NCBI GenBank assembly: GCA_016223085.1
Contig: JACRPS010000010.1
Location: 1 to 64,000 of the forward strand
Direction of reading: 5' to 3'
DNA length: 64,000 nt
Source: Chloroflexota bacterium
GTDB lineage: Bacteria > Chloroflexota > Anaerolineae > Aggregatilineales > Phototrophicaceae
Shown: one piece after another, positions 1-64,000 of the stretch
Layout of the letters: each line of letters starts with the position of its first letter
How positions within the stretch are numbered: the stretch's first letter is position 1
The notes under the pieces: model-generated
The model's database searches: none
What the model was told of the DNA's origin: nothing
The model's input: the letters and a program-made list of their open reading frames with translations, nothing else
Program-made: the position numbers and the translations under genes

Positions 1-129
1 AAGGGCAGGCACAAACTCATCCCCACCCTGCTGCGTTTTGACCGCTTCCGTAAACTGCTTGTTCGTGCCATTGAGACCCTTTTTCCGCCCTTGCGAACGG
101 TTCTGGTTTATGCCTTACCTAATTCGTGA
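1..129 (+). CDS. C-terminal fragment of an unidentified protein (cut by window edge)
   Basis: An open frame runs in from the left edge for 42 codons and stops at TGA 127-129. The visible tail is rich in Leu, Arg and Phe and I do not recognise a family. Without the upstream part, neither its reality nor its function can be judged. The next 130 bases up to 263 hold no gene that I can support. Confidence 0.3.
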   Translation, partial: KGRHKLIPTLLRFDRFRKLLVRAIETLFPPLRTVLVYALPNS

Positions 130-263
130 TTCACTGAATTTTAAGTTGCTGACGCACCGACATCGCTTTGCGAGTTGCATCCAATATCAGTTTTTTTCGG
201 ACTGAACTCATGCGCTTTACTCGACTTTACTAACCTTATATGGAGAGGTGCTTGACGCCAGGA

Positions 264-608
264 TTATTGAGTAGCTTCGCTACGAAGTGTCACGAGGATT
301 CTTCTGAGCCGTTCCAAATCCTCGGGTTTGAGCTTAGAGAGTTCGCGTGCCACAAGTTGAACTCGATCTTCAAATTCGTCGGGCTGATCGTCCATTCCCG
401 CTAACCACTCAATGCCCACGTCATAAATGCGAGAAAACTCTTTGATTTCTTCTGCTGAAACCTTCCTTCGTCCAGCTTCAATCTCCGAGATAGTGGGACG
501 GTGAACGCCTAGCATCTTTGCGACCTGGCCTTGTGAGAGTCCTGCTTGTTCACGCGCAAGCCGCAGGCGTGAATTCATCGTTGTGCCTTTGCCCTCGTTT
601 GAGTTCAT
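264..608 (-). CDS. XRE-family helix-turn-helix transcriptional regulator
   Basis: This is a 114-residue DNA-binding protein. An XRE/Cro-type helix-turn-helix lies near residues 12-65 (SQGQVAKMLGVHRPTISEIE is the recognition region), followed by a short helical tail. The ATG at 608 is chosen because AAGGAG lies just upstream. That ribosome site is embedded in the last codons of the preceding acyl-carrier-like gene, whose stop is only 2 bases before the ATG, so the two are translationally coupled. It probably regulates its own two-gene unit. It could equally be the antitoxin-like half of a pair, but no toxin family is visible. Confidence 0.85.
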   Translation of the reverse strand: MNSNEGKGTTMNSRLRLAREQAGLSQGQVAKMLGVHRPTISEIEAGRRKVSAEEIKEFSRIYDVGIEWLAGMDDQPDEFEDRVQLVARELSKLKPEDLERLRRILVTLRSEATQ

Positions 609-610
609 GT

Positions 611-892
611 TCAGTCTCCTTCTGCACCAATCATCTGACAAACATCTTCGACCACTTCATCAAGGGTGCGAGGCTGCCCGTTTACAGCAAATAACCCTAC
701 ATCTTTGGTTATATTGCACCCCAGGTAACTCGAAATTTGACAGCTAATTTCAACACAATTCAAACTATCAAACCCTTCCAAATCACCGAAGGGTTTTGTA
801 CCACCATGTAATTTGGGCACAGTTCGTCCGCAAGCGGACTGAATTTCACTCACAGCACGATATACCGTAGCACGCACCTGGGACTTCTTCAT
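611..892 (-). CDS. small acyl-carrier-protein-like protein
   Basis: This is a protein of about 93 residues. Its centre contains GFDSLNCVEIS, which matches the DSL phosphopantetheine-attachment motif and following helix of acyl/peptidyl carrier proteins; the length and predicted helical layout also fit. It would carry an acyl group on the motif Ser if a phosphopantetheinyl transferase recognises it. No fatty-acid or polyketide enzyme lies nearby; its only partner is the coupled XRE regulator. The start is uncertain: ATG 892 is used, and a GTG at 907 is also in frame with AAGGA close by. The carrier call rests on the motif alone. Confidence 0.55.
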   Translation of the reverse strand: MKKSQVRATVYRAVSEIQSACGRTVPKLHGGTKPFGDLEGFDSLNCVEISCQISSYLGCNITKDVGLFAVNGQPRTLDEVVEDVCQMIGAEGD

Positions 893-1144
893 ATTATGCT
901 CATGCACTTTCCTTACCAGCGGTAAGAATATCTTACCACACAATTCGATAATGTCAATAGAATTGTCTGAGTAGCCTCTTCCAATTCGAGGAATGATGTG
1001 GCTTGGAGCCTCCTATAAGGTATATCGTCACGTGGCCCTTCAATAACCGCGCCGCGTTCAACTGATTAATCGCATACTGTTATGACATTTGAGTAGAATA
1101 CAAGCATAAGCTGACTGCTTCGATCAGTTGTGGGAGGTAAGATT

Positions 1145-1447
1145 TTGACAGGGGAGATCATCTTTCAAGCAAGAAATCGGCACGGCGTTTCTGCTGGCAA
1201 TCCACCTCAGATTGATAGCACTTCGGCGGGCAAGTATTACGGCTATTTTGAAAACGAGCATGGTGAACAGGCGATATTTATATATGACCGTGAGACGAAA
1301 ACAGGCGCGCTTTGGATGGGGGATGCAGGGTGGGAAAGACCATACAAGGTCATTGATGGTTTGGCTCCTGAACTGATCTTGAGCCAGGAAGAAGAAATGT
1401 GGCTACAGGCTTGTTGGAATGCGGCAACCGCGTTTGAAACAAAATAA
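1145..1447 (+). CDS. hypothetical protein
   Basis: This is an unrecognised acidic protein of about 100 residues, with aromatic residues and Gly in a probable beta-rich N-terminal half and a helical end. A GTG at 1130 opens the frame, but the sequence GGGAGGT at 1132-1138 is a good ribosome site for the TTG at 1145, so TTG is preferred. An inverted repeat follows the stop directly. There is no membrane segment or signal peptide. The dense codon structure and the ribosome site support a real gene. Confidence 0.5.
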   Translation: MTGEIIFQARNRHGVSAGNPPQIDSTSAGKYYGYFENEHGEQAIFIYDRETKTGALWMGDAGWERPYKVIDGLAPELILSQEEEMWLQACWNAATAFETK

Positions 1448-1472
1448 ATCCGAGCGGAAAAACCGCTCGGAT
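1448..1472. terminator. inverted repeat after the 1145-1447 gene
   Basis: A perfect 10-bp stem (1448-1457 with 1463-1472) closes on an AAAAA loop immediately after the stop codon. There is no T-run on the plus strand; on the minus strand it is followed by a T-rich stretch. It may act as a weak terminator or RNA 3'-end stabiliser. Confidence 0.4.
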
Positions 1473-1480
1473 GATAGAAA

Positions 1481-1648
1481 AGCCGACCTTAGAGGGTGAT
1501 TTACACAAACAATGTCGGGTGAGACGGCTTATTCCGGTTGGTGGGACGAAGGTACGGGGGGATAAGTTGGACTGTGTACACGCGCGTGTCCAAGTCCCTG
1601 TGCGCCCATGGGAATAAAGAAGGTCTGCGTTGAACGCGGGCCTTTTTT
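1481..1648 (+). ncRNA. candidate structured small RNA with 6S-like rod fold
   Basis: No convincing reading frame fills 1473-1826. The plus strand can fold into a long interrupted hairpin by nested stems: 1528-1535 with 1611-1619, 1542-1548 with 1603-1608, 1554-1560 with 1595-1601, and 1567-1572 with 1588-1593, separated by small asymmetric loops. A further helix (about 1482-1490 with 1620-1628) could close the whole, competing with the terminator stem. A strong intrinsic terminator ends it at 1648. Size and rod-like shape resemble 6S RNA, but I cannot confirm the family. The promoter has not been located. Confidence 0.4.
1620..1648 (+). terminator. intrinsic terminator
   Basis: A 10-bp stem with two or three G-U pairs (1620-1629 with 1635-1644), loop TTGAA, is followed by a run of six T. 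It ends the candidate small RNA. Confidence 0.75.
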
Positions 1649-1826
1649 GTTGATTTGTGCCTGTCCCCGTTACATTTAAACCATTTGATCGGTATTTAAT
1701 AAGCGCAATAATCCTTGTTGCTTCGTTTGCGCCGCCTGGCACAATCTTGACTTGAACGAACTCTGGGAGCGTGGTACTTTAGTAATTGACGTTCAATGAG
1801 TGATGTTTACGGCAAAGGTACGCCAC

Positions 1827-3686
1827 ATGAGCGATACCCCAAAGACGGCAAACTGGCAGGACTGGAGCCTGCTGGGTTTGCGCGTTGTGTTTCTGGCGCT
1901 GGTGGGCATCTGGATGTGGAACGCGCAGACGCCGCAGGGTGCGCCGCAGTACGCCAGCAACGACATCACCATCGCGCTGCTGGTCGGCGTGGTGGCGGCG
2001 GTTCTCTTTGGCGTTCTGTCGCTGTTCCCCGCCGCGCACAAGGCGCTCCCGCTGGCGCTGATCGCCGGTGACTGGGCGACCGCCCTTGCCCTGATCTACT
2101 TCAGCCGGGGGGACGCCTCGCTGATGATCGCGGCAGGGGGTATTTTAATCGTCACTGGGATGCTGCGCCTGGGTGCGGTCTGGGGCGCGGTGCAGGCCAT
2201 CGGCGTGATGGTGGCAGCGGGTATCGCGCTGTCGCTGGTGTTTGGCGCCGATCAGTTTGCGCTGGTGCTGCCAACTTATACGCAGCCCTTCCTCATCCTG
2301 GGGATGCTGGCCGTCGCTACCGGCGTGTCCGGTTATGCCCTCACGCAGCAGCTTCATAAGCGGGATGTGGAACTGGCGGAACTGCACAAGAGCCGAACTG
2401 CCCAGTTAACCGACATGCGCGAACGCACGCGCGCGATCTACGAGATGGCGGCCACCCTCAGCCAGACACTGGAATACGAAAAAATCCTGCTGGCCGCGCT
2501 GAACGCTGGCGCGCTCGGTCTGCGCGAATCGTCACGGCGCGGCAAGGAACGGCTGGTCAGCGTGGTGCTGCTGGTGCGGGCGAAGGATAACGCGCTGTAC
2601 GTCGTCACCGGGCGCGGCCTGGTTGACCGGGACAAATATCTGGTTATCCCGGGCCAGTCCGGTATCATCGGTCAGGCGCTGACGCAGGGGATTCCCGTAT
2701 TTGGTAACGACGCGAAGAAAGACCCTGAACTGCAATATTTCCTGGCGTTTCAGGATATTCGTTCGGTATTGTGTATTCCCCTGCGCGCCGGCTTTGACAG
2801 CTTTGGCGTGCTATTGTACGGCAGCGACCAGCCCAACGCCTTCAGCGACGAACACACGGAAATGCTGACAGCTATCGGGATTCAGGCGACGGTGGCGCTG
2901 CAAAACGCCATGCTGTACCGCAATTTGCTGGAAGAGCGCGACCGCATCGTGGAAGTGGAGGAAGACGCCCGCAAGAAGCTGGCGCGTGATCTGCATGATG
3001 GCCCGACGCAGAGCATCGCCGCGATTGCGATGCGCATGGGCATCATCTACAAGATGCTGGAACGCACGCCGGCAGAAGTGCCCGCCGAACTGAAAAAGGT
3101 GGAAGAGCTGGCGCGCCGCACCACCAAGGAAATCCGCCACATGCTGTTCACGCTGCGCCCGCTGGTGCTGGAAAACCAGGGCCTTAACGCCGCGCTGGAA
3201 CAACTGGCCGAGAAGATGAAGGAAACCCACAACCAGAATGTCGCCATCCGTATGGGGCGCGATGTGGAAAAAGTGCTCGACGGTCACCAGCAGGGCGTGC
3301 TTTTCTATATCATCGAGGAAGCGGTGGGCAACGCCCGCAAACATGCAGAGGCCGAACTCATCAGCGTTGGCCTGTACCGGCAGGAAGATGTGGTTGTGGT
3401 GAAGATCGCCGACAACGGCAAGGGCTTCGACCTCAGCAAAGTTACAAACAATTACGATCAGCGCGGTAGTCTGGGGATGGTCAACATGCGCGAACGGGCG
3501 CAGCTTCTCGACGCCACGCTCAATATTGACAGCGCGCCGGGGCAGGGGACTACCATCACCATCATCGTGCCGATTAAGGACGCGGCGGCAGTGAGCGCCG
3601 GCATTGAACGCTCGGTCCCCCGCCGCCCGCTGGCGACGACCTCCAAGCTAGCGGTCGCGGTGCGCGAACGGCTGGACAATCTGTAA
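1827..3686 (+). CDS. sensor histidine kinase, NarL/DegS type, with GAF domain
   Basis: This is a 619-residue membrane kinase. Residues 1-185 hold about six hydrophobic helices, followed by a charged coiled coil, a GAF sensor domain (about 210-370), a HisKA_3 dimerisation region with the phospho-acceptor His in ARDLHDGPTQS (near 390), and a HATPase_c domain with EEAVGNARKHAEAE (N box), ADNGKGFD (G1) and a GSLGM G2 box. It would autophosphorylate and pass phosphate to a LuxR-type response regulator; none is encoded beside it. ATG 1827 is preferred over an ATG at 1800, since the region before it is not typical N-terminus. It abuts the downstream methyltransferase (TAA then ATG). Confidence 0.9.
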   Translation: MSDTPKTANWQDWSLLGLRVVFLALVGIWMWNAQTPQGAPQYASNDITIALLVGVVAAVLFGVLSLFPAAHKALPLALIAGDWATALALIYFSRGDASLMIAAGGILIVTGMLRLGAVWGAVQAIGVMVAAGIALSLVFGADQFALVLPTYTQPFLILGMLAVATGVSGYALTQQLHKRDVELAELHKSRTAQLTDMRERTRAIYEMAATLSQTLEYEKILLAALNAGALGLRESSRRGKERLVSVVLLVRAKDNALYVVTGRGLVDRDKYLVIPGQSGIIGQALTQGIPVFGNDAKKDPELQYFLAFQDIRSVLCIPLRAGFDSFGVLLYGSDQPNAFSDEHTEMLTAIGIQATVALQNAMLYRNLLEERDRIVEVEEDARKKLARDLHDGPTQSIAAIAMRMGIIYKMLERTPAEVPAELKKVEELARRTTKEIRHMLFTLRPLVLENQGLNAALEQLAEKMKETHNQNVAIRMGRDVEKVLDGHQQGVLFYIIEEAVGNARKHAEAELISVGLYRQEDVVVVKIADNGKGFDLSKVTNNYDQRGSLGMVNMRERAQLLDATLNIDSAPGQGTTITIIVPIKDAAAVSAGIERSVPRRPLATTSKLAVAVRERLDNL

Positions 3687-4415
3687 ATGCCGCCCTCGCA
3701 ACTCGCCGCCCTGCGTGGAGAACCGAGCTACGTCTGGCGGGCGGGGCAGGAGCGCCGCTTGCAGATGATCGCGCGCTGGGCGAAGCTGGACGGCGCGTGT
3801 GTCCTCGATCACGGCGGCGGTAACGGTATGTACGCCGCGCAAATCCGCCAGCGTTATACCCCCCACGTTGAAGTGTTTGACATCGAATCACCCCGCGTGC
3901 GTGAAGCGCAGCTAGCCGTACCGCACGCGCTGGTGGCGGCGGCGGAATTTTTGCCGTATCGCTCGCATCTGTTTGACACGATTGTGTCCAATGAAGTCAT
4001 TGAACACGTTACCAGTGATCGCGCCGCCGCCGCCGAGATAGTCCGCGTGTTAAAACCCGGTGGGCGCGCCGTCATCTTCGCGCCCAACCGCTGGTATCCG
4101 TTTGAAACACATGGTCATTACTGGCGTGGGCAGTATCAATTTGGCAATACACCGCTGATTAACTATCTGCCGGATGCGCTGCGGAATCGGCTTGCGCCGC
4201 ACGTGCGCGCCTACACCAAACACGGTCTGCACCGCCTGTTCGACGGCCTGCCGGTAACGGTTGTGCATCACCGCCGCATTTACGGCGGCTACGACAACAT
4301 CATCACCCGTTTTGGCGCGCCGGGGCGGCTGGTGCGGAATATCCTGCATGGCTTCGAAGGCACGCCGCTGGATACCTTTGGCCTGTCGCATTTGCTGGTG
4401 ATTGAAAAACTGTAG
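3687..4415 (+). CDS. class I SAM-dependent methyltransferase
   Basis: This 242-residue enzyme has a Methyltransf_11-type Rossmann fold. Motif I is VLDHGGGNGMYAAQI near residue 35, an acidic ribose-binding residue lies in VFDIESP, and the post-motif NEVIEHV is characteristic of the family. The substrate cannot be told. The start codon follows the kinase stop with no gap, so it is probably co-transcribed. Its TAG stop is the left end of a small palindrome (4412-4427). Confidence 0.88.
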   Translation: MPPSQLAALRGEPSYVWRAGQERRLQMIARWAKLDGACVLDHGGGNGMYAAQIRQRYTPHVEVFDIESPRVREAQLAVPHALVAAAEFLPYRSHLFDTIVSNEVIEHVTSDRAAAAEIVRVLKPGGRAVIFAPNRWYPFETHGHYWRGQYQFGNTPLINYLPDALRNRLAPHVRAYTKHGLHRLFDGLPVTVVHHRRIYGGYDNIITRFGAPGRLVRNILHGFEGTPLDTFGLSHLLVIEKL

Positions 4416-4427
4416 GGGCTGCCCTAC
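4412..4427. repeat. TAGGGG-type palindrome (short form)
   Basis: Arms GTAGGG and CCCTAC surround GCTG. The stop codon of the methyltransferase gene (4413-4415) is part of the left arm. It is the shortest member of the dispersed palindrome family described in the findings. Confidence 0.5.
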
Positions 4428-4448
4428 GCCTTGATTTGGGGAAAGCTA

Positions 4449-5588
4449 TTGAACACCGCCGCCGATCTCCGCGCCCGGTTTCTGCTCGATCCCGACGTGA
4501 TTTTCCTCAACCACGGTTCGTTCGGCGCCTGTCCGATCCCGGTCTTTGACGCCTATCAACGCTGGCAGCGCGAACTGGAACGCCAGCCGGTCGAATTTCT
4601 GGGCCGCCGCGTGGATGCGCTGCTGGACGATGCCCGCGCACAGTTAGGCGTTTATCTGAACGCCGGCCCTGCCGACCTGATTTTTGTGTCCAACGCCACT
4701 GTCGGTGTGAATACTGTCGCCCGGTCGCTGGCGCTCCAGCCCGGTGATGAAATCCTGGCGACCGATCACGAATACGGCGCGTGTGATTACACCTGGGACT
4801 TCATCTGCCGCAGGACCGGCGCGTGTTACGTTCGCCATCCGATTCCGCTGCCGGTGTCATCAGCTGAAGCAATCGTGGAATTTTTGTGGTCGGCAGTCAC
4901 GCCGCGCACGCGGGTCATCTTTATGAGCCACATCACCTCGCCCATGTCGCTGATTCTGCCCGTCGCCGAAATCTGCCGCCGTGCCCGTGCTGCCGGAATC
5001 CTGACGATTATTGACGGCGCGCACGCCCCCGGCCAGATTCCGGTAGACCTTGCCGCGCTGGATGCCGATTTTTACACCGGCAACTGCCACAAGTGGTTAT
5101 GCGCGCCCAAAGGCTCGGCGTTCCTGTATGCTCGCCGTGAACATCATCGCTGGCTCGAACCGCTGGTGATTAGCTGGGGCTGGCTGCCGGACTCGACCTT
5201 CGTCAGCCGCCATCAATGGCAGGGTACGCGCGACATCGCCGCGTTTTTGTCCGTCCCGGCAGCCATCGAGTTCCAGCAGGCGCACGATTGGGACGCCGTA
5301 CGCGCCCGCTGCCACACCCTCGCCAGCCAGTGCCGCCAGCAGCTGGCTGACCTGTTTGGCCTCGCGCCCATCACGCCGGACTCGCCGGACTGGTTCGCGC
5401 AGATGGTGACGGTGCCGCTGCCGCCCTGCGACGTAACCGCCCTCAAGACTCGCCTCTACGACGACTATCACATCGAAGTGCCGTTCGTGACGTGGAACGG
5501 CAGCCATTACATCCGCGTGTCCTTCCAGGGCTATAACGACGAGCGCGATTTAGAGGCGCTGGTGGGGGCGCTAGGCGAAATGCTTTAA
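4449..5588 (+). CDS. aminotransferase class V, isopenicillin-N epimerase-like
   Basis: This is a 379-residue PLP enzyme. The N-terminus has FLNHGSFGACP, typical of the epimerase-like group of fold-type I aminotransferases. An Asp in IIDGAHAPGQIP binds the pyridine nitrogen, and the Schiff-base Lys is in GNCHKWLCAPKGSAF. The physiological substrate is unknown; relatives act on amino acids or release sulphur from cysteine. TTG 4449 is chosen because GGGGAAAG lies just upstream; TTG 4431 is an alternative. It lies 33 bases after the methyltransferase. Confidence 0.85.
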   Translation: MNTAADLRARFLLDPDVIFLNHGSFGACPIPVFDAYQRWQRELERQPVEFLGRRVDALLDDARAQLGVYLNAGPADLIFVSNATVGVNTVARSLALQPGDEILATDHEYGACDYTWDFICRRTGACYVRHPIPLPVSSAEAIVEFLWSAVTPRTRVIFMSHITSPMSLILPVAEICRRARAAGILTIIDGAHAPGQIPVDLAALDADFYTGNCHKWLCAPKGSAFLYARREHHRWLEPLVISWGWLPDSTFVSRHQWQGTRDIAAFLSVPAAIEFQQAHDWDAVRARCHTLASQCRQQLADLFGLAPITPDSPDWFAQMVTVPLPPCDVTALKTRLYDDYHIEVPFVTWNGSHYIRVSFQGYNDERDLEALVGALGEML

Positions 5589-5620
5589 CGCCAAGGCGCA
5601 AAGAAGCAAAGGCGCGAAGA
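5588..5620. repeat. ACGCCAAGGCGCAAAG-type intergenic repeat
   Basis: This is a degenerate run of units resembling ACGCCAAGGCGCAAAG. Similar units in reverse orientation occur at 6173-6262 and 48401-48445, and in the ends of the element at 27830-27988. Confidence 0.5.
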
Positions 5621-5644
5621 TTTCCGCCCCTTCTTACCCAGACT

Positions 5645-5916
5645 TCACAGTTCAGGTCTTATTTCAAATGCCCCTTTCGAGCGGAAGAAGCGGACATCGA
5701 ACTCCGCGAAGAAGTTCAATTTGTCCCAGAATGAGGGGGATATTCCCCCTTCAAGTCCATGCGAAAGCCAGCGTTACAGGCTCAAAACCTGTAATAATTC
5801 CTGTGATGATAAAAGCCCTCTTGCCTCAATACTGGCGAGATTGCCTGTAGCATGACTGAGTTCTTCTGCTCATCCCAATCGGCTCCGAGTGTAAGGCCTA
5901 TTTCATACGGCAGCAT
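5645..5916 (-). pseudogene. frameshifted small protein, DUF4304-like
   Basis: From ATG 5916 (2 bases after the stop of the next gene upstream) a frame runs 44 codons to TGA at 5782. It contains SPVLRQEGFYHHRNYYR, which resembles the N-terminal part of DUF4304 proteins (a Leu-rich helix, then a Gly-Phe-basic turn). Plausible continuations appear in other frames (EPVTLAF, then a Phe/Arg-rich stretch starting LNFFAEFDVRFF and ending at TGA 5645-5647). This suggests a once-intact gene of about 90 codons broken by frameshifts. The family match is by eye and tentative. Confidence 0.4.
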
Positions 5917-5918
5917 GT

Positions 5919-6086
5919 TTACGTCCGCGCCGGAATCAACCAGTCCAATACATCGTATACCGCTCCCGGTTTCAGCAGCGATTCTTCCTCTGCCGCCAGG
6001 TCATTGACCAGCAGTTGTACGGCGCGCAGTTTTTCCGCCCGGTTCAGCCTGTGCAGTTGTTCCACCAGTTGTTCGGATAACATCAC
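5919..6086 (-). CDS. small hypothetical protein
   Basis: This is a protein of about 55 residues with two predicted helices, one Leu/Ala/Glu-rich (SEQLVEQLHRLNRAEKLR), then an acidic segment and a short hydrophobic end. A strong ribosome site, GGAGGAGGT, precedes GTG 6086 by 5 bases and ATG 6083 by 8. Size, helical content and position immediately before the broken 5645-5916 gene resemble an antitoxin-like first gene of a pair, but no family is recognised. Confidence 0.55.
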   Translation of the reverse strand: MMLSEQLVEQLHRLNRAEKLRAVQLLVNDLAAEEESLLKPGAVYDVLDWLIPART

Positions 6087-6126
6087 GCGATACCTCCTCC
6101 CGCTATTTTGACACACTTCGCAAACG

Positions 6127-6162
6127 AAAGAAAAGGGCAGCCACTATCTATTTCGGCTGCCC
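6127..6162 (-). terminator. intrinsic terminator of the aspartate kinase transcript
   Basis: An 8-bp GC-rich stem (6135-6142 with 6155-6162) is followed on the minus strand by TTTTCTTT. It lies 146 bases beyond the aspartate kinase stop codon. Confidence 0.65.
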
Positions 6163-6172
6163 CTCTATGGCT

Positions 6173-6262
6173 CTGAGTCTCTGCGCCTCCGTGTTACGCT
6201 TTTCTCTTCTTTCTCTTCGCGCCTTTGCCCCTTTGCGTCTTTGCGTTACGCTTTTCGTTTTG
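6173..6262. repeat. AAG-rich intergenic repeat, reverse orientation
   Basis: This is a series of degenerate units such as CCTTTGCGTCTTTGCGTTACG, the reverse complement of the 5588-5620 repeat type. The two tracts face each other across about 550 bases that hold the small gene and the broken gene. Nothing else is seen between here and the aspartate kinase stop. Confidence 0.5.
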
Positions 6263-6307
6263 CACTTTTTACTCGGCACTCGGAACTCGCCAACTCGGAA
6301 CCGTCTT

Positions 6308-7723
6308 TTATGCCACTCCCTCAAGCGCCAGATCATGCAGGGCGATCACCGCGCGTTCCAGGTCGCTCTCCGCCACCACAAACGAGATGCTGCACTCGCT
6401 CGACCCCTGCGCGATGGAAATGACGTTGATACCCTGGTTGCCCATCGCGCTGAACACGCGCCCGGCCACGCCGGGCGTCCCGCGCATCCCCGACCCGACC
6501 GCCGTCAGAATCACCACGTCTTCCTGTACCTCCACGCGGTCAATATCGCGCCGCGCCAGTTCCGCCGCCAGTTTGGTTTCAATCGCCTGTTTGACGTGTT
6601 CAGCCGTGTGTTCCGTCACCAGAAAGCAGAAACTTTGCTCCGACGACGACTGCGAAATCATCAGGATACTGGCGCCCGCCTGCGCGCTCGCAAGGAACGT
6701 CCGCCCGGCAATGCCCGGCACGCCGATCATACCCTTGCCGCTCACCGTCAGCAGGCTGACATTTTTAATGCTGGTCACAGCCTTGATGACCGTTTTGGTC
6801 TGCTCGCCGTTTTCGCGGATGAGCGTGCCGGGGTGACCGGGATTAAACGTATTCCGCACCCGAATCGGAATACCCTTGTCCAGAATCGGCTGGACGGTCT
6901 TGGGATGCAGCACCTTCGCGCCGTAAAACGCCAGTTCACCGACTTCCTGATACGACACCAGTGGCAGGACGCGGGCGCGTCTGTCCAGGCGTGGGTCGGT
7001 GGTCATCACACCATCCACGTCCGTCCAGATAATCAGTTCGTCGCTGTTGGTACAGGCCGCGAAGATCGCGCCGCTGTAATCGCTGCCGCCGCGCCCCAGC
7101 GTCGTGATGCTGCCATCCCGCGTTGCGCCGAGGAAGCCGGTAATCACCGGCGTCACGCCGCGCTGGAGCAGGGGGAGCAGTGTGTTATCTATCCGCGCCT
7201 GCGTTTCATCCCACAAAGGAACGGCCTGCTGGAATTGGTCGTCGGTGATGAGGAACTCACCTGCATCATAGGCGCACGAGTCCACCCCACGCTGGCGCAG
7301 CACCGCCGCCACCAGCCGGGCGCTCATACGCTCGCCAAACGCGACGACCGCGTCCCAGATGCGCGGCGTCGCTTCGCCCAGGATATTCACCGCCTGGCAG
7401 ATTTCGACATATTCATCCATCAGCGCTGCGATGTCGGCCTGCGTGGATTCGCGGTTTTTGCCGGGGGGAAGCAGGATGTTGAGCGTATCGTCGTGGCGGT
7501 CGCGCAGCTTACGCGCCGTTTCCAGATACGCCCACTTGTTGCCGGCAATCGCCTGCTTGACCGAACCAAGCAGCGCGTCGGTGACGCCGGACATGGCCGA
7601 CACAACCACGATCACACGATGACCCATGCCTGTTTCACGGGTGACAATATCAACGACGTTGCTGATGGCTTCCGGGCTGCCGACGGACGTGCCGCCGAAT
7701 TTCATGGTGATGAGTTTGCTCAT
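6308..7723 (-). CDS. lysC: aspartate kinase
   Basis: This 471-residue enzyme phosphorylates L-aspartate, the first step to lysine, threonine, methionine and diaminopimelate. The N-terminus MSKLITMKFGGTSVGS holds the KFGGTSV signature. The kinase domain (about 1-300) contains GRGGSDYSGA, and two ACT regulatory domains follow (about 310-470, with SVVVAES-like and GVPGIAGR/GTPGVAGR turns), so feedback control by end products is expected. ATG 7723 is chosen over an upstream extension because it starts the conserved domain and GGGAG lies 12 bases before it. It stands alone, behind a long structured leader. Confidence 0.95.
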   Translation of the reverse strand: MSKLITMKFGGTSVGSPEAISNVVDIVTRETGMGHRVIVVVSAMSGVTDALLGSVKQAIAGNKWAYLETARKLRDRHDDTLNILLPPGKNRESTQADIAALMDEYVEICQAVNILGEATPRIWDAVVAFGERMSARLVAAVLRQRGVDSCAYDAGEFLITDDQFQQAVPLWDETQARIDNTLLPLLQRGVTPVITGFLGATRDGSITTLGRGGSDYSGAIFAACTNSDELIIWTDVDGVMTTDPRLDRRARVLPLVSYQEVGELAFYGAKVLHPKTVQPILDKGIPIRVRNTFNPGHPGTLIRENGEQTKTVIKAVTSIKNVSLLTVSGKGMIGVPGIAGRTFLASAQAGASILMISQSSSEQSFCFLVTEHTAEHVKQAIETKLAAELARRDIDRVEVQEDVVILTAVGSGMRGTPGVAGRVFSAMGNQGINVISIAQGSSECSISFVVAESDLERAVIALHDLALEGVA

Positions 7724-7747
7724 GGTCGGTCGCTCCCTGTATGGACA

Positions 7748-7782
7748 ACAAAAAAGCGTGTGGGGGATTTCCCACACGCTTT
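7748..7782 (-). terminator. leader terminator upstream of aspartate kinase
   Basis: A perfect 12-bp stem (7753-7764 with 7771-7782), loop of 6, is followed on the minus strand by TTTTTTGTTG. It lies inside the 5' leader, 25 bases before the kinase start, so full transcription of the gene requires read-through. This is the arrangement of an attenuator. Confidence 0.8.
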
Positions 7783-7941
7783 CGTTCGCGTTCTTGCCCT
7801 GGCTGGCTACGGCAAGCGGAAACTCCCCCGCATCTTTCGATGGGAGCTAGTACCCATGCCCATAGTCATCATACAAGCTGCCAAGTTCATCATGACGGTT
7901 GGCAATTAGCTCTTGGCTCTTGGCCAGTTTCACTAGGTGTT
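7783..7941 (-). promoter_or_regulatory. structured leader RNA of aspartate kinase (class unknown)
   Basis: Between the promoter and the leader terminator the minus-strand RNA can form several helices: 7919-7927 with 7878-7885 (one bulge); a hairpin at 7823-7846 whose inner stem closes a GAAA tetraloop; and 7811-7816 with 7793-7798. I do not see the conserved cores of the lysine riboswitch or T-box. A SAM-type core is not convincing either, although ACTGGCC and CCAACC fragments occur. It is probably a metabolite- or tRNA-sensing attenuator. Confidence 0.5.
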
Positions 7942-7970
7942 AGGATAACGAGACTCGCCTGTTATGTCAA
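7942..7970 (-). promoter_or_regulatory. sigma-70-type promoter of aspartate kinase
   Basis: A perfect -35 box TTGACA (7965-7970) and -10 box TATCCT (7942-7947) are separated by exactly 17 bases. This places the transcript start near 7935 and gives a leader of about 210 bases. Confidence 0.75.
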
Positions 7971-7997
7971 GCAGGCAATTGAAACAAATGACGATTG

Positions 7998-9041
7998 TCA
8001 CCCGCTCGTCAGCCGGTAGACCAGAAAGGCGACTGCGCCAACGTTGGCCGCGATGGCGATCACGAAGCCCAGCAGCACCAGAATCGGATAGCGTTCGCGC
8101 GTACCGGGCAGCCGGGTTGCCTTGATCTCCTTCGGGATGTGGTGGAACATCTCCGTTGGGTCCGGCGCTTCCAGCGTCACCTCGTCAAACTCGTCAAACT
8201 CGGAGATAAACTCCTCGTCTTCCATTGCATCCAGCAGGCTATCGGCCCTGGCTGGCGCTGCCGGTCGGGCAGGCGTGGGTTTTGGCGCCGGCGGCGGTTT
8301 TTTCTCCTCACGCGGTTTGGGAGCGGGGGGGACGGCAGTCTCCGGCGCGCTGAAGGGGCCGCTGTTAAACAGATCGTCCGGTATCCGCGCGTCGGCATCA
8401 ATCCCAAACAGGTCGTCTTCGTCCTCATCATCGAAGGCGGGCGCGGTCATAAACTTCTGGACATCTTCCAGATTGGTTTTGGCCGGCGTTGGTTCCGGCA
8501 CGTCCGGCTCATCAAACAGGGCCGGGGGGCTTTTTCCACCCAGATTCAGCCCGCTCACCCAGTCATCATATTCGGCGGGCGATGGTTCGTTCACCTTGCG
8601 TGTGGTGCTAGCGCTGCTGGTTGCCGTTGCCGGTTCATCCCACTCGATGGTGCTCGGCAGTTCTTCCGGTTCGGCCTCAGCCTTAAACGGAGATACCGGG
8701 GCTGGCGCAGGTTTTGGTGGCGCGGGCGGCGGGGTAAAACTCACGCTCGCCAGCACATCTTCCGCGCGCGCCGGTGATGGTGACGGCGGTAATGATTTCT
8801 GCTTCAGCATCTGGATGCCCTGCCGGGCGCGCTCATTGTTCGGGTTGATCGCCAGTACGTTCTCCAGACAGATTTGCTGTTCTTCTGCCGAATCGACGAC
8901 GGCGCTTAACCACAGCCAGGCCTGCTCGTTACGTTCGTCAATTTCAACCGCTTTGAGCAGAAAAGCGCGCGCCTCGTCTTTTTTACCGGCGCGATAGGCG
9001 CTGATGCCCTCGCGCACCATGCCGTCTACGTTCGCGGGCAT
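7998..9041 (-). CDS. TPR-containing protein with Pro-rich linker and C-terminal membrane anchor
   Basis: This is a 347-residue protein. Residues 1-75 form two or three tetratricopeptide-type helical repeats (AYRAGKKDEARAFLLKAVEI and INPNNERARQGI). Residues 80-300 are a Pro/Ala/Glu-rich low-complexity linker, and one membrane helix near the C-terminus is PILVLLGFVIAIAANVGAVA. The TPR part is probably cytoplasmic, as there is no signal peptide. A role in protein assembly is likely but unspecified. ATG 9041 has GGAG 10 bases upstream. Confidence 0.75.
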   Translation of the reverse strand: MPANVDGMVREGISAYRAGKKDEARAFLLKAVEIDERNEQAWLWLSAVVDSAEEQQICLENVLAINPNNERARQGIQMLKQKSLPPSPSPARAEDVLASVSFTPPPAPPKPAPAPVSPFKAEAEPEELPSTIEWDEPATATSSASTTRKVNEPSPAEYDDWVSGLNLGGKSPPALFDEPDVPEPTPAKTNLEDVQKFMTAPAFDDEDEDDLFGIDADARIPDDLFNSGPFSAPETAVPPAPKPREEKKPPPAPKPTPARPAAPARADSLLDAMEDEEFISEFDEFDEVTLEAPDPTEMFHHIPKEIKATRLPGTRERYPILVLLGFVIAIAANVGAVAFLVYRLTSG

Positions 9042-9154
9042 GACCGTTTTCTCCAGAATGATACGAGTGTTTCCTGTATCATAGCATAGCTTCAGGGCCG
9101 GGAAAAATTGTACCCGCGTGGATTATAGGATAGGATTCGTGGTGCGGGAGGCAA

Positions 9155-9643
9155 ATGATGCGGGCGACCTTAACCAATGATCGTTTCTGCCTGGAAGTGG
9201 CCGTCGCCGGGTACGAATTCCCGGATGTGCTGGATGATGTTGAAGACGCTAACTGGCTGGTGATTCGGGTTTCCCTGCAATCGGTTCATGGCGCGTGGCG
9301 CTGGCAGGTAGAAGACGCCGGAGCGCTGACCTGGGAACTCGCGGACTGCATTCGCTGGCTGCAAGACCTGAGCAACGGGCAGTCGGTAGCCGATGAGACG
9401 TTCAGTTTTTCGGAGCCGGACATCCGCTTCGAGGCGATTCGGCACGAGGGTGGCCATGTGGTCGGGCTGGCGGTGCATCTGATGGATGAATTCCAGCCGC
9501 CCACCAAGGTACTCGTCCCGCGCGAGAATAACGAGGTTACGCTGCGCTTCCACACCCCGCCGGATGTGCTGCGCGCCTTTGCCGGTGGCCTGTCGGCAAG
9601 TCTGGCACAGTTCCCTCAACGTGGCGCGCTGCCGGAAGTGTAA
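9155..9643 (+). CDS. WapI-like immunity-family protein (tentative)
   Basis: This is a 162-residue soluble protein. The early part (an EVAVAGYEFP strand, then DANWLVIRV, WRWQVEDAGALTW and a helix with CIRWLQDL) matches the general pattern of WapI-type immunity proteins, which are beta-sandwich proteins with conserved Trp residues. No toxin or contact-dependent inhibition gene lies nearby, so if the family is right it is an orphan or has been put to another use. ATG 9155 and ATG 9158 are adjacent; GGGAGG serves either. Confidence 0.5.
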   Translation: MMRATLTNDRFCLEVAVAGYEFPDVLDDVEDANWLVIRVSLQSVHGAWRWQVEDAGALTWELADCIRWLQDLSNGQSVADETFSFSEPDIRFEAIRHEGGHVVGLAVHLMDEFQPPTKVLVPRENNEVTLRFHTPPDVLRAFAGGLSASLAQFPQRGALPEV

Positions 9644-9654
9644 AGCATGAACTG

Positions 9655-9692
9655 AAACAAAAATCTCCGAGTCAGTGGGTTGCTCGGAGATT
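9655..9692 (-). terminator. terminator of the tRNA-Ser pair
   Basis: A 10-bp stem (9662-9671 with 9683-9692) is followed on the minus strand by TTTTTGTTT, directly 3' of tRNA-Ser(GCT). Confidence 0.7.
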
Positions 9693-9701
9693 ATACTGCT
9701 G

Positions 9702-9791
9702 CGGGAGGGACAGGATTCGAACCTGCGATCCGCTTTAAAGGCGGATAACCGCTTAGCAGGCGGCCCCATTCGACCACTCTGGCACCCCCCC
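9702..9791 (-). tRNA. tRNA-Ser (anticodon GCT)
   Basis: This is a 90-base class II tRNA. The acceptor stem is seven G against CCCTCCC, the anticodon loop is CTGCTAA giving GCT, there is a long variable arm, and the T loop is TTCGAAT. The CCA end is not encoded. It reads AGC/AGU codons. Confidence 0.95.
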
Positions 9792-9814
9792 AGGGGTATT
9801 CTGCTAGTTCCAGG

Positions 9815-9901
9815 CGGAGGGAGTGGGATTCGAACCCACGGTGACCCGGAGGCCACACAGGTTTTCAAGACCAGCGCCTTAAACCACTCGGCCATCCCTC
9901 C
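9815..9901 (-). tRNA. tRNA-Ser (anticodon TGA)
   Basis: This is an 87-base class II tRNA. The acceptor stem is GGAGGGA with TCCCTCC, the anticodon loop is CTTGAAA giving TGA, there is a long variable arm, and the T loop is TTCGAAT. It lies 23 bases upstream of tRNA-Ser(GCT) in the same direction; the two are probably one transcript. Confidence 0.95.
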
Positions 9902-10006
9902 TGGCGAGGCGCATTTTAGCATGTCCTCCTGTCACGGTCAATACTTAAAACCCGGCCTGCCTGTGTTATGATAGGGTGTTATTTATCAACCCATCAGGCA
10001 CACCCT

Positions 10007-11098
10007 ATGGATTTTTCCCTGCTTCTGCTAACCATCCTGGCGCTGTCGTACATTGGTGTGGTGCTGTACTTGGCGAACCTGCGCGAACTGCGGCGCGTCA
10101 CCGTCGTAACGCACCCGGCAGTGTCACTGCCCGATTTTGAGGCGCAGCGGAGTGATGCCCGCCTGCGCTGGCTGCTGTACGGCATCGCAGCGGTAAATTT
10201 CGTGCTCAGTCTGTTTATCCTGCAAACGGCGCTGTTCAGCGGCATGACGACCACGCTGCCGGACGACATGCAGCTTCCGCCGGTAGACCTGCCGGCGGCG
10301 CTGGCGAACTTCGCCCTGGGCGGGGCCGTGACCTGGCTCTCCGTCCGGCTGATCGCGTCGCCCGCCGCGCGGGAACGGCTGCGCCGCTGGATCGGTGAAC
10401 GGGGCACGTACGACCCGGATTCCAGCGTGCATACGGCGGGGGTGGTGCTGTCACTTACGCTGCTGTCCATCACCATCGGGCAGCTTGTTCTCAGCGGCGG
10501 GCTAAGCGGCCTGGCCCAGAACGTGGAACTGGAAGGGGTCTCACCCGGCGCGCTGGTTTTGCAGGGCGTGCTGATGGTGGCGGCGGCCTTTCTGGGGGTG
10601 GGACTCGCCATCCGTCGCACGCTGGCGCAAAGTCTGGAACGTCTCGGTCTGCGGTTGCCGACGGTGGCTGACGTGACCTGGGGGATCGGGATGGGCGTGC
10701 TGCTGTACATGGCGCTGCTGGTCATGGCAACGCTGTGGGCGCTGGTGGTTCCAGCGGAACAGATTCAGCAGCAAAACGCCGCCGCCGAGCAGATTGCCCA
10801 AGCGTTTGACACGCTGCCGCTGGCGCTTCTGCTCTCGGCAACGGCAGCGGTGAGTGAAGAAATCCTGTTTCGCGGCGCGCTGCAGCCGGTGTTTGGGCTG
10901 GGACTCACCAGCGTCTTCTTCGCGCTGGTGCACATGCAGTACACCCTGACGCCCGCGACCATCATCATCTTTGTTGTGGCGCTGGGGCTGGGCTGGCTGC
11001 GCCGCCGTCAAAGCACAACGGCGGCGATCATCGCCCACTTTGTTTACAATTTTATCCAGTTGGCAACGGCTATTTTGCTGGCAGGGGCAGCGGGTTGA
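10007..11098 (+). CDS. CPBP-family intramembrane glutamic endopeptidase
   Basis: This 363-residue integral membrane protein has about eight hydrophobic helices. The C-terminal third holds the CPBP (CAAX protease/Abi) motifs: EEILFRG with the catalytic Glu pair and Arg, then FALVHMQY, and HFVYN near the end. Bacterial members process or protect membrane-linked proteins; the substrate is unknown here. ATG 10007 is chosen because it starts a typical membrane N-terminus. The following secreted-protein gene begins 6 bases later. Confidence 0.88.
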   Translation: MDFSLLLLTILALSYIGVVLYLANLRELRRVTVVTHPAVSLPDFEAQRSDARLRWLLYGIAAVNFVLSLFILQTALFSGMTTTLPDDMQLPPVDLPAALANFALGGAVTWLSVRLIASPAARERLRRWIGERGTYDPDSSVHTAGVVLSLTLLSITIGQLVLSGGLSGLAQNVELEGVSPGALVLQGVLMVAAAFLGVGLAIRRTLAQSLERLGLRLPTVADVTWGIGMGVLLYMALLVMATLWALVVPAEQIQQQNAAAEQIAQAFDTLPLALLLSATAAVSEEILFRGALQPVFGLGLTSVFFALVHMQYTLTPATIIIFVVALGLGWLRRRQSTTAAIIAHFVYNFIQLATAILLAGAAG

Positions 11099-11104
11099 CA
11101 CGCT

Positions 11105-12601
11105 ATGCTGCGTACATTTCTGGTAACAATCATCTGTCTGGTAGGGCTGGCGGGTTCCGCGCGGGCGCAGGAAACAACACCGCAGCCGGAGCAAAATTAC
11201 ATTCTCAGTTGGACGAGTGAGGTCATTTTTCCTCAGGCCATTCGTTTCTCCGTCGTGCTGTCCCGCCCGGTGGCGGAACTGGCGGCGGTGAGTCTCACCG
11301 TCCGTCCGCAGGGGCAAACGCCAGCGGTGGTTGATCTGACGCTCGCGCAGGCGCTGGTTAGCCAACCCTATTCGGAACTGGCGTATATCTGGGACATCCC
11401 ATCCGCCGCACCGCCGCGTCTGTTCAGTGAGATTCGGTTTGAATGGCAGGCGACCACCCGCGACGGCGAACGGGCGCGCGCTGAGGACAGGCTAATGTTC
11501 AGCGATAAGCGCGTGACCTGGATTCAGCGTGAAGCCGACCCGATCAACCTCACGATTCCGGCGGACGGACTGGCAGCGCCAAACAACGTACTCGGTCGCC
11601 TGCAGCGGGAACTTCAGCCGGTCTACGATTTACTGGCTGAAAATACAGGCCGCAGCCCGACGTTTAACCTGATGGTCTACCCGGGTGTGCCAGCCGGCTG
11701 CGTATCGGATGAACGGGGCGAGCCGGTGGCGATTGGCCCGATCAGCGGCACAGTCGTGGCCTGCGACCGGGAACTGGCCGGGCGCATCTATGCCAGCAGC
11801 GGCTATCAGGTTGTGCAGAGTGGATCACCCGGTTACGCTGCGATGCAGGCAGCCCTGGTTGATGCGCTGGTGCGCGGGTTTTACGACTGGCCGTCAGTGC
11901 CGGACTGGTTCGCTGCAGGGCTGGCAACGTTCCACGAACCCGCCCCACTTCCCGGCGCTTTACCGCGCCTGATGGCAGCCGCGCGGAGCGACCGCCTGTA
12001 TCCACTGGAGATCATGACGCGCCAGCCGGGTGGGGTGGATGACGATCTGTGGCGGGCGCAGAGCTACGGCATGGTGATCTATATCGCCAGTCGGGCAGGA
12101 GTGCCGGGGTTGTTCCGGCTGGCAGAGCAGGCCAGCGCGGTGGAAGGATTTGACGCAGCCTACCGGTCGTTGATGAATCGGTCAGTCGAGAACCTGCTCA
12201 CCGACTGGCAGCAGTGGTTGTTCTCGGCGGAGGCCACTAACGCCTTCACTATTACGCCGTATCTGGCGGCGACGCCTACGCCGACACCGAGCCGCACCCC
12301 AACGGCCACTGCGACGCCGCCGCCGAGCGATACCCCGACACCGTTTCCCCCGACGTTGACGCCAACGCTGCTCGGTTTCGCGCCGACGCTGACGCCGCTA
12401 CCATCCGCCACTGCCAGCCGCACGCCGCTGCCGGCGGCGCCGACCGTGACACCGCGCCCGCCCGGCAGCCTGTTCACCCCGACGCCGGCGGTGATGCCGG
12501 AACTGGCCGCTCCGCCGGCGATGATGGTGGGAATCGCAGCTGTTGTTCTGATCGTCATTGCAATTCTTGCGCTGGTGTTTACGGGTTTCCGACGACGATA
12601 A
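11105..12601 (+). CDS. secreted, membrane-anchored peptidase-MA-like protein (degenerate)
   Basis: This is a 498-residue protein with signal peptide (cleavage near SARAQE, residue 22), a beta-rich region (about 25-160), and a domain (about 160-370) in which PSVPDWFAAGLATFHEP resembles the downstream motif of peptidase MA/gluzincin-like proteins. The preceding helix reads ALVDALVRGFYDWP where a zinc-binding HExxH would be expected, so activity is doubtful. Residues about 385-465 are Thr/Pro-rich repeats of TPTPT type, followed by one membrane helix and a short basic tail. The protein would face outward on the membrane. Confidence 0.65.
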   Translation: MLRTFLVTIICLVGLAGSARAQETTPQPEQNYILSWTSEVIFPQAIRFSVVLSRPVAELAAVSLTVRPQGQTPAVVDLTLAQALVSQPYSELAYIWDIPSAAPPRLFSEIRFEWQATTRDGERARAEDRLMFSDKRVTWIQREADPINLTIPADGLAAPNNVLGRLQRELQPVYDLLAENTGRSPTFNLMVYPGVPAGCVSDERGEPVAIGPISGTVVACDRELAGRIYASSGYQVVQSGSPGYAAMQAALVDALVRGFYDWPSVPDWFAAGLATFHEPAPLPGALPRLMAAARSDRLYPLEIMTRQPGGVDDDLWRAQSYGMVIYIASRAGVPGLFRLAEQASAVEGFDAAYRSLMNRSVENLLTDWQQWLFSAEATNAFTITPYLAATPTPTPSRTPTATATPPPSDTPTPFPPTLTPTLLGFAPTLTPLPSATASRTPLPAAPTVTPRPPGSLFTPTPAVMPELAAPPAMMVGIAAVVLIVIAILALVFTGFRRR

Positions 12602-12615
12602 CGTAAATTACTATG

Positions 12616-12642
12616 GTAGGGGAGGGTCTTCGACCCCCCTAC
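12616..12642. repeat. TAGGGG-type palindrome
   Basis: GTAGGGGAGGGTC and GACCCCCCTAC-like arms lie between the 11105-12601 gene and rlmN. The two arms differ by one bulged base. Confidence 0.55.
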
Positions 12643-12657
12643 AGATAGGGTGAGACA

Positions 12658-13722
12658 ATGATTGACCTGTATACGCTGACGCAGCCGCAGTTGGACGATC
12701 TGTTTGCTTCCTGGGATGAACCACGCTTCCGCGCCAGACAGGTGTGGGAGTGGCTGTACGACAAACGCGCCGCTTCGTTTGATGAGATGACCAACCTGCC
12801 CAGGGAACTGCGCCAGCGGTTAAAAGCGGAAACGACGCTCGGCAGTCTGGAAATCGCGGCAGAACAGTCCAGTACCGATGGCACAGTCAAACGCCTGTAC
12901 CGGTTGCCGGACGGCCAGATGATCGAGTCGGTGCTGATGCCTTATGACGATGACCGGCGCACCGCCTGTATTTCCACCCAGGCCGGCTGTGCGATGGGCT
13001 GCGTCTTCTGCGCCACCGGGCAGATGGGTTTTGCCCGCCACCTCACACCAGACGAAATCTTCGAGCAGGCCATGCGCTTCGCGCGTGATCTGGAAGCCGA
13101 GGGCGAACGCCTGAGCAACGTCGTGCTGATGGGCATGGGCGAGCCGTTCCATAACTATGACGCGACGATTGCTGCCGTGCGCCGCCTGATGGAAGACCTC
13201 GGAATCGGCGCGCGCCATATCACCGTTAGCACGGTTGGCCTGGTGCCGATGATTCGCCGGTTTGCCGACGAAGGCTTGCAGGTCAAACTGGCGATCAGCC
13301 TGCACGCCGCTACTGACGTAGAACGGTCCGCGCTGCTGCCCGTTAACCGGCGTTATCCCCTGAACGAATTGATGGAGGCCTGCCGCTATTACGTCGAGAA
13401 AACCGGACGGCGCGTCACCTTTGAATGGACGGCCATCCAGGGACAGAACGACACTCCCGAACAGGCACATGCCCTGGGCAAGCTGCTGAAGGGGCTGCTG
13501 TGCCACGTCAATATCATCCCATTAAACCCGACTGGCGGGTATGCCTATGGGCCGTCCGGGGCAGAGCGGGTGAACCGGTTTGTAGCAATCCTGGGGGAAT
13601 ACCGTATTCCGGCGACGGTGCGCGTCCGTCGTGGCATTGACATTAACGCGGGCTGCGGCCAGCTTAAAGCGGAAGTGCTGCGCCGCCAGCGCCGTTTGAA
13701 GGAGGCTGAACCCGGTGGATAA
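12658..13722 (+). CDS. rlmN: dual-specificity 23S rRNA A2503 / tRNA A37 C2-methyltransferase RlmN
   Basis: This 354-residue radical-SAM enzyme methylates C2 of A2503 in 23S rRNA. The [4Fe-4S] cluster motif CAMGCVFCATG (CxxxCxxC) is near residue 110. NVVLMGMGEPFHNYD is the typical SAM-binding stretch, and the C-terminal RRGIDINAGCGQL holds the second catalytic Cys that forms the protein-RNA intermediate. The N-terminal helical domain is complete. AGGGTGAG precedes the ATG. It overlaps the next gene by 8 bases. Confidence 0.96.
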   Translation: MIDLYTLTQPQLDDLFASWDEPRFRARQVWEWLYDKRAASFDEMTNLPRELRQRLKAETTLGSLEIAAEQSSTDGTVKRLYRLPDGQMIESVLMPYDDDRRTACISTQAGCAMGCVFCATGQMGFARHLTPDEIFEQAMRFARDLEAEGERLSNVVLMGMGEPFHNYDATIAAVRRLMEDLGIGARHITVSTVGLVPMIRRFADEGLQVKLAISLHAATDVERSALLPVNRRYPLNELMEACRYYVEKTGRRVTFEWTAIQGQNDTPEQAHALGKLLKGLLCHVNIIPLNPTGGYAYGPSGAERVNRFVAILGEYRIPATVRVRRGIDINAGCGQLKAEVLRRQRRLKEAEPGG

Positions 13723-14632
13723 TAACTACGAAGTTCTGGTGATCGGCGGCGGCCCGGCAGGGCTGTCGGCGGCGCTGTATCTCGCACGGTACAAACGCCG
13801 TACAGCACTGTTCGACACCCGGCAGGGGCGCGCTTACTGGTACCAGACCAACCACAACGTCCTCGGTTTTCCGGGTGGGATTGCCGCGCGCAGGTTGTGT
13901 GAGCTGGGCCGCCGGCAGTTGGCCGATTATCCCCATGTCACCATCCACGAGCAGCGAGTAAATGACATACGGATGGTCGGTGATACCTTTGTGGCGATTG
14001 GGCCGGATGAGGAGTGGTGTGGCCGGGCGGTCATCTTCTGCACCGGCGTCGTTGACCACTACCCCGAGTTTGAGGGCTGGCAGCAGTACGTTGGCCGCAG
14101 CATGTTCTGGTGCATCACCTGCGACGGTTATGATAGCCAGGGCAGGCGCGTGGTGGTGGTCGGCAATACCAACGCCGCCGCCGCCGAGGCGTTACAATTG
14201 CAGCGGTTCACCGACCAGCTTACAGTATTAACCAACAGCCGCGAGAACCACATCACCCTGGAATTCCAGGAACGGCTGCGCCGGGCGCGGATTCCGCTGT
14301 TGCACGACCGAATTGCTACCGTACGCGGTCGGAACGGGCAGTTTGAAGCCCTTCTGACCGTAGATGGCCGCTGCCTTGAACTGGACTGGCTGTTTAACCA
14401 GCAGGGCGCGACGCCGCGCTCCGAACTGGCGGCGCGGCTGGGGGTAGCGCTGGACGCGCATGGTTACATCCTGACCGACACCGAACAGAAAACCACCGTA
14501 CCCGGCGTATATGCGGCAGGCGACGTGACACGTCTGTATTCGCACCAGATTGTCACGGCAGCGCACGAGGGCGGCCAGGCGGCCTCGGCGGCGAATTATT
14601 ATCTATATCCGCCGGAGTTGAAGGACGATTAG
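13715..14632 (+). CDS. thioredoxin-reductase-like FAD/NAD(P) oxidoreductase
   Basis: This is a 305-residue flavoprotein. The FAD-binding VIGGGPAGLSAALYLA is near the start, the redox pair is in SMFWCITCDGYD (CxxC, residues about 130-137), and GVYAAGDVT is the C-terminal FAD motif. The pyridine-nucleotide loop reads VVVVGNTNAAAAE instead of the usual GGGxSA form, so cofactor preference may differ. It probably reduces a thiol partner. GTG 13715 is used with AAGGAGG upstream; it overlaps the end of rlmN, implying coupled translation. Confidence 0.85.
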   Translation: MDNNYEVLVIGGGPAGLSAALYLARYKRRTALFDTRQGRAYWYQTNHNVLGFPGGIAARRLCELGRRQLADYPHVTIHEQRVNDIRMVGDTFVAIGPDEEWCGRAVIFCTGVVDHYPEFEGWQQYVGRSMFWCITCDGYDSQGRRVVVVGNTNAAAAEALQLQRFTDQLTVLTNSRENHITLEFQERLRRARIPLLHDRIATVRGRNGQFEALLTVDGRCLELDWLFNQQGATPRSELAARLGVALDAHGYILTDTEQKTTVPGVYAAGDVTRLYSHQIVTAAHEGGQAASAANYYLYPPELKDD

Positions 14633-14671
14633 GCGAAGGTATCATTTTATTTGTTATAAGGGGGTTAAATA

Positions 14672-15652
14672 ATGCAATACGTCAATCTCGGCAAAACCGG
14701 CCTGAAGGTTTCGCGCCTGTGTCTGGGCATGATGACTTACGGCTCGTCCAAGTGGCGCGACTGGGTGCTGGACGAAGAAGACAGCCGCCCGTTTATCCGG
14801 CGGGCGCTGGAAGCGGGAATCAACTTCTTCGACACGGCGGACATGTACTCGCTGGGCGTGAGCGAGGAAGTGACCGGGCGGGCGCTGAAGGACTTCGCCC
14901 GGCGCGACGAAGTGGTGATTGCGACAAAGGTCTACAACCCGATGGGCGACAAGCCGAACCAGGCTGGCCTGTCACGCAAGCACATCCAACATGCGATAGA
15001 TGATTCGCTGCGCCGCCTGGGCACGGATTACGTTGATCTGTACCAGATTCACCGCTGGGACGCCGAAACGCCGATTGAGGAAACGCTTGAAGCCCTGAAC
15101 GATGTCGTGCGCGCCGGCAAGGCGCTGTACATCGGCGCGTCCAGTATGTACGCCTGGCAGTTCGCGCAGGCGCTGTATCTGGCCGACCTGCACGGCTGGA
15201 CCCGCTTTGTCTCGATGCAGAACCATTACAACCTCGTCTACCGGGAAGAAGAACGCGAAATGATTCCCCTGTGCGTGGATCAGGGAATCGCGGTCATCCC
15301 CTGGAGTCCGCTGGCACGCGGTTTCCTGGCGGGCAACCGCAGCCGTGACAAGGGCGGCGAAACCACCCGGTCGCGCAGCGACAGCTACGCGCATAACATG
15401 TATTATCAGGATAACGATTTTGCCACGCTGGACCGGGTGATCGAACTGGCGAAGCGGCGCGGCTGCTCCCCGGCGCAGATCGCGCTGGCGTGGATGCTGC
15501 ACAAGCCGGGCGTCACCAGCCCGATCATTGGCGCGAGTAAAATGCCGCACCTGGACGAAGCCATCGCCGCGCTCGACATCCAGCTCTCGCCGGAAGATAT
15601 GGGGTATCTGGAAGCGCCGTACCAGCCGCACCCGGTACTGGGGCATACTTAA
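14672..15652 (+). CDS. aldo/keto reductase
   Basis: This 326-residue TIM-barrel NADPH-dependent reductase carries the full catalytic tetrad: Asp and Tyr in FFDTADMYSLGVSEE, Lys in VVIATKVYNP, and His in LYQIHRWD. The C-terminal SPIIGASKMPHLDEA binds the cofactor. It resembles the YajO/Tas type aldehyde and ketone reductases. The physiological substrate is unknown. It starts 39 bases after the flavoprotein with a GGGGG-type ribosome site. Confidence 0.92.
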   Translation: MQYVNLGKTGLKVSRLCLGMMTYGSSKWRDWVLDEEDSRPFIRRALEAGINFFDTADMYSLGVSEEVTGRALKDFARRDEVVIATKVYNPMGDKPNQAGLSRKHIQHAIDDSLRRLGTDYVDLYQIHRWDAETPIEETLEALNDVVRAGKALYIGASSMYAWQFAQALYLADLHGWTRFVSMQNHYNLVYREEEREMIPLCVDQGIAVIPWSPLARGFLAGNRSRDKGGETTRSRSDSYAHNMYYQDNDFATLDRVIELAKRRGCSPAQIALAWMLHKPGVTSPIIGASKMPHLDEAIAALDIQLSPEDMGYLEAPYQPHPVLGHT

Positions 15653-15702
15653 ACGTTTCGTAACTCCATCATGGCAGCGTTGTTCTATTTACACAGAGGT
15701 TG

Positions 15703-16380
15703 ATGGTAAAAGTGCCACACGTCGTCCGTATTGCGCCGTCTATTCTGTCGGCGGATTTCACCCGACTTGGCGAACAGGTCCGCGAGGCGGAGGCCGCCGG
15801 GGCGGATTGGATTCACGTTGATGTGATGGATGGCCGCTTCGTGCCCAACATCACGATGGGGCCGCTGGTGGTGAAGGCGGTACGGCGCGTCACCCGGCTG
15901 CCGCTGGACGTTCATTTGATGATCGTTGAGCCAGAACGTCATCTTCAGGCATTCGCGGATGCTGGAGCCGATCACATCAGTGTGCACGGCGAAATCAGCC
16001 CGAATCTGCACCGCACGCTACAAACGATTGGTGAACTCGGCTGCCGCGTGGGGGTAGCGATCAACCCGCATACTCCGGTCAGTTCGATCAGCGAAGTGGT
16101 TCACCTGCTCGATGTGATTCTGGTGATGACGGTCAATCCGGGTTTTGGCGGGCAAACGTTTCTGCCGGAAACGCTGCCGAAGATTCGCCAGCTTCGGACG
16201 ATGGCGGAGAACAGCGGGCGCAACATAGACATTGCGGTGGACGGGGGCATTTATGCGGAAACCGCGCCATCAGCCGTGTCGGCTGGGGCTAATGTGCTGG
16301 TCGCCGGAAGCGCCATCTTCAGTGAACAGCACAGCGTTCAGGAAGGGATTGATGCGCTGCGGCGGTCGCTCGGAAACTAA
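15703..16380 (+). CDS. rpe: ribulose-phosphate 3-epimerase
   Basis: This 225-residue TIM-barrel metal-dependent enzyme interconverts ribulose 5-phosphate and xylulose 5-phosphate. Diagnostic stretches are IAPSILSADF at the start, HVDVMDGRFVPNIT, LDVHLMIVEPE, VMTVNPGFGGQ, VDGGI and VLVAGSAIF. ATG 15703 follows AGAGG. It converges on rpmB across a two-way terminator. Confidence 0.96.
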   Translation: MVKVPHVVRIAPSILSADFTRLGEQVREAEAAGADWIHVDVMDGRFVPNITMGPLVVKAVRRVTRLPLDVHLMIVEPERHLQAFADAGADHISVHGEISPNLHRTLQTIGELGCRVGVAINPHTPVSSISEVVHLLDVILVMTVNPGFGGQTFLPETLPKIRQLRTMAENSGRNIDIAVDGGIYAETAPSAVSAGANVLVAGSAIFSEQHSVQEGIDALRRSLGN

Positions 16381-16381
16381 A

Positions 16382-16402
16382 AAGCCGGTGTCTCCGGCTT
16401 TT
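16382..16402. terminator. bidirectional terminator between rpe and rpmB
   Basis: AAGCCGG (16382-16388) pairs with CCGGCTT (16394-16400). T-runs follow on the plus strand and the A-run before it serves the minus strand. It separates convergent genes. Confidence 0.7.
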
Positions 16403-16420
16403 GTTTCGTCGGGCGAACGG

Positions 16421-16600
16421 TTAGACCTTCGCCAGGGTCTTGATGCACTTGGTGCACAGGGTCTTGCGAACGAACACACCGTTTTCAAACACCCGAATTT
16501 TTTGCAGATTCGGTTTAAATTTGTGCCGGGTCGCGCGCATGGAGTGGCTGCGACGGTTGCCGAACATCGGCCCCTTGCCACACATTTCACACTTCGCCAT
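16421..16600 (-). CDS. rpmB: 50S ribosomal protein L28
   Basis: This 59-residue basic protein of the large ribosomal subunit begins MAKCEMCGKGPMFGNRRSHS, then RATRHKFKPNLQKIRV, and ends KTLCTKCIKTLAKV. It carries two CxxC pairs (residues 4-7 and 49-52), so it is the zinc-binding form. Length is normal for the family. It is transcribed away from fakA, from a shared intergenic region of about 130 bases. Confidence 0.96.
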   Translation of the reverse strand: MAKCEMCGKGPMFGNRRSHSMRATRHKFKPNLQKIRVFENGVFVRKTLCTKCIKTLAKV

Positions 16601-16729
16601 GATGAGTCGCCTCGATTATGTTCAGTTGCGGAAGAATGATAACGGCGATGCTACCATAACGCCCGGCAGGTTTCAAGGGCGGTCATGGCAGCCGGAAGGC
16701 GCGATCAACGATAGGAGCAGGGACGAAAG

Positions 16730-18388
16730 ATGGTCGCCAACGCGAATATTACCGCCTGTGATGGGCATTTGCTGAAACGGCTGGCCGAAGCCGGCCTGAT
16801 CTGGCTGGAAAGCAACCAGGAGAAAGTTAATCAGCTCAATGTCTTTCCCGTGCCGGATGGCGACACCGGCACCAACATGTACCTGACCATGCGGAAAGCC
16901 TACGAAGAAATCGCCCAGCTTGACGATGCCCATGTCGGCAACATCAGCAGCGCAATTGCGCGCGGGGCGCTGATGGGCGCGCGCGGCAACTCCGGCGTGA
17001 TCCTGTCTCAATGGTGGCGCGGTTTCGCCCATGCCCTGCAGGAACAGCCGGTGTTTGACGCCCGGCTGTTCGCCCACGCCTGTAAAAACGCGGTGGAAAC
17101 GGCTTACAAAGGCGTGGTGAAGCCAGTAGAAGGCACGATGCTGACGGTCAGCCGGCAGGCGATGGAAGCGGTCGCCGAGCGCGCCCAGGTGGAAACCAAC
17201 CTGCAATCCCTGTTTGAGACGAAGGTCGAAGCCGCCTATGCCTCGCTACGCCGCACGCCGGAGCTACTGCCGGTCTTAAAAGATGCCGGTGTGGTGGACT
17301 CTGGCGGTCAGGGCTGGACGTTTATCATCGAAGGGATGCTGCGGCTGCTGCGCGGCGAGGACATTCACATGCGATCGGTGAAGGCGGTGGCCGTGCAGCG
17401 CCCCGGCTGGCAGGACGCACTGGTGCCGGAGGACGAAGCCGGGTACGGCTACGACGTGCAGTTTTTGATGAAGCGGCAGGAGAAACCTTTTGACGTGGAC
17501 GCGGTGCGCGCCGCCATCTCCGAGATCGGCTGGTCAACGCTGGTGGTGGGCGACGAAAACCTGATTAAAGTGCATGTCCATGTCCACGACCCCGGCGTGC
17601 CGATCAGCTATGCCATTCGCGCCGGCGCGGCGCTGGACGACGTGGTGGTGGAAAACATGCAGTTACAGTACGTCCACTACGTCGAGGAACGCCACAAACG
17701 CGAAGACACGCCGGTTGAAGGCGTGGCTGTCGTTACGGTTGCCAGCGGCGACGGGCTGCGCCACCTGTTCGCGCAGGAGCTTCAGGCCGCATCGGTGATC
17801 TCCGGCGGGCAGACGATGAACCCCAGCACGGAAGATTTTCTGGCGGCCATCGAACGGCTGCCCAACGATGAGATTATCCTGCTGCCGAACAACCCGAACG
17901 TTATCATGGCGGCGCAGCAGGCGGCGGCGCTGGCGCAGGACAAACAGGTGCGGGTGGTACCCAGCCGTACCATCCCACAGGGCATCAGCGCCATGTTCAC
18001 CTATATCAATTCCCGTGAGGAACTGGCGCACGACGCCCTGGCCGACGAGATGAACGCGGCGATGACCGATGTGATAAGCTGCGAAGTGACCACCGCCACC
18101 CGTGCGGCGTCGCTGAACGGTGTTTCGGTGCGGGCGGGGCAGGTCATCGGCCTGATTAACGACGTGCTGGCGGTAGCAGGTGACGACATTCAAACTGTCG
18201 CCCGCGACGTTCTGTTCAAAGCCGGGGCGGACAAACGGGAACTGGTTACGTTATACTATGGACAGGACGTAACCCAGGCGGAGGCCGAAACGCTGGCAGA
18301 CAGGCTGCGGGCAACGTTTGCCAACCAGGAGTTTGAACTGGTCTACGGCGGCCAGCCGCTTTACCAGTACATTATTGGCGTGGAATAG
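16730..18388 (+). CDS. fakA: DAK2/DegV fatty acid kinase subunit FakA (YloV family)
   Basis: This is a 552-residue kinase. The N-terminal DAK2 domain has NVFPVPDGDTGTNMYLTM (nucleotide and metal binding) and GARGNSGVILSQ. The middle and C-terminal regions have the YloV fusion-protein pattern, including VASGDG and IVEV-like turns. FakA phosphorylates fatty acids bound to FakB proteins, feeding exogenous fatty acids into phospholipid synthesis. Two FakB-type genes follow immediately, which strongly supports the assignment. Confidence 0.92.
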   Translation: MVANANITACDGHLLKRLAEAGLIWLESNQEKVNQLNVFPVPDGDTGTNMYLTMRKAYEEIAQLDDAHVGNISSAIARGALMGARGNSGVILSQWWRGFAHALQEQPVFDARLFAHACKNAVETAYKGVVKPVEGTMLTVSRQAMEAVAERAQVETNLQSLFETKVEAAYASLRRTPELLPVLKDAGVVDSGGQGWTFIIEGMLRLLRGEDIHMRSVKAVAVQRPGWQDALVPEDEAGYGYDVQFLMKRQEKPFDVDAVRAAISEIGWSTLVVGDENLIKVHVHVHDPGVPISYAIRAGAALDDVVVENMQLQYVHYVEERHKREDTPVEGVAVVTVASGDGLRHLFAQELQAASVISGGQTMNPSTEDFLAAIERLPNDEIILLPNNPNVIMAAQQAAALAQDKQVRVVPSRTIPQGISAMFTYINSREELAHDALADEMNAAMTDVISCEVTTATRAASLNGVSVRAGQVIGLINDVLAVAGDDIQTVARDVLFKAGADKRELVTLYYGQDVTQAEAETLADRLRATFANQEFELVYGGQPLYQYIIGVE

Positions 18389-19264
18389 ATGCCCACCATC
18401 CAGATTGTAACCGACAGCGCGGCCAATTTTGCGACCCCACACTTTTTGCAGCAGCACCCGGTTACGGTTGTTCCGAATAAAATCAGCATCGCCGGCAGAA
18501 CCTACCGGGAAGGGGTGGATTTAAGCGCCGAGGAGGCGCTGCGCCTCCTCGCGCATCAACCGTTTGCCCCGCTGGTGACTTCCCCCAGTGAAACCGAGTT
18601 CGCTGAGGTGTATAATCGTTTAGCACGGACGTGCGACGCGATCATCTCGATTCACCCCTCGCGGGAGATTTTCCCCAGTTGGGTAAACGCGATGAAGGCC
18701 GCACGTCAGGTGGCTGGGCAATGCCAGATTGTGGTGCTTGACTCGCAGTCCATCTGCGCCGGGCAGGGGATGCTGGTGAAGGTGGCGGCGAAGGCCATCG
18801 AGCGCGAGAGCAGCCTGGATGACATTGTGCGGGCCGTGCGCGGCGCGGTTGAACGCATCTACACGGTTTATTACGTGGAGTCGGTCAACTATCTGCTGCA
18901 AAACAAGATCATGGCGTCATCCCATGCCGTGCTGGGGCTGATGCTGGGTATCAAGCCCTTTCTGGGTATCGAGCATGGCCGGCTGCAGTTGATCGAAAAA
19001 GTGAAAACGCGCTTGCAGGCGGTTGATCGGCTGGTGGAATTTGTGGTCGAGTTTGCCGACATCGAAGACGTGGTGATTGTTCAGCACAAATCGTACATTA
19101 GTGAACAGACGCGCCTGGTGCAGGACCGGCTGGCGGTGGAATTTCCGGCACAGTTTTTCCCCTACACGCTGTATAATCCATCGCTGGCCGCGTTGATCGG
19201 CCCGGACGCTACCGGCATCGTGGTTCTGGAAAGCGAGATTGAAGCTACCGACGATGACTTCTAA
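18389..19264 (+). CDS. DegV family fatty-acid-binding protein (FakB), first copy
   Basis: This is a 291-residue DegV-fold protein. IVTDSAANF at the N-terminus and TSPSETEF are the family motifs that contact the fatty acid carboxylate; the C-terminal domain is complete. It would hold a fatty acid for FakA to phosphorylate. The start codon follows the fakA stop with no gap, and the gene overlaps the second copy by 11 bases. Confidence 0.9.
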   Translation: MPTIQIVTDSAANFATPHFLQQHPVTVVPNKISIAGRTYREGVDLSAEEALRLLAHQPFAPLVTSPSETEFAEVYNRLARTCDAIISIHPSREIFPSWVNAMKAARQVAGQCQIVVLDSQSICAGQGMLVKVAAKAIERESSLDDIVRAVRGAVERIYTVYYVESVNYLLQNKIMASSHAVLGLMLGIKPFLGIEHGRLQLIEKVKTRLQAVDRLVEFVVEFADIEDVVIVQHKSYISEQTRLVQDRLAVEFPAQFFPYTLYNPSLAALIGPDATGIVVLESEIEATDDDF

Positions 19265-20111
19265 AAAAATCCGGTTTGTTACGGACAGCACCTGTGATCT
19301 TCCGGCGGAACTCGTCGCCCGCTGGGGCATCGGGGTCGTGCCGTGTTTTGTCAACTATGGCAGCGCCAGCTATGCCGATGATGGCCGCGAACTGAACCGC
19401 ACCACTTTTTACGAACGCCTGCCGGAAATCCGCCCGCACCCGACTACTGCCGCGCCGCCGCCAGCGCTGGCGGAGCAGATCATCGGAGAAGCAGCGCGGG
19501 ATGCCGACCATGTGGTCATCATCACCGCCCCGGCCAAGCTGAGCGCCATCCACAATACCATGCGACTGGCGGTGGAAAGCCTGGACTTGCAGCACCGCGC
19601 CACGCTGATTGACTCCGGTTCAGTTACGATTGGCCTGGGCTGGCAGGTGCTGGCGGGCGCGGCAGAAGCGGAACGCAGCGGCGACGTGCAGCGCGTCGTA
19701 GACGTGATTCACCGGATTCGACCTCACGTTCGGGTTTATGCCGGGCTATCCACGATGGAATACCTGCGCCGCAGCGGGCGTGTCAACTGGGCGAAGGCCG
19801 GGGTAGGGGCGCTGCTGCAAATCAAGCCGGTCATCGGCGTGTTGGACGGCGAAGTGCCGCAGGTGGCGCTTGTGCGCACCTTTGCCCGCGCAGTGGATAA
19901 GCTGATCGAACTGGCGCGCGCCGAAGCGCCGCTGGATAAACTGGCGCTGCTCCATGCCAATAACGTGGCTGGGGCACAGGAATTGAAAGAACGTTTGTCC
20001 GATATTACTCCGCCGGATACAATGATACTCAGCGTAACGCCGGTTATCGGGGTGCACATCGGCCCGGAATCGCTTGGTGTTGCCTTCGTAAGTGACAAGT
20101 GGAAACAGTAA
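19254..20111 (+). CDS. DegV family fatty-acid-binding protein (FakB), second copy
   Basis: This is a 285-residue DegV-fold protein with RFVTDSTCDLP and HPTTAAPPPA motifs. It is clearly divergent from the first copy, so the two probably prefer different acyl chains, as known for paired FakB proteins. ATG 19254 lies inside the end of the previous gene. It ends 6 bases before recG. Confidence 0.9.
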   Translation: MTSKKIRFVTDSTCDLPAELVARWGIGVVPCFVNYGSASYADDGRELNRTTFYERLPEIRPHPTTAAPPPALAEQIIGEAARDADHVVIITAPAKLSAIHNTMRLAVESLDLQHRATLIDSGSVTIGLGWQVLAGAAEAERSGDVQRVVDVIHRIRPHVRVYAGLSTMEYLRRSGRVNWAKAGVGALLQIKPVIGVLDGEVPQVALVRTFARAVDKLIELARAEAPLDKLALLHANNVAGAQELKERLSDITPPDTMILSVTPVIGVHIGPESLGVAFVSDKWKQ

Positions 20112-20117
20112 ACCCGT

Positions 20118-22889
20118 ATGCCTTCAGCTTTAGAAACTCTGGTCAAAATTCTCAAACTCGAACGCGAACAGGGATGCAAGGATTCCGCCGTGATCGGTGG
20201 ACTCGCTTCGTTCGGTGAAAAATGGGCATCAGATGCCCACGCCCAGGCGCGTAAACCCGAACATCATCTGCTGGTGGATGAACTGCTGTCCATCATGCGA
20301 AACTACACCACGCTGGAGAGCAAGGGCGAACGCCTGAAAACCGTGTCCTATATGCTCGACCGCATTGTTGGGCGCGTGCCACCGCCGCCGGAATATCAGG
20401 TGAAGGATGCCCCGCCGACTGAACTGCCGCCAGTTGAAGCGCCAAAACCACCGGCGGCAGTGGAAGCCCGCCCGCCGGCAGTACCCCGGCCAGAGCCGCC
20501 CCGGCAGGAAAAGCCGGAGCGCTCGGAGCTGATGGCCCGACCACCGCAGCGCGACAGGCCAAAGCGCGACCAACCACCGCGACCGCAGCAGCCCCAGGCG
20601 CGCCCCGCGCCGGTGGCCGAAGTGGACGACGAAGACCGCGACCTGCCAGTGGTAGACGAAGTGCTGGGCGAGCGCGAAGCCAGCTATGACAGCTACGACG
20701 CGCCGGCGCGCCCGCGTGGTGATCGCGGACGGCACGCGACCGAACCGGACATCAAGCCGCTGCCCCGGCTGGCGCGTCCGCCGCGCCGCCCGCGACCGCA
20801 GTTGAGTCCTGACGAGGCAATGGACATTCTGCGCGGCCTCAGCCAGCCGGTGACGGTAGTGAAGGGTGTTGGGCCAGGCATGGCGAAGCTGCTGGAAAGG
20901 CTGGGCGTGTACACGGTCAACGACCTGCTGCTGCTCCTGCCGCGCCGCCACGACGACTACACCAGCCAGGTGATGATCAGCCGGGTGGTTCCCGGCCAAA
21001 CCTACACCATTATCGGTACGGTCATCCACACGGACGTTCGAGCCGGTAAAAATGGTCGCAAGGATTTCTTCCTGGTGCTGGATGATGGCTCGGCTCGAAT
21101 GCGAGTGACGTTCTTCGGCCAGCATTATCTGAGTCGCCAAGTTCGTGTCGGTCAGCAGCTTGTGTTGCGCGGCGAGACCGGCATCTTCGGCAATCAGATT
21201 CAGATGACCAACCCCGAATGGGAACATCTGGACGCCGAAAACCTCCATACCAACCGCATCGTGCCGGTCTACCCGCTGACCGAGGGCTTAAGCGCCCGCG
21301 CCCTGCGGAAGCTGATGCGGAAGACGGTTGAATACTGGGCGGATCGTCTGCCGGATTATGTGCCGGAAGCGACGCTGGAACGGGCCGACCTGGCCGATCT
21401 GGGCTGGACACTCAAGAACCTGCACTTCCCGGAAGGCTGGGATCACCTTGACCACGCCCGAAACCGCTACATATTCGACCAACTGCTGCTGCTGCAACTG
21501 GCGGTGCTGAAGAACCGGCGCGAGTGGCAGTCCGTGCCGGGGCAGCCCATCTTCGTGAGCGACGAATTTTTGCAGTCGTTCATCGAAGCCGTGTTCCCGT
21601 ATCCCCTGACCGGCGCGCAGATACGGGCGATTGACGACATCCGCCGCGACGTAGGCCGTGCTATACCAATGAACCGTCTGCTGCAAGGCGATGTCGGTTC
21701 CGGCAAGACGGCGGTGGCGATGGTGGCGCTCGGTATGGCGCTGGCGAACGGCAAGCAGGCCGCGCTGATGGTGCCTACCAGCATCCTCGCGGAGCAGCAT
21801 TACCAGAACATCAGCGCCGCGCTGGACAACATGCCCGGCGACCGCAGGCCGGTGGTGGCGCTGCTGACCAGCGCGATCAGCGAAACGGAGCGCGAGTCCA
21901 TCTACCGGGGTATGGCCGACGGCTCGATTGACGTGGTGATCGGCACGCACGCGCTGATTCAGCCCGGCGTCGAGTTTAAGGATTTGGCGGTAGCGATCAT
22001 TGACGAGCAGCACCGCTTTGGCGTGGAGCAGCGCGGGGCGCTGCGCGGCAAGGGCAGCAATCCGCACCTGCTGGTGATGACCGCCACGCCCATCCCGCGC
22101 ACACTGGCGCTGACCATGTATGCCGATCTCGACCTGACGATTATTGACGAGATGCCGCCTGGTCGCATCCCGATCAAAACGCGCGTGGTCGAACCCGTCC
22201 AGCGCGAGCGCGTCTGGCAGTTTGTTGAAGCCGAACTGGACAAGGGGCGGCAGGCGTTTGTGGTGCATCCACTGGTGGAAGCGTCGGACAAGATCGAAGC
22301 GCCGGCTGCTGTGGAAGCCTACGAGCGGTTGAAGCAGGTGTTTTTCCGCTACAAGGTTGGCCTGCTGCATGGCCGGATGCGTCCCGCTGAAAAAGAGCAG
22401 GTGATGGCTGATTTTGCCACCAACAAATTTCACGTGCTGGTGACAACCTCGGTCGCCGAAGTGGGTGTCAACATCCCCAACGCCAGCGTGATGGTGATCG
22501 AAGGCGCGAACCGCTTTGGTCTGGCGCAACTTCACCAGTTCCGGGGGCGTGTTGGGCGCGGGGAACATCCTTCCTACTGCCTGCTGCTGACTGATACTGC
22601 GTCCGATGAAGCCCGCGAACGCCTGCACGCGCTGGAGGAAACCAACGACGGCTTCCGGCTGGCGGAAATGGACTGGAAACTGCGCGGTGCCGGTGATCTG
22701 GTCGGGCTGCGGCAGAGCGGCAGCAGCCGCCTGCAACTGGCGCAGGAGATGACGCCGCAGTTGGTCGAACTGGCGCAGCGCGAAGCCCGCACTATCTACG
22801 AAGAGGATGCTGACCTTAGCCAGCCGCAGCATCACCTGCTGGCGCAGCGGGTGGCGATGCTGCATAATGACAGCGCCGACGTGAGTTAG
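20118..22889 (+). CDS. recG: ATP-dependent DNA helicase RecG with long N-terminal extension
   Basis: This 923-residue branch-migrating helicase acts on stalled forks. Residues about 1-90 are helical, 95-235 a Pro/Arg-rich low-complexity linker, 240-420 the wedge (OB) domain beginning LSQPVTVVKGVGPGMAKLL, then Walker A LLQGDVGSGKTAVA, DEQH, MTATPIPRT, and a helicase C domain with HQFRGRVGRG. The total is some 230 residues longer than typical RecG. The helicase core is intact. Confidence 0.95.
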   Translation: MPSALETLVKILKLEREQGCKDSAVIGGLASFGEKWASDAHAQARKPEHHLLVDELLSIMRNYTTLESKGERLKTVSYMLDRIVGRVPPPPEYQVKDAPPTELPPVEAPKPPAAVEARPPAVPRPEPPRQEKPERSELMARPPQRDRPKRDQPPRPQQPQARPAPVAEVDDEDRDLPVVDEVLGEREASYDSYDAPARPRGDRGRHATEPDIKPLPRLARPPRRPRPQLSPDEAMDILRGLSQPVTVVKGVGPGMAKLLERLGVYTVNDLLLLLPRRHDDYTSQVMISRVVPGQTYTIIGTVIHTDVRAGKNGRKDFFLVLDDGSARMRVTFFGQHYLSRQVRVGQQLVLRGETGIFGNQIQMTNPEWEHLDAENLHTNRIVPVYPLTEGLSARALRKLMRKTVEYWADRLPDYVPEATLERADLADLGWTLKNLHFPEGWDHLDHARNRYIFDQLLLLQLAVLKNRREWQSVPGQPIFVSDEFLQSFIEAVFPYPLTGAQIRAIDDIRRDVGRAIPMNRLLQGDVGSGKTAVAMVALGMALANGKQAALMVPTSILAEQHYQNISAALDNMPGDRRPVVALLTSAISETERESIYRGMADGSIDVVIGTHALIQPGVEFKDLAVAIIDEQHRFGVEQRGALRGKGSNPHLLVMTATPIPRTLALTMYADLDLTIIDEMPPGRIPIKTRVVEPVQRERVWQFVEAELDKGRQAFVVHPLVEASDKIEAPAAVEAYERLKQVFFRYKVGLLHGRMRPAEKEQVMADFATNKFHVLVTTSVAEVGVNIPNASVMVIEGANRFGLAQLHQFRGRVGRGEHPSYCLLLTDTASDEARERLHALEETNDGFRLAEMDWKLRGAGDLVGLRQSGSSRLQLAQEMTPQLVELAQREARTIYEEDADLSQPQHHLLAQRVAMLHNDSADVS

Positions 22890-22896
22890 TGCATTT

Positions 22897-22924
22897 GCAG
22901 GGGCACGGCATGCCGTGCCCCTAC
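22897..22924. repeat. TAGGGG-type palindrome, CACGGCA core
   Basis: Arms GCAGGGGCACGGCA and TGCCGTGCCCCTAC have one mismatch and no loop. It lies between recG and coaD. Confidence 0.65.
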
Positions 22925-22952
22925 ATAAATACAACCTTTGGAGAAAACCCGA

Positions 22953-23483
22953 ATGATCCGCCGCGCCGTATACCCTGCCACGCTTGACCCAATTCACAAC
23001 GGACATATTGACATCGCCTTACGCGCCTCCAAAATCTTCGACGAGGTGGTGGTGGCGATTTACGATATGCCCAAAAAGAAGCTGCTGTTCAGCACCGAGG
23101 AACGGGTGGCGCTGGCCGAACAGGCATTTGCGGACTTTGGTAATATACGAGTTGCGCAATATTCCGGTTTGACTGTAAACTATGCTCAGGAAGTCGGCGC
23201 GATGGCGATTATTCGGGGGCTGCGCGTGTTTTCGGACTTCGAGTTTGAGTTTCGGATGGGACTGGCGAACAAGAAGCTGGCTCCCAATATTGAAACGATC
23301 TCGATCATGACCGACGAGAAACACCTGCACATCAGTTCCAGCACCATCCGCGAGATCGCGGAACTGGGCGGTGATGTTTCCAGCATGGTGCCCCCGTTTG
23401 TGGATGCAGCGCTGAAACGGCGGTTTGCTGAACTCCATGCCAATCACAATAGCCCCGGCTACATGATTAGCATTCGGGACTGA
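22953..23483 (+). CDS. coaD: phosphopantetheine adenylyltransferase
   Basis: This 176-residue enzyme adenylates 4'-phosphopantetheine, the penultimate step of coenzyme A synthesis. AVYPATLDPIHNGHIDI contains the nucleotidyltransferase HxGH motif (HNGH), MAIIRGLR is the substrate loop, and HISSSTIREIAELGGDVS is the ISSTxIR-type motif. YPATLDP replaces the common YPGSFDP. ATG 22953 follows GGAG. Confidence 0.94.
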   Translation: MIRRAVYPATLDPIHNGHIDIALRASKIFDEVVVAIYDMPKKKLLFSTEERVALAEQAFADFGNIRVAQYSGLTVNYAQEVGAMAIIRGLRVFSDFEFEFRMGLANKKLAPNIETISIMTDEKHLHISSSTIREIAELGGDVSSMVPPFVDAALKRRFAELHANHNSPGYMISIRD

Positions 23484-23501
23484 CCAAACGGAGGACGGGG
23501 A

Positions 23502-24059
23502 ATGGACATCCAGCATTTAGTAGATCGGCTTGAAGACCTGATTGACGAAGGGCGGCACATGCCCTTCAGCAAGTTTACGATGATTGACGAGGAGCGCGCG
23601 CTGGAGATCATTGACCAGATGCGCATTTCGATTCCTGAGGAGATCGAAAAAGCCTCGCGCGTGCTGGCGCAGCGCGACCGGATTCTGGCTGCTGCCAACG
23701 AGGAGGCCGCCCGCCTCATCCAGCAGGCGCGGGAGCAGGGTGTACAGCTCCTCGACCGGGAGGCGACGGTGCAGGCAGCGCAGAGCCGTGCCGCCAACAT
23801 CATTGAACAGGCGCGGCAGGAAGCGGAAAGCATTACCGCCGAGGCCGATCGCTACGTGCTGGAAACGCTGGCGAAGCTGGAACAGCAGCTTTCGCGCGCG
23901 CTGTCCCAGGTACGCAACGGCATCAACGAGGTCGCAGCGAACCCTAGCGCGCCGACCGAACAACCAACGGCCACTATGCCGGCGCAGTTCCCTGGGCAGC
24001 GCCAGCCGGTCGAGGCATTTGCCGGTCGCTCAGCCGACAGCCGTAACGATAACGCTTAA
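23502..24059 (+). CDS. coiled-coil protein, DivIVA/ATP-synthase-b-like
   Basis: This is a 185-residue protein, almost entirely helical and charged from residue 30 to 145 (repeating AAQSRAANIIEQARQEAE-type heptads), with a Pro/Thr-rich tail. There is no membrane segment. The pattern is like DivIVA-type or stalk-like scaffolds, but no catalytic motif or clear family signature is present. GGAGG precedes ATG 23502, 18 bases after coaD, so it probably belongs to the same operon. An intrinsic terminator follows. Confidence 0.7.
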   Translation: MDIQHLVDRLEDLIDEGRHMPFSKFTMIDEERALEIIDQMRISIPEEIEKASRVLAQRDRILAAANEEAARLIQQAREQGVQLLDREATVQAAQSRAANIIEQARQEAESITAEADRYVLETLAKLEQQLSRALSQVRNGINEVAANPSAPTEQPTATMPAQFPGQRQPVEAFAGRSADSRNDNA

Positions 24060-24083
24060 TTGTTTTTATCCTGCTGTTTTTGA

Positions 24084-24107
24084 GGGTATCCGGCGATACC
24101 CTTTTTT
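24084..24107 (+). terminator. intrinsic terminator ending the fakA-coaD gene run
   Basis: GGGTATC (24084-24090) pairs with GATACCC (24095-24101) over a CGGC loop and is followed by six T. Confidence 0.85.
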
Positions 24108-24124
24108 CGTTTCAACTCCCCGAT

Positions 24125-24159
24125 GGTACGTAAGGACGAACGAGTGGTTCGCCCCTACC
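24125..24159. repeat. degenerate TAGGGG-type palindrome
   Basis: The right arm GGTTCGCCCCTACC is intact; the left arm is decayed. It lies between the terminator and the convergent P450 gene. Confidence 0.4.
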
Positions 24160-24191
24160 ATAATACCGAATAGCCGCTTATCGTCCAACCG

Positions 24192-25406
24192 CTAAAACAC
24201 TACCGGAAGCGCCTTCATGCCGTGCAGCAGCAGCGATTCCGTCCACTCGATCTGCTCCGGCAGCACGGCCAGCCGCAGGTTGGGCAGGCGGCGCAGCAGC
24301 GTATCCAGCGCAATCGAACCCTCCAGCCGGGCCAGTGGGGCGCCGAGGCAGTAATGAATCCCATGTCCGAAGGCGATGTGGCGGTTCGGCGCGCGGGTGA
24401 TGTCAAATATATCGGGGTTGTCAAATTCCTGCGGGTCGCGGTTGGCAGCCAGCAGTACCGCAGCCACCTGTTCGCCCCTGTGTATTGTCTGCCCGCGAAT
24501 AGTCAGGGTTTCCCTGGCCCAGCGCGGCGTGGACATACCAACCGGTCCGTTGTAGCGCAGCATTTCTTCGATGGCGGTTTTCATCAGTGACGGGTCCGCT
24601 TTCAGCTTCGCCAACTGGTCAGGGTGTTCCAGCAGCGCCAGCGTACCGTTGCCAATCAGGTTGACGGTCGTTTCGTGCCCGGCCACCAGCAGCAGGAACA
24701 CCATACTCAATAGTTCCTGCTGGTCGAGTTTGTCGCCGGCTTCTTCAGCCATCACCAGTCCGGTCAGCAGATCATCCTGCGGCTCGGCACGGCGGCGGTC
24801 AAACATCTCGTGAAAATACATGATAAATTCGAGCGCCGCAGCGCCTACCGCGTCCAGATTATCGCCCCGCAGACCGCCGAGGACGATGGTCTGTGACCAG
24901 TGACGGAAGCGGTCACGGTCAGCAGCCGGGATGCCCAGCAGTTCGGCGATGACGGTGATCGGCAGCGGCAAGGCGTATTCCGCGATTAAATCCATCTGCC
25001 CCTTCGCCTCGACCGCGTTCAGCAGATTATCGGCAATTTCCTGGATACGCGGGCGCAGGTTTTCGATTACGCGGGGCGTAAACGCCTTGCTTACCAGCGC
25101 CCGCAGCCGGGTATGGTCGGGCGGGTCGGCCATCAACATGTGTTTGTTGATTGCAGCAGCCGCGTCGTTCAACATATAGTTGCCGTCATTGCCGGGCGGC
25201 ATCTGTTTGCTCATGTCCTTGCTAAAACGTGGGTCTTTCAGAAATTCAATGCTGTCGTCGTACCGGGTTAGCAGCCAGACCGGGACTTTCATCTCCGGGT
25301 CATAGGTATAATACACCGGCGCTTCTTCCCGCAGTTGCGCGTAAATCGGGTGTGGATTACGCAGCGCCGCCGGGGACAGCAGATCATAAACCAGACGATC
25401 AACCAT
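24192..25406 (-). CDS. cytochrome P450
   Basis: This is a 404-residue soluble bacterial P450. The haem-ligand Cys lies in AFGHGIHYCLGAPLAR, the oxygen-activating helix I reads VAGHETTVN, and the ExxR pair lies in IEEMLRYNG. No ferredoxin or ferredoxin reductase gene is adjacent, so electrons must come from elsewhere, and the substrate is unknown. CAGGAG precedes ATG 25406. A perfect CRP-type box lies 26 bases upstream of the start. Confidence 0.94.
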   Translation of the reverse strand: MVDRLVYDLLSPAALRNPHPIYAQLREEAPVYYTYDPEMKVPVWLLTRYDDSIEFLKDPRFSKDMSKQMPPGNDGNYMLNDAAAAINKHMLMADPPDHTRLRALVSKAFTPRVIENLRPRIQEIADNLLNAVEAKGQMDLIAEYALPLPITVIAELLGIPAADRDRFRHWSQTIVLGGLRGDNLDAVGAAALEFIMYFHEMFDRRRAEPQDDLLTGLVMAEEAGDKLDQQELLSMVFLLLVAGHETTVNLIGNGTLALLEHPDQLAKLKADPSLMKTAIEEMLRYNGPVGMSTPRWARETLTIRGQTIHRGEQVAAVLLAANRDPQEFDNPDIFDITRAPNRHIAFGHGIHYCLGAPLARLEGSIALDTLLRRLPNLRLAVLPEQIEWTESLLLHGMKALPVVF

Positions 25407-25431
25407 AAACCTTGCTCCTGACCATTACACT

Positions 25432-25447
25432 TGTGAACTGTTTCACA
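25432..25447. promoter_or_regulatory. CRP/FNR-family operator box 1
   Basis: TGTGA-ACTGTT-TCACA is an exact match to the CRP consensus half sites with 6-base spacing. It lies just upstream of the P450 gene, close enough that binding may block or modulate its transcription. Confidence 0.7.
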
Positions 25448-25549
25448 GATTACCGTTCCAACATTAATTCCACATTGGTCTTTGCCGACTTCTAGCGGAT
25501 TGCTCAGGGGTTTCTCATCCAGCAAAGGCTGAAGAACGTGATGCCTGTT

Positions 25550-25565
25550 TGTGATATTTGTCACA
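25550..25565 (+). promoter_or_regulatory. CRP/FNR-family operator box 2
   Basis: TGTGA-TATTTG-TCACA is a second exact consensus match. Its centre is about 42 bases before the expected transcript start of the transporter gene, the class II activator position. Confidence 0.75.
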
Positions 25566-25588
25566 GGTGTGGCAACTGGCCCCGACGT

Positions 25589-25594
25589 TACAAT
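25589..25594 (+). promoter_or_regulatory. -10 box of the formate/nitrite-type transporter gene
   Basis: TACAAT matches TATAAT at five of six bases. There is no -35 hexamer at the proper distance; the CRP-type box occupies that place, as in activator-dependent promoters. Confidence 0.55.
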
Positions 25595-25627
25595 CGTTGG
25601 AAAAGCCGCTTGTGGAGAAGAAAACTG

Positions 25628-26482
25628 ATGACCGACCAAATTATTCGCGTGGATGCGCTGCTGCCATCCGAAATTGCCCACCGCGCGGAGGAAGTAGGCG
25701 TTAAAAAGGCCAGTTTGGATACTCTGAGTATGTTCGCGCTGGCGGTGCTGGCCGGCGCCTTTATCGCCCTCGGCGCGGTTATGGCAACCGTCATTACCGC
25801 CGGAACGAGTGGCGTACTGCCCTACGGCATTACCCGGCTGCTAGCCGGACTGGTGTTTTGCCTCGGCCTGATTCTGGTGGTCATCGGCGGCGCGGAGTTA
25901 TTCACCGGCAATAACCTCATCACGATGGCCTGGGCCAGCCGCAAGATCAGCACGGCGGCGCTGGTGCGGAACTGGGTAATTGTTTACGCCGGTAATTTTG
26001 TCGGCGCGGTGGCGACCGCTATCCTCATGTTCCTGACCAAACAATATACGTTTGGGGGTGGGGCAGTAGGGCAGGCGGCGCTGGCGATTGCCAATACCAA
26101 GGTGAACCTCGATTTTGTGCAGGCGCTGGCGCTGGGTGTGATGTGCAACGCGCTGGTGTGCCTGGCCGTCTGGCTGACGCTGGGCGCGCGCACCACGTCC
26201 GACAAAATCCTGGCGATCATCTTCCCGATCACAGCCTTCGTCGCCGCCGGGTTTGAACACAGTATCGCCAACATGTATTTCATCCCGGTCGGCTGGCTGA
26301 TTAAGCAGTTTGACCCGACCTTCGCGGCCAGCACCAATCTCGACTTCAGCCGGCTTGACTTCGGTGGCCTGCTGGCGAATCTCGTGCCGGTGACGATTGG
26401 CAACATCATCGGCGGCGTGGTGATGGTCGCCGGGGTATACTGGTTTGTCTATCTGCGGCACACGCGGGGGAAGGTTTCGTAG
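25628..26482 (+). CDS. formate/nitrite transporter family channel (FocA/NirC type)
   Basis: This 284-residue membrane protein has six hydrophobic helices. Family signatures are GAFIALGAVMAT, GAELFTGNNLI, NWVIVYAGNFVGA, GVMCNALVCLAVW and GFEHSIANMYFIP. The last contains the conserved pore His. It would pass formate, nitrite or a similar small anion. ATG 25628 follows GGAGAAG. The CRP-type box arrangement suggests activation by a CRP/FNR regulator. The TAG stop overlaps the start of a palindromic tract. Confidence 0.92.
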   Translation: MTDQIIRVDALLPSEIAHRAEEVGVKKASLDTLSMFALAVLAGAFIALGAVMATVITAGTSGVLPYGITRLLAGLVFCLGLILVVIGGAELFTGNNLITMAWASRKISTAALVRNWVIVYAGNFVGAVATAILMFLTKQYTFGGGAVGQAALAIANTKVNLDFVQALALGVMCNALVCLAVWLTLGARTTSDKILAIIFPITAFVAAGFEHSIANMYFIPVGWLIKQFDPTFAASTNLDFSRLDFGGLLANLVPVTIGNIIGGVVMVAGVYWFVYLRHTRGKVS

Positions 26483-26491
26483 GGAGTGGCG

Positions 26492-26520
26492 AAGGGACAT
26501 GGCCACGCCATGTCCCTACG
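26492..26520. repeat. TAGGGA-type palindrome, CATGGC core
   Basis: AAGGGACATGGC and GCCATGTCCCTAC-like arms surround CAC. The preceding TAG stop at 26480-26482 sits in a further GTAGGG half-element. It lies between convergent genes. Confidence 0.55.
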
Positions 26521-26533
26521 GTTTTACTGGGGA

Positions 26534-27265
26534 TTACCGAGCGGGCACAGCCGCTGCTTCAACCATGTCGCGCAGCACGCGTGGGTTCGCGCCGACCTGG
26601 CGCTGCGCCACCTTGCCATCGCGGAACAGGATGAAGGTGGGAATGGACTGCACCTGGTACTGGTATGACGTGGCCTGATTTTCGTCTACATTCAGCTTAA
26701 CCACTTTCACCCGGCCCGCGTATTCCTGCGCCAGCCGGTCAATCTCCGGCGCGATCATCCGGCATGGCCCACACCAGGGTGCCCAGAAATCCACCAGCAC
26801 CGGCACTTTGCTGTTGAGCACCAGCGACCGGAAGTTGGCGTCGGTTGCGGTCTGCGGTTTGGTGTCGCCGCCAGCCGGCGCAGCCTGCGGTGCTGCCGCC
26901 GGTTTGGACGCCGGCAGCGGGCCTTTATCCAGCAGGTAATTTACGTGCGCCCGCGCATCACCGGGGCGGATGCTCCCCGCCTGGGATTTCACCTGCTTGC
27001 CGGAGGGAGTGTGAGCGAGCGTAACCACCGCCGGTGCGGGCAGGCTGCCGTACTCGGCCCGTGTGCGGGGATTGTTTGCTACGTCTATCCGCGCAACCAA
27101 CAGGCTGCCGGCGTTCTTTTTGGCAATCGTGTTGATCGCGTCTTCCAGCGGCGTATCGGCCTTCTGGCGGCTGTCGTACAGGTACAGCACAACCGGAAGC
27201 GGCTGTGCCAGCACCTTGTTCAGATTGTTGTCATCGGTATGAATCGGGGTATCAAAAACAGGCAT
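26534..27265 (-). CDS. tandem thioredoxin-domain protein
   Basis: This is a 243-residue protein. The N-terminal domain (about 1-115) has a thioredoxin-like pattern but lacks the CxxC ([10 protein letters not shown] at that place). A Pro/Ala linker follows (about 115-140), then a complete thioredoxin domain (about 140-240) with [19 protein letters not shown] and the cis-Pro in QSIPTFILF. There is no signal peptide, so it is cytoplasmic. The C-terminal domain should reduce disulphides, while the first domain may bind partners. Confidence 0.9.
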
Positions 27266-27345
27266 CGCAAATCCCTCGGTCGAACGATTTTGTCACACTC
27301 TATAGACGTGAGATCAGTTTGATCCCTTTCCAAATTCGCGCAGCT

Positions 27346-27801
27346 TTACAGCATAAAGCGGCGCTCCAAAATCAACGTATCGCCGTCGTAAAAGCCTTCG
27401 CTGTCGGCTTGCAGCAGGCCGGGATAGTGTGCAAACAGCCAGTCCCACAGGACATCCAGTTTCGCCAGCACTGGCTCGGCGTCCGTGCCCGGCCAGAACG
27501 CTTCGACCGCAACCATCGTCTGCGCGCTGTGCAGTACGTCCCGCACGCGCTGCTGTTCCAGCGTATCCCCCGCGCCGACCATATCCTGAAACTCCGCCAG
27601 ATCATCGTCAAAGATGTCGTCACCGGGGCGGTTAATTTCAACGATGCCCAGCCGCGTGTCGCCGTGCATCAGGTCGCCGATGGTAGGAACGTCGGTATTC
27701 GTGATAGCATAGGCCGTGTCTATCTGCCGCAGCGCCGCCTCAATCATCACCAACGTGATTTCCCGCTCGTCGGTTGTGATGTAGCGCATGGTGTAACCCA
27801 T
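27346..27801 (-). CDS. hypothetical protein
   Basis: This is a 151-residue acidic soluble protein, not recognised. It has mixed helix and strand content with Asp-rich central segments and ends in ILERRFML. There is no signal or membrane segment. The start is ATG 27801 or 27789; neither has a clear ribosome site. Its upstream side carries the 159-bp inverted-repeat element. Confidence 0.5.
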   Translation of the reverse strand: MGYTMRYITTDEREITLVMIEAALRQIDTAYAITNTDVPTIGDLMHGDTRLGIVEINRPGDDIFDDDLAEFQDMVGAGDTLEQQRVRDVLHSAQTMVAVEAFWPGTDAEPVLAKLDVLWDWLFAHYPGLLQADSEGFYDGDTLILERRFML

Positions 27802-27829
27802 TGCCTGCGGCCTCGTCAGATAAAAACAT

Positions 27830-27988
27830 GAACCGCCAAGACGCCAAGCCAGAGAAGTAAAGAATAAAGCACAACACGGCGACGCACAGTACTGGGAAGT
27901 TCCAGTTACCAGTCGCCAGAAAATAACTGAAAACTGATGACTGACAACTGATAACTTCTTCTTGGCGTCCTTTGCGTCGTGGCGGTTC
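27830..27988. mobile_element. MITE-like element with imperfect inverted ends
   Basis: The left end (27830-27848) reads GAACCGCCAAGACGCCAAG. The right end (27961-27988), in reverse complement, begins GAACCGCCACGACGC and ends GGACGCCAAG. The interior holds no gene and has a run of ACTGA-like units at 27924-27952. Size (159 bp), inverted ends and lack of coding capacity fit a miniature repeat element. No duplication of the flanking bases is evident. Confidence 0.45.
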
Positions 27989-27994
27989 GAAATC

Positions 27995-29887
27995 TTACGG
28001 CTTCAGCGTCTTCTTAAAGAAGTCGGTGATTGCGTTGTAACAGGTAACGCGGTTCTGGAACTTCAGCACGTCGTGGCCTTCGTCCTCGAACACCAGTAGT
28101 TCCGCCGTTTTGCCCGCTACCTGAAGCTGCTCCACCACGTCGCGTGATTCGCGTTCGACCACGCGCGGGTCGTTCGCGCCCTGGATAACCAGCATCGGGC
28201 ATTGAATCTGCTCGATGTAACTGCGCGGCGACCGTTCCACCAGAAAATGATGGTCTGTCGCCGGGTCGCCGACGGCAATCGCAAAGTACGGTTTCCACGT
28301 TTCGGGAATGCGATCCATGAACGTCAACAGGTCATACGGCCCGAACATATCCACCGCCGCCGACCACAGTTCAGAATGGCGGGCCGCCAGCGTCAGCGTC
28401 ATGTAGCCGCCATACGACCGGCCTACCACACCCGCCCGCTTCACGTCAATGCGGTTGTCCTGCGGCAGCACCTTCGTCATGGCGTGAACGTGGTCGAGCC
28501 GGTCCTGCCCGCCCCAGTCGCGGTCAACGTGTTTGGTATAGCGCAGGCCGTAGCCGGTGCTGCCGCGCGCGTTTGGCACAAACACGGCGAAACCGTTGAG
28601 CGTCAAAAACTGAATCAGCGGCATCGAGAACCAGGCGAAATCGGGGCGCTCCTGGCTCTGCGGCCCGCCGTGTATGTAATACACCAGCGGGCGCGGCCCC
28701 GTATAGCCGAGCGACTCCGCCGGCAGGTACAGCCGCGCCGACACGCGCAGGCCGTCGAACGAGGTGAACGACGCATCTTCACCCGGCGACAGCAGTTCTG
28801 CCGGTATGCCGAGGATTCGTTCGCGGGTGTGCTGCCTGACCGTTCCGTTTTCAACCGTATAAATCTGGGTGGGGGAGGTGGCCGTCGAATACGACAGGCT
28901 ATGGCGGTTGCAATCCTTGTTGTAATAGTGTGATTCGAGTACGCCATCGCTGATGTCGCCCTGGCCGCAGATCACGCTGTCCAGCGCCAGCGTTAGCCCA
29001 TCCTCATCAAATGTGCCTTCGTACAGCCAGGAAATACCATCAATGTTGTAACCGACAACATACCGGCTGCCTTCCAGATGATCGAAACGGTCGAGTTCGC
29101 CAATGCCGCTGTGCATGGTGCCGGTGATCGCTACGGGCTTCACATGCTGTGGTGACTCCAGTTCAGAATAACCGAGGCCGCCAGTGTCTTCGAACAGCGT
29201 CGTCGTAAACACCAGCCCGCGATCACCGGGCGTGAAGAAACACACGCCGATACCGTTCAGCGGCACGTCCTGCCCCGGCTGGCGATCTTCCAGCGGCACG
29301 CCGTAGAGCAGGCGCATCTGGCCGTTTTCCGACAGGTACAGCACGTTATCGGCGACGGTGTAGCCATCAAGCAGGATGGCTCGGGTGTGCGCCTCGTTCA
29401 CACCGGATACATACGCGCCCCATTTACTTTCGCCCAGTTTGGTGATGTCGCCCGTCTCCAGATTGCAGCGGAACGATACCTGTACCGGCTCGGTGCGCGA
29501 CTCCGACGTGAGGTAGACCAGATTGCGGTCGGCGTCACACTTCATTGCGTGCGAACGGTAGCTGGCGAAGAAATCGCCAAACGCTGGTTCGGGCAGGCCG
29601 CCGTCCATCGGAATCAGCATCGGGCGGTAATTTTCGTCGCCGTTGTTGTCCAGCATCACCAGAATTTTGCCAAGTTTGGGGAAGACGTAATACAGGTAGC
29701 CACCCATCAGATGCGGGTTTTGCAGCACCACATCCGGCGGCAGCAGTGGTTCGGGGATGCTGCCACCGTAGTCCATGACGTACAGGCTCATGAAGCCGGC
29801 CAGATTGCTGACAAAATAGATCCGCTCCCCAACCGTCAGTGGAGCGACAAACTGACGGGCCGATAACAGGGCTTCGATACGATACAT
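27995..29887 (-). CDS. S9 family peptidase (prolyl-oligopeptidase/acylaminoacyl type)
   Basis: This 630-residue serine peptidase has an N-terminal beta-propeller (about 1-370) and a C-terminal alpha/beta hydrolase domain. The catalytic Ser is in GVVGRSYGGYMTLT, the Asp in QGANDPRVV and the His in EDEGHDV. It would cleave short peptides or N-acylated amino acids in the cytoplasm, as no signal peptide is visible. ATG 29887 follows GGAGG by 8 bases and begins the domain. Confidence 0.93.
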   Translation of the reverse strand: MYRIEALLSARQFVAPLTVGERIYFVSNLAGFMSLYVMDYGGSIPEPLLPPDVVLQNPHLMGGYLYYVFPKLGKILVMLDNNGDENYRPMLIPMDGGLPEPAFGDFFASYRSHAMKCDADRNLVYLTSESRTEPVQVSFRCNLETGDITKLGESKWGAYVSGVNEAHTRAILLDGYTVADNVLYLSENGQMRLLYGVPLEDRQPGQDVPLNGIGVCFFTPGDRGLVFTTTLFEDTGGLGYSELESPQHVKPVAITGTMHSGIGELDRFDHLEGSRYVVGYNIDGISWLYEGTFDEDGLTLALDSVICGQGDISDGVLESHYYNKDCNRHSLSYSTATSPTQIYTVENGTVRQHTRERILGIPAELLSPGEDASFTSFDGLRVSARLYLPAESLGYTGPRPLVYYIHGGPQSQERPDFAWFSMPLIQFLTLNGFAVFVPNARGSTGYGLRYTKHVDRDWGGQDRLDHVHAMTKVLPQDNRIDVKRAGVVGRSYGGYMTLTLAARHSELWSAAVDMFGPYDLLTFMDRIPETWKPYFAIAVGDPATDHHFLVERSPRSYIEQIQCPMLVIQGANDPRVVERESRDVVEQLQVAGKTAELLVFEDEGHDVLKFQNRVTCYNAITDFFKKTLKP

Positions 29888-29958
29888 AATGTGGCCTCCT
29901 CTGCAACAATGCCGCCGATTGTAACACGGCACTGGCTGAGGCCACAGGCAGGCCAGCG

Positions 29959-30351
29959 TTAGCCGCCGCGCTGCGAGATGAACCAGAACATGAAGAAGTA
30001 CACCCCTCCGAGGACTCCGGCGATCACTGCCAGCGGCTGCGACTTCTTGGCTTTGGTGATGCCGGCTATGATGATTGGGAAAACAAAGATGCCGGCGTTG
30101 ACGACCAGCGCACCGAAGGCCAGCGGATCAAACACGTTCAGCTTGGCGATCACCGCCAGCGCGCCGACCAGCCCGGCCAGCATCGTTGGCACAAGCTGCT
30201 TGTCCGACTGCATAAACATCACGACGAGCGCGAGGATAAACACGATGTACAGGATAATGTCGTACACCAGATACACGCCGTTAGTGCGCGGCGCCAACCG
30301 CGCCAGAATATCCTGTGGGTTCAAATTGATTTGCTGCGCGAGAATCAACAT
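29959..30351 (-). CDS. small integral membrane protein
   Basis: This is a 130-residue protein with four hydrophobic helices and a short polar N-terminus, ending in a polar SQRGG tail. It has no catalytic motif and is not recognised. It lies 59 bases downstream of the HAD hydrolase gene. Confidence 0.65.
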   Translation of the reverse strand: MLILAQQINLNPQDILARLAPRTNGVYLVYDIILYIVFILALVVMFMQSDKQLVPTMLAGLVGALAVIAKLNVFDPLAFGALVVNAGIFVFPIIIAGITKAKKSQPLAVIAGVLGGVYFFMFWFISQRGG

Positions 30352-30410
30352 AAACGCTTACCCCCTGAATGATGACGGATAAAAACGAGTTTAGCACAGT
30401 CTGCACGGGT

Positions 30411-31043
30411 TCACAGGCTGTCCAGCAGGGGTTCCAGCACCGCCCGTAAATCCATGCCGGCAGTGTAGACAATGCCCTGCATACCAACGGCCCGTGCGCC
30501 CTCGACGTTATCCGGACGGTCGTCTATAAAGATGGCCTCTCCCGGCGTGCGCTGGATTCGCTCCAGGACGGCGTGGTAGGCACGCGCATCCGGCTTCATC
30601 ACGCCGATCTCACACGACGGCACGATCACGTCAAACAGATCGGTCATGCCAAACATGTCCAGTTCGCTGCGCAGCGCCGGGCTGGCGTTGCTTAACAACC
30701 CGACCGGATAGCCACGTCCGCGCAGCTCCCGAATGTACGCCAGCAGGTCGGCGTCCGGCTGGTCGCCGCTGTAGAAGTCGGCGGCAAACCGGGTCGCGTC
30801 AGCCTCGCCCAGCCCAAGCTGCCGCGCCACGTCCGCCCAGTGGTCGGCCAAGGGTAGCTGCCCGATCTGCGCCAGCCGCCAGCTTTCACTGCCATGCGTA
30901 ATACGCTCGATGCTGCCACGCCCCAGCCTCAGCCGGTCGTCCCAGGCGTGGCGCGGGGTATAGTCCATTGTCCTGACCAGCACACCGCCATAGTCAAAGA
31001 TTACCGCACGTTTTACCGGTCTGTTGCTCTCGGTTCTGCCCAT
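30411..31043 (-). CDS. HAD superfamily hydrolase (subfamily IA)
   Basis: This 210-residue phosphatase-like protein has motif I as AVIFDYGGVLV (second Asp replaced by Gly, see below), motif II as GLLSNAS, the Lys in GVMKPDARAYH, and motif III as FIDDRPDNVEGA. Motif I lacks the usual DxD acid at the second position, having DYG, which is common in the YihX-like group acting on sugar phosphates. ATG 31043, with AAGGGA upstream, lies inside the end of comEC (31-base overlap). Confidence 0.88.
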   Translation of the reverse strand: MGRTESNRPVKRAVIFDYGGVLVRTMDYTPRHAWDDRLRLGRGSIERITHGSESWRLAQIGQLPLADHWADVARQLGLGEADATRFAADFYSGDQPDADLLAYIRELRGRGYPVGLLSNASPALRSELDMFGMTDLFDVIVPSCEIGVMKPDARAYHAVLERIQRTPGEAIFIDDRPDNVEGARAVGMQGIVYTAGMDLRAVLEPLLDSL

Positions 31044-33376
31044 AATTCCCTTCCATCGGTCCAGAGATGAATCGTCCCGCCCTGATCGGTGCGATATACC
31101 GGCGTAGCTCCCAGCAGCGCCAGTGTATCGGCGTCCGGGTCGCCCAGGCGGTTGGCCCGGTCGCTCTGTAGAACGATCAACTGCGGCTGCACGGCCTGCA
31201 AAAACGCCTCGTCCAGCGACCGCAGGCCGCCGTGTTTGGGGAGCTGCATGACCGTCGCCAGCGGCCATTGTCCGGCGTCGAGCAGTACCTGCTGTCCCTC
31301 GCGGCTCAGGTCGCCGGTCAGCAGGAACGACACGTCGCCGTAGCGCAGGCGCGCCACCAGCGCGTGGTCGTCGAGCGAGTCGTCCAGTCCCGGCTGCGTC
31401 TGGGGATGCAGCACCTCCAGCCGCGTGCCGTCGTCCAGTTCCAGCATGTAACCGGCGCGCGCTATGACCACCTTGCGCTGCGCCAGCCGGTCCTGCAGCG
31501 CCAGAAAGGCCGCGCTCTGGTTGGGCTGGCCGCTGTACAGCGTCACGCCAATCTCATAGCGGTCGAGCACGGCGGTCAGCGCCGCGTAGTCGTTTTCGTC
31601 CGGCTGGGTGATAACCAGTACTTCGATGGCGCGATCGTTAAACGGCAGACGGTCGCCGATGGCCGTCAGCAGGCGCGACGGGAAGCGCCCGCCGTCTACC
31701 AGCAGGTGCGCGCCACCGGGGGTCTGCGCCAGCACGGCGTTGCTGTGCCCCACGTCCAAAAGCCAGACGTGCAGCCTGCCATCCGGGCGGCTCAAGCCCG
31801 ATGCAACAATCAGCACGGCCAGTCCTACCCCGGCAAAAACGGTGGATGTTAACACGGCGCGCGCCCGGATGAACCGCCCCAGGTGCAGCGCCCAGGCGGG
31901 TTGTGTGGCCTGCATCAGCGCCCCTCCCAACACAATCAGGTAAAACAGCGCGATCAAACGCGGGTCGGCGTGGAATTCGGCGTCGGCGAACGGCAGCCTG
32001 CCGACCAGCCGCACCACGCCCAGCGTCCAGGCCAGTGGCAGCAGGTCGAGCCAGAACAGCACCTGGGCGACTGTGGGAATCGCAAATGCCACCAGCACCG
32101 CCAGCAGGCCCATAATCAGCAAATGTCCCTGTACCGGGATGATGAGCAGGTTAACCAGCAGCGCCACCGGCGACAGTCGTCCGAAGTACAGCACGATCAG
32201 CGGCAGCGTGGTGATTTGCGCCGCCAGCGACACAATCAGCGGTTCGGCCAGGAAGTCGCCAACCATCCGCGCCGTGCGGCGGGGGAGCAGCCGGGCGAGC
32301 AGCGCATCAAAGCGACGCGACAGCGGCGCGGCGTACAGCGCCAGCCCCAGCGTGGCAAAAAAGCTCAACTGGAAGCTGATGTCCCAGATGACGGTCGGGT
32401 TTTGCAGGCTGAGCAGCAGTGCCACCAGCGCCAGCGAGGCCGGTACATAGGTTTTGCGCCTGATGATCGCGCCAATCACCAGCAGGCTGCTCATCATCGC
32501 TGCCCGCACCACCGCCGCGCTGGCGCCGACTAGGAGCGTGTAGGCGGCGATGATGCCAATGCCGAGGACGGCTGCCCGCCAGCGCCGGATGCCGAAGCGC
32601 GTGAGCAAACCCAGCACCACGCCGCTGAGCAGCGCCATATTAAAGCCGCTGATGGCGATCACGTGCGCCGCGCCCGCTGCGTTGAAGGCCTCGCGTACGT
32701 CCGGCGCGATGCCGCTTTCATTGCCCAGCAGGATGCCGCCCAGCAGACCGGCGGCGGGTTCGGGCAGGCTGCGGGAAATTAGCGCGTAGGCGCGCGCTTT
32801 TAGATCAAGCAGCGCCGCGTAGAGTGGGCTGCCGTGCCCACCCGAAAGCACCTCAACCGACGTGTCCTGCATGATGCTGAACACGCCACCCCGCGCCAGG
32901 TAATCAGCATAGGAGAAAGTATCGGCTTCGCCGGGTGTGACTAAAACACCGGTGGCGCGGATGCGGTCACCATAGCTGGTGGTGGTCGTTGGTGGCGCGT
33001 AAACCAGTACCGCACCTCCGGTCGCCACTGTCTGACCGGCGCGGGTAACGCTCTCGGCTTCCAGCCGCAGCAGCAGGCGGTCGTCGCGGTGGTCGGGTTC
33101 GGCGCTGATGACACCTTCCAGCGTCAGGCCGCCGGCGTGGTTGTACTGCGCTACGTCGCTGGTCAGCGGCACCAGCGCCATTCGCAGCCCGCCCAGGGTG
33201 AACGCGAGCAGCGCCAGCCCGGCCCAGCGGCGTGCTGAGTCGCGCCACCACAGAGCTACCACGAGGAGCGCCAGCACCGCCAGAATCGCCCAGACGGGCG
33301 CAGCCGCATTGTTTGGGGCATTGGCCGCCAGCAGGATACCGGCAGCCCAGCCTAGGGTGAGGTACACGAGGCGCAT
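31013..33376 (-). CDS. comEC: ComEC/Rec2-family DNA internalisation protein
   Basis: This 787-residue membrane protein moves single-stranded DNA across the membrane during transformation. The N-terminal region has two helices and a DUF4131-like OB domain, the Competence domain (about 200-470) has GILLGNESGIA and HVIAISGFNMALLSG, and the C-terminus is a metallo-beta-lactamase-like domain (about 510-780) starting VWLLDVGHSNAVL. The metal-binding HxDxDH motif is missing: that place reads ITQPDENDYAAL. No other competence gene is in the window. Confidence 0.9.
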   Translation of the reverse strand: MRLVYLTLGWAAGILLAANAPNNAAAPVWAILAVLALLVVALWWRDSARRWAGLALLAFTLGGLRMALVPLTSDVAQYNHAGGLTLEGVISAEPDHRDDRLLLRLEAESVTRAGQTVATGGAVLVYAPPTTTTSYGDRIRATGVLVTPGEADTFSYADYLARGGVFSIMQDTSVEVLSGGHGSPLYAALLDLKARAYALISRSLPEPAAGLLGGILLGNESGIAPDVREAFNAAGAAHVIAISGFNMALLSGVVLGLLTRFGIRRWRAAVLGIGIIAAYTLLVGASAAVVRAAMMSSLLVIGAIIRRKTYVPASLALVALLLSLQNPTVIWDISFQLSFFATLGLALYAAPLSRRFDALLARLLPRRTARMVGDFLAEPLIVSLAAQITTLPLIVLYFGRLSPVALLVNLLIIPVQGHLLIMGLLAVLVAFAIPTVAQVLFWLDLLPLAWTLGVVRLVGRLPFADAEFHADPRLIALFYLIVLGGALMQATQPAWALHLGRFIRARAVLTSTVFAGVGLAVLIVASGLSRPDGRLHVWLLDVGHSNAVLAQTPGGAHLLVDGGRFPSRLLTAIGDRLPFNDRAIEVLVITQPDENDYAALTAVLDRYEIGVTLYSGQPNQSAAFLALQDRLAQRKVVIARAGYMLELDDGTRLEVLHPQTQPGLDDSLDDHALVARLRYGDVSFLLTGDLSREGQQVLLDAGQWPLATVMQLPKHGGLRSLDEAFLQAVQPQLIVLQSDRANRLGDPDADTLALLGATPVYRTDQGGTIHLWTDGRELWAEPRATDR

Positions 33377-33380
33377 GGTA

Positions 33381-34295
33381 TTACGTCAGCAGGTTGGCTT
33401 TCACCTGGTCAAAAATGGCATCGTCCACGCCGGCCCGGTCGCGCAGGTAAGCGCGCACCGAGCCATATTTGGTTATCAGATAGTCTAACGCCGCTTTCAG
33501 CGTTTTAGGGTCGGCGGTCAGCATCGGGTGCATATCGGCGGCGGAAATGCCGAGAATAGCCAGCCGTTGCACGGCCTGCTGCGCGTAGCGGTAAAAGTGG
33601 TCGTAGTAGCGATTGCTGAGCGTGTAATCCGCAATCACGGTTTCTTCCGGCACACCCAGCGCCAGCAGCAGGATGGCCGCTGCCAGACCGGCGCGATCCT
33701 TGCCCGCCGTGCAGTGGATTAAAGCCGGCAGGTTGTTCTCATCGGCCAGCCGCCGGATCACGTCCCCAAAGACCGCCGCGTGCTCGTCTATAATGCGCCG
33801 GTAAATCTCCAGCAGCATGGTGTTAAACCGGCTTTTGTCAAACAGCAGCGCCCGCAGTCGCTGGCGTGAGTCGCCGTCGCGGTCGGCATTAATTGGAATA
33901 CGCGCATAGTCCGCATCCGGCAGCCGGCGGTCAGGCGCGGTACTCACTTCATCGTCGCTGCGCAGGTCGCACACCAGTTTAATCCCCAGTGCTGCCAGTG
34001 TATTCAGATCGCTGTCGGTCAGCGCCGCCAGCGTGCCGGAACGGTACACCCGCCCCCAGCGCACGTAGCGCCCGCTGGTGGTGCGGTAGCCGCCGATGTC
34101 GCGCAGGTTGGCCGCGCCTTCCAGCAGGATAGTGCGGTCGTGCCTGCTGTCCTCGTGCGGCAGCAACTCAGTATCCAGTTCGATGATGAGCGATTCCGGA
34201 GCAGGGTAGGCCGGTTTCTCGCGGCGCACCAGCCGTCGGGTCGTCAGCGCCACGCCCCCCAGCGCCAGCAGCGACAACAACGCGCGTGTTTTCAA
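33381..34295 (-). CDS. tyrosine-protein phosphatase
   Basis: This is a 304-residue protein of the bacterial Y_phosphatase3 type. A short N-terminal hydrophobic stretch (LLSLLALGGVALTT) may anchor it, NLRDIGGY is the family's early motif, and the catalytic Cys loop is IHCTAGKDRAGLAAA. It would remove phosphate from tyrosine residues or phosphoinositide-like substrates. It is followed 4 bases later by comEC, so the two are co-transcribed. Confidence 0.9.
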   Translation of the reverse strand: MKTRALLSLLALGGVALTTRRLVRREKPAYPAPESLIIELDTELLPHEDSRHDRTILLEGAANLRDIGGYRTTSGRYVRWGRVYRSGTLAALTDSDLNTLAALGIKLVCDLRSDDEVSTAPDRRLPDADYARIPINADRDGDSRQRLRALLFDKSRFNTMLLEIYRRIIDEHAAVFGDVIRRLADENNLPALIHCTAGKDRAGLAAAILLLALGVPEETVIADYTLSNRYYDHFYRYAQQAVQRLAILGISAADMHPMLTADPKTLKAALDYLITKYGSVRAYLRDRAGVDDAIFDQVKANLLT

Positions 34296-34385
34296 ACGTG
34301 TTTCCTATTCAATCTGTTCGACAATGAGATTCACTGTAGCAAACAACCGGGCTTTTCGCTACTTGTGCATTCTATCCAAGACGTG

Positions 34386-34414
34386 TTGACAGACGCAGAA
34401 TAACGATTTATTGT
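34386..34414 (+). promoter_or_regulatory. sigma-70-type promoter of the LacI-family regulator gene
   Basis: TTGACA (34386-34391) and TATTGT (34409-34414) are 17 bases apart. The predicted start of transcription, near 34421, lies inside the palindromic operator. Confidence 0.7.
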
Positions 34415-34417
34415 GAA

Positions 34418-34433
34418 AGTAACTCGCGTTACT
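34418..34433. promoter_or_regulatory. LacI-type operator
   Basis: AGTAAC-TCGC-GTTACT has perfect 6-base arms around a CG-centred core, as is usual for LacI-family sites. It overlaps the transcript start, so it should mediate autorepression. Confidence 0.65.
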
Positions 34434-34454
34434 AACCCGTGTCAGTCAAAAAAT

Positions 34455-35489
34455 ATGGTTAAGAAAAGACGAGTTACAATGGCTGATGTTGCCAGGGAAG
34501 CGGGCGTTTCGCGCACAACCGTTTCGTTTGTTTTAAACAATGTTGCTGACTCCAATATTCCCGAAGCGACGCGCGAACGGATTCTCCAGGTTGCCCGTGA
34601 ACTGAATTACGTGCCGAATGTGCAGGCGCTGAATCTCGTCACCGGTCAGACGATGATGATCGCGCTGATCGTGCGCCAGACCTCGGAACAGATGTCCATA
34701 GATACGTTCACCGGCGAGTTCATTCGCGGGGTGACGACGGTCATTGAGGCGCAGAATTACCATCTGCTGGTTCATGCCGCGGAACCGGACGCGCCGGAAA
34801 GCACCTATGGCAAGCTGGTGCGCACGCGCAAGGTGGACGGACTGCTGGTGACGTCGCCGTTAGTGAACGACCCGGAAGTGCGCCTGCTGCACGACGAGGG
34901 CACGCCGATTGTCCTCAATGGTTCGACCGATGCCGACGACATCCCCAGCGTGGATGTGGACAACCGGCAGGGCGCGTACACGGCGGTGCGCCATCTGATT
35001 AATATCGGCCACCGGCGCATCGGCCACATCAGCAACGCGCCGTTTTCCTACCGTTCCAGTTCCGACCGGCTGGAAGGCTACCGGCAGGCGCTGGCGGAAG
35101 CCGGCATTCTGTACGATCTGAACCTGGTGATGCAGGGGGAGTTTACACCCTCCAGCGGCTTCCGTCCGATGTTGGCCCTGCTGGACAGCCCCGAACCGCC
35201 GACTGCCGTATTTGTCGGCAGCGATACAGTCGCCTTTGGCGCGCTGGAAGCGGTACGCCATCGGGGCTACCGCGTGCCGGAAGACGTGTCCATCATCGGC
35301 TTTGACGACATCGTGTTTTCGCAGTACACGCTGCCGCCGCTAACAACCATTCGCGTCCCGGCCTACCGGCTGGGCTACAGCGCCGGTGAGCTGATCCTGA
35401 AAATTATCCAGGGCGAGAAGCTGCCCGATTACCGCGTGGTGTTACCTACCGAGCTGGTGATTCGCCGCTCGACGGTAAAACGACCGTAG
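34455..35489 (+). CDS. LacI-family transcriptional regulator of the alpha-glucoside module
   Basis: This is a 344-residue regulator. The N-terminal HTH reads VTMADVAREAGVSRTTVSFV and the hinge helix has VPNVQALNL. The sugar-binding domain follows, with VDGLLVTSPL, GHRRIGHIS and SIIGFDDI. It likely senses a maltose/trehalose-type sugar and controls the transport genes that follow in the same direction. ATG 34455 is chosen because the promoter and operator lie upstream; a GTG at 34413 would fall inside the promoter. Confidence 0.92.
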   Translation: MVKKRRVTMADVAREAGVSRTTVSFVLNNVADSNIPEATRERILQVARELNYVPNVQALNLVTGQTMMIALIVRQTSEQMSIDTFTGEFIRGVTTVIEAQNYHLLVHAAEPDAPESTYGKLVRTRKVDGLLVTSPLVNDPEVRLLHDEGTPIVLNGSTDADDIPSVDVDNRQGAYTAVRHLINIGHRRIGHISNAPFSYRSSSDRLEGYRQALAEAGILYDLNLVMQGEFTPSSGFRPMLALLDSPEPPTAVFVGSDTVAFGALEAVRHRGYRVPEDVSIIGFDDIVFSQYTLPPLTTIRVPAYRLGYSAGELILKIIQGEKLPDYRVVLPTELVIRRSTVKRP

Positions 35490-35538
35490 GCCAAGCCTAC
35501 CGGTCGGCCTATACATCGTTTCGCTATGAGGAGGAGCT

Positions 35539-36837
35539 ATGTTAAAACGTCTTTCCCTTTTAGTCGTCGTCCTGCTGCTGATCGCTGGCAGCGCCTACGC
35601 CCAGGATGCCAGCAACATTGACTGCATGGGCAGCGAAGGGTCAACGCTGTCTATCATGGCGTCGTGGGCGGGCGAGGAAGAAGAAACCTTCCGCAGCATC
35701 ATCGGCCCGCTGCTGGAAGCCTGCAATATCACCCTGAGCTACGAGGGCACGCGCGATATGAACACGCTGCTGCCGACCCGCGTGGAAGGCGGCAACCCGC
35801 CGGACGTGGCGATCTTTGCCAATCCCGGCGCGCTTAAATCGTTTGCGGACAACCTGGTGCCGCTGACTGACCTCGGCGTGAACGCGGACAGCTATTCCGA
35901 GAGCTGGCAGACATTGGGCACGGCCAACGGCAACTGGCTCGGCCTGCCGCTGAAGACCGACGTTAAGTCGCTGGTGTGGTATAGCCCGGTGGCGTTTGAA
36001 GCCGCTGGCTACGAAGTGCCGACCACCTGGGACGAGTTTGTGGCACTGATGGACCAGATGGTCGCCGATGGCGGCCCGGCGCCGCTGGCGATGGGTTTTG
36101 AAAGCGGCGGCGCGACCGGCTGGACGGCCACCGACTTCGTGCAGGACATCCTGCTGCGGACGCAGGGCGCGGATTACACTAATGGCCTGGCTACCGGCGA
36201 AACGGCCTGGAACGACCAGGGTGTGATTGATGCCTGGACGACGTATGTGGACTGGGTCAACAAGTACAACGTGGGCGGCGCGGACAATGCTACCACCACC
36301 CCGTTTGCCGACGCCATTCTGATGCCGTTCCAGGACCCGCCGCAGGCGTGGATGGTAAAGCAGTCCGGCTTCGCGGGCAGCGCGGTTATCCAGCCGAACT
36401 TCCCGGATTACGTCTATGGCGAGGACTTCGCCTTCTTCGTGCTGCCCGGTCAGGGTGAAGAAGCCCCACCGATGCAGGTGAGCGGCGACATCCTTGGCGT
36501 GTTTAACAATACACCGGCCACGCAGGCGCTGGTGGCGTACCTGTCGAGCGCCGAAGGCGCGACGGCCTGGGCGGCCAGCGGCTTTGACCTGACGCCCAGC
36601 AGCGCAGTGGATATGTCGGCCTATGAAAATCCGATCTCGGCAGACAAAGCGGCAACATTGGCCGAAGCCAGCGGCGTCAGTTACGACGTGGGCGACCTCG
36701 TGTCCCCGGCGGTCGGCCAGGCGGAATTTGACGGCATTACGGCGGCGGTTGGCGGTGGGGATGTGACGGAAATTCTCAACAACATCCAATCGTTGATGGA
36801 ACAGAACATGGAAGCTACCCCGGAAGCATCGGGCTAA
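35539..36837 (+). CDS. aglE: alpha-glucoside ABC transporter substrate-binding protein (AglE type)
   Basis: This 432-residue extracellular binding protein belongs to the SBP_bac_1 family. The signal peptide ends at SAYAQD with no lipobox Cys at that site. The body has the AglE-like pattern (GGNPPDVAIFANPG, LVWYSPVAFEAAGYEVP, GWTATDFVQDILL). It delivers maltose-, sucrose- or trehalose-like sugars to the two permeases that follow. GGAGGAG lies before the ATG. A hairpin (35485-35510) sits between this gene and the regulator gene. Confidence 0.9.
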   Translation: MLKRLSLLVVVLLLIAGSAYAQDASNIDCMGSEGSTLSIMASWAGEEEETFRSIIGPLLEACNITLSYEGTRDMNTLLPTRVEGGNPPDVAIFANPGALKSFADNLVPLTDLGVNADSYSESWQTLGTANGNWLGLPLKTDVKSLVWYSPVAFEAAGYEVPTTWDEFVALMDQMVADGGPAPLAMGFESGGATGWTATDFVQDILLRTQGADYTNGLATGETAWNDQGVIDAWTTYVDWVNKYNVGGADNATTTPFADAILMPFQDPPQAWMVKQSGFAGSAVIQPNFPDYVYGEDFAFFVLPGQGEEAPPMQVSGDILGVFNNTPATQALVAYLSSAEGATAWAASGFDLTPSSAVDMSAYENPISADKAATLAEASGVSYDVGDLVSPAVGQAEFDGITAAVGGGDVTEILNNIQSLMEQNMEATPEASG

Positions 36838-36857
36838 CGCTTCACCGCATCTGAAAC

Positions 36858-36885
36858 GTAGGGGCACGGCATACCGTGCCCCTAC
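36858..36885. repeat. TAGGGG-type palindrome, CACGG core
   Basis: GTAGGGGCACGG and CCGTGCCCCTAC are perfect 12-base arms around CATA. It lies between the binding-protein gene and the first permease gene. Confidence 0.65.
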
Positions 36886-36985
36886 ACCTATTCGTTTGTA
36901 ACTTTCTTTTGGGTGGCAGCATCTTCTCCGGGAGGGCTGCCGCCCGGTCACAAAAATCCTTCTTTTGGGAACAGGGGATTATTCG

Positions 36986-37891
36986 ATGCGAACCCCGATG
37001 ATTATGCGGCAGGGGCGCTGGACGCCCTGGCTGTATCTTGCCCCTGCCATTGTGATTTTGACGATTTACGTACTGTATCCCGCCCTGCGCACGGCGCTGT
37101 TCAGCTTCCAGAACGCCAACAGCACGGCGCTGGCGACTGTGAACTGCCGCGCCGGCGAACCCTGCTGGGGGCTGCTGGAAAACTACCGTCAGGCGCTGTC
37201 GTCGCAGCAGGGGCAGGTGGCGCTGCGAAATACCGCCCTGTGGCTGCTGGTGATCGTGCCCGGCACGGCGCTGCTGGGGCTGCTGTTCGCCGTGCTGACC
37301 GACCGTGTGAGTTACGAGCCGCTGGCAAAGGCGATCATCTTTATGCCGATGGCGATCTCGTTTGTCGGTGCGGCGATCATCTGGCGCTTTGTGTACAACC
37401 CCGACCCCAACCTGGGCATCCTGAACGCGCTGGTGGTCGCGTTAGGCGGCGAACCCCGCGCCTGGCTGGCAAGTCCGCCGCCGGTCAATACGCTCCTGCT
37501 GACCATCGTCGGCCTGTGGATGTGGACCGGCTTTACCATGACGCTGCTGTCCGCCGCGCTCAAGGCGATCCCGACGGACATCATCGAAGCGGCGCGGGTG
37601 GACGGCGCGAACGAGTGGCAGTTGTTCGTGCGGATCATGCTGCCGCTACTGGCGCCGACGATTGCCGTTGTCATGACCACGATGACGATTAACACGCTCA
37701 AGATGTTTGACATTGTGTGGGTGATGAAGGGCATCCAGACGGACGTGATCGCCACCCGCATGGTGTCGGAACTGTACCTGAACCGTAACAACGGATTGGC
37801 CTCCGCCTATGCGGTGATTTTGATCGTCCTGATTATCCCTGTCACCATCTACAACATCCGGCGGTTCAGCGCGGAGGAGGCCGAAAAATGA
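36986..37891 (+). CDS. aglF: alpha-glucoside ABC transporter permease (AglF type)
   Basis: This 301-residue inner-membrane permease belongs to the MalF-like BPD_transp_1 family. It has six helices, and the EAA loop for the ATPase is IIEAARVDGANEWQLFVRIMLPLL. The first outer loop contains VNCRAGEPCWG, a Cys pair that could form a disulphide. ATG 36986 follows AGGGGA. It overlaps the next permease gene by 4 bases. No ATPase gene is present, so a shared MsmK-type subunit is needed. Confidence 0.9.
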   Translation: MRTPMIMRQGRWTPWLYLAPAIVILTIYVLYPALRTALFSFQNANSTALATVNCRAGEPCWGLLENYRQALSSQQGQVALRNTALWLLVIVPGTALLGLLFAVLTDRVSYEPLAKAIIFMPMAISFVGAAIIWRFVYNPDPNLGILNALVVALGGEPRAWLASPPPVNTLLLTIVGLWMWTGFTMTLLSAALKAIPTDIIEAARVDGANEWQLFVRIMLPLLAPTIAVVMTTMTINTLKMFDIVWVMKGIQTDVIATRMVSELYLNRNNGLASAYAVILIVLIIPVTIYNIRRFSAEEAEK

Positions 37892-39084
37892 ACCGAGATC
37901 GTTTGGCCCAGTTTTTTAACCGTTTCCCGGTCAATCTGGCCGTCATCCTGCTGTGCGCGCTGTGGCTGTTGCCGACCTTCGGCCTGTTCATTACGTCCTT
38001 CCGCCCGCAGGAGGCGGTGAATAGCACCGGCTGGTGGACGGCGCTGGCTTCGACCCGCCCCGGTCGCGGGGCATACCAGCAGTTTTGCGCGGAGTGTCAT
38101 GGCGACTCGTATAATGCGCTGCCCAACGCCGACCTGACCAACCCGGACCTGATCGGTACCTTCCGCCGGTCTCTGAATCTGGCGGCCACCTTCAACCGCG
38201 AATATAACGGTGTAATCCACATCCCGGAAGATAAACGTCCGAACCCGCAGGAAACAGCCGATATTCTCGACCACCTGCGCATTGTCTCCGGCCTGCAGGC
38301 GCCGCCGGCACAATTTACCATTGCCAACTACAAGGACGTACTGGTGGGTTACGATGCTCGCGGCGGTACGTATGATGAAGCCTGCGCCGCAGATGGCGCG
38401 ACCGGCACACGTACCTGTGATTTCCTGACGGATGCCACCGCACCGAACGCTGTCTTCCGGGGGATGCTCAACAGCTTCGCAGTAGCCGTGCCGTCCACGA
38501 TCATCCCCATTCTGATCGCCGGTTTTGCCGCCTACGCGCTGTCGTGGATGGACTTCAATGGGCGGCGGGTGATGTTCGCGCTGCTGGTCGGGCTGCAAAT
38601 TATCCCGCTGCAAATGGTGCTGGTGCCCATTTATCGCATGTATACGGACCTCGGCCTCAACGGTACGTTCCTGGGGGTGTGGCTGTTCCATACCGGCTTC
38701 GGCCTGCCGTATGCCATCTATTTAATTCGCAACTTCGTCGGGCGGCTGCCGTCCGAACTGTTTGAGTCGGCCTATCTCGATGGCGCGAATCATTTTACTG
38801 TTTTCCGCCGGATTGTGCTGCCGCTGGCGCTGCCGGCGATTGGCGCGCTGGCGATTTTCCAGTTTTTGTGGATCTGGAACGATCTGCTGGTAGCGCTTAT
38901 CTTCCTGGGCAACAGCGCGCCGGTACTGACCTACCAGCTCAGCCAGATGGTGGACTCGCTCGGCGGCGGTTGGCATCGGATGACGGCAGCGGCATTTGTC
39001 AGTATCATCGTGCCGCTGATTATCTTTTTCGCATTCCAGCGGTTCTTCGTGCGGGGACTGCTGGCCGGTTCAGTCAAAGGATAA
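37888..39084 (+). CDS. aglG: alpha-glucoside ABC permease (AglG type) with inserted cytochrome c-like domain
   Basis: This is a 398-residue protein. Residues 16-37 form the first membrane helix. Residues about 55-137 are an insert starting GRGAYQQFCAECHGDSY, with CxxCH at 67-71, and ending PQETADILDHLRIVSGL, the usual pattern of a small class I cytochrome c domain. No Met ligand stands before that helix; His111 in GVIHIPED is the candidate. From residue 143 (FTIANYKDVL) the normal AglG permease resumes, with an EAA loop at FESAYLDGANHFTVFRRIVL and five helices. The insert would lie outside the membrane, where c-type haem is attached. It follows aglF and precedes treS. Confidence 0.9.
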   Translation: MNRDRLAQFFNRFPVNLAVILLCALWLLPTFGLFITSFRPQEAVNSTGWWTALASTRPGRGAYQQFCAECHGDSYNALPNADLTNPDLIGTFRRSLNLAATFNREYNGVIHIPEDKRPNPQETADILDHLRIVSGLQAPPAQFTIANYKDVLVGYDARGGTYDEACAADGATGTRTCDFLTDATAPNAVFRGMLNSFAVAVPSTIIPILIAGFAAYALSWMDFNGRRVMFALLVGLQIIPLQMVLVPIYRMYTDLGLNGTFLGVWLFHTGFGLPYAIYLIRNFVGRLPSELFESAYLDGANHFTVFRRIVLPLALPAIGALAIFQFLWIWNDLLVALIFLGNSAPVLTYQLSQMVDSLGGGWHRMTAAAFVSIIVPLIIFFAFQRFFVRGLLAGSVKG

Positions 39085-39093
39085 AGACAGGAC

Positions 39094-40686
<1,593 letters not shown>

Positions 40687-40711
40687 ATATTGGCTCCAAA
40701 CAGCAGGAATC

Positions 40712-40739
40712 GTAGGGGCGAACCGCCGGTTCGCCCCTG
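40712..40739. repeat. TAGGGG-type palindrome, CGAACC core
   Basis: GTAGGGGCGAACC and GGTTCGCCCCTG surround GCC. It lies between treS and the convergent subtilase gene. Confidence 0.65.
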
Positions 40740-40762
40740 TCTGTTATGCCTTCGTGGACATC

Positions 40763-42118
40763 TTACGGTGTAGCCGCCAAGGCTGCATCAGCAAGCACCA
40801 GGCCGGAGCCGGTGGCGTCCACGTTCCAGCTAAACGTCGTCCACACGGTGTTATCAAGCACAGTCGCGCTTCCCGGCGGAATATGGAGCGCGGTTGATTC
40901 CAGAATAGTCTCAACCCGTGCCTGCTTTAGAGACGGACTCTTCTCCAGCATTAGCGCGGCAACGCTGGCGACGTGCGGGGTCGCCATGCTCGTACCGCCG
41001 ACATAGTAGAAATTGCCGGGGTTGTTGCTGACCAGATCGCCAATACCCTTTGACCACCAGGGCAGATGGGCGTAGCCGGGGTCACCGGGGAACGGCCCGC
41101 GCACCCAGGAACCGGGGGCAAGTACGTCCAGGTCCTGCCAGGCAGCTTTGCTGCGGCTGCTGAAATCGGTGACATACACCTCGCTGACCTGCGTCGGGTC
41201 GGTCACGTCAATGAACGGATAGAAGTTCGATTGCAGCCACCACAGGCGGTAGCGTTGCCCGGTGTTCGGGTGCAGCCATTCCTTCGTCCAGCCCGCCGCG
41301 CCTGCCGAGATCACCGGCGCATACGAACCGGGCGCGTCCATACCTGCCTCACCATCGTTTCCTGCCGCCGCCACGACGATCACGCCGGCGGCAATGGCGC
41401 GGTCAATCGCCGCCTTTTCTACCGGGTCAATCGGCACGCCGGGATCCCCGCCCAGACTCATGTTGATGACCATTGGCCGGTAGCCGGACAGCGCCAGCTT
41501 GGTTACGTAGTCAATCCCGGCGGCGACCATCGCGCTGGTACCGAAGACGGCACTCGTTGCTGGCTGGGGTGGGCTGCATTTTGGCAGCGCCGGAATCTGG
41601 TAATCGGCCAGCACCTTCACCGGAATAATCGTTACGTCCGGTGCGATCCCCCGTATCATAATCGGCGGCAGCGGGAAACCGGCGGCAGCATCAAAATTCG
41701 AGCGATAGAAGTACCCCAGGATAGTGCTGGCGACGTGGGTCCCATGTGAGGAGCCGGTCGAGCCAACCCACGTCGTTTGGCGCAGCGCGCCGATCTCCAC
41801 GCCCAGGCCGCAGCGATCATTGTGCGCTTTAAACGATACGGACTGGTCAAAGCCTGTACCCAGGTGCGTGGCGACCCGTGCTTCCGGGAAGTAGTCGCGC
41901 CAGTTCGGCACCAGGCCAGTGTCCAGCACGGCCACGTAGACGCCTCTGCCAGTCTGCGATACCTGCTCGATGTTAATCAGATCGGAGTCCCAGGTAGGAT
42001 AGCCCCCGGCGGTGGATGACACCCCTTTGAACGTATTGCCCTGAGCGACCACCGCGCTTACCGACAGGGTGGCTACCAGCATGGCCGCCAGAATAAGAAA
42101 CAAAGAAAAACGTTTCAT
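40763..42118 (-). CDS. S8 family serine peptidase (subtilase), secreted
   Basis: This 451-residue exported protease has a signal peptide ending near SAVVAQG. The catalytic Asp is in VYVAVLDTGLVP, the His in GSSHGTHVASTI, the oxyanion Asn in VVAAAGNDGE, and the Ser in GGTSMATPHVASVAAL. There is no anchoring domain, so it is released or cell-associated. It would degrade extracellular protein. ATG 42118 follows GAGGGAT. Confidence 0.94.
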   Translation of the reverse strand: MKRFSLFLILAAMLVATLSVSAVVAQGNTFKGVSSTAGGYPTWDSDLINIEQVSQTGRGVYVAVLDTGLVPNWRDYFPEARVATHLGTGFDQSVSFKAHNDRCGLGVEIGALRQTTWVGSTGSSHGTHVASTILGYFYRSNFDAAAGFPLPPIMIRGIAPDVTIIPVKVLADYQIPALPKCSPPQPATSAVFGTSAMVAAGIDYVTKLALSGYRPMVINMSLGGDPGVPIDPVEKAAIDRAIAAGVIVVAAAGNDGEAGMDAPGSYAPVISAGAAGWTKEWLHPNTGQRYRLWWLQSNFYPFIDVTDPTQVSEVYVTDFSSRSKAAWQDLDVLAPGSWVRGPFPGDPGYAHLPWWSKGIGDLVSNNPGNFYYVGGTSMATPHVASVAALMLEKSPSLKQARVETILESTALHIPPGSATVLDNTVWTTFSWNVDATGSGLVLADAALAATP

Positions 42119-42398
42119 AACTTTATCCCTCAAACATAAATGTTGAAAGCAAACGGATATTCATTTGCTGACACGATTTTAGAACCCCTGTCTTACATCT
42201 GCCAAAAAAATCCGCGCTGGCAGCATAAGGTTGGATTGAGCTTTATCTACATGGTCGCGCCTGCCTTAATGGATGGCTGTCCAGCGACAAAAGCCGGGCA
42301 GTTGGTGTTGTGGTGTGGCGTGAAAACGGTCCGGGTTGGTTATAATGGAAACTTCTTGAATAACCGATAATTCACCCGCACCGCGAGGAGCAATTTTT

Positions 42399-43478
42399 AT
42401 GTTCAACGGTCTCAATTTAAGCCTGGGCACTCTATCGCGCCTGTCGAACGCAGAGACGCGCTCAATCAGCGCCGAAAACTTTACCGGCGAAAAAGGCAAA
42501 GGCGGCATGGCGACCGAGGGCACCGGCTCGCGGGTTTCGCGTGAACTCGGCCAAGGGTGGAAGGTGTCTCCCTCGATCAACATCAAGGGGCAGCAGGTGG
42601 TCACGCTGGCGGACATCGCCGGGCCGGGCGCGATTCAGCACATCTGGCTGACGGTCGCGCCGGAATGGTGGCGCAAGCTGGTCATACGTTTCTACTGGGA
42701 CGGCGAGGACACCCCCTCGATTGAAACGCCGCTGGGCGATTTTTTCTGCAGTGGCTGGAGCGCGCGCTGTAACGTCACGTCGCTGGCGGTCTGCGTCAAC
42801 CCGGCGGGCGGCTTTAACTGTTACTGGGAGATGCCCTTCCGCCAGCACGCCCGCATCACAATCGAAAATCTGGTGGACGCGGACATCAACGGCTTTTATT
42901 ACCAGATCACCTATACCCTGACTGACGTTCCCGATGACGCGGCCTATCTTCATGCCCAGTGGCGGCGCAGCAATCCGCTGCCGTATCAGCAGGTGCATAC
43001 CCTGCTGGATGGCGTCAAGGGGCAGGGGCACTACGTCGGCACGTATCTGGCGTGGGGGGTGAACAACAATGGCTGGTGGGGGGAGGGCGAAATCAAGTTT
43101 TACCTGGACGGGGACAGGGAGTTCCCGACCATCTGCGGCACGGGAACGGAAGATTACTTCGGCGGCGCGTGGAATTTTGAGTTTCCGCCGGGGCAGTACG
43201 GTGTGTTTTCCAGCCCGTATTCCGGCCTGCCACAGGTGATTAAGCCGGATGGCCTGTACCAGAGCCAGCAGCGGTTTGGTATGTATCGCTGGCACATCAT
43301 GGACCCCATTCGGTTCAAGCAGGACTTGAGCGTGACGATTCAGGCGCTCGGCTGGCGGTCGGAAGGGCGCTACCTGCCGCTGCAGGACGATATCGCTTCG
43401 ACCGCTCTCTGGTATCAGACCGAGCCGCACGTGCCGTTCCCGGCCCTGCCGGATAAAAACGCGCTGGAAGTGATTTGA
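42399..43478 (+). CDS. DUF2961 (GH172-like) protein
   Basis: This is a 359-residue protein with the DUF2961 pattern: KGGMATEG, GPGAIQHIWLTV, LVIRFYWDGEDTPSIETPLGDFF and GTGTEDYFGGAWNF (conserved acids). Members of GH172 include difructose-dianhydride and arabinan-active enzymes. There is no signal peptide, so the substrate is intracellular. CGAGGAG precedes the ATG. The 280 bases between this gene and the subtilase hold no supported gene. Confidence 0.88.
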   Translation: MFNGLNLSLGTLSRLSNAETRSISAENFTGEKGKGGMATEGTGSRVSRELGQGWKVSPSINIKGQQVVTLADIAGPGAIQHIWLTVAPEWWRKLVIRFYWDGEDTPSIETPLGDFFCSGWSARCNVTSLAVCVNPAGGFNCYWEMPFRQHARITIENLVDADINGFYYQITYTLTDVPDDAAYLHAQWRRSNPLPYQQVHTLLDGVKGQGHYVGTYLAWGVNNNGWWGEGEIKFYLDGDREFPTICGTGTEDYFGGAWNFEFPPGQYGVFSSPYSGLPQVIKPDGLYQSQQRFGMYRWHIMDPIRFKQDLSVTIQALGWRSEGRYLPLQDDIASTALWYQTEPHVPFPALPDKNALEVI

Positions 43479-43483
43479 TTTTT

Positions 43484-43511
43484 GTAGGGATACGGCATCC
43501 CGTGTCCCTAC
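43484..43511. repeat. TAGGGA-type palindrome, TACGG core
   Basis: GTAGGGATACGG and CCGTGTCCCTAC (one G-U type mismatch) surround CATC. It lies between the DUF2961 gene and the aldolase gene. Confidence 0.6.
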
Positions 43512-43538
43512 AGTGAGCCACAAGGACAAGCAAGTATC

Positions 43539-44396
43539 ATGACAACCTCTCCGACTCTATATCCGAATGCCGGCAAAACCATCCGCCTGGGGCGGGTGAT
43601 TAACCCGCGCGACTGCCGCGCCGCTGTCGTGGCGTTCGATCACGGCGTCCATATCGGCACGATTCCCGGCAACGTCAACCCCGGCCAGATGCTGGAAGAC
43701 CTGACCGAAGCCGGTGCGGACGCCTTTCTCGTCGGGCCGGGCGTAGCCCGCACCTACGCCAGAATCTTTACCGGACGTGGCGCGCCGGGGCTGATTCTGC
43801 GCCTGGACTGGACCGACCGTTGGCGCAACCCCGATATGCTGGGTTATCCCGAAGGGCGCGGGCGGCTGATTGCGTCGGTCGAGGACGCGGCGCGGCTGGG
43901 CGCGGACGCCGTGCTGGTGTACATGTTTATCGGTTACGAAGACCCGGACGCCGAAGCGCAGCAGGTGGAAAGCGTGGCGCGGGTGGCGCAGGACTGCGAA
44001 GCCTACGGCATGGGCTGCATCATCGAGCCGATGCCGCGCGGGCTGCGGGTAGGCGACAACCCGTATAACGCTGAATATATCGCGCTGGGAGCGCGCATGG
44101 CCTGCGAACTGGGGGCGGACGTTCTGAAGACTGATTACAGCGGCAGTGCTGACACCTTCCGTACCGTCGTTGAATCCTCATTTCGACCGATTCTGATCGC
44201 CGGCGGCCCAAAGACCGCCACCAACCGCGAGGCGCTGGAGATGGTGCGCGGCGCGCTGGATGCCGGCGCGTGGGGCATGTTCATCGGGCGCAACGTGTTT
44301 CAGGCGCCCAACCCGCCGCTGATGATGCGGGTACTGCGCAGCCTGATTCACGACGACGTGAGCGTGGATGACGCCCTGCGCACATTAGGAGAGTAG
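43539..44396 (+). CDS. class I aldolase of the DeoC/LacD/DhnA family
   Basis: This 285-residue TIM-barrel enzyme uses a Schiff-base lysine. AFDHGVHIG near the start, VYMFIGYEDPDAE, and ADVLKTDYSGS with the probable catalytic Lys are the family marks, and PILIAGGPKTATNREALEMV binds phosphate. Related enzymes cleave fructose 1,6-bisphosphate, tagatose 1,6-bisphosphate or make aminodideoxyheptulosonate. The exact sugar is not clear. It lies 3 bases before a GNAT gene. Confidence 0.85.
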   Translation: MTTSPTLYPNAGKTIRLGRVINPRDCRAAVVAFDHGVHIGTIPGNVNPGQMLEDLTEAGADAFLVGPGVARTYARIFTGRGAPGLILRLDWTDRWRNPDMLGYPEGRGRLIASVEDAARLGADAVLVYMFIGYEDPDAEAQQVESVARVAQDCEAYGMGCIIEPMPRGLRVGDNPYNAEYIALGARMACELGADVLKTDYSGSADTFRTVVESSFRPILIAGGPKTATNREALEMVRGALDAGAWGMFIGRNVFQAPNPPLMMRVLRSLIHDDVSVDDALRTLGE

Positions 44397-44399
44397 GGC

Positions 44400-45329
44400 A
44401 TGGCGATCATCATCCGGCCAGAAACGGTGGCCGACTATGCCACGATTGCAGCCGTGAATGCCCGCGCCTTTGGCTTTAAGGGCAGCGAGCCGCTGATGGT
44501 CAGCTTTGCCCGCCACCGCGCCGGCTTCGACCCGGAACTGTCGCTGGTGGTGGAAGTGGATAACTGCGTCGTCGGCCATGCGCTGTTCACGCGGCAGGTG
44601 ATTCGCCTGCTGGGCGAGGACGTGCCTGCTGTGCTGCTCGGTCCGATTGCCGTGGACCCGGCGCACCAGGATCAGGGACTGGGCGGCGCGCTGATCGTCG
44701 AAGGCCACAACGTCGCTCGTGCAAAGGGGTATACCCTCAGCTTTCTGGTCGGCCATCCGACGTATTACCCGCGCTTTGGCTACCGCACCCACGTCTTTGG
44801 CGATGCTCACGTCACGGTAGTTTCCACCGACGAACCGGCACCGCTGGCAACCCGCTTCCCCACCGAGGCCGATGTGCCGGCGCTGGGTAACCTGTGGCTG
44901 CGCGAGGAAGGCGGCGTGGATTTTGCCATCCACCCCGGCGGCGAGTTCATGGATTGGAGTTTCACCAATCCACTGATTTTGCCGGCAGTGTACGTTCGGG
45001 AGGGTGAAATCGTCGGTTATACCCGGATTCACCGCAACGAACCGCTGAAGCCGCGCCTGTTCCTCGCGCGCGATGCCGACGTTGCCCGCGCGATGGTGAA
45101 CATCATTGCCGGCGCTGCCGGGCGCGAGGTGACGCTGCCGCTGCATCCGTATTCGGCATCTGCGGCGGTGTTTGACACGAAGCCAACCGTGCGCGCCTGG
45201 GATGCGGCGATGGCGCACCGGCTGGCGGAAGGGCTGCTGGATGAGTTTATCGCGCGGCTGGAATTTAAGCAGCGCCTGCCGGGGCGACCGGTCTGGCCGG
45301 TAATGTTCGACGTGGAAAACGCGCCATAA
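44400..45329 (+). CDS. GNAT-family N-acetyltransferase
   Basis: This is a 309-residue protein. The GNAT domain (about 1-150) has the acetyl-CoA motif LGPIAVDPAHQDQGLGGALI and the beta-5 stretch FLVGHPTYYPRFGY, matching the YhbS-like group. The C-terminal half (about 150-309) is a second, sterol-carrier-like or GNAT-like domain I cannot name. The substrate is unknown. It is coupled to the aldolase gene by a 3-base gap. Confidence 0.85.
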   Translation: MAIIIRPETVADYATIAAVNARAFGFKGSEPLMVSFARHRAGFDPELSLVVEVDNCVVGHALFTRQVIRLLGEDVPAVLLGPIAVDPAHQDQGLGGALIVEGHNVARAKGYTLSFLVGHPTYYPRFGYRTHVFGDAHVTVVSTDEPAPLATRFPTEADVPALGNLWLREEGGVDFAIHPGGEFMDWSFTNPLILPAVYVREGEIVGYTRIHRNEPLKPRLFLARDADVARAMVNIIAGAAGREVTLPLHPYSASAAVFDTKPTVRAWDAAMAHRLAEGLLDEFIARLEFKQRLPGRPVWPVMFDVENAP

Positions 45330-45342
45330 ACCGTGACAACGT

Positions 45343-45370
45343 GTAGGGGCGCAGCACGCTGCGCCCCTAT
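45343..45370. repeat. TAGGGG-type palindrome, CGCAGC core
   Basis: GTAGGGGCGCAGC and GCTGCGCCCCTAT-like arms surround AC. It lies between the GNAT gene and the convergent corrinoid protein gene. Confidence 0.65.
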
Positions 45371-45400
45371 GTTAATGCCATTTCCGGTCGTACTACTTTG

Positions 45401-46036
45401 CTATGCCGCGCCAACCAGGCTCTTTGCCAGCCGGGTGGCGCTGCTGGCATCCGGGCTGTAGCCGTCCGCGCCGATCTCGTCGGCATACGCCTGCGTCACC
45501 GGCGCGCCGCCGATCATCACCTTCACCCGGTCGCGCAGCCCAGCAGCCTTGAGCGCCTCCAGCGTGGTTTTCATGCTGGGCATGGTTGTGGTCAGCAGCG
45601 CCGACATCGCCACGATCTGCGCGCCTTCGTTGACGGCCTGCACGAACTTCTCCGGCGGCGCGTTTACACCCAGGTCCTTGATCGCAAAACCCGCGCCTTC
45701 CAGCATGATGGCGACCAGGTTTTTGCCGATGTCGTGCAGATCACCTTTAACTGTGCCGATGGCGACGGTAGCAATCGGTTCAACGCCACCCTGTGCCAGC
45801 AGCGGCTTGAGCAAATCCAGCCCGGCCTGCATGGCGCGGGCAGCGATGAGCATTTCCGGCACGAAGTATTCACCGTTTTCGAAGCGCAACCCGACTTCGG
45901 CCATCGCGGGGATTAATCCCTCGTTCAGAATCTTGCCGGGTTCAATTCCCTCGTTGAGGGCCTGCTGCACACCGGCAACCGCGCCCGGCTTGTTGCCGCT
46001 GATGACGGCTTCCTTGATGCTATCCAGAACTGCCAT
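45401..46036 (-). CDS. corrinoid (B12-binding) methyl-carrier protein, MtbC/MtaC type
   Basis: This is a 211-residue protein. Residues about 1-85 form the four-helix cap, and about 90-211 the Rossmann B12-binding domain with GTVKGDLHDIGKNLV (the His is the lower cobalt ligand) and MSALLTTTM, MIGGAPV turns. It carries a methyl group on cobalt between methyltransferases. It is transcribed away from the RACo-like activator gene. GAGAA precedes the ATG. Confidence 0.94.
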   Translation of the reverse strand: MAVLDSIKEAVISGNKPGAVAGVQQALNEGIEPGKILNEGLIPAMAEVGLRFENGEYFVPEMLIAARAMQAGLDLLKPLLAQGGVEPIATVAIGTVKGDLHDIGKNLVAIMLEGAGFAIKDLGVNAPPEKFVQAVNEGAQIVAMSALLTTTMPSMKTTLEALKAAGLRDRVKVMIGGAPVTQAYADEIGADGYSPDASSATRLAKSLVGAA

Positions 46037-46170
46037 GTTTGGTTCTCCTCAACCATGATAAATATATTTAGACGGGCACGGCATTCGTGCGGCCTGTCCC
46101 TGTGAGAGTCCAGCGCCAACCTGATCGTCAGAAGCTAATGGTTAAATGAAAACCGATACATAGATTTTTC

Positions 46171-46199
46171 GTAGGGGCGAACCGGCGGTTCGCCCCTAC
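46171..46199. repeat. TAGGGG-type palindrome, CGAACC core
   Basis: GTAGGGGCGAACC and GGTTCGCCCCTAC are perfect arms around GGC. The rest of 46037-46361 holds a decayed relative near 46071-46102 and the promoter of the next gene (TATAAT at 46327-46332), and no other supported gene. Confidence 0.7.
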
Positions 46200-46361
46200 A
46201 TTCTATGAATCTGTTTTCGGTCATCCATAAGCATACCGCGCCTGGACAAATGGGGCGAGTCCAGCCCGAACCGCGCCGATAAGTCCAACTTCGCCGGCCT
46301 TGCGTTCCAATCCTGCAATAAAGATATATAATGTTGGGGCTATACCATAGAGCAAAGTGTC

Positions 46362-48323
46362 ATGTCCAATCACGCGCATCATCACCGCCTCATCCTCATG
46401 CCGTCTGGCCGTAAGGGGGATATCCCCACCGGCACTACCGTTCTGGAAGCTGCCCGTACCTTGGGCGTTGGCATCGAATCGATCTGTAACGGTCGGTTAA
46501 CCTGCGGCAAGTGCCAGGTGATTCCCGAAACCGGCAGCTTCGTCAAACACAATATCACCTCGTCTGCCGATCACCTCTCGCCGCCGAGCGAGGACGAACG
46601 CGCCTTTGCTGCCGCGCACGGGATTGACCTGACGCAGCGTCGCCTGTCATGTGTGGCGCATATCACCGGCGATGCGCTCATCACCGTACCGGAGGAAAGC
46701 CAGGCGCGAAAGCAGGTCATCCGTAAGGAAGCGGGCGAGCTGGTGGTGGAGGTTGCGCCCGCCGTGCGGTTGTATTACGTCGAGGTGGAACCGGCTTACC
46801 TGGGCAGCCCCGGCGATTGGGAGCGCCTGCAGGCGGCGCTGGCGGCCAGCCACCACCTGCATGATATGACGATTGACCCGCTGCTGCTGCGAACGCTGCA
46901 AAAGACGCTGCGCGACGGCCAGTGGGCGGTGACGGTGACGATCTGGCAGGGGCGGCAGGTGATTCGCATCGAACCGGGTTATGTCGAAAGCCTGTACGGA
47001 CTGGCGGTAGACGTGGGTTCGACCACCGTCGCCGCGCACCTGTGTGATCTACGTAGCGGCGCAGTGGTGGCGACGGAAGCGATGATGAACCCGCAGGTGC
47101 GGTATGGCGAAGACCTGCTCAGCCGCGTGTCGTATGCCATGAGCGAAGCGCAAGGGGTGCAGCGCCTGAACCGCGCTGTCATCCGCGCCCTGAACGAGCT
47201 GGCGACGAAAGCCGCTGAAACGGCTGGCATCCAGCCGGTAGAGATCACCGACGTGGTGCTGGTCGGCAATACCGTCATGCACCATCTGCTGCTGGGCATT
47301 GACCCGTCCGAACTCGGCCAACTGCCGTTCGCCCTGGCGACCTACGACCCGGTGGACGTAAAAGCCCGCGAACTGGGCATCAAGGCGATCCACCCCGGCG
47401 CGATGGCGCATGTGCTGCCGTGTATCGCCGGTTACGTCGGCGCGGATAACGTCGGCGTGCTGCTGGCAGAGCAGGGACGGCTGGATGATCAGATCACGCT
47501 GATCGTGGACATCGGCACCAACGCGGAAATCCTGCTGGGCACGAAGGATTGGATGCTGTCAGCGTCCAGCCCGACCGGCCCGGCTTTCGAGGGCGCGCAC
47601 ATCTCGCACGGCCAGCGCGCCGCCGCCGGCGCGATTGAGCGCGTGCGCATCAGCAGCCCGGCGGGGGAAGTGCGCTACAAAGTGATCGGTGACCCGCGTT
47701 GGAGCGACGAACTGCCGGAAGGTGAAGCTCTGCGCCCGACCGGCATTTGTGGCAGCGGTATCATCGAAGTGGTGGCGGAACTGTTCACCGTCGGTCTGAT
47801 TGATGGCGGCGGGCGTTTTGTTCAGGATGCTGCCAACCGCAGCGCGCGAGTCCGTTGGGCGGGGCGGGTGGCGGAACTGGTGCTGGCCCCCGCCGACGAA
47901 AGCGCCACCGGCAGGGAAATCGTCGTGACACAGGGAGACATTCGCGCCATTCAACTGGCGAAGGCCGCGCTGTACGCCGGCGTGAAGATCATGATGAACC
48001 ACCAGGGCATCGAACGGGTAGACCGTATCCGGCTGGCGGGCGCGTTTGGCAGCTACATTGATCCGGTTCATGCCATGACGCTGGGCCTGATTCCCGACTG
48101 TGACCTGGCTCGTGTCACGGCCATCGGCAACGCCGCCGGCGATGGCGCGCGGCTGGCGCTGCTGAATGTGGAGCAGCGGGAACGGGCGCGGCAGGCCGCC
48201 CGCAGCGTAACCTATGTTGAAACGGCGGCCAATCTCATCTTTCAGGATACGTTTGTGGACGCGCTGGGCATCCCCCATTCAACCGATGCCTTTCCGCATC
48301 TTGAGAATGTGGTCAGGCAGTAA
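46362..48323 (+). CDS. corrinoid activation ATPase with 2Fe-2S ferredoxin domain (RACo/ASKHA type)
   Basis: This is a 653-residue protein. The N-terminal ferredoxin-like domain (about 1-100) has SICNGRLTCGKCQV and a fourth Cys in RLSCVAH, giving a plant-type 2Fe-2S site. A linker follows, then a DUF4445 ASKHA ATPase core (about 210-640) with AVDVGSTTVAAHL, VLVGNTVMHHLL, VDIGTNAEILLG and LAGAFGSYIDP. It uses ATP to drive reduction of an inactivated Co(II) corrinoid to Co(I). It supports the corrinoid protein encoded divergently upstream. Confidence 0.94.
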   Translation: MSNHAHHHRLILMPSGRKGDIPTGTTVLEAARTLGVGIESICNGRLTCGKCQVIPETGSFVKHNITSSADHLSPPSEDERAFAAAHGIDLTQRRLSCVAHITGDALITVPEESQARKQVIRKEAGELVVEVAPAVRLYYVEVEPAYLGSPGDWERLQAALAASHHLHDMTIDPLLLRTLQKTLRDGQWAVTVTIWQGRQVIRIEPGYVESLYGLAVDVGSTTVAAHLCDLRSGAVVATEAMMNPQVRYGEDLLSRVSYAMSEAQGVQRLNRAVIRALNELATKAAETAGIQPVEITDVVLVGNTVMHHLLLGIDPSELGQLPFALATYDPVDVKARELGIKAIHPGAMAHVLPCIAGYVGADNVGVLLAEQGRLDDQITLIVDIGTNAEILLGTKDWMLSASSPTGPAFEGAHISHGQRAAAGAIERVRISSPAGEVRYKVIGDPRWSDELPEGEALRPTGICGSGIIEVVAELFTVGLIDGGGRFVQDAANRSARVRWAGRVAELVLAPADESATGREIVVTQGDIRAIQLAKAALYAGVKIMMNHQGIERVDRIRLAGAFGSYIDPVHAMTLGLIPDCDLARVTAIGNAAGDGARLALLNVEQRERARQAARSVTYVETAANLIFQDTFVDALGIPHSTDAFPHLENVVRQ

Positions 48324-48327
48324 ATAC

Positions 48328-48391
48328 CCTCACCTTCACTCGCTTTGCACGTTCCCCCTCTCCAATTATTGGAGAGGGGCAGGGGGTGAGG
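48328..48391. repeat. nested inverted repeat (CCTCTCC-type)
   Basis: CCCCTCTCCAAT and ATTGGAGAGGGG form perfect 12-base arms around one T (48355-48379). Outer arms CCTCACC and GGTGAGG extend the fold. An AAG-rich repeat tract of the reverse orientation follows at about 48401-48445. Confidence 0.5.
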
Positions 48392-48457
48392 TAAATCAGA
48401 TTTCTTTGCGTCTTTGCTTCTTTGCACCTTTGCGTTAGGTCTTGAAGGATTTTTGTC

Positions 48458-49351
48458 ATGAAAGCCTCTTTACACACGCTTCTCGCCTCCGGCCAAACCT
48501 TAATCGCCGACGGCGGCATGGGGACGCTGCTGTTCGCGCGCGGGCTGGCGCGGGGCAACGCTCCGGAATTGTGGAACGTCGAACGCGCGGACGACATCCG
48601 CGCCGTCCACCAGGACTATATTCAGGCGGGGGCGCAGATCATCCTGACCAACTCGTTTGGCGGCACGCGCTTCCGGCTCGATCTACACGGTCTGGGCGAC
48701 CGCACCGCCGAACTGAATCGGGCTGCTGCCCAACTGGCCCGCGCCGCAGCCGATGCCGCGCCGCAGCCGGTGGTCGTGGCCGGTTCCATCGGCCCAACGG
48801 GGCAGATGCTACTGCCCTACGGCACGCTGGAGTTTGACGAGGCGGTGAATGCCTTCTGCGAGCAGGCGGCGGCGCTGGTAAATGGCGGCGTGGATGTGCT
48901 GTGGATTGAAACGATGTCCGATCTGGAAGAAGTCCGCGCCGCCGTTGAAGGCTGCCGCTGCGTCGCGCCCGGCTTCCCGATTGTGACCACGCTCACCTTT
49001 GATACCAACGGACGCACGATGATGGGTGTGACGCCGGAACAGGCGCTTCATACCCTGAACGAGTTTGGCGTGCTGGCCCTGGGCGGCAACTGTGGTAACG
49101 GCCCGGCGGAGATCGAAGGCGTGATTGAACGGATGCACGCGGCCAACCCGGATACAGTGCTGGTCGCCAAAGCCAACGCCGGCCTGCCGCACATGGAGGG
49201 CGACCGCGCCGTTTACGACGCGACACCGGAAGTGATGGCGGACTATGCCCAACGGGTGCGGCAGTTGGGCGCGCGGATCATCGGCGCGTGCTGCGGCAGC
49301 ACGCCCGACCACATTCGCGCGATTGCCGCCGCTGTTACCGAATCCTCGTAG
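48458..49351 (+). CDS. homocysteine S-methyltransferase family protein
   Basis: This 297-residue barrel resembles the N-terminal domain of MetH. IADGGMGTLLFARGL starts it, ILTNSFGG follows, and the zinc-binding Cys residues are in LGGNCGNGP and IGACCGSTPDHIRAI. It would move a methyl group from the corrinoid protein to homocysteine or a similar thiol. Its TAG stop is part of a palindrome. It lies between the activator gene and the DUF1638 gene. Confidence 0.9.
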   Translation: MKASLHTLLASGQTLIADGGMGTLLFARGLARGNAPELWNVERADDIRAVHQDYIQAGAQIILTNSFGGTRFRLDLHGLGDRTAELNRAAAQLARAAADAAPQPVVVAGSIGPTGQMLLPYGTLEFDEAVNAFCEQAAALVNGGVDVLWIETMSDLEEVRAAVEGCRCVAPGFPIVTTLTFDTNGRTMMGVTPEQALHTLNEFGVLALGGNCGNGPAEIEGVIERMHAANPDTVLVAKANAGLPHMEGDRAVYDATPEVMADYAQRVRQLGARIIGACCGSTPDHIRAIAAAVTESS

Positions 49352-49375
49352 GGACGAGCTACAGCTCGTCCCTGC
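49348..49375. repeat. TAGGGA-type palindrome, CGAGC core
   Basis: GTAGGGACGAGC and GCTCGTCCCTGC surround TACA. The preceding gene's TAG stop is within the left arm. Confidence 0.6.
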
Positions 49376-49417
49376 TTCACAATTATGGCCGTGTTGTCGC
49401 GGCACAAGGGGCTGACC

Positions 49418-50155
49418 ATGCAAAAATTAATCGCGCTGACCTGTTCCGCGCTGGCCCGCAGCATCTACGCGGCGGCGGCCCATTCACCGAATACGGTGAT
49501 GGTGCGCCTGTTTGACCAGGGTTTACACAATACGCCGAAGAACCTGCGGGCGACATTGCAGGCCGGCATAGACACGGTACAGCCGGGGGAATGTGACGCC
49601 ATTCTGCTGGCCTATGGCATTTGTGGTACGTCGGCGCTGGGGCTGACCGCGCGCCATGTGCCGCTGGTGATGCCGCGCGCTCACGACTGCATCACACTCT
49701 ATCTCGGTTCGCGCCAGCGCTACCAGCAGGAATTTGACGCTCATCCCGGCACGTACTGGTACAGTATGGATTATCTCGAACACAACAAGCCGGGTTCCAA
49801 TGCTGGCCTGGGTGCGGCCAATCTCGGCGTGATGCAGGAGCTGTACGCCGAATATGTTGAGAAGTATGGCCAGGACAACGCCGATTACCTGATGGAAGTG
49901 ATGGGCGAGTGGGGCAAACATTACGACCGCGCTGCCTTTATTGACATGGGTCTGGGCGACGCCAGCGCCTTCGAGCAGATCGCCCGCGACCAGGCCGAAC
50001 GGCGCGGCTGGCTGTTCGAGCGCAGGCAGGGCAACCGCCGCCTGATTGAAATGCTGGTGCGCGGTGACTGGCCGGACGATGAATTTCTGGTGGTGCCCCC
50101 CGGTTACAGCATCCAGCAGTCCGGCAGCGAGGGGTTAATCCAGGCCGTCAGGTAG
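49418..50155 (+). CDS. DUF1638 protein of a corrinoid methyl-transfer cluster
   Basis: This is a 245-residue soluble protein. Cys residues occur in ALTCSALA and YGICGTSALG, and HDCITLYLGSRQRYQ holds a His-Cys pair, all typical of DUF1638. DUF1638 genes are known beside corrinoid methyltransferase and RACo genes, but no reaction is established. ATG 49418, with AAGGGG upstream, starts the domain. The TAG stop at 50153-50155 reads into GTAGGGGC, a half-element of the palindrome family. Confidence 0.82.
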   Translation: MQKLIALTCSALARSIYAAAAHSPNTVMVRLFDQGLHNTPKNLRATLQAGIDTVQPGECDAILLAYGICGTSALGLTARHVPLVMPRAHDCITLYLGSRQRYQQEFDAHPGTYWYSMDYLEHNKPGSNAGLGAANLGVMQELYAEYVEKYGQDNADYLMEVMGEWGKHYDRAAFIDMGLGDASAFEQIARDQAERRGWLFERRQGNRRLIEMLVRGDWPDDEFLVVPPGYSIQQSGSEGLIQAVR

Positions 50156-50253
50156 GGGCGCAACTCATCGTATCTGACTACCGATAGGCAAAGGTACAAA
50201 TCTGTTGTAAACTCGGGGTGTTTTTATCGGACAGCTAGTGGTTGAGGCATGTC

Positions 50254-50778
50254 GTGTCGGATTTCCCGGATATCGAACCGGATGAGGTAGAACTCACCGA
50301 GGTTATTGAACATAACGAGGAAGCGCCAACCGAACGCAGTGCCGCCCGGCGTGTGGCCTTGCAGGTGCTTTATGAAGTAGATGCCGCCCACCATCAGGTT
50401 GGAGACGTGATCGCTGCCCGGTTGCAGGACCAGCCGCAGTTGAGCAAACGCACCGTTCGCTATCTGCGGCGGCTGGTGATGGGCGTGATGGAAAACCGCG
50501 ACCGGCTGGACGGTATCATCCGGGAGTACGCGCCGGAATGGCCGCTGGAACAGGTCGCCATCGTGGATCGCAATATCCTGCGTATGGCGATTTACGAGCT
50601 GGGGGTGCAGGTATCCACGCCGGTTGGGGTGGTGATCGCCGAAGCGGTGGAACTGGCGGGATTGTTTGGCGCCGAAGGTACACCCCGGTTTGTAAACGGT
50701 GTTCTGGGGGCGCTGGCCGAAAATCTGGAGCCGATTCGCAAGCTGTTTACGCCGGAACCGCCGGATACGGGAGAGTAA
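50254..50778 (+). CDS. nusB: transcription antitermination factor NusB
   Basis: This 174-residue all-helical protein binds boxA RNA with NusE and acts on rRNA transcription. ARRVALQVLYEVDAA near residue 32, YLRRLVMGV, and IVDRNILRMAIYEL with VVIAEAVELAGLFG and FVNGVLGAL are the family marks. It has an acidic N-terminal extension of about 25 residues. GTG 50254 is chosen because GAGG lies 6 bases upstream. Confidence 0.93.
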   Translation: MSDFPDIEPDEVELTEVIEHNEEAPTERSAARRVALQVLYEVDAAHHQVGDVIAARLQDQPQLSKRTVRYLRRLVMGVMENRDRLDGIIREYAPEWPLEQVAIVDRNILRMAIYELGVQVSTPVGVVIAEAVELAGLFGAEGTPRFVNGVLGALAENLEPIRKLFTPEPPDTGE

Positions 50779-50782
50779 GATC

Positions 50783-51586
50783 ATGCCGCCCCGGTTACAC
50801 CTGCCCCGTCCGCGCCGTGCCGAACCGGAACCCCCTGTGGTCGAGGCCACCCTGGAAACGCCGGAGGAAGAAGCCGGCGGCCCGCGCATGGGGTTCTTTG
50901 AACATCTCGATGAACTGCGCCAGCGCCTGTTTAAAGGGTTTATCGCGCTGGTGATCGGCACGCTGATCGGCATCGCGGTGGCAACGCCGGTGCTGCAATA
51001 TCTCGTCTCGCCCTACGGCGAGCGCCTGCAAACGCTTGGCCCAACCGAGTCGGTGGTGTCGTATTTCCGCGTGGCGCTGCTGATCGGCGGGATCATCGCT
51101 ATTCCGGTGATGACGTATCAGGTGCTGATGTTTGTGGTGCCCGGCCTCACCCGCAGGGAACGGCGGATGCTGCTGCTGTCGCTGCCGGCGATTACGCTGC
51201 TATTCCTGATTGGCGTGGTATTTGCCTGGTTTCTCCTCATTCCGCCGGCGCTCGACTTCCTGCAAAACTTCCAGACGCAGATTTACGCGCCGGAATGGAC
51301 TGCCGACCAGTACCTGGGCTTTGTGACCGCGCTCCTGTTCTGGATGGGCGTCGCCTTTGAAACGCCGCTGGTGTTCTTCGTGCTGGCGCTGCTGGGCCTC
51401 GTCAGCGCGGGTAATCTCATCCGCAACTGGCGTATCGCCATTGTCGGCTCGGCGGTGGCTGCTGCAATGATTACGCCGACGATTGACCCGGTGAACATGT
51501 TCCTGGTGATGGGGCCGCTGCTTACCCTGTACCTGTTAAGCATCTTCCTCGTCATCGTCGGACGGCGTATCGCCAGAGTTGACTGA
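50783..51586 (+). CDS. tatC: Sec-independent (Tat) protein translocase subunit TatC
   Basis: This is a 267-residue protein with a Pro/Glu-rich N-terminal extension (about 35 residues). FEHLDELRQRLFK is the conserved cytoplasmic signal-recognition segment, and FRVALLIGG, MTYQVLMFVVPGLTRRERR and a Pro-rich sixth helix follow. It recognises twin-arginine signal peptides. TatA/B genes are not in the window. ATG 50783 lies 4 bases after the nusB stop. Confidence 0.94.
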   Translation: MPPRLHLPRPRRAEPEPPVVEATLETPEEEAGGPRMGFFEHLDELRQRLFKGFIALVIGTLIGIAVATPVLQYLVSPYGERLQTLGPTESVVSYFRVALLIGGIIAIPVMTYQVLMFVVPGLTRRERRMLLLSLPAITLLFLIGVVFAWFLLIPPALDFLQNFQTQIYAPEWTADQYLGFVTALLFWMGVAFETPLVFFVLALLGLVSAGNLIRNWRIAIVGSAVAAAMITPTIDPVNMFLVMGPLLTLYLLSIFLVIVGRRIARVD

Positions 51587-51589
51587 GGC

Positions 51590-52525
51590 ATGGCGCGTTC
51601 GCTCGAACTGCCGCGCAAACCGTCCGTCCGGTCACGCGCCTACTGGCTGCGCCTGCTGCGGTTTTTCCTGGTTGCGCTGCTGGTGGCGCTGTTCGCTGTA
51701 CCGTTTTGCCTGGGTGTGGTCAGTATGTGGGGGCTGACGCGCGTCCCCTGTGCACCAGGCGGTATACCGGACGATCTGCCATATGAAGACGTGAGCTTTC
51801 CCGCGCCGAATGGTGTAACGCAGCAGGGGTATTTTTTCCCTGGCACCAACGGCGCCACCATCATCCAGATTCCCGCCTACAACCTGGGGCGTGGGGCGGA
51901 ACTGCATTACGTCCGGGTTTTCCACAACGCCGGTTTTAACGTCCTCACTTTCAATTCCCGCGTCTGCACACCCCAGGGCTGGATGTCGCTGGGGTATCAG
52001 GAGGTGGAGGACGTGCAGGCGGCTTACGAGTATCTCAAAACGCGGGATGAGGTTGACCCGGCCCGCGTCGGGCTGCATGGTTTTTCCTCGGCAGGCTCAA
52101 CCGGATTGATGGCGCTGGCGCGGCTGCCGGAACTGCGCTCGGCATCGGCGGAAGGCGGCTACCACGATTATGCCGACCTGCTCGGCCTGGGCGGTTCGGC
52201 CACCTATTTTGACACGTTGTACCAGTTGGGCGCGGCGCTGGCTTATCGCGTTTTTACCGGCGCTGAGATCGAAAATCTCAGCCCGTATGACACGATTGGC
52301 ACGATTGGTCCCCGCGCGGTGCTGCTGGTCTACGGCAGCCGCGAAGTCACGCTGCCCGGCGCGCGGCTGATGCTGGAGCGCGCCTTGCAGAACGGCGTTC
52401 AGGCCGAACTCTGGGTGGTCGAAGGGGCAGGACATGGCGATTACCTTTCGGTTGCGCCGGATGAATTTGTGCGCCAGGTGGTTGGTTTTCATCAGGCGGC
52501 TTTGCTGAGTGAGGAATCAGAATGA
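51590..52525 (+). CDS. membrane-anchored alpha/beta hydrolase
   Basis: This is a 311-residue protein. One membrane helix lies near residues 22-45, followed by an alpha/beta hydrolase domain facing outward with the nucleophile in [12 protein letters not shown], the acid in the [10 protein letters not shown] region, and the His in [10 protein letters not shown]. The reaction is not defined. It starts 3 bases after tatC and overlaps arginase by 4 bases (ATGA). Confidence 0.85.
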
Positions 52526-53424
52526 GCATAAACCCAACGCCGCTGCGAATCTACGGCGTGCCAATGGACCTGGGCCAGCAGCGGCGCGGCGTGGACATGG
52601 GGCCAAGTGCTATCCGCTACGCTGGGCTGCAAAAACGGCTGGAGCAGATCGGGCTGACGGTCAGCGACGGAGGGAATATCAGCGCGCCCGGCATCGAAGA
52701 AGTGCCGGACATGCCAACCGATGGCCGGATGCGCCACGCGCGGGCGATTGCCGCCGTCTGCCAGAACATTCACAACACGATGCTCGACACGATACGCGCC
52801 AGGGAACGCGCCATTTTCCTCGGCGGCGATCACAGCATCGCGCTTGGCTCGATTTCGGCGGCCCTGTGCCGCGCCGAAAAAGTGGGCGTGATCTGGGTAG
52901 ACACACATGGCGACTTCAACACACCGGAAACGACGCCCTCCGGCAACGTGCATGGCATGGTGGTCGCGGCGCTGATGGGACGCTGCCCGCCGCCGCTGCA
53001 AATCGGCGAACGGCAGCTGCGCCCGGACCAGATCGTGATGATCGGCATCCGCGATCTGGACGCGGAAGAACGAATCGCGCTGCGTGACAGCGGTATCAAG
53101 GTGATGACCATGCGCGACGTTGACGAAGCCGGCATGGCGAACGTGGTGCGCGCCGCGCTGCGTATCCTCGGCAACGTGGATTCGATTCACGTCAGCTTCG
53201 ACATGGACTCGCTTGACCCGTCGGTGGCTCCCGGCGTTGGCACGCCCGTGTCCGGTGGCCTGACCATCCGCGAGGCGCACCTGCTGATGGAGATGCTGGC
53301 CGATGATGGCCGTGTCTGTTCGCTTGATCTGGTCGAAGTGAACCCGATTCTGGATGACCGCAACCGCACCGCCGAAGTGGCGGTCGAACTGGCGGCCAGC
53401 CTGTTCGGCCAGCGAATACTGTAA
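52522..53424 (+). CDS. rocF: arginase
   Basis: This 300-residue manganese enzyme cleaves arginine to ornithine and urea. Metal ligands are in [33 protein letters not shown] and [15 protein letters not shown]; the Gly-Asn-Val-His stretch marks arginase rather than agmatinase. [11 protein letters not shown] is the N-terminal signature. WVDTHGD replaces the commoner WxDAHxD. It supplies ornithine or nitrogen, and no other arginine gene is nearby. Confidence 0.94.
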
Positions 53425-53441
53425 CGAAAAGCGTCGCGCGT

Positions 53442-54845
53442 ATGTTTTTCCGCCGCAGGAAGCCCGCCCGTGTGCTGGTGCTTGGCCTTGACTGTGCCAG
53501 CCCCGATCTGGTGTTTAACCAGTTCAAGGCCGATCTGCCGAACCTCTCCCGGTTAGCCGCTTCCGGCACGTGGGGGGAACTGGAGTCCTGCATCCCCTGC
53601 ATCACCATCCCCGCCTGGTCAAGCATGATGTCCAGCCGTGACCCCGGCGTGCTGGGCTGCTATGGCTTCCGCAACCGCGCCGATTATTCCTACAGCAACC
53701 TGGTCACGGCCAACGGCGCGGCGATCAAACATCCGCGCCTGTGGGACCTCGTGGGTGAGGCCGGGCGGCAGGTGGTGCTGATCGGCGTGCCGCAGACCTA
53801 CCCGCCGCGCCCGGTGAACGGCTACCTCGTGACCGATTTCCTCACGCCCGGGCTTGACAGCGCCTTCACCTATCCGGCCATCTTCAGGCAGGAAGTGCTG
53901 ACCCTCGCGCCGGATTACGCCTTCGACGTGAAAGGTTTCCGCACCGACAACAAAGCCGGCCTGCTGCGGCGCCTGGTGGATATGACGGAAGTCCAGTACA
54001 AGCTAGTCCGGCACGCGCTGACGTCCAAACCCTGGGACTTCTTCATGTTTGTGAACATCGGTGTTGACCGGCTGCATCATGGCTTCTGGCGCTTCCACGA
54101 TCCCACGCACCGCCTGTACCAACCGGGTAACCCGTTTGAGAATGCCATCCGTGATTACTACAAAATGGCCGATGCGTTCATTGGTGAACTGGTATCGCTG
54201 GCAGGCGACGACGTGACCGTGCTGGTCGTGAGCGATCACGGCGTAACGCGCATGGATGGCGGCATCTGTGTCAACGAATGGCTGTGGCGCAACGGCTGGC
54301 TGGCGCTCAAAACGCCACCACCGGACGGCCAACTGCTGAAGTTCGAGGATGCCGACGTGGATTGGCCGCGTACCAAAGCCTGGGCCAGCGGCGGCTATTA
54401 CGGACGCGTCTTCCTGAATGTCGCCGGGCGCGAACCGCAGGGGGTCGTGCCGCGCGCTGCCTACCAGCAGGTGCGCGACGAACTGGCGGCGGCGCTGATG
54501 GGGATCACCGGTCCATCGGGTGAATCGCTGGCAACCCAGGTGTTTAAGCCGGAAGCGATCTACCAGCAGGTGAACAACGTTGCGCCAGATTTGCTGGTGT
54601 ATTTCGGCGGCCTGCACTGGCGCGCGGTGGGCAGCCTGGGGCACGGCGGCTATGCCACGCTGGAGAACGATACCGGCCCGGACGAGGCCAACCACGCCAC
54701 TCATGGCCTGTTTATCCTCAGCGAACCGAACCGGCGCGGGGCGGGACGTGTGGCCGGCCACCAACTGATGGACATCGCGCCGACGCTGCTCGACCGCATG
54801 GGGCTATCCCTGCCTGCCGCCATGCAGGGGCGGGTGATTCTGTAG
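53442..54845 (+). CDS. alkaline-phosphatase-superfamily phosphodiesterase / nucleotide pyrophosphatase type
   Basis: This 467-residue enzyme has the type I phosphodiesterase fold. VLGLDCASPDLVF holds the first metal Asp, ITIPAWSSMMSSRDPG the catalytic Thr/Ser, HHGFWRFHDPTH and LVVSDHGVTRMDGG the second metal set, and a final metal His is in ATHGLFILSEP. The substrate is unknown. There is no signal peptide. It follows arginase by 17 bases. Confidence 0.9.
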   Translation: MFFRRRKPARVLVLGLDCASPDLVFNQFKADLPNLSRLAASGTWGELESCIPCITIPAWSSMMSSRDPGVLGCYGFRNRADYSYSNLVTANGAAIKHPRLWDLVGEAGRQVVLIGVPQTYPPRPVNGYLVTDFLTPGLDSAFTYPAIFRQEVLTLAPDYAFDVKGFRTDNKAGLLRRLVDMTEVQYKLVRHALTSKPWDFFMFVNIGVDRLHHGFWRFHDPTHRLYQPGNPFENAIRDYYKMADAFIGELVSLAGDDVTVLVVSDHGVTRMDGGICVNEWLWRNGWLALKTPPPDGQLLKFEDADVDWPRTKAWASGGYYGRVFLNVAGREPQGVVPRAAYQQVRDELAAALMGITGPSGESLATQVFKPEAIYQQVNNVAPDLLVYFGGLHWRAVGSLGHGGYATLENDTGPDEANHATHGLFILSEPNRRGAGRVAGHQLMDIAPTLLDRMGLSLPAAMQGRVIL

Positions 54846-54898
54846 AAAGAGGAAAGTAAAAAGTGATGAGTGAAGTATGTAACTCTTAATCTGAATCG

Positions 54899-54926
54899 AA
54901 GGGGCGGCCCCACGGGGCCGCCCCTT
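54899..54926. terminator. strong hairpin between convergent genes
   Basis: About 12 bases on each side pair (AAGGGGCGGCCC with GGGCCGCCCCTT). It is followed on the plus strand by CTGTTTT, so it can end both the phosphodiesterase and the ATPase transcripts. Confidence 0.6.
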
Positions 54927-54965
54927 CTGTTTTCCGCTGTGGGCCTTTGTGTTACGCTTGTCCCG

Positions 54966-57905
54966 TTACACTGTCGCCACGCGCACCCGGCGTTTGTCAT
55001 TGCTGCGCCGGATGACTTTTTCCACTTCCACCCCAATGAGGATAAACGAGGCCAGCACCAGCGTGATTGCCAGTTCGCCCAACGTTAATGCTTCGGTTTC
55101 AAACGTCGCTTGCAGGAACGGCAGGTAGATGACAGCCAGTTGCAGCAGGAAGGTCGAAAGCACGGCCAGCAGCAGTATCCAGTTCTTGCTGAACCCGATG
55201 CGGAAGAACGACTCGCGGTCACCGCCATGTATTGCCATCACGTGGAAAATCTGCCCCAGTGCCAGCACGGTAAAGGCCATCGTGCGGGGCAGGCGTTCCG
55301 CCTCGCCCAGCAGCCCGCCGCTGACTTCTTCCCGTGATGCCTCGTCATTTTCGTGGCCCAGCAGTTCGGCGCGGCGTTCGTCAACTGTCAGCGCGTCCCA
55401 GTTGGTCGGCACGTGTTCCGCGCCGACGGTCTGCGTCAGTTGCTCGGCAGTCCGGTATTCCAGAGCCAGCGTTGGGCTGAACGGGTCCATGCCATGTGCG
55501 GCGTAACCGAAGACGTACGCGCCGAGCGTGATCGTCGTCAGCAAAATCGAGACCCAGATAATGTGTCGTCCCATGCCGCCCGCGAAAATGCTCTCGGTGA
55601 TCGGTCGCGGCTTGCGGCGCATGACGCCTTTCTCCGCTGGTTCAAAGCCGAGCGCAATGGCAGGCAGACCGTCCGTGACCAGATTAATCCACAGGATTTG
55701 AATCGCCAGCAGCGGTATCTTCAGCCCTACAATCAGCGCCACAAACATCACCAGAATTTCGCCGACGTTGGAACTGAGCAGATACTTGATGAACTTGCGG
55801 ATATTATCGTAGATGGCGCGGCCTTCTTCGACGGCGGCGACAATTGAAGCGAAGTTGTCGTCCGTCAGCACCATTTCCGCCGCGCCCTTGCTCACGTCCG
55901 TGCCAGTGATGCCCATCGCCACGCCGATGTCGGCCTGCTTCAGCGCCGGTGCGTCGTTCACACCGTCGCCGGTCATGGCGACGATCTGGTTCTGCCCCTG
56001 CAGCACGCGCACCAGCCGCAGCTTGTGTTCCGGCGACACGCGCGCGAATGCCGAGGTCGTTTCCAGTGCCTTTAGCACGTCCGTGTCGGACATTGTATCC
56101 AACTGGTTGCCGGTGATTGCCTTCTGGTTCTGCTCCAGGATGCCCAGATCGCGGGCGATAGCCTCGGCTGTCAGCGCATGGTCGCCGGTAATCATGATCG
56201 TCCGGATGCCGGCCTCCTTCGCCACCCGCACCGCTTCTTTCGCTTCTGGCCGCGCCGGGTCAACGATACCCACCAGCCCCAGCATGTGCAGCTCGCGCTC
56301 TACCTGTTCCGGCCTGGGGTCTTCCGGCACGCTGTCCAGTGGACGGTAAGCCACGCCCAGCACGCGCAGACCCCTTGCCGCCATCCGGTTCACCTGATCC
56401 ATCCATTTGTGGCGGCGTTCCGGGGTCAGCGGTTCCGACCCTTCCAGCGTGTGTTCGTGGCTGGCCCACTCAACCAGCCGGTCGGGCGCGCCTTTGGTGA
56501 TGGCAATGTAACCGCTTTCGCAGAACACGTTCTGCGCTTCGAGGTTCTGCACTCGGTGGATGGTGGTCATCGCCTTGCGTTCGCTGCTGAACGGTATTTC
56601 CGCCACCCGCGGGAAGTCTTTCTCCAGATGCGTCCGCGCCCAGCCGACCTTTTGCGCCGCGATCAGCAGCGCGCCTTCGGTCGTGTCGCCGATGATGTTA
56701 TAGCTGCCGTTGTTGCTGCCGTTTTCGAGGTTGGCGTTGGTGGACAGCGCCATCGCAATCAGGAAGCGCGCGACTGCTGGGTCCTGCTGCGCGTTCACCG
56801 GCGTATCATTGACAAAGAACTGACCTTCTGCCGTATAACCGATGCCGCTGACGCTCACATCGTCGTGGCCGGGCAGGGCGAGCAGCGTGGCCGTCATTTC
56901 GTTTTTAGTCAGCGTGCCGGTTTTATCGGAGCAGATCACTGTAACCGAGCCAAGCGCCTCTACCGCCGGCAGCCGCCGGATGAGCGCGTGCCGCCGCACC
57001 ATCCGTGCCGCGCCCAGCGACAGGCTGATGGTGATGAGCGCCGGCAGACCTTCCGGCACGGCAGCAACTGCCAGGCTGATCGCGGTCAGGAACATATCCT
57101 GCACGGGAATGCCGCGAATGACGCCGGCAATAAAGACAATCGCCACGATGATACCGGCGCCAGTCGCCAAGATTTGCCCCAGCCGGTTGATGCGTCGCTG
57201 CAGTGGCGTAATGCCCTGTTCCACCTGGAGCAGCATGGCGGCGATGTTGCCGAGTTCGGTCTTTAGGCCGGTCTGCGTCACAACCATCGCGCCGCGCCCG
57301 TAGTTCACCGCGGTGCCCATAAACACCATGTTGTTGCGGTCGCCAACGGCAATCGGCTTGTCGCTGTTCAGGGTGCGGGTGTTTTTCTCAACCGGCACCG
57401 ATTCGCCTGTGAGGGCGGATTCGTCAATTTGCAGATTGATGCTTTCGATCAGGCGGCCATCCGCCGGGATGCGGTCGCCTTCAGACAGGATTACCACATC
57501 ACCCGGCACCAGGTCTTCCGCGCTGATCTGCTTAATCACACCGCCGCGCCGGACGCGCACCAGTGGCACTTGCAGCGCGCTCAGGGCGGCCAGCGCCTTT
57601 TCCGCCTGGTACTCCTGATAGGTGCCGAGGATGGCGTTCAAAATCACAATCGCCATGATGACGATCACATCGCGGGTATCGCCCAGGAAGGCGGAGATCA
57701 CCGCTGCGACGATCAGGATAATCACCATCAGGTCGGTAAACTGGCCGATAAGGATTTTATACCAGGGTGTGCCGCCTTCGGTCGGCAGCACGTTTTTGCC
57801 ATACTGCTCCTGGCGCTGGCTGACCTCGGCCTCGGTCAGACCATCATGATCGCTTTGAAGCTGTGCCAGCGATTCATCTATCCCCAGCTTATAGAATTCG
57901 GGCAT
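54966..57905 (-). CDS. cation-translocating P-type ATPase (P2A, Ca2+-type)
   Basis: This is a 979-residue pump. The actuator domain has ALTGESVPVEK, the helix-4 binding site reads AVPEGLPALITI (PEGLP, the P2 Ca2+-type form), the phosphorylation site is VICSDKTGTLTKNEMTA, and the hinge is MTGDGVNDAPALKQADIGVAMG. Ten membrane helices are expected. It probably extrudes Ca2+ or Mn2+. ATG 57905 follows GAGGGAG. The promoter upstream carries a palindrome shared with the GntR gene. Confidence 0.94.
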   Translation of the reverse strand: MPEFYKLGIDESLAQLQSDHDGLTEAEVSQRQEQYGKNVLPTEGGTPWYKILIGQFTDLMVIILIVAAVISAFLGDTRDVIVIMAIVILNAILGTYQEYQAEKALAALSALQVPLVRVRRGGVIKQISAEDLVPGDVVILSEGDRIPADGRLIESINLQIDESALTGESVPVEKNTRTLNSDKPIAVGDRNNMVFMGTAVNYGRGAMVVTQTGLKTELGNIAAMLLQVEQGITPLQRRINRLGQILATGAGIIVAIVFIAGVIRGIPVQDMFLTAISLAVAAVPEGLPALITISLSLGAARMVRRHALIRRLPAVEALGSVTVICSDKTGTLTKNEMTATLLALPGHDDVSVSGIGYTAEGQFFVNDTPVNAQQDPAVARFLIAMALSTNANLENGSNNGSYNIIGDTTEGALLIAAQKVGWARTHLEKDFPRVAEIPFSSERKAMTTIHRVQNLEAQNVFCESGYIAITKGAPDRLVEWASHEHTLEGSEPLTPERRHKWMDQVNRMAARGLRVLGVAYRPLDSVPEDPRPEQVERELHMLGLVGIVDPARPEAKEAVRVAKEAGIRTIMITGDHALTAEAIARDLGILEQNQKAITGNQLDTMSDTDVLKALETTSAFARVSPEHKLRLVRVLQGQNQIVAMTGDGVNDAPALKQADIGVAMGITGTDVSKGAAEMVLTDDNFASIVAAVEEGRAIYDNIRKFIKYLLSSNVGEILVMFVALIVGLKIPLLAIQILWINLVTDGLPAIALGFEPAEKGVMRRKPRPITESIFAGGMGRHIIWVSILLTTITLGAYVFGYAAHGMDPFSPTLALEYRTAEQLTQTVGAEHVPTNWDALTVDERRAELLGHENDEASREEVSGGLLGEAERLPRTMAFTVLALGQIFHVMAIHGGDRESFFRIGFSKNWILLLAVLSTFLLQLAVIYLPFLQATFETEALTLGELAITLVLASFILIGVEVEKVIRRSNDKRRVRVATV

Positions 57906-58004
57906 GATGCGGACTCCCTCTGCGTTCGGTACCATCATTCCAGTGTGGCGAGGATGGAACCAGCCATGAGGACGCGGTGCATTATTCCGGTCAACTCGCC
58001 AATC

Positions 58005-58028
58005 ATATTACCTGATTCATCTGATGAA
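58005..58028 (-). promoter_or_regulatory. promoter region with 13-bp palindromic operator upstream of the P-type ATPase
   Basis: TTCATCTGATGAA (58016-58028) is a perfect palindrome with one central base. It lies directly upstream of a minus-strand TAATAT (58005-58010) that fits a -10 box, about 100 bases before the ATPase start. The same 13 bases occur at 63790-63802. The rest of 57906-58248 shows nothing else that I can support. Confidence 0.55.
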
Positions 58029-58248
58029 AACCCCCAAGAATTAGGGGGAGAAACACAGGGAAATTGTCCACCAAAAACAGGTTATTCGCTACGGTTGACT
58101 TTGCCAATACTTGGAATTCTGTAGACTGGTTGCCGTCCATGAACCACTGCCGGGTATGGCGTGCAGGATGATAAGCACCCTTAGCCTAACGCTGTATAAC
58201 GTCAGGCCAAGGAGTGGCGATTCTGGGTAGGATAGGGGAGTGGCAGGA

Positions 58249-58560
58249 TTATTTGAGGACGCGGTAGCGGAGATGAGTGACGCCGGTGTCTGGGGTCACG
58301 CTGGTGATTTCCAGTTCAACCGGTTCGATGCCGAGGCACTCAAACAGGCGGACGCCACTTTCCAGCAGGACTGGCACCAGGTCAATGCCGATTTCGTCGA
58401 GCAGACCCGCCTTGAGACACTGGCGGGTGACATCCGCGCCGCCCACGCCGATCATTTTATCGCCGGCGATGGCTTTTGCGGTCGTCACCGCGCTTTCAAT
58501 ACCATCGGTGACGAAGGTGACGGCGAGCCGGGCTTATCAACCCATTCCTGCGGCGGATGG
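58249..58560 (-). pseudogene. C-terminal remnant of a RibD/dihydrofolate-reductase-like protein
   Basis: The intact part (58249-58488) reads AKAIAGDKMIGVGGADVTRQ, then GLLDEIGIDLVPVLLESGVRLF, the C-terminal half of RibD_C-type reductases. Upstream, THHPPQEWVDKPGSP and FVTDGIESAVT are in different frames; a single missing base between them restores the usual text. The N-terminal half of the family is absent. The gene is therefore truncated and frameshifted. Confidence 0.7.
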
Positions 58561-58713
58561 TGGGTAACGTGAGTCCGACGGTCTTTCTTCATAGCTCAGG
58601 CTCATGCTGGTTTCCCCTCAACTCTGACAGTAATCCATCCTCTCAACCCTGCTGGATGATAAGCACATCCGTTCTATTTAAGCAAGGCTTCGGAGAGGGA
58701 TATAGAGGGGTCT

Positions 58714-59076
58714 TTAAAGCGTGATCGCGTCGTTCGGGCGGCGGTCGTCGTCCTCCGGTGGTTCGATCACTTCCAGCACCTCGCCATCGTCTCGGTGCAG
58801 GTACTCGGCATCCCGTTTGCGCTTCTCTCGGCTAAAACCACGCTTTGGCTTCTCGCCTTCGATCACCTCACCGTCCCATTCGCCTGGTGGCGCGCCGCGA
58901 TTGAGCAGCGCGGGCAGCGCCAGCCACAGCAGCGCCACCACGATCATTGGCAGCAGCCAGCCGCCGTTAAAGTTGTCAAACAGGAAAAATGAACCGCACA
59001 GGAACAGCAGCGGCAGGAAGAAACAGCCGCCCCGCCGCATACCACCATCGCCAACACTGTACCATCCCCAGAACAT
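58714..59076 (-). CDS. small membrane protein with acidic C-terminal tail
   Basis: This is a 120-residue protein. Two hydrophobic segments (about 18-33 and 40-58) are followed by a charged tail ending RRPNDAITL. It is not recognised. It stands alone between a gene remnant and the AT-rich secreted protein. Confidence 0.55.
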   Translation of the reverse strand: MFWGWYSVGDGGMRRGGCFFLPLLFLCGSFFLFDNFNGGWLLPMIVVALLWLALPALLNRGAPPGEWDGEVIEGEKPKRGFSREKRKRDAEYLHRDDGEVLEVIEPPEDDDRRPNDAITL

Positions 59077-59162
59077 CGGCGCTCCGCCTCATCTTATCCA
59101 GCGTTCAGGACTATCGTAGCCTATGGTTATCTGATGAGCGTCGGAATTGCAGGGGAGAATCG

Positions 59163-59191
59163 GTAGGGGCGAACCGCCGGTTCGCCCCTAA
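59163..59191. repeat. TAGGGG-type palindrome, CGAACC core
   Basis: GTAGGGGCGAACC and GGTTCGCCCCTA surround GCC. The core is the same as at 40712-40739. Confidence 0.65.
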
Positions 59192-59233
59192 GTTGTCAAC
59201 TTAATATTCTCTAGCGACTACTCGTATCCGTTG

Positions 59234-59971
59234 TTATGACTGTGGTTCGACTCCGATTTCATATTCCACAGTGGCTTCATCAAAATAGAAGTCCCAAAGA
59301 GCCTCCTTGAGAACTACTATTAGATTTTGTTTATTCTCAGGAACATTTACTCGCACAACGCTTAAGGCGTCTCCTCCTATGGTTATTAATTCCGATAATC
59401 CAAAGTCTTCGTTGATTTCGTTGATCGTTATTTCAGGAGTGAAGTCCCCTTCGCCTTTTATATATACAAGCTCAAGAGGCGACTCAGAGTCTTCGATCAA
59501 ATAGTACTGATCCCGTTTTTCACTGCTGGCACTGCCTGCTATAAGTTGACTAGATGTCAGTGTTTCAGGCTTGATTACTTCTAACGTGTACTCACCTACA
59601 CTGTCTCCTGAACGTCCATCAGAGCGTGTTGCCAGAACCGTAAAATCACCGTCATTCGGAAGCTGAGTAACGAGTACAGCACCACTTACACTGAATTGTC
59701 CACTCGTGTCCGCTATCACGTCATTATCCGAATTTAAGAGAATGATTTCAGGAGAATCCAAATCGCCTAATGAGTCTACAGGTTTCATCTCAATAACAAT
59801 GACGTCGCCTGCCTTTCCCGAAATAAGATAAGGTACTTCAAATGCTCTGTCAGTAATCTCGCCATTTACTAGTTGACCATACTCAAGACGTACATCCTCT
59901 TGTGCTGGTGTAGTCATAAAATTAAACACAAACAGCAGGGAAACTAAAACAAGAGCCTTTCGTACAGACAT
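59234..59971 (-). CDS. secreted beta-sandwich protein (PPC-like), AT-rich
   Basis: This is a 245-residue protein. The signal peptide is hydrophobic and ends near TPAQED. The body has Gly/Asp-rich strands with GKAGDVIVIEM and DGDFTVLATRSD, resembling pre-peptidase C-terminal (PPC) domains, possibly two in tandem. Base composition and codon use (many A/T-ending codons) differ sharply from the neighbours, suggesting acquisition by transfer. No peptidase domain is attached. Confidence 0.65.
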   Translation of the reverse strand: MSVRKALVLVSLLFVFNFMTTPAQEDVRLEYGQLVNGEITDRAFEVPYLISGKAGDVIVIEMKPVDSLGDLDSPEIILLNSDNDVIADTSGQFSVSGAVLVTQLPNDGDFTVLATRSDGRSGDSVGEYTLEVIKPETLTSSQLIAGSASSEKRDQYYLIEDSESPLELVYIKGEGDFTPEITINEINEDFGLSELITIGGDALSVVRVNVPENKQNLIVVLKEALWDFYFDEATVEYEIGVEPQS

Positions 59972-60100
59972 TTTGCTCCTCCAATTTATATGTACTAATT
60001 ATTACTTTAGCATTCCAATTTTGTTTCCGCAAGTACCATATAATACAACAGCGTAGCCATTTGACTACACTGTTGTAATACAGTTAATAATTTTACGCAG

Positions 60101-61171
60101 CTACATCATGCTCTGCATCAGCTTGTCGAGCGCCTCTTTCGGGGGGCGCAGTGTGTCACCCTGCAGGCGAGCCAGCGGCGTGTCCACCACATGGAGTGTA
60201 TCCAGCAACGTTGGGCGCGGCTCTTCGTAGTAGATCAGCCCCGTCAGGAACAACTGCTCCATCCCGACTTTTTCCAGCAGCGCCAGCGCCTGTGCCTTGC
60301 TGCGCGGGTCGTGGTCTGGCCCAACCTTTTGCAGCCGGATGAACGTGCCGTCATGCATCCGTACCAGGATTTCCTGCCCGGCCTCGTAGCTTTCCATTTT
60401 GTCAGGGTCAATGCTGATTTCTTCCCGTTCCGGCACAAACCCTTCAGGAATCAGTTCGATTTCGTGCAGGGGGATTTCGTTGGCCTTGCCGTAGTCGTAG
60501 CTCTTGTTCGAGTTGGGATTGTTGTTAAACGTCACGCATGGGCTGATGATGTCAATCACCGCGGTGCCCCGGTGGGCAAGGGCGGCCTTCAGCAGCGCGC
60601 GCACCTGTTCCGCGTGGCCGCTGAAACTGCGCGCCACAAATGTCGCGCCGCCAACAATCGCTTCCATGCACAGGTCAATCGCCGGGTATTCGTTTTTGCC
60701 GTAGTATTTCAGTTCCTGCCCGGCGTCCGCTGTCGCCGAGAACTGCCCTTTGGTCAGGCCGTACACGCCGTTGTTTTCGATGATGTACACCATCGGTACA
60801 TTGCGGCGCATCATGTGTTTGAACTGGCCGAGGCCGATGCTGCCGGTGTCGCCGTCGCCGCTGACGCCAATCGCCGTCAGTTCATGGTTCGCCAGCGTCG
60901 CGCCGGTGGCAATCGAAGGCATACGCCCATGTATCGCATTAAAAGCGTGCGAGCGCCCCAGAAAATACGCCGGTGTCTTGCTGGAGCAGCCGATGCCGCT
61001 GAGTTTAATCACGTTTTCCTGCTTCAGCCCGACGTCATAAGCGACGCTGATGATCTGGTTGGAGATCGAGTCGTGGCCGCAGCCAGGGCACAGCGTGCTT
61101 TTGTTGCCCTTGTAATCTTCGCGCGTCAGGCCGAGCGTGTTGGTTTTTCCGACCGTCTTATTGGTAGCCAT
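60101..61171 (-). CDS. korB: 2-oxoacid:ferredoxin oxidoreductase, beta subunit
   Basis: This is a 356-residue thiamine-diphosphate-binding subunit. Cys residues in STLCPGCGHDS are typical iron-sulphur or TPP-region ligands, and the TPP motif is GVSGDGDTGSIGLGQF followed by NNGVYGLTKGQ. It works with the alpha subunit to oxidise a 2-oxoacid such as 2-oxoglutarate to acyl-CoA and reduced ferredoxin. ATG 61171, with GAGGGG upstream, starts 2 bases after the alpha-subunit stop. The substrate preference is inferred. Confidence 0.92.
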   Translation of the reverse strand: MATNKTVGKTNTLGLTREDYKGNKSTLCPGCGHDSISNQIISVAYDVGLKQENVIKLSGIGCSSKTPAYFLGRSHAFNAIHGRMPSIATGATLANHELTAIGVSGDGDTGSIGLGQFKHMMRRNVPMVYIIENNGVYGLTKGQFSATADAGQELKYYGKNEYPAIDLCMEAIVGGATFVARSFSGHAEQVRALLKAALAHRGTAVIDIISPCVTFNNNPNSNKSYDYGKANEIPLHEIELIPEGFVPEREEISIDPDKMESYEAGQEILVRMHDGTFIRLQKVGPDHDPRSKAQALALLEKVGMEQLFLTGLIYYEEPRPTLLDTLHVVDTPLARLQGDTLRPPKEALDKLMQSMM

Positions 61172-61173
61172 CG

Positions 61174-63015
61174 TTATTTCCCCTCGTACCGCTTGATATT
61201 GTCGTAAATCCACCGGGGCGTCATCGGCAGGCCATCGCCCAGTGCCAGCGACCGGATGTGGCGGGTATCTCCCGGGATTTCCATTCGCAGCACCTGCGCC
61301 ATCTGGCCGTCAAAGTTGTTTTCGATCACGTAGATGCGTTCATGGTTCAGCACGAAGTCATGCACGTTCGGCGTCAGGGGCAGGGCGCGCAGCCGCAGGT
61401 AGTTCGTTTCGATGCCTTCTGCCGCCAGCCGGTCGCGCACTTCCTGCACCGCCGGGTCGTTCGAGCCGAAGGAGATGAGGCCAATCTGCTTGCCCGCATC
61501 ATAATCCACCACCGGCTGCGGCACGACTTTACGCGCGTTTTCAAACTTGCGGCGCAGCCGTTCCATATTCTGCACCCAGTCCGTGCTGCGTTCGCTGTAG
61601 ATCGCCTGGTCGTTGTGGCCTGTACCGCGCGTGAAGTACGCCGCGCGCGGGTGGTCGGTGCCGGGCAGCGTCCGGTATGAAATGCCATCCTGGTCGTAAT
61701 CGCGGTAGCGATACCATTCACCCTTTTCCGCGATAAACCGTTCCAGCGCCTCCTTGTCCAGCACCTTGCCCCGATTGATCGGTTCGGTCGGGTACTGGAA
61801 TGGCTCGGCCATCCAGTTATTCATGCCCAGGTCGAGATCGCTAAGCACAAACACCGGCGTCTGGAACTGTTCGGCGAGATCAAACGCCCGCCAGCCAAAT
61901 TCGAAACATTCCTCCACACTGCCCGGAATCAGGCAGATGTGGTGGGTGTCGCCGTGTCCCAGGAAGTAGGTGAACAGGATGTCGCCCTGGCTGGTACGTG
62001 TCGGTAGGCCGGTGCTTGGTCCCATGCGTGTTACGTCCCAGACGACAATCGGGATTTCGGCGAAGTAGGCCAGACCGGCAAACTCCGACATCAGGCTGAT
62101 GCCGGGGCCGCTGGTGGCAGTCATCGCCCGCGCGCCGGCCCAGCCTGCGCCAACGATCATACCGATGGCCGCGATTTCATCTTCCGCCTGCACGATGGCG
62201 ACGGTATCCTTGCCGGTCACGGGGTCGCGGCGCAGGTGTTTGTAGTCCAACATCGCATCCACGAGGCTGGTGGACGGGGTGATCGGATACCAGGCGGTCA
62301 CTGTCACACCGCCGAACAGCGCACCCAGCGCCGCCGCTTCGTTACCGGTGATGATGATTTTGCCTTTGGTTTTATCCATCGGCTCGATATGGAAACGGTC
62401 AAGCTTTTGCAGGTTATCAGCCGCCCAGTGGTACGCTGCTTCCACCACCTGATAGTTCATCTGCACCGGCTTTGGCTTGCCGTTAAACTGGTCACTCAAC
62501 GCCTGATGAATCGTCTCCAGCGGGATGTCGTACAGCTTCGCCACCACGCCGACGTAAACCATGTTGCTGACTTGTTCGCGGCGTTCGGTCGGGATGTCAA
62601 ACTGCCGGACGGTATCCTTGACCGGTACTTCGTAATAAATGATGTCCGAACGCGATTTGGTCCAGTTCCATTCCTGCGGCAGAATACACACGCCGCCGGG
62701 CGGCAGGTTAACAATATCCTCAGCAGCGGTCATTTCGTTAAAGGTGACGACGATTTCCACCCGCGACCGCCGGGCCGTATACCCATCCTTGCTGACGCGA
62801 ATGGTGTACCACGTGGGCAGCCCCTTGATGTTCGACGGGAACAGGTTCTTGCCGTTGACCGGGATACCCATCTTAAACAGCGCCCGTACGATGGTGCTGT
62901 TGGAAGTCTGGCTGCCGGAGCCGTTTTTGGTGGCAACCATAAACGAGAAGTCGTTCACAATCCGTTCGCCGGTCTGCTGCATCTGCGACTCGGCAGGTAG
63001 ATCAATAACGCCCAT
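61174..63015 (-). CDS. korA: 2-oxoacid:ferredoxin oxidoreductase, fused gamma-alpha subunit
   Basis: This is a 613-residue subunit. Residues about 20-190 form the gamma domain (FSFMVATKNGSGSQTSNS at its start), and about 205-613 the alpha domain, with WYPITPSTSLVDAML, the TPP-pyrimidine-domain motif AMTATSGPGISLMSEF, and a C-terminal dimer region. Length and fusion are normal for KorA. The gene starts 42 bases after the regulator gene stops, in the same direction. Confidence 0.93.
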   Translation of the reverse strand: MGVIDLPAESQMQQTGERIVNDFSFMVATKNGSGSQTSNSTIVRALFKMGIPVNGKNLFPSNIKGLPTWYTIRVSKDGYTARRSRVEIVVTFNEMTAAEDIVNLPPGGVCILPQEWNWTKSRSDIIYYEVPVKDTVRQFDIPTERREQVSNMVYVGVVAKLYDIPLETIHQALSDQFNGKPKPVQMNYQVVEAAYHWAADNLQKLDRFHIEPMDKTKGKIIITGNEAAALGALFGGVTVTAWYPITPSTSLVDAMLDYKHLRRDPVTGKDTVAIVQAEDEIAAIGMIVGAGWAGARAMTATSGPGISLMSEFAGLAYFAEIPIVVWDVTRMGPSTGLPTRTSQGDILFTYFLGHGDTHHICLIPGSVEECFEFGWRAFDLAEQFQTPVFVLSDLDLGMNNWMAEPFQYPTEPINRGKVLDKEALERFIAEKGEWYRYRDYDQDGISYRTLPGTDHPRAAYFTRGTGHNDQAIYSERSTDWVQNMERLRRKFENARKVVPQPVVDYDAGKQIGLISFGSNDPAVQEVRDRLAAEGIETNYLRLRALPLTPNVHDFVLNHERIYVIENNFDGQMAQVLRMEIPGDTRHIRSLALGDGLPMTPRWIYDNIKRYEGK

Positions 63016-63056
63016 TGTTTTCCCCTTGCGCGGCGTCCGCGCTGCACTCCATGAAC

Positions 63057-63779
63057 CTATTCGGTGACTTCAGACGATAATGCAACCGCGCCGTTCTCCA
63101 TGCCCTGCATTCGCGGCTGGTGACGAAGCAGGCGCGTGTGCTCCATGAACGCTGCCCTGGCCGCGTCGAAATCACCGGCACAAATCGCGTCGAGAATGCG
63201 TTCATGATAATCCCAGACGGTGGTATGGTAAGCGTAATCGGCATAGCGGTTCAGTTCGACCGCTTCATAAGCGTCCCAGTAGGCTTCCAGCAGCCCCAGG
63301 ACAAACGGATTTTCCAGCCGCCTGAAGATGCCCAGGTGGAAGGCGCGGTGTTCTTCGGATGGTATGCGGATCCACTGGCTGCTTAGTTTCACCCGCGCTG
63401 CTACAATCGTCTGCCGCAGGTCGGCGAGGTCATCTGCTGTCAGCCGGGAACACGCTTCGTTCCAGAAGGACACTTCCAGGTGCGTCCGCAAGGCGCTGAA
63501 CTGCTCAAAGAAGTGGAGATCGGTCGCCAACGCGTAAAACAGGCTCAGACGCACCGCCGGGGTAAAGCTGTATTCTTTCAGCCGGGTGCCGGTTTTCGAG
63601 CGTACTTCCACTAACCCTAACGCTCGTGCCACCTCCAGCTGTTCCCGGACCTTGCTCACACTGATGCCCAGGTTGTTCGGGTCCTGCAGTTCGCTGATGG
63701 TTGGCAGACGGTCACCCGGCTGAAAGCCATGTTTGATAATGTAATTCAGGAGATCAGACTCAAGTTCGATGTCGGCCAT
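63057..63779 (-). CDS. GntR-family (FadR/FCD subfamily) transcriptional regulator
   Basis: This is a 240-residue regulator. The N-terminal winged helix has GDRLPTISELQD and ISVSKVREQLEVARALGLVEVR, and the C-terminal FCD helical domain contains RTHLEVSF, FHLGIF and YHERILDAI, with His residues that usually bind a metal and a carboxylate ligand. It precedes korA and probably controls it. A palindrome 11 bases upstream of its start suggests autoregulation. Confidence 0.9.
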   Translation of the reverse strand: MADIELESDLLNYIIKHGFQPGDRLPTISELQDPNNLGISVSKVREQLEVARALGLVEVRSKTGTRLKEYSFTPAVRLSLFYALATDLHFFEQFSALRTHLEVSFWNEACSRLTADDLADLRQTIVAARVKLSSQWIRIPSEEHRAFHLGIFRRLENPFVLGLLEAYWDAYEAVELNRYADYAYHTTVWDYHERILDAICAGDFDAARAAFMEHTRLLRHQPRMQGMENGAVALSSEVTE

Positions 63780-63789
63780 CCGGTTTCAT

Positions 63790-63802
63790 TTCATCTGATG
63801 AA
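63790..63802. promoter_or_regulatory. 13-bp palindromic operator upstream of the GntR gene
   Basis: TTCATCTGATGAA is the same 13 bases as at 58016-58028. It sits downstream of a possible minus-strand -10 (TATGAT, about 63804-63809). The remaining bases to 64000 hold no supported gene. Confidence 0.6.
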
Positions 63803-64000
63803 TCATATTGATTGATGAATAGAGTTTAACACGGATTGGCGTTTCTGTCTATATCATGAGGCGCTGTTTTTATGAGAAATGCACGAACTTTAAGGACAGC
63901 GGTTAGTAGCAGTTGGGGAATAACCAATTAATTGCCCCCGCGCGGCGCTTCGTCGGCGCGGCGGCTTCGCACAACCAGTTAACTATGCACCGCCAGCGCA

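Follow-up and report, generated by a model that had tools for sequence, protein, structure and literature searches.

We analyzed a window of 64,000 nucleotides from a bacterium of the Chloroflexota and found that it encodes a sugar permease with a cytochrome c domain inside it. The protein (398 amino acids; 37888..39084, + strand) is a MalG/SugB-type subunit of an ABC importer, and the insert, which follows membrane helix 1, is confirmed as a class I cytochrome c domain. Both parts belong to known families. An earlier note on this DNA knew of no described ABC importer permease of this kind, and we likewise found no earlier account, in the open-access literature, of an ABC sugar permease that bears a haem.

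The gene is a single uninterrupted frame that runs through membrane helix 1, a GWW motif, an insert of about 90 residues, the sequence FTIANYKDVL, and the permease core. Membrane helix 1 (residues 15–36; 37930..37995, + strand, as are all the parts of this protein) is a helix in the AlphaFold2 model. The cytochrome c domain spans residues 51–142 (38038..38313) and has a C-terminal helix at residues 120–134 (PQETADILDHL; 38245..38289, as seen in the model of the domain). The permease core (residues 189–398; 38452..39081) was identified by its similarity to SugB and MalG and by Pfam: the 398-residue protein matches BPD_transp_1 with an E value of 1.7e-13 and 51.1 bits, against a cut-off of 26.4. 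By both sequence and structure, the nearest solved relative is SugB (from LpqY-SugABC), followed by MalG. Directly before membrane helix 2 lie Cys166 and Cys177 (38383..38418), which are invariant in our alignment A1 and possibly form a disulphide; this pair is also present in sister permeases that lack the cytochrome domain. In the known MalG-type topology, helix 1 is followed by an extracellular loop, and haem c is attached on that side of the membrane as well. The model of the whole protein had low confidence (pLDDT 66), so it is not used here to say how the domain sits against the membrane.

In the window's protein, the insert matches the Pfam families Cytochrome_CBB3 (PF13442; E = 2.6e-4) and Cytochrom_C (PF00034; E = 5.6e-3), and both matches are under the Pfam cut-off for this member of the family (21.7 bits versus a cut-off of 27). 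A homologue with tandem domains reaches 33.7 bits, which is above the cut-off, and several members of the family exceeded it in our genome searches. Furthermore, all 50 of the homologous inserts that we aligned match Cytochrome_CBB3 (best E = 3.1e-8). When modeled alone, the domain gave a confident prediction (pLDDT of 91.3 and pTM of 0.81). A Foldseek search with this model placed cytochrome c-type proteins on top, with weak E values (0.03 at best, with a probability of 0.98). With VIA-align, the best 50 structural matches were all class I cytochrome c domains; cytochrome c6 came first (Z = 7.7), and its engineered M58H mutant (4h0k) came second (Z = 7.3). Z scores under 8 are weak if taken alone, and here they agree with the sequence evidence. 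Across six pairs of close relatives, dN/dS was 0.12–0.26 for the insert and 0–0.09 for the permease core, and judging from these ratios, purifying selection is acting on the insert. In sum, the earlier note's reading of this region as a cytochrome-like domain within one frame of a MalG/AglG permease was borne out by the frame, by the Pfam matches of the homologous inserts, by the predicted fold, and by the ligands described below.

The haem attachment motif, CAECH, is at residues 67–71 (38086..38100). Across the 50 inserts (alignment A2), the mean column identity is just 48%, and the only invariant columns are C67, C70, H71, G72, and H111. We considered whether the CxxCH might have arisen by chance, and rejected this because a haem-binding CxxCHG and one further histidine are the sole invariant columns. 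In class I cytochromes c, the sixth ligand of the haem iron is usually methionine, with histidine in some members. At the sixth-ligand column of these inserts, methionine is absent and histidine is invariant. This residue, His111 (38218..38220), lies 40 residues from the histidine of CxxCH in 45 of the inserts and 41–43 residues from it in the other five. In Nostoc cytochrome c6, the distance from His18, which binds the haem, to Met58 is also 40 residues. Since H111 occupies the position of Met58, we predict a bis-His haem, in agreement with the earlier suggestion that a methionine ligand is missing and that His111 may take its place. Ligation by both H71 and H111 is quite probable, and it is very likely that a haem would be bound covalently at C67 and C70. 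A bis-His haem of this kind is expected to have a low potential.

Searches for the insert covered 61 genomes of relatives, a set of 84,980 species genomes, and, from the class of the host, 396 genomes. They turned up over 50 permeases that share it, at about 48–82% full-length identity to the window's protein. In the survey of the class, 26 of the 396 genomes have full-length matches of at least 624 bits, and the next score was 476 bits. All of the carriers that we saw belong to the Chloroflexota. None of the 80 best loci from the scan of 84,980 genomes lies outside this phylum, which leaves room for rarer cases, and in a sample of 400 genomes from the phylum, every match fell within one class, the same one as in the class survey. 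The carriers include cultured strains (Pelolinea and Levilinea) and finished chromosomes, such as the complete chromosome of Pelolinea submarina. The earlier note had raised the concern that the region might be an assembly chimera whose close homologues lack the insert. This explanation, or a frameshift artefact, now has a vanishingly small chance of being correct: the insert occurs independently in dozens of genomes, some of them complete, and the flanking sequences are collinear.

In one relative, the loop holds a pair of cytochrome c domains in tandem (L016:598-2190 and L167:6785-8368). Each of these has a CxxCH and a later histidine, so from its sequence this protein is a predicted two-haem permease.

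Not every operon of this type has the domain. In four sister operons (L148, L149, L150, and L151; also L168 and L169), the flanks are collinear and the domain is missing between GWW and RFTxxNY, which implies that the permease can dispense with it; these operons offer a natural set for comparison. A quick tree built from the permease core places 53 carriers and four domain-less sisters in one well-supported group (SH-aLRT of 99). Two of the four sisters nest among the carriers in this quick tree, where the support for their position is weak to moderate, and a history of one gain and two losses is plausible. The earlier note stated that ordinary AglG proteins have a short loop after helix 1. 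This is correct for some AglG-type permeases, but others, in Rhizobium and in relatives from the host's order, have a different stretch of roughly 60–100 residues at this site. Such variety in the loop between helices 1 and 2 suggests that it is a site of domain exchange. (Unrelated stretches of 60–100 residues were seen in L068, L078, L084, L020, and L030.)

The host genome (6.0 Mb, 98% complete) has its nearest named relatives in the Chloroflexota, including an Aggregatilineales MAG at 81% identity. In the window, the permease belongs to an operon-like row of genes on the + strand. The row begins with a LacI-family regulator (34413..35489; NCBIfam LacI-type matches of up to 227 bits; syntenic in relatives; its start codon is uncertain). 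Next come an extracellular sugar-binding protein (35539..36837; a weak match to SBP_bac_11, and syntenic at 42–80% identity in relatives) and a MalF-type partner permease (36986..37891; BPD_transp_1 at 8.5e-16, and 49–92% identity in relatives). The stop codon of the MalF-type gene overlaps the start codon of the cytochrome-bearing gene (ATGA). The last gene in the row encodes a trehalose synthase (maltose alpha-D-glucosyltransferase, family GH13; 39094..40686; TIGR02456 at 803 bits, cut-off 678). This order is conserved in relatives, and the flanks are collinear. We saw no gene for a cognate ATPase adjoining the operon, and the importer is likely to be served by a shared MsmK-type ATPase that is encoded elsewhere.

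Two other features of the locus are worth describing. A tyrosine-phosphatase-like gene (33381-34295, - strand) adjoins the operon, and a gene of this kind is also beside it in L040 and L042. The MalF-type partner has a conserved pair of cysteines, C-x5-CWG, in its first outer loop. We considered a tie between this pair and the haem and rejected it, as the pair is also found in operons without the cytochrome domain.

The neighboring genes suggest what the importer carries. In most carriers, the gene 3' of the operon is a trehalose synthase. In its place, one locus has a trehalase-like gene (L060:7707-8876) and another has a GH65 enzyme (L044:7194-9536), both of which fit the use of trehalose or maltose. 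Given these neighbors and SugB as the nearest solved permease, the cargo is probably trehalose or maltose.

Another check that had been proposed was for cytochrome c maturation (Ccm) genes, and the host genome has them. CcmE is present, and a cluster encodes CcmF and CcmH along with a thioredoxin-like protein, a dihaem cytochrome, and, in the position of CcmA, an ABC ATPase. A second Cytochrom_C_asm protein, of the size of CcmC, is encoded just downstream. Among the 26 carriers from the class survey, 24 have CcmE and another (G082) has other assembly genes, for a total of 25 with Ccm. The remaining carrier, in which no Ccm genes were found, is a genome that is 73% complete (G123). However, CcmE is present in 330 of the 396 genomes of the class (83%), so the co-occurrence of the domain with Ccm supports haem attachment but is weak as proof of it. 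As for the domain-less sisters, two (G372 and G439) retain Ccm genes, while two (G423 and G437) lack CcmE; G423 still has a match to PF01578.

P. submarina (the L051 genome, G061) has a set of Ccm genes at L170:5533-12054: a fusion of CcmA and CcmB, CcmC, CcmE, and a fusion of CcmF with a redoxin. The sole match to PF13442 and to PF00034 in this genome is the cytochrome-bearing permease, a claim that is limited to these class I families, and NrfA was not found in this genome. Most other carriers have further cytochromes c, and many have 5–24 matches to Cytochrome_CBB3. That P. submarina keeps a full Ccm set without another class I match or NrfA speaks for a sensing role rather than for one step in a c-type electron chain.

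A haem in a loop on the outer face of the membrane could be an electron carrier, a sensor of redox state or gas, or a structural element. Our best single guess is a sensor, because of P. submarina's lack of class I partners, the predicted bis-His ligation, and the existence of known haem-c sensors. In this proposal, a trehalose/maltose importer has a MalG/SugB-type subunit whose first extracellular loop, between helices 1 and 2, holds the class I cytochrome c domain on the same side as the docking binding protein. The Ccm machinery would attach one haem to C67 and C70 at the outer face, and H71 and H111 would serve as axial ligands. A change in the redox state of the haem, or a gas such as NO that displaces H111, would act as the signal. 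This would alter docking or the conformational cycle, and sugar uptake would be adjusted. We give this redox- or gas-responsive sensor, taken as a whole, an even chance of being the correct explanation, and we put a regulatory rather than an electron-carrying role for the domain at about even odds as well. The more specific version, a redox- or NO-gated ABC importer that in P. submarina is the main or the sole client of Ccm, is a tentative proposal that falls somewhat short of even. The protein carries only a permease domain, with no MCP- or kinase-type output domain for signaling (as judged by Pfam), and there is no signaling partner in the operon. The lack of such a partner weighs against the sensor, as do the four sister permeases that have the same type of operon but no cytochrome domain, and the other cytochromes c of most carriers, with which the domain could exchange electrons.

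If the domain were instead an electron-transfer module, it would exchange electrons with extracellular cytochromes or minerals, and the permease would be a mere anchor, or else uptake would be coordinated with respiratory flow. The class I fold, the tandem two-haem version, and the many Cytochrome_CBB3 proteins in other carriers, which are possible exchange partners, all fit this idea. Yet P. submarina keeps the domain and a full Ccm set with no other match to the two class I families and no NrfA, and a permease loop is an odd anchor for an electron carrier, so we consider it improbable. A purely structural role seems only slightly less doubtful: the haem would just stabilize a small domain whose task is to hold the binding protein in position, in place of the loop stretches of other AglG-type permeases. 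Those stretches are unrelated and of similar length, and the sister permeases manage without the domain. But docking should not need a haem, which is costly, or axial ligands that never vary, and beyond these ligands the conservation of the insert is not strong. Lastly, we give very low odds to a CxxCH that arose by chance, or persists as a relic, in a domain free of haem. Although the window's member is below the Pfam cut-off, the ligands are invariant in all 50 inserts, selection seems to maintain the domain, the fold is retained, and Ccm is present.

The closest known systems each share part of this architecture. LpqY-SugABC (SugB; PDB 7cad, 8hps, and 8ja7) has the same permease fold and family, pairs a binding protein with two permeases, and is trehalose-related, but the matched SugB chains have just 257–278 residues and no cytochrome insert, and no ATPase gene was seen beside the operon described here. 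E. coli MalFGK2 (MalG; PDB 2r6g) has the same permease family and core, and its MalG has no haem domain. Cytochrome c6 and other class I cytochromes c (PDB 9krr, 4h0k, and 5mxy) share the fold, the CxxCH, and a sixth-ligand position that lies 40 residues further on. Here, however, a natural histidine replaces the methionine, as in the engineered M58H protein, and the domain sits in a transporter loop instead of being a soluble carrier. Periplasmic sensors with haem c are known, namely DcrA and GSU0582/GSU0935 (PMC8396549), and haem-c Cache domains are NO sensors (PMC12889525). Like the permease proposed here, these are membrane proteins that carry a covalent haem c at their outer face, and they have been proposed to sense redox state or NO; they use a PAS or Cache fold with chemotaxis or another signaling output, in contrast to a class I cytochrome c joined to an ABC permease.

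Control of ABC importers is generally ascribed to substrate, ATP, and regulators in the cytoplasm. A covalent haem at the outer face, if it is truly there, would add a new means of control, and a redox gate, if shown, would define a new class of transporters with their own sensor. The permease may also help to explain why P. submarina, a fermenter in which hardly any class I cytochromes were detected, retains the whole Ccm set. Because the carriers include the cultured Pelolinea and Levilinea, the proposal can be tested now. Anaerolineae abound in sediments, sludge, and digesters, and if our proposal is true, then their feeding on sugars would be linked to redox conditions.
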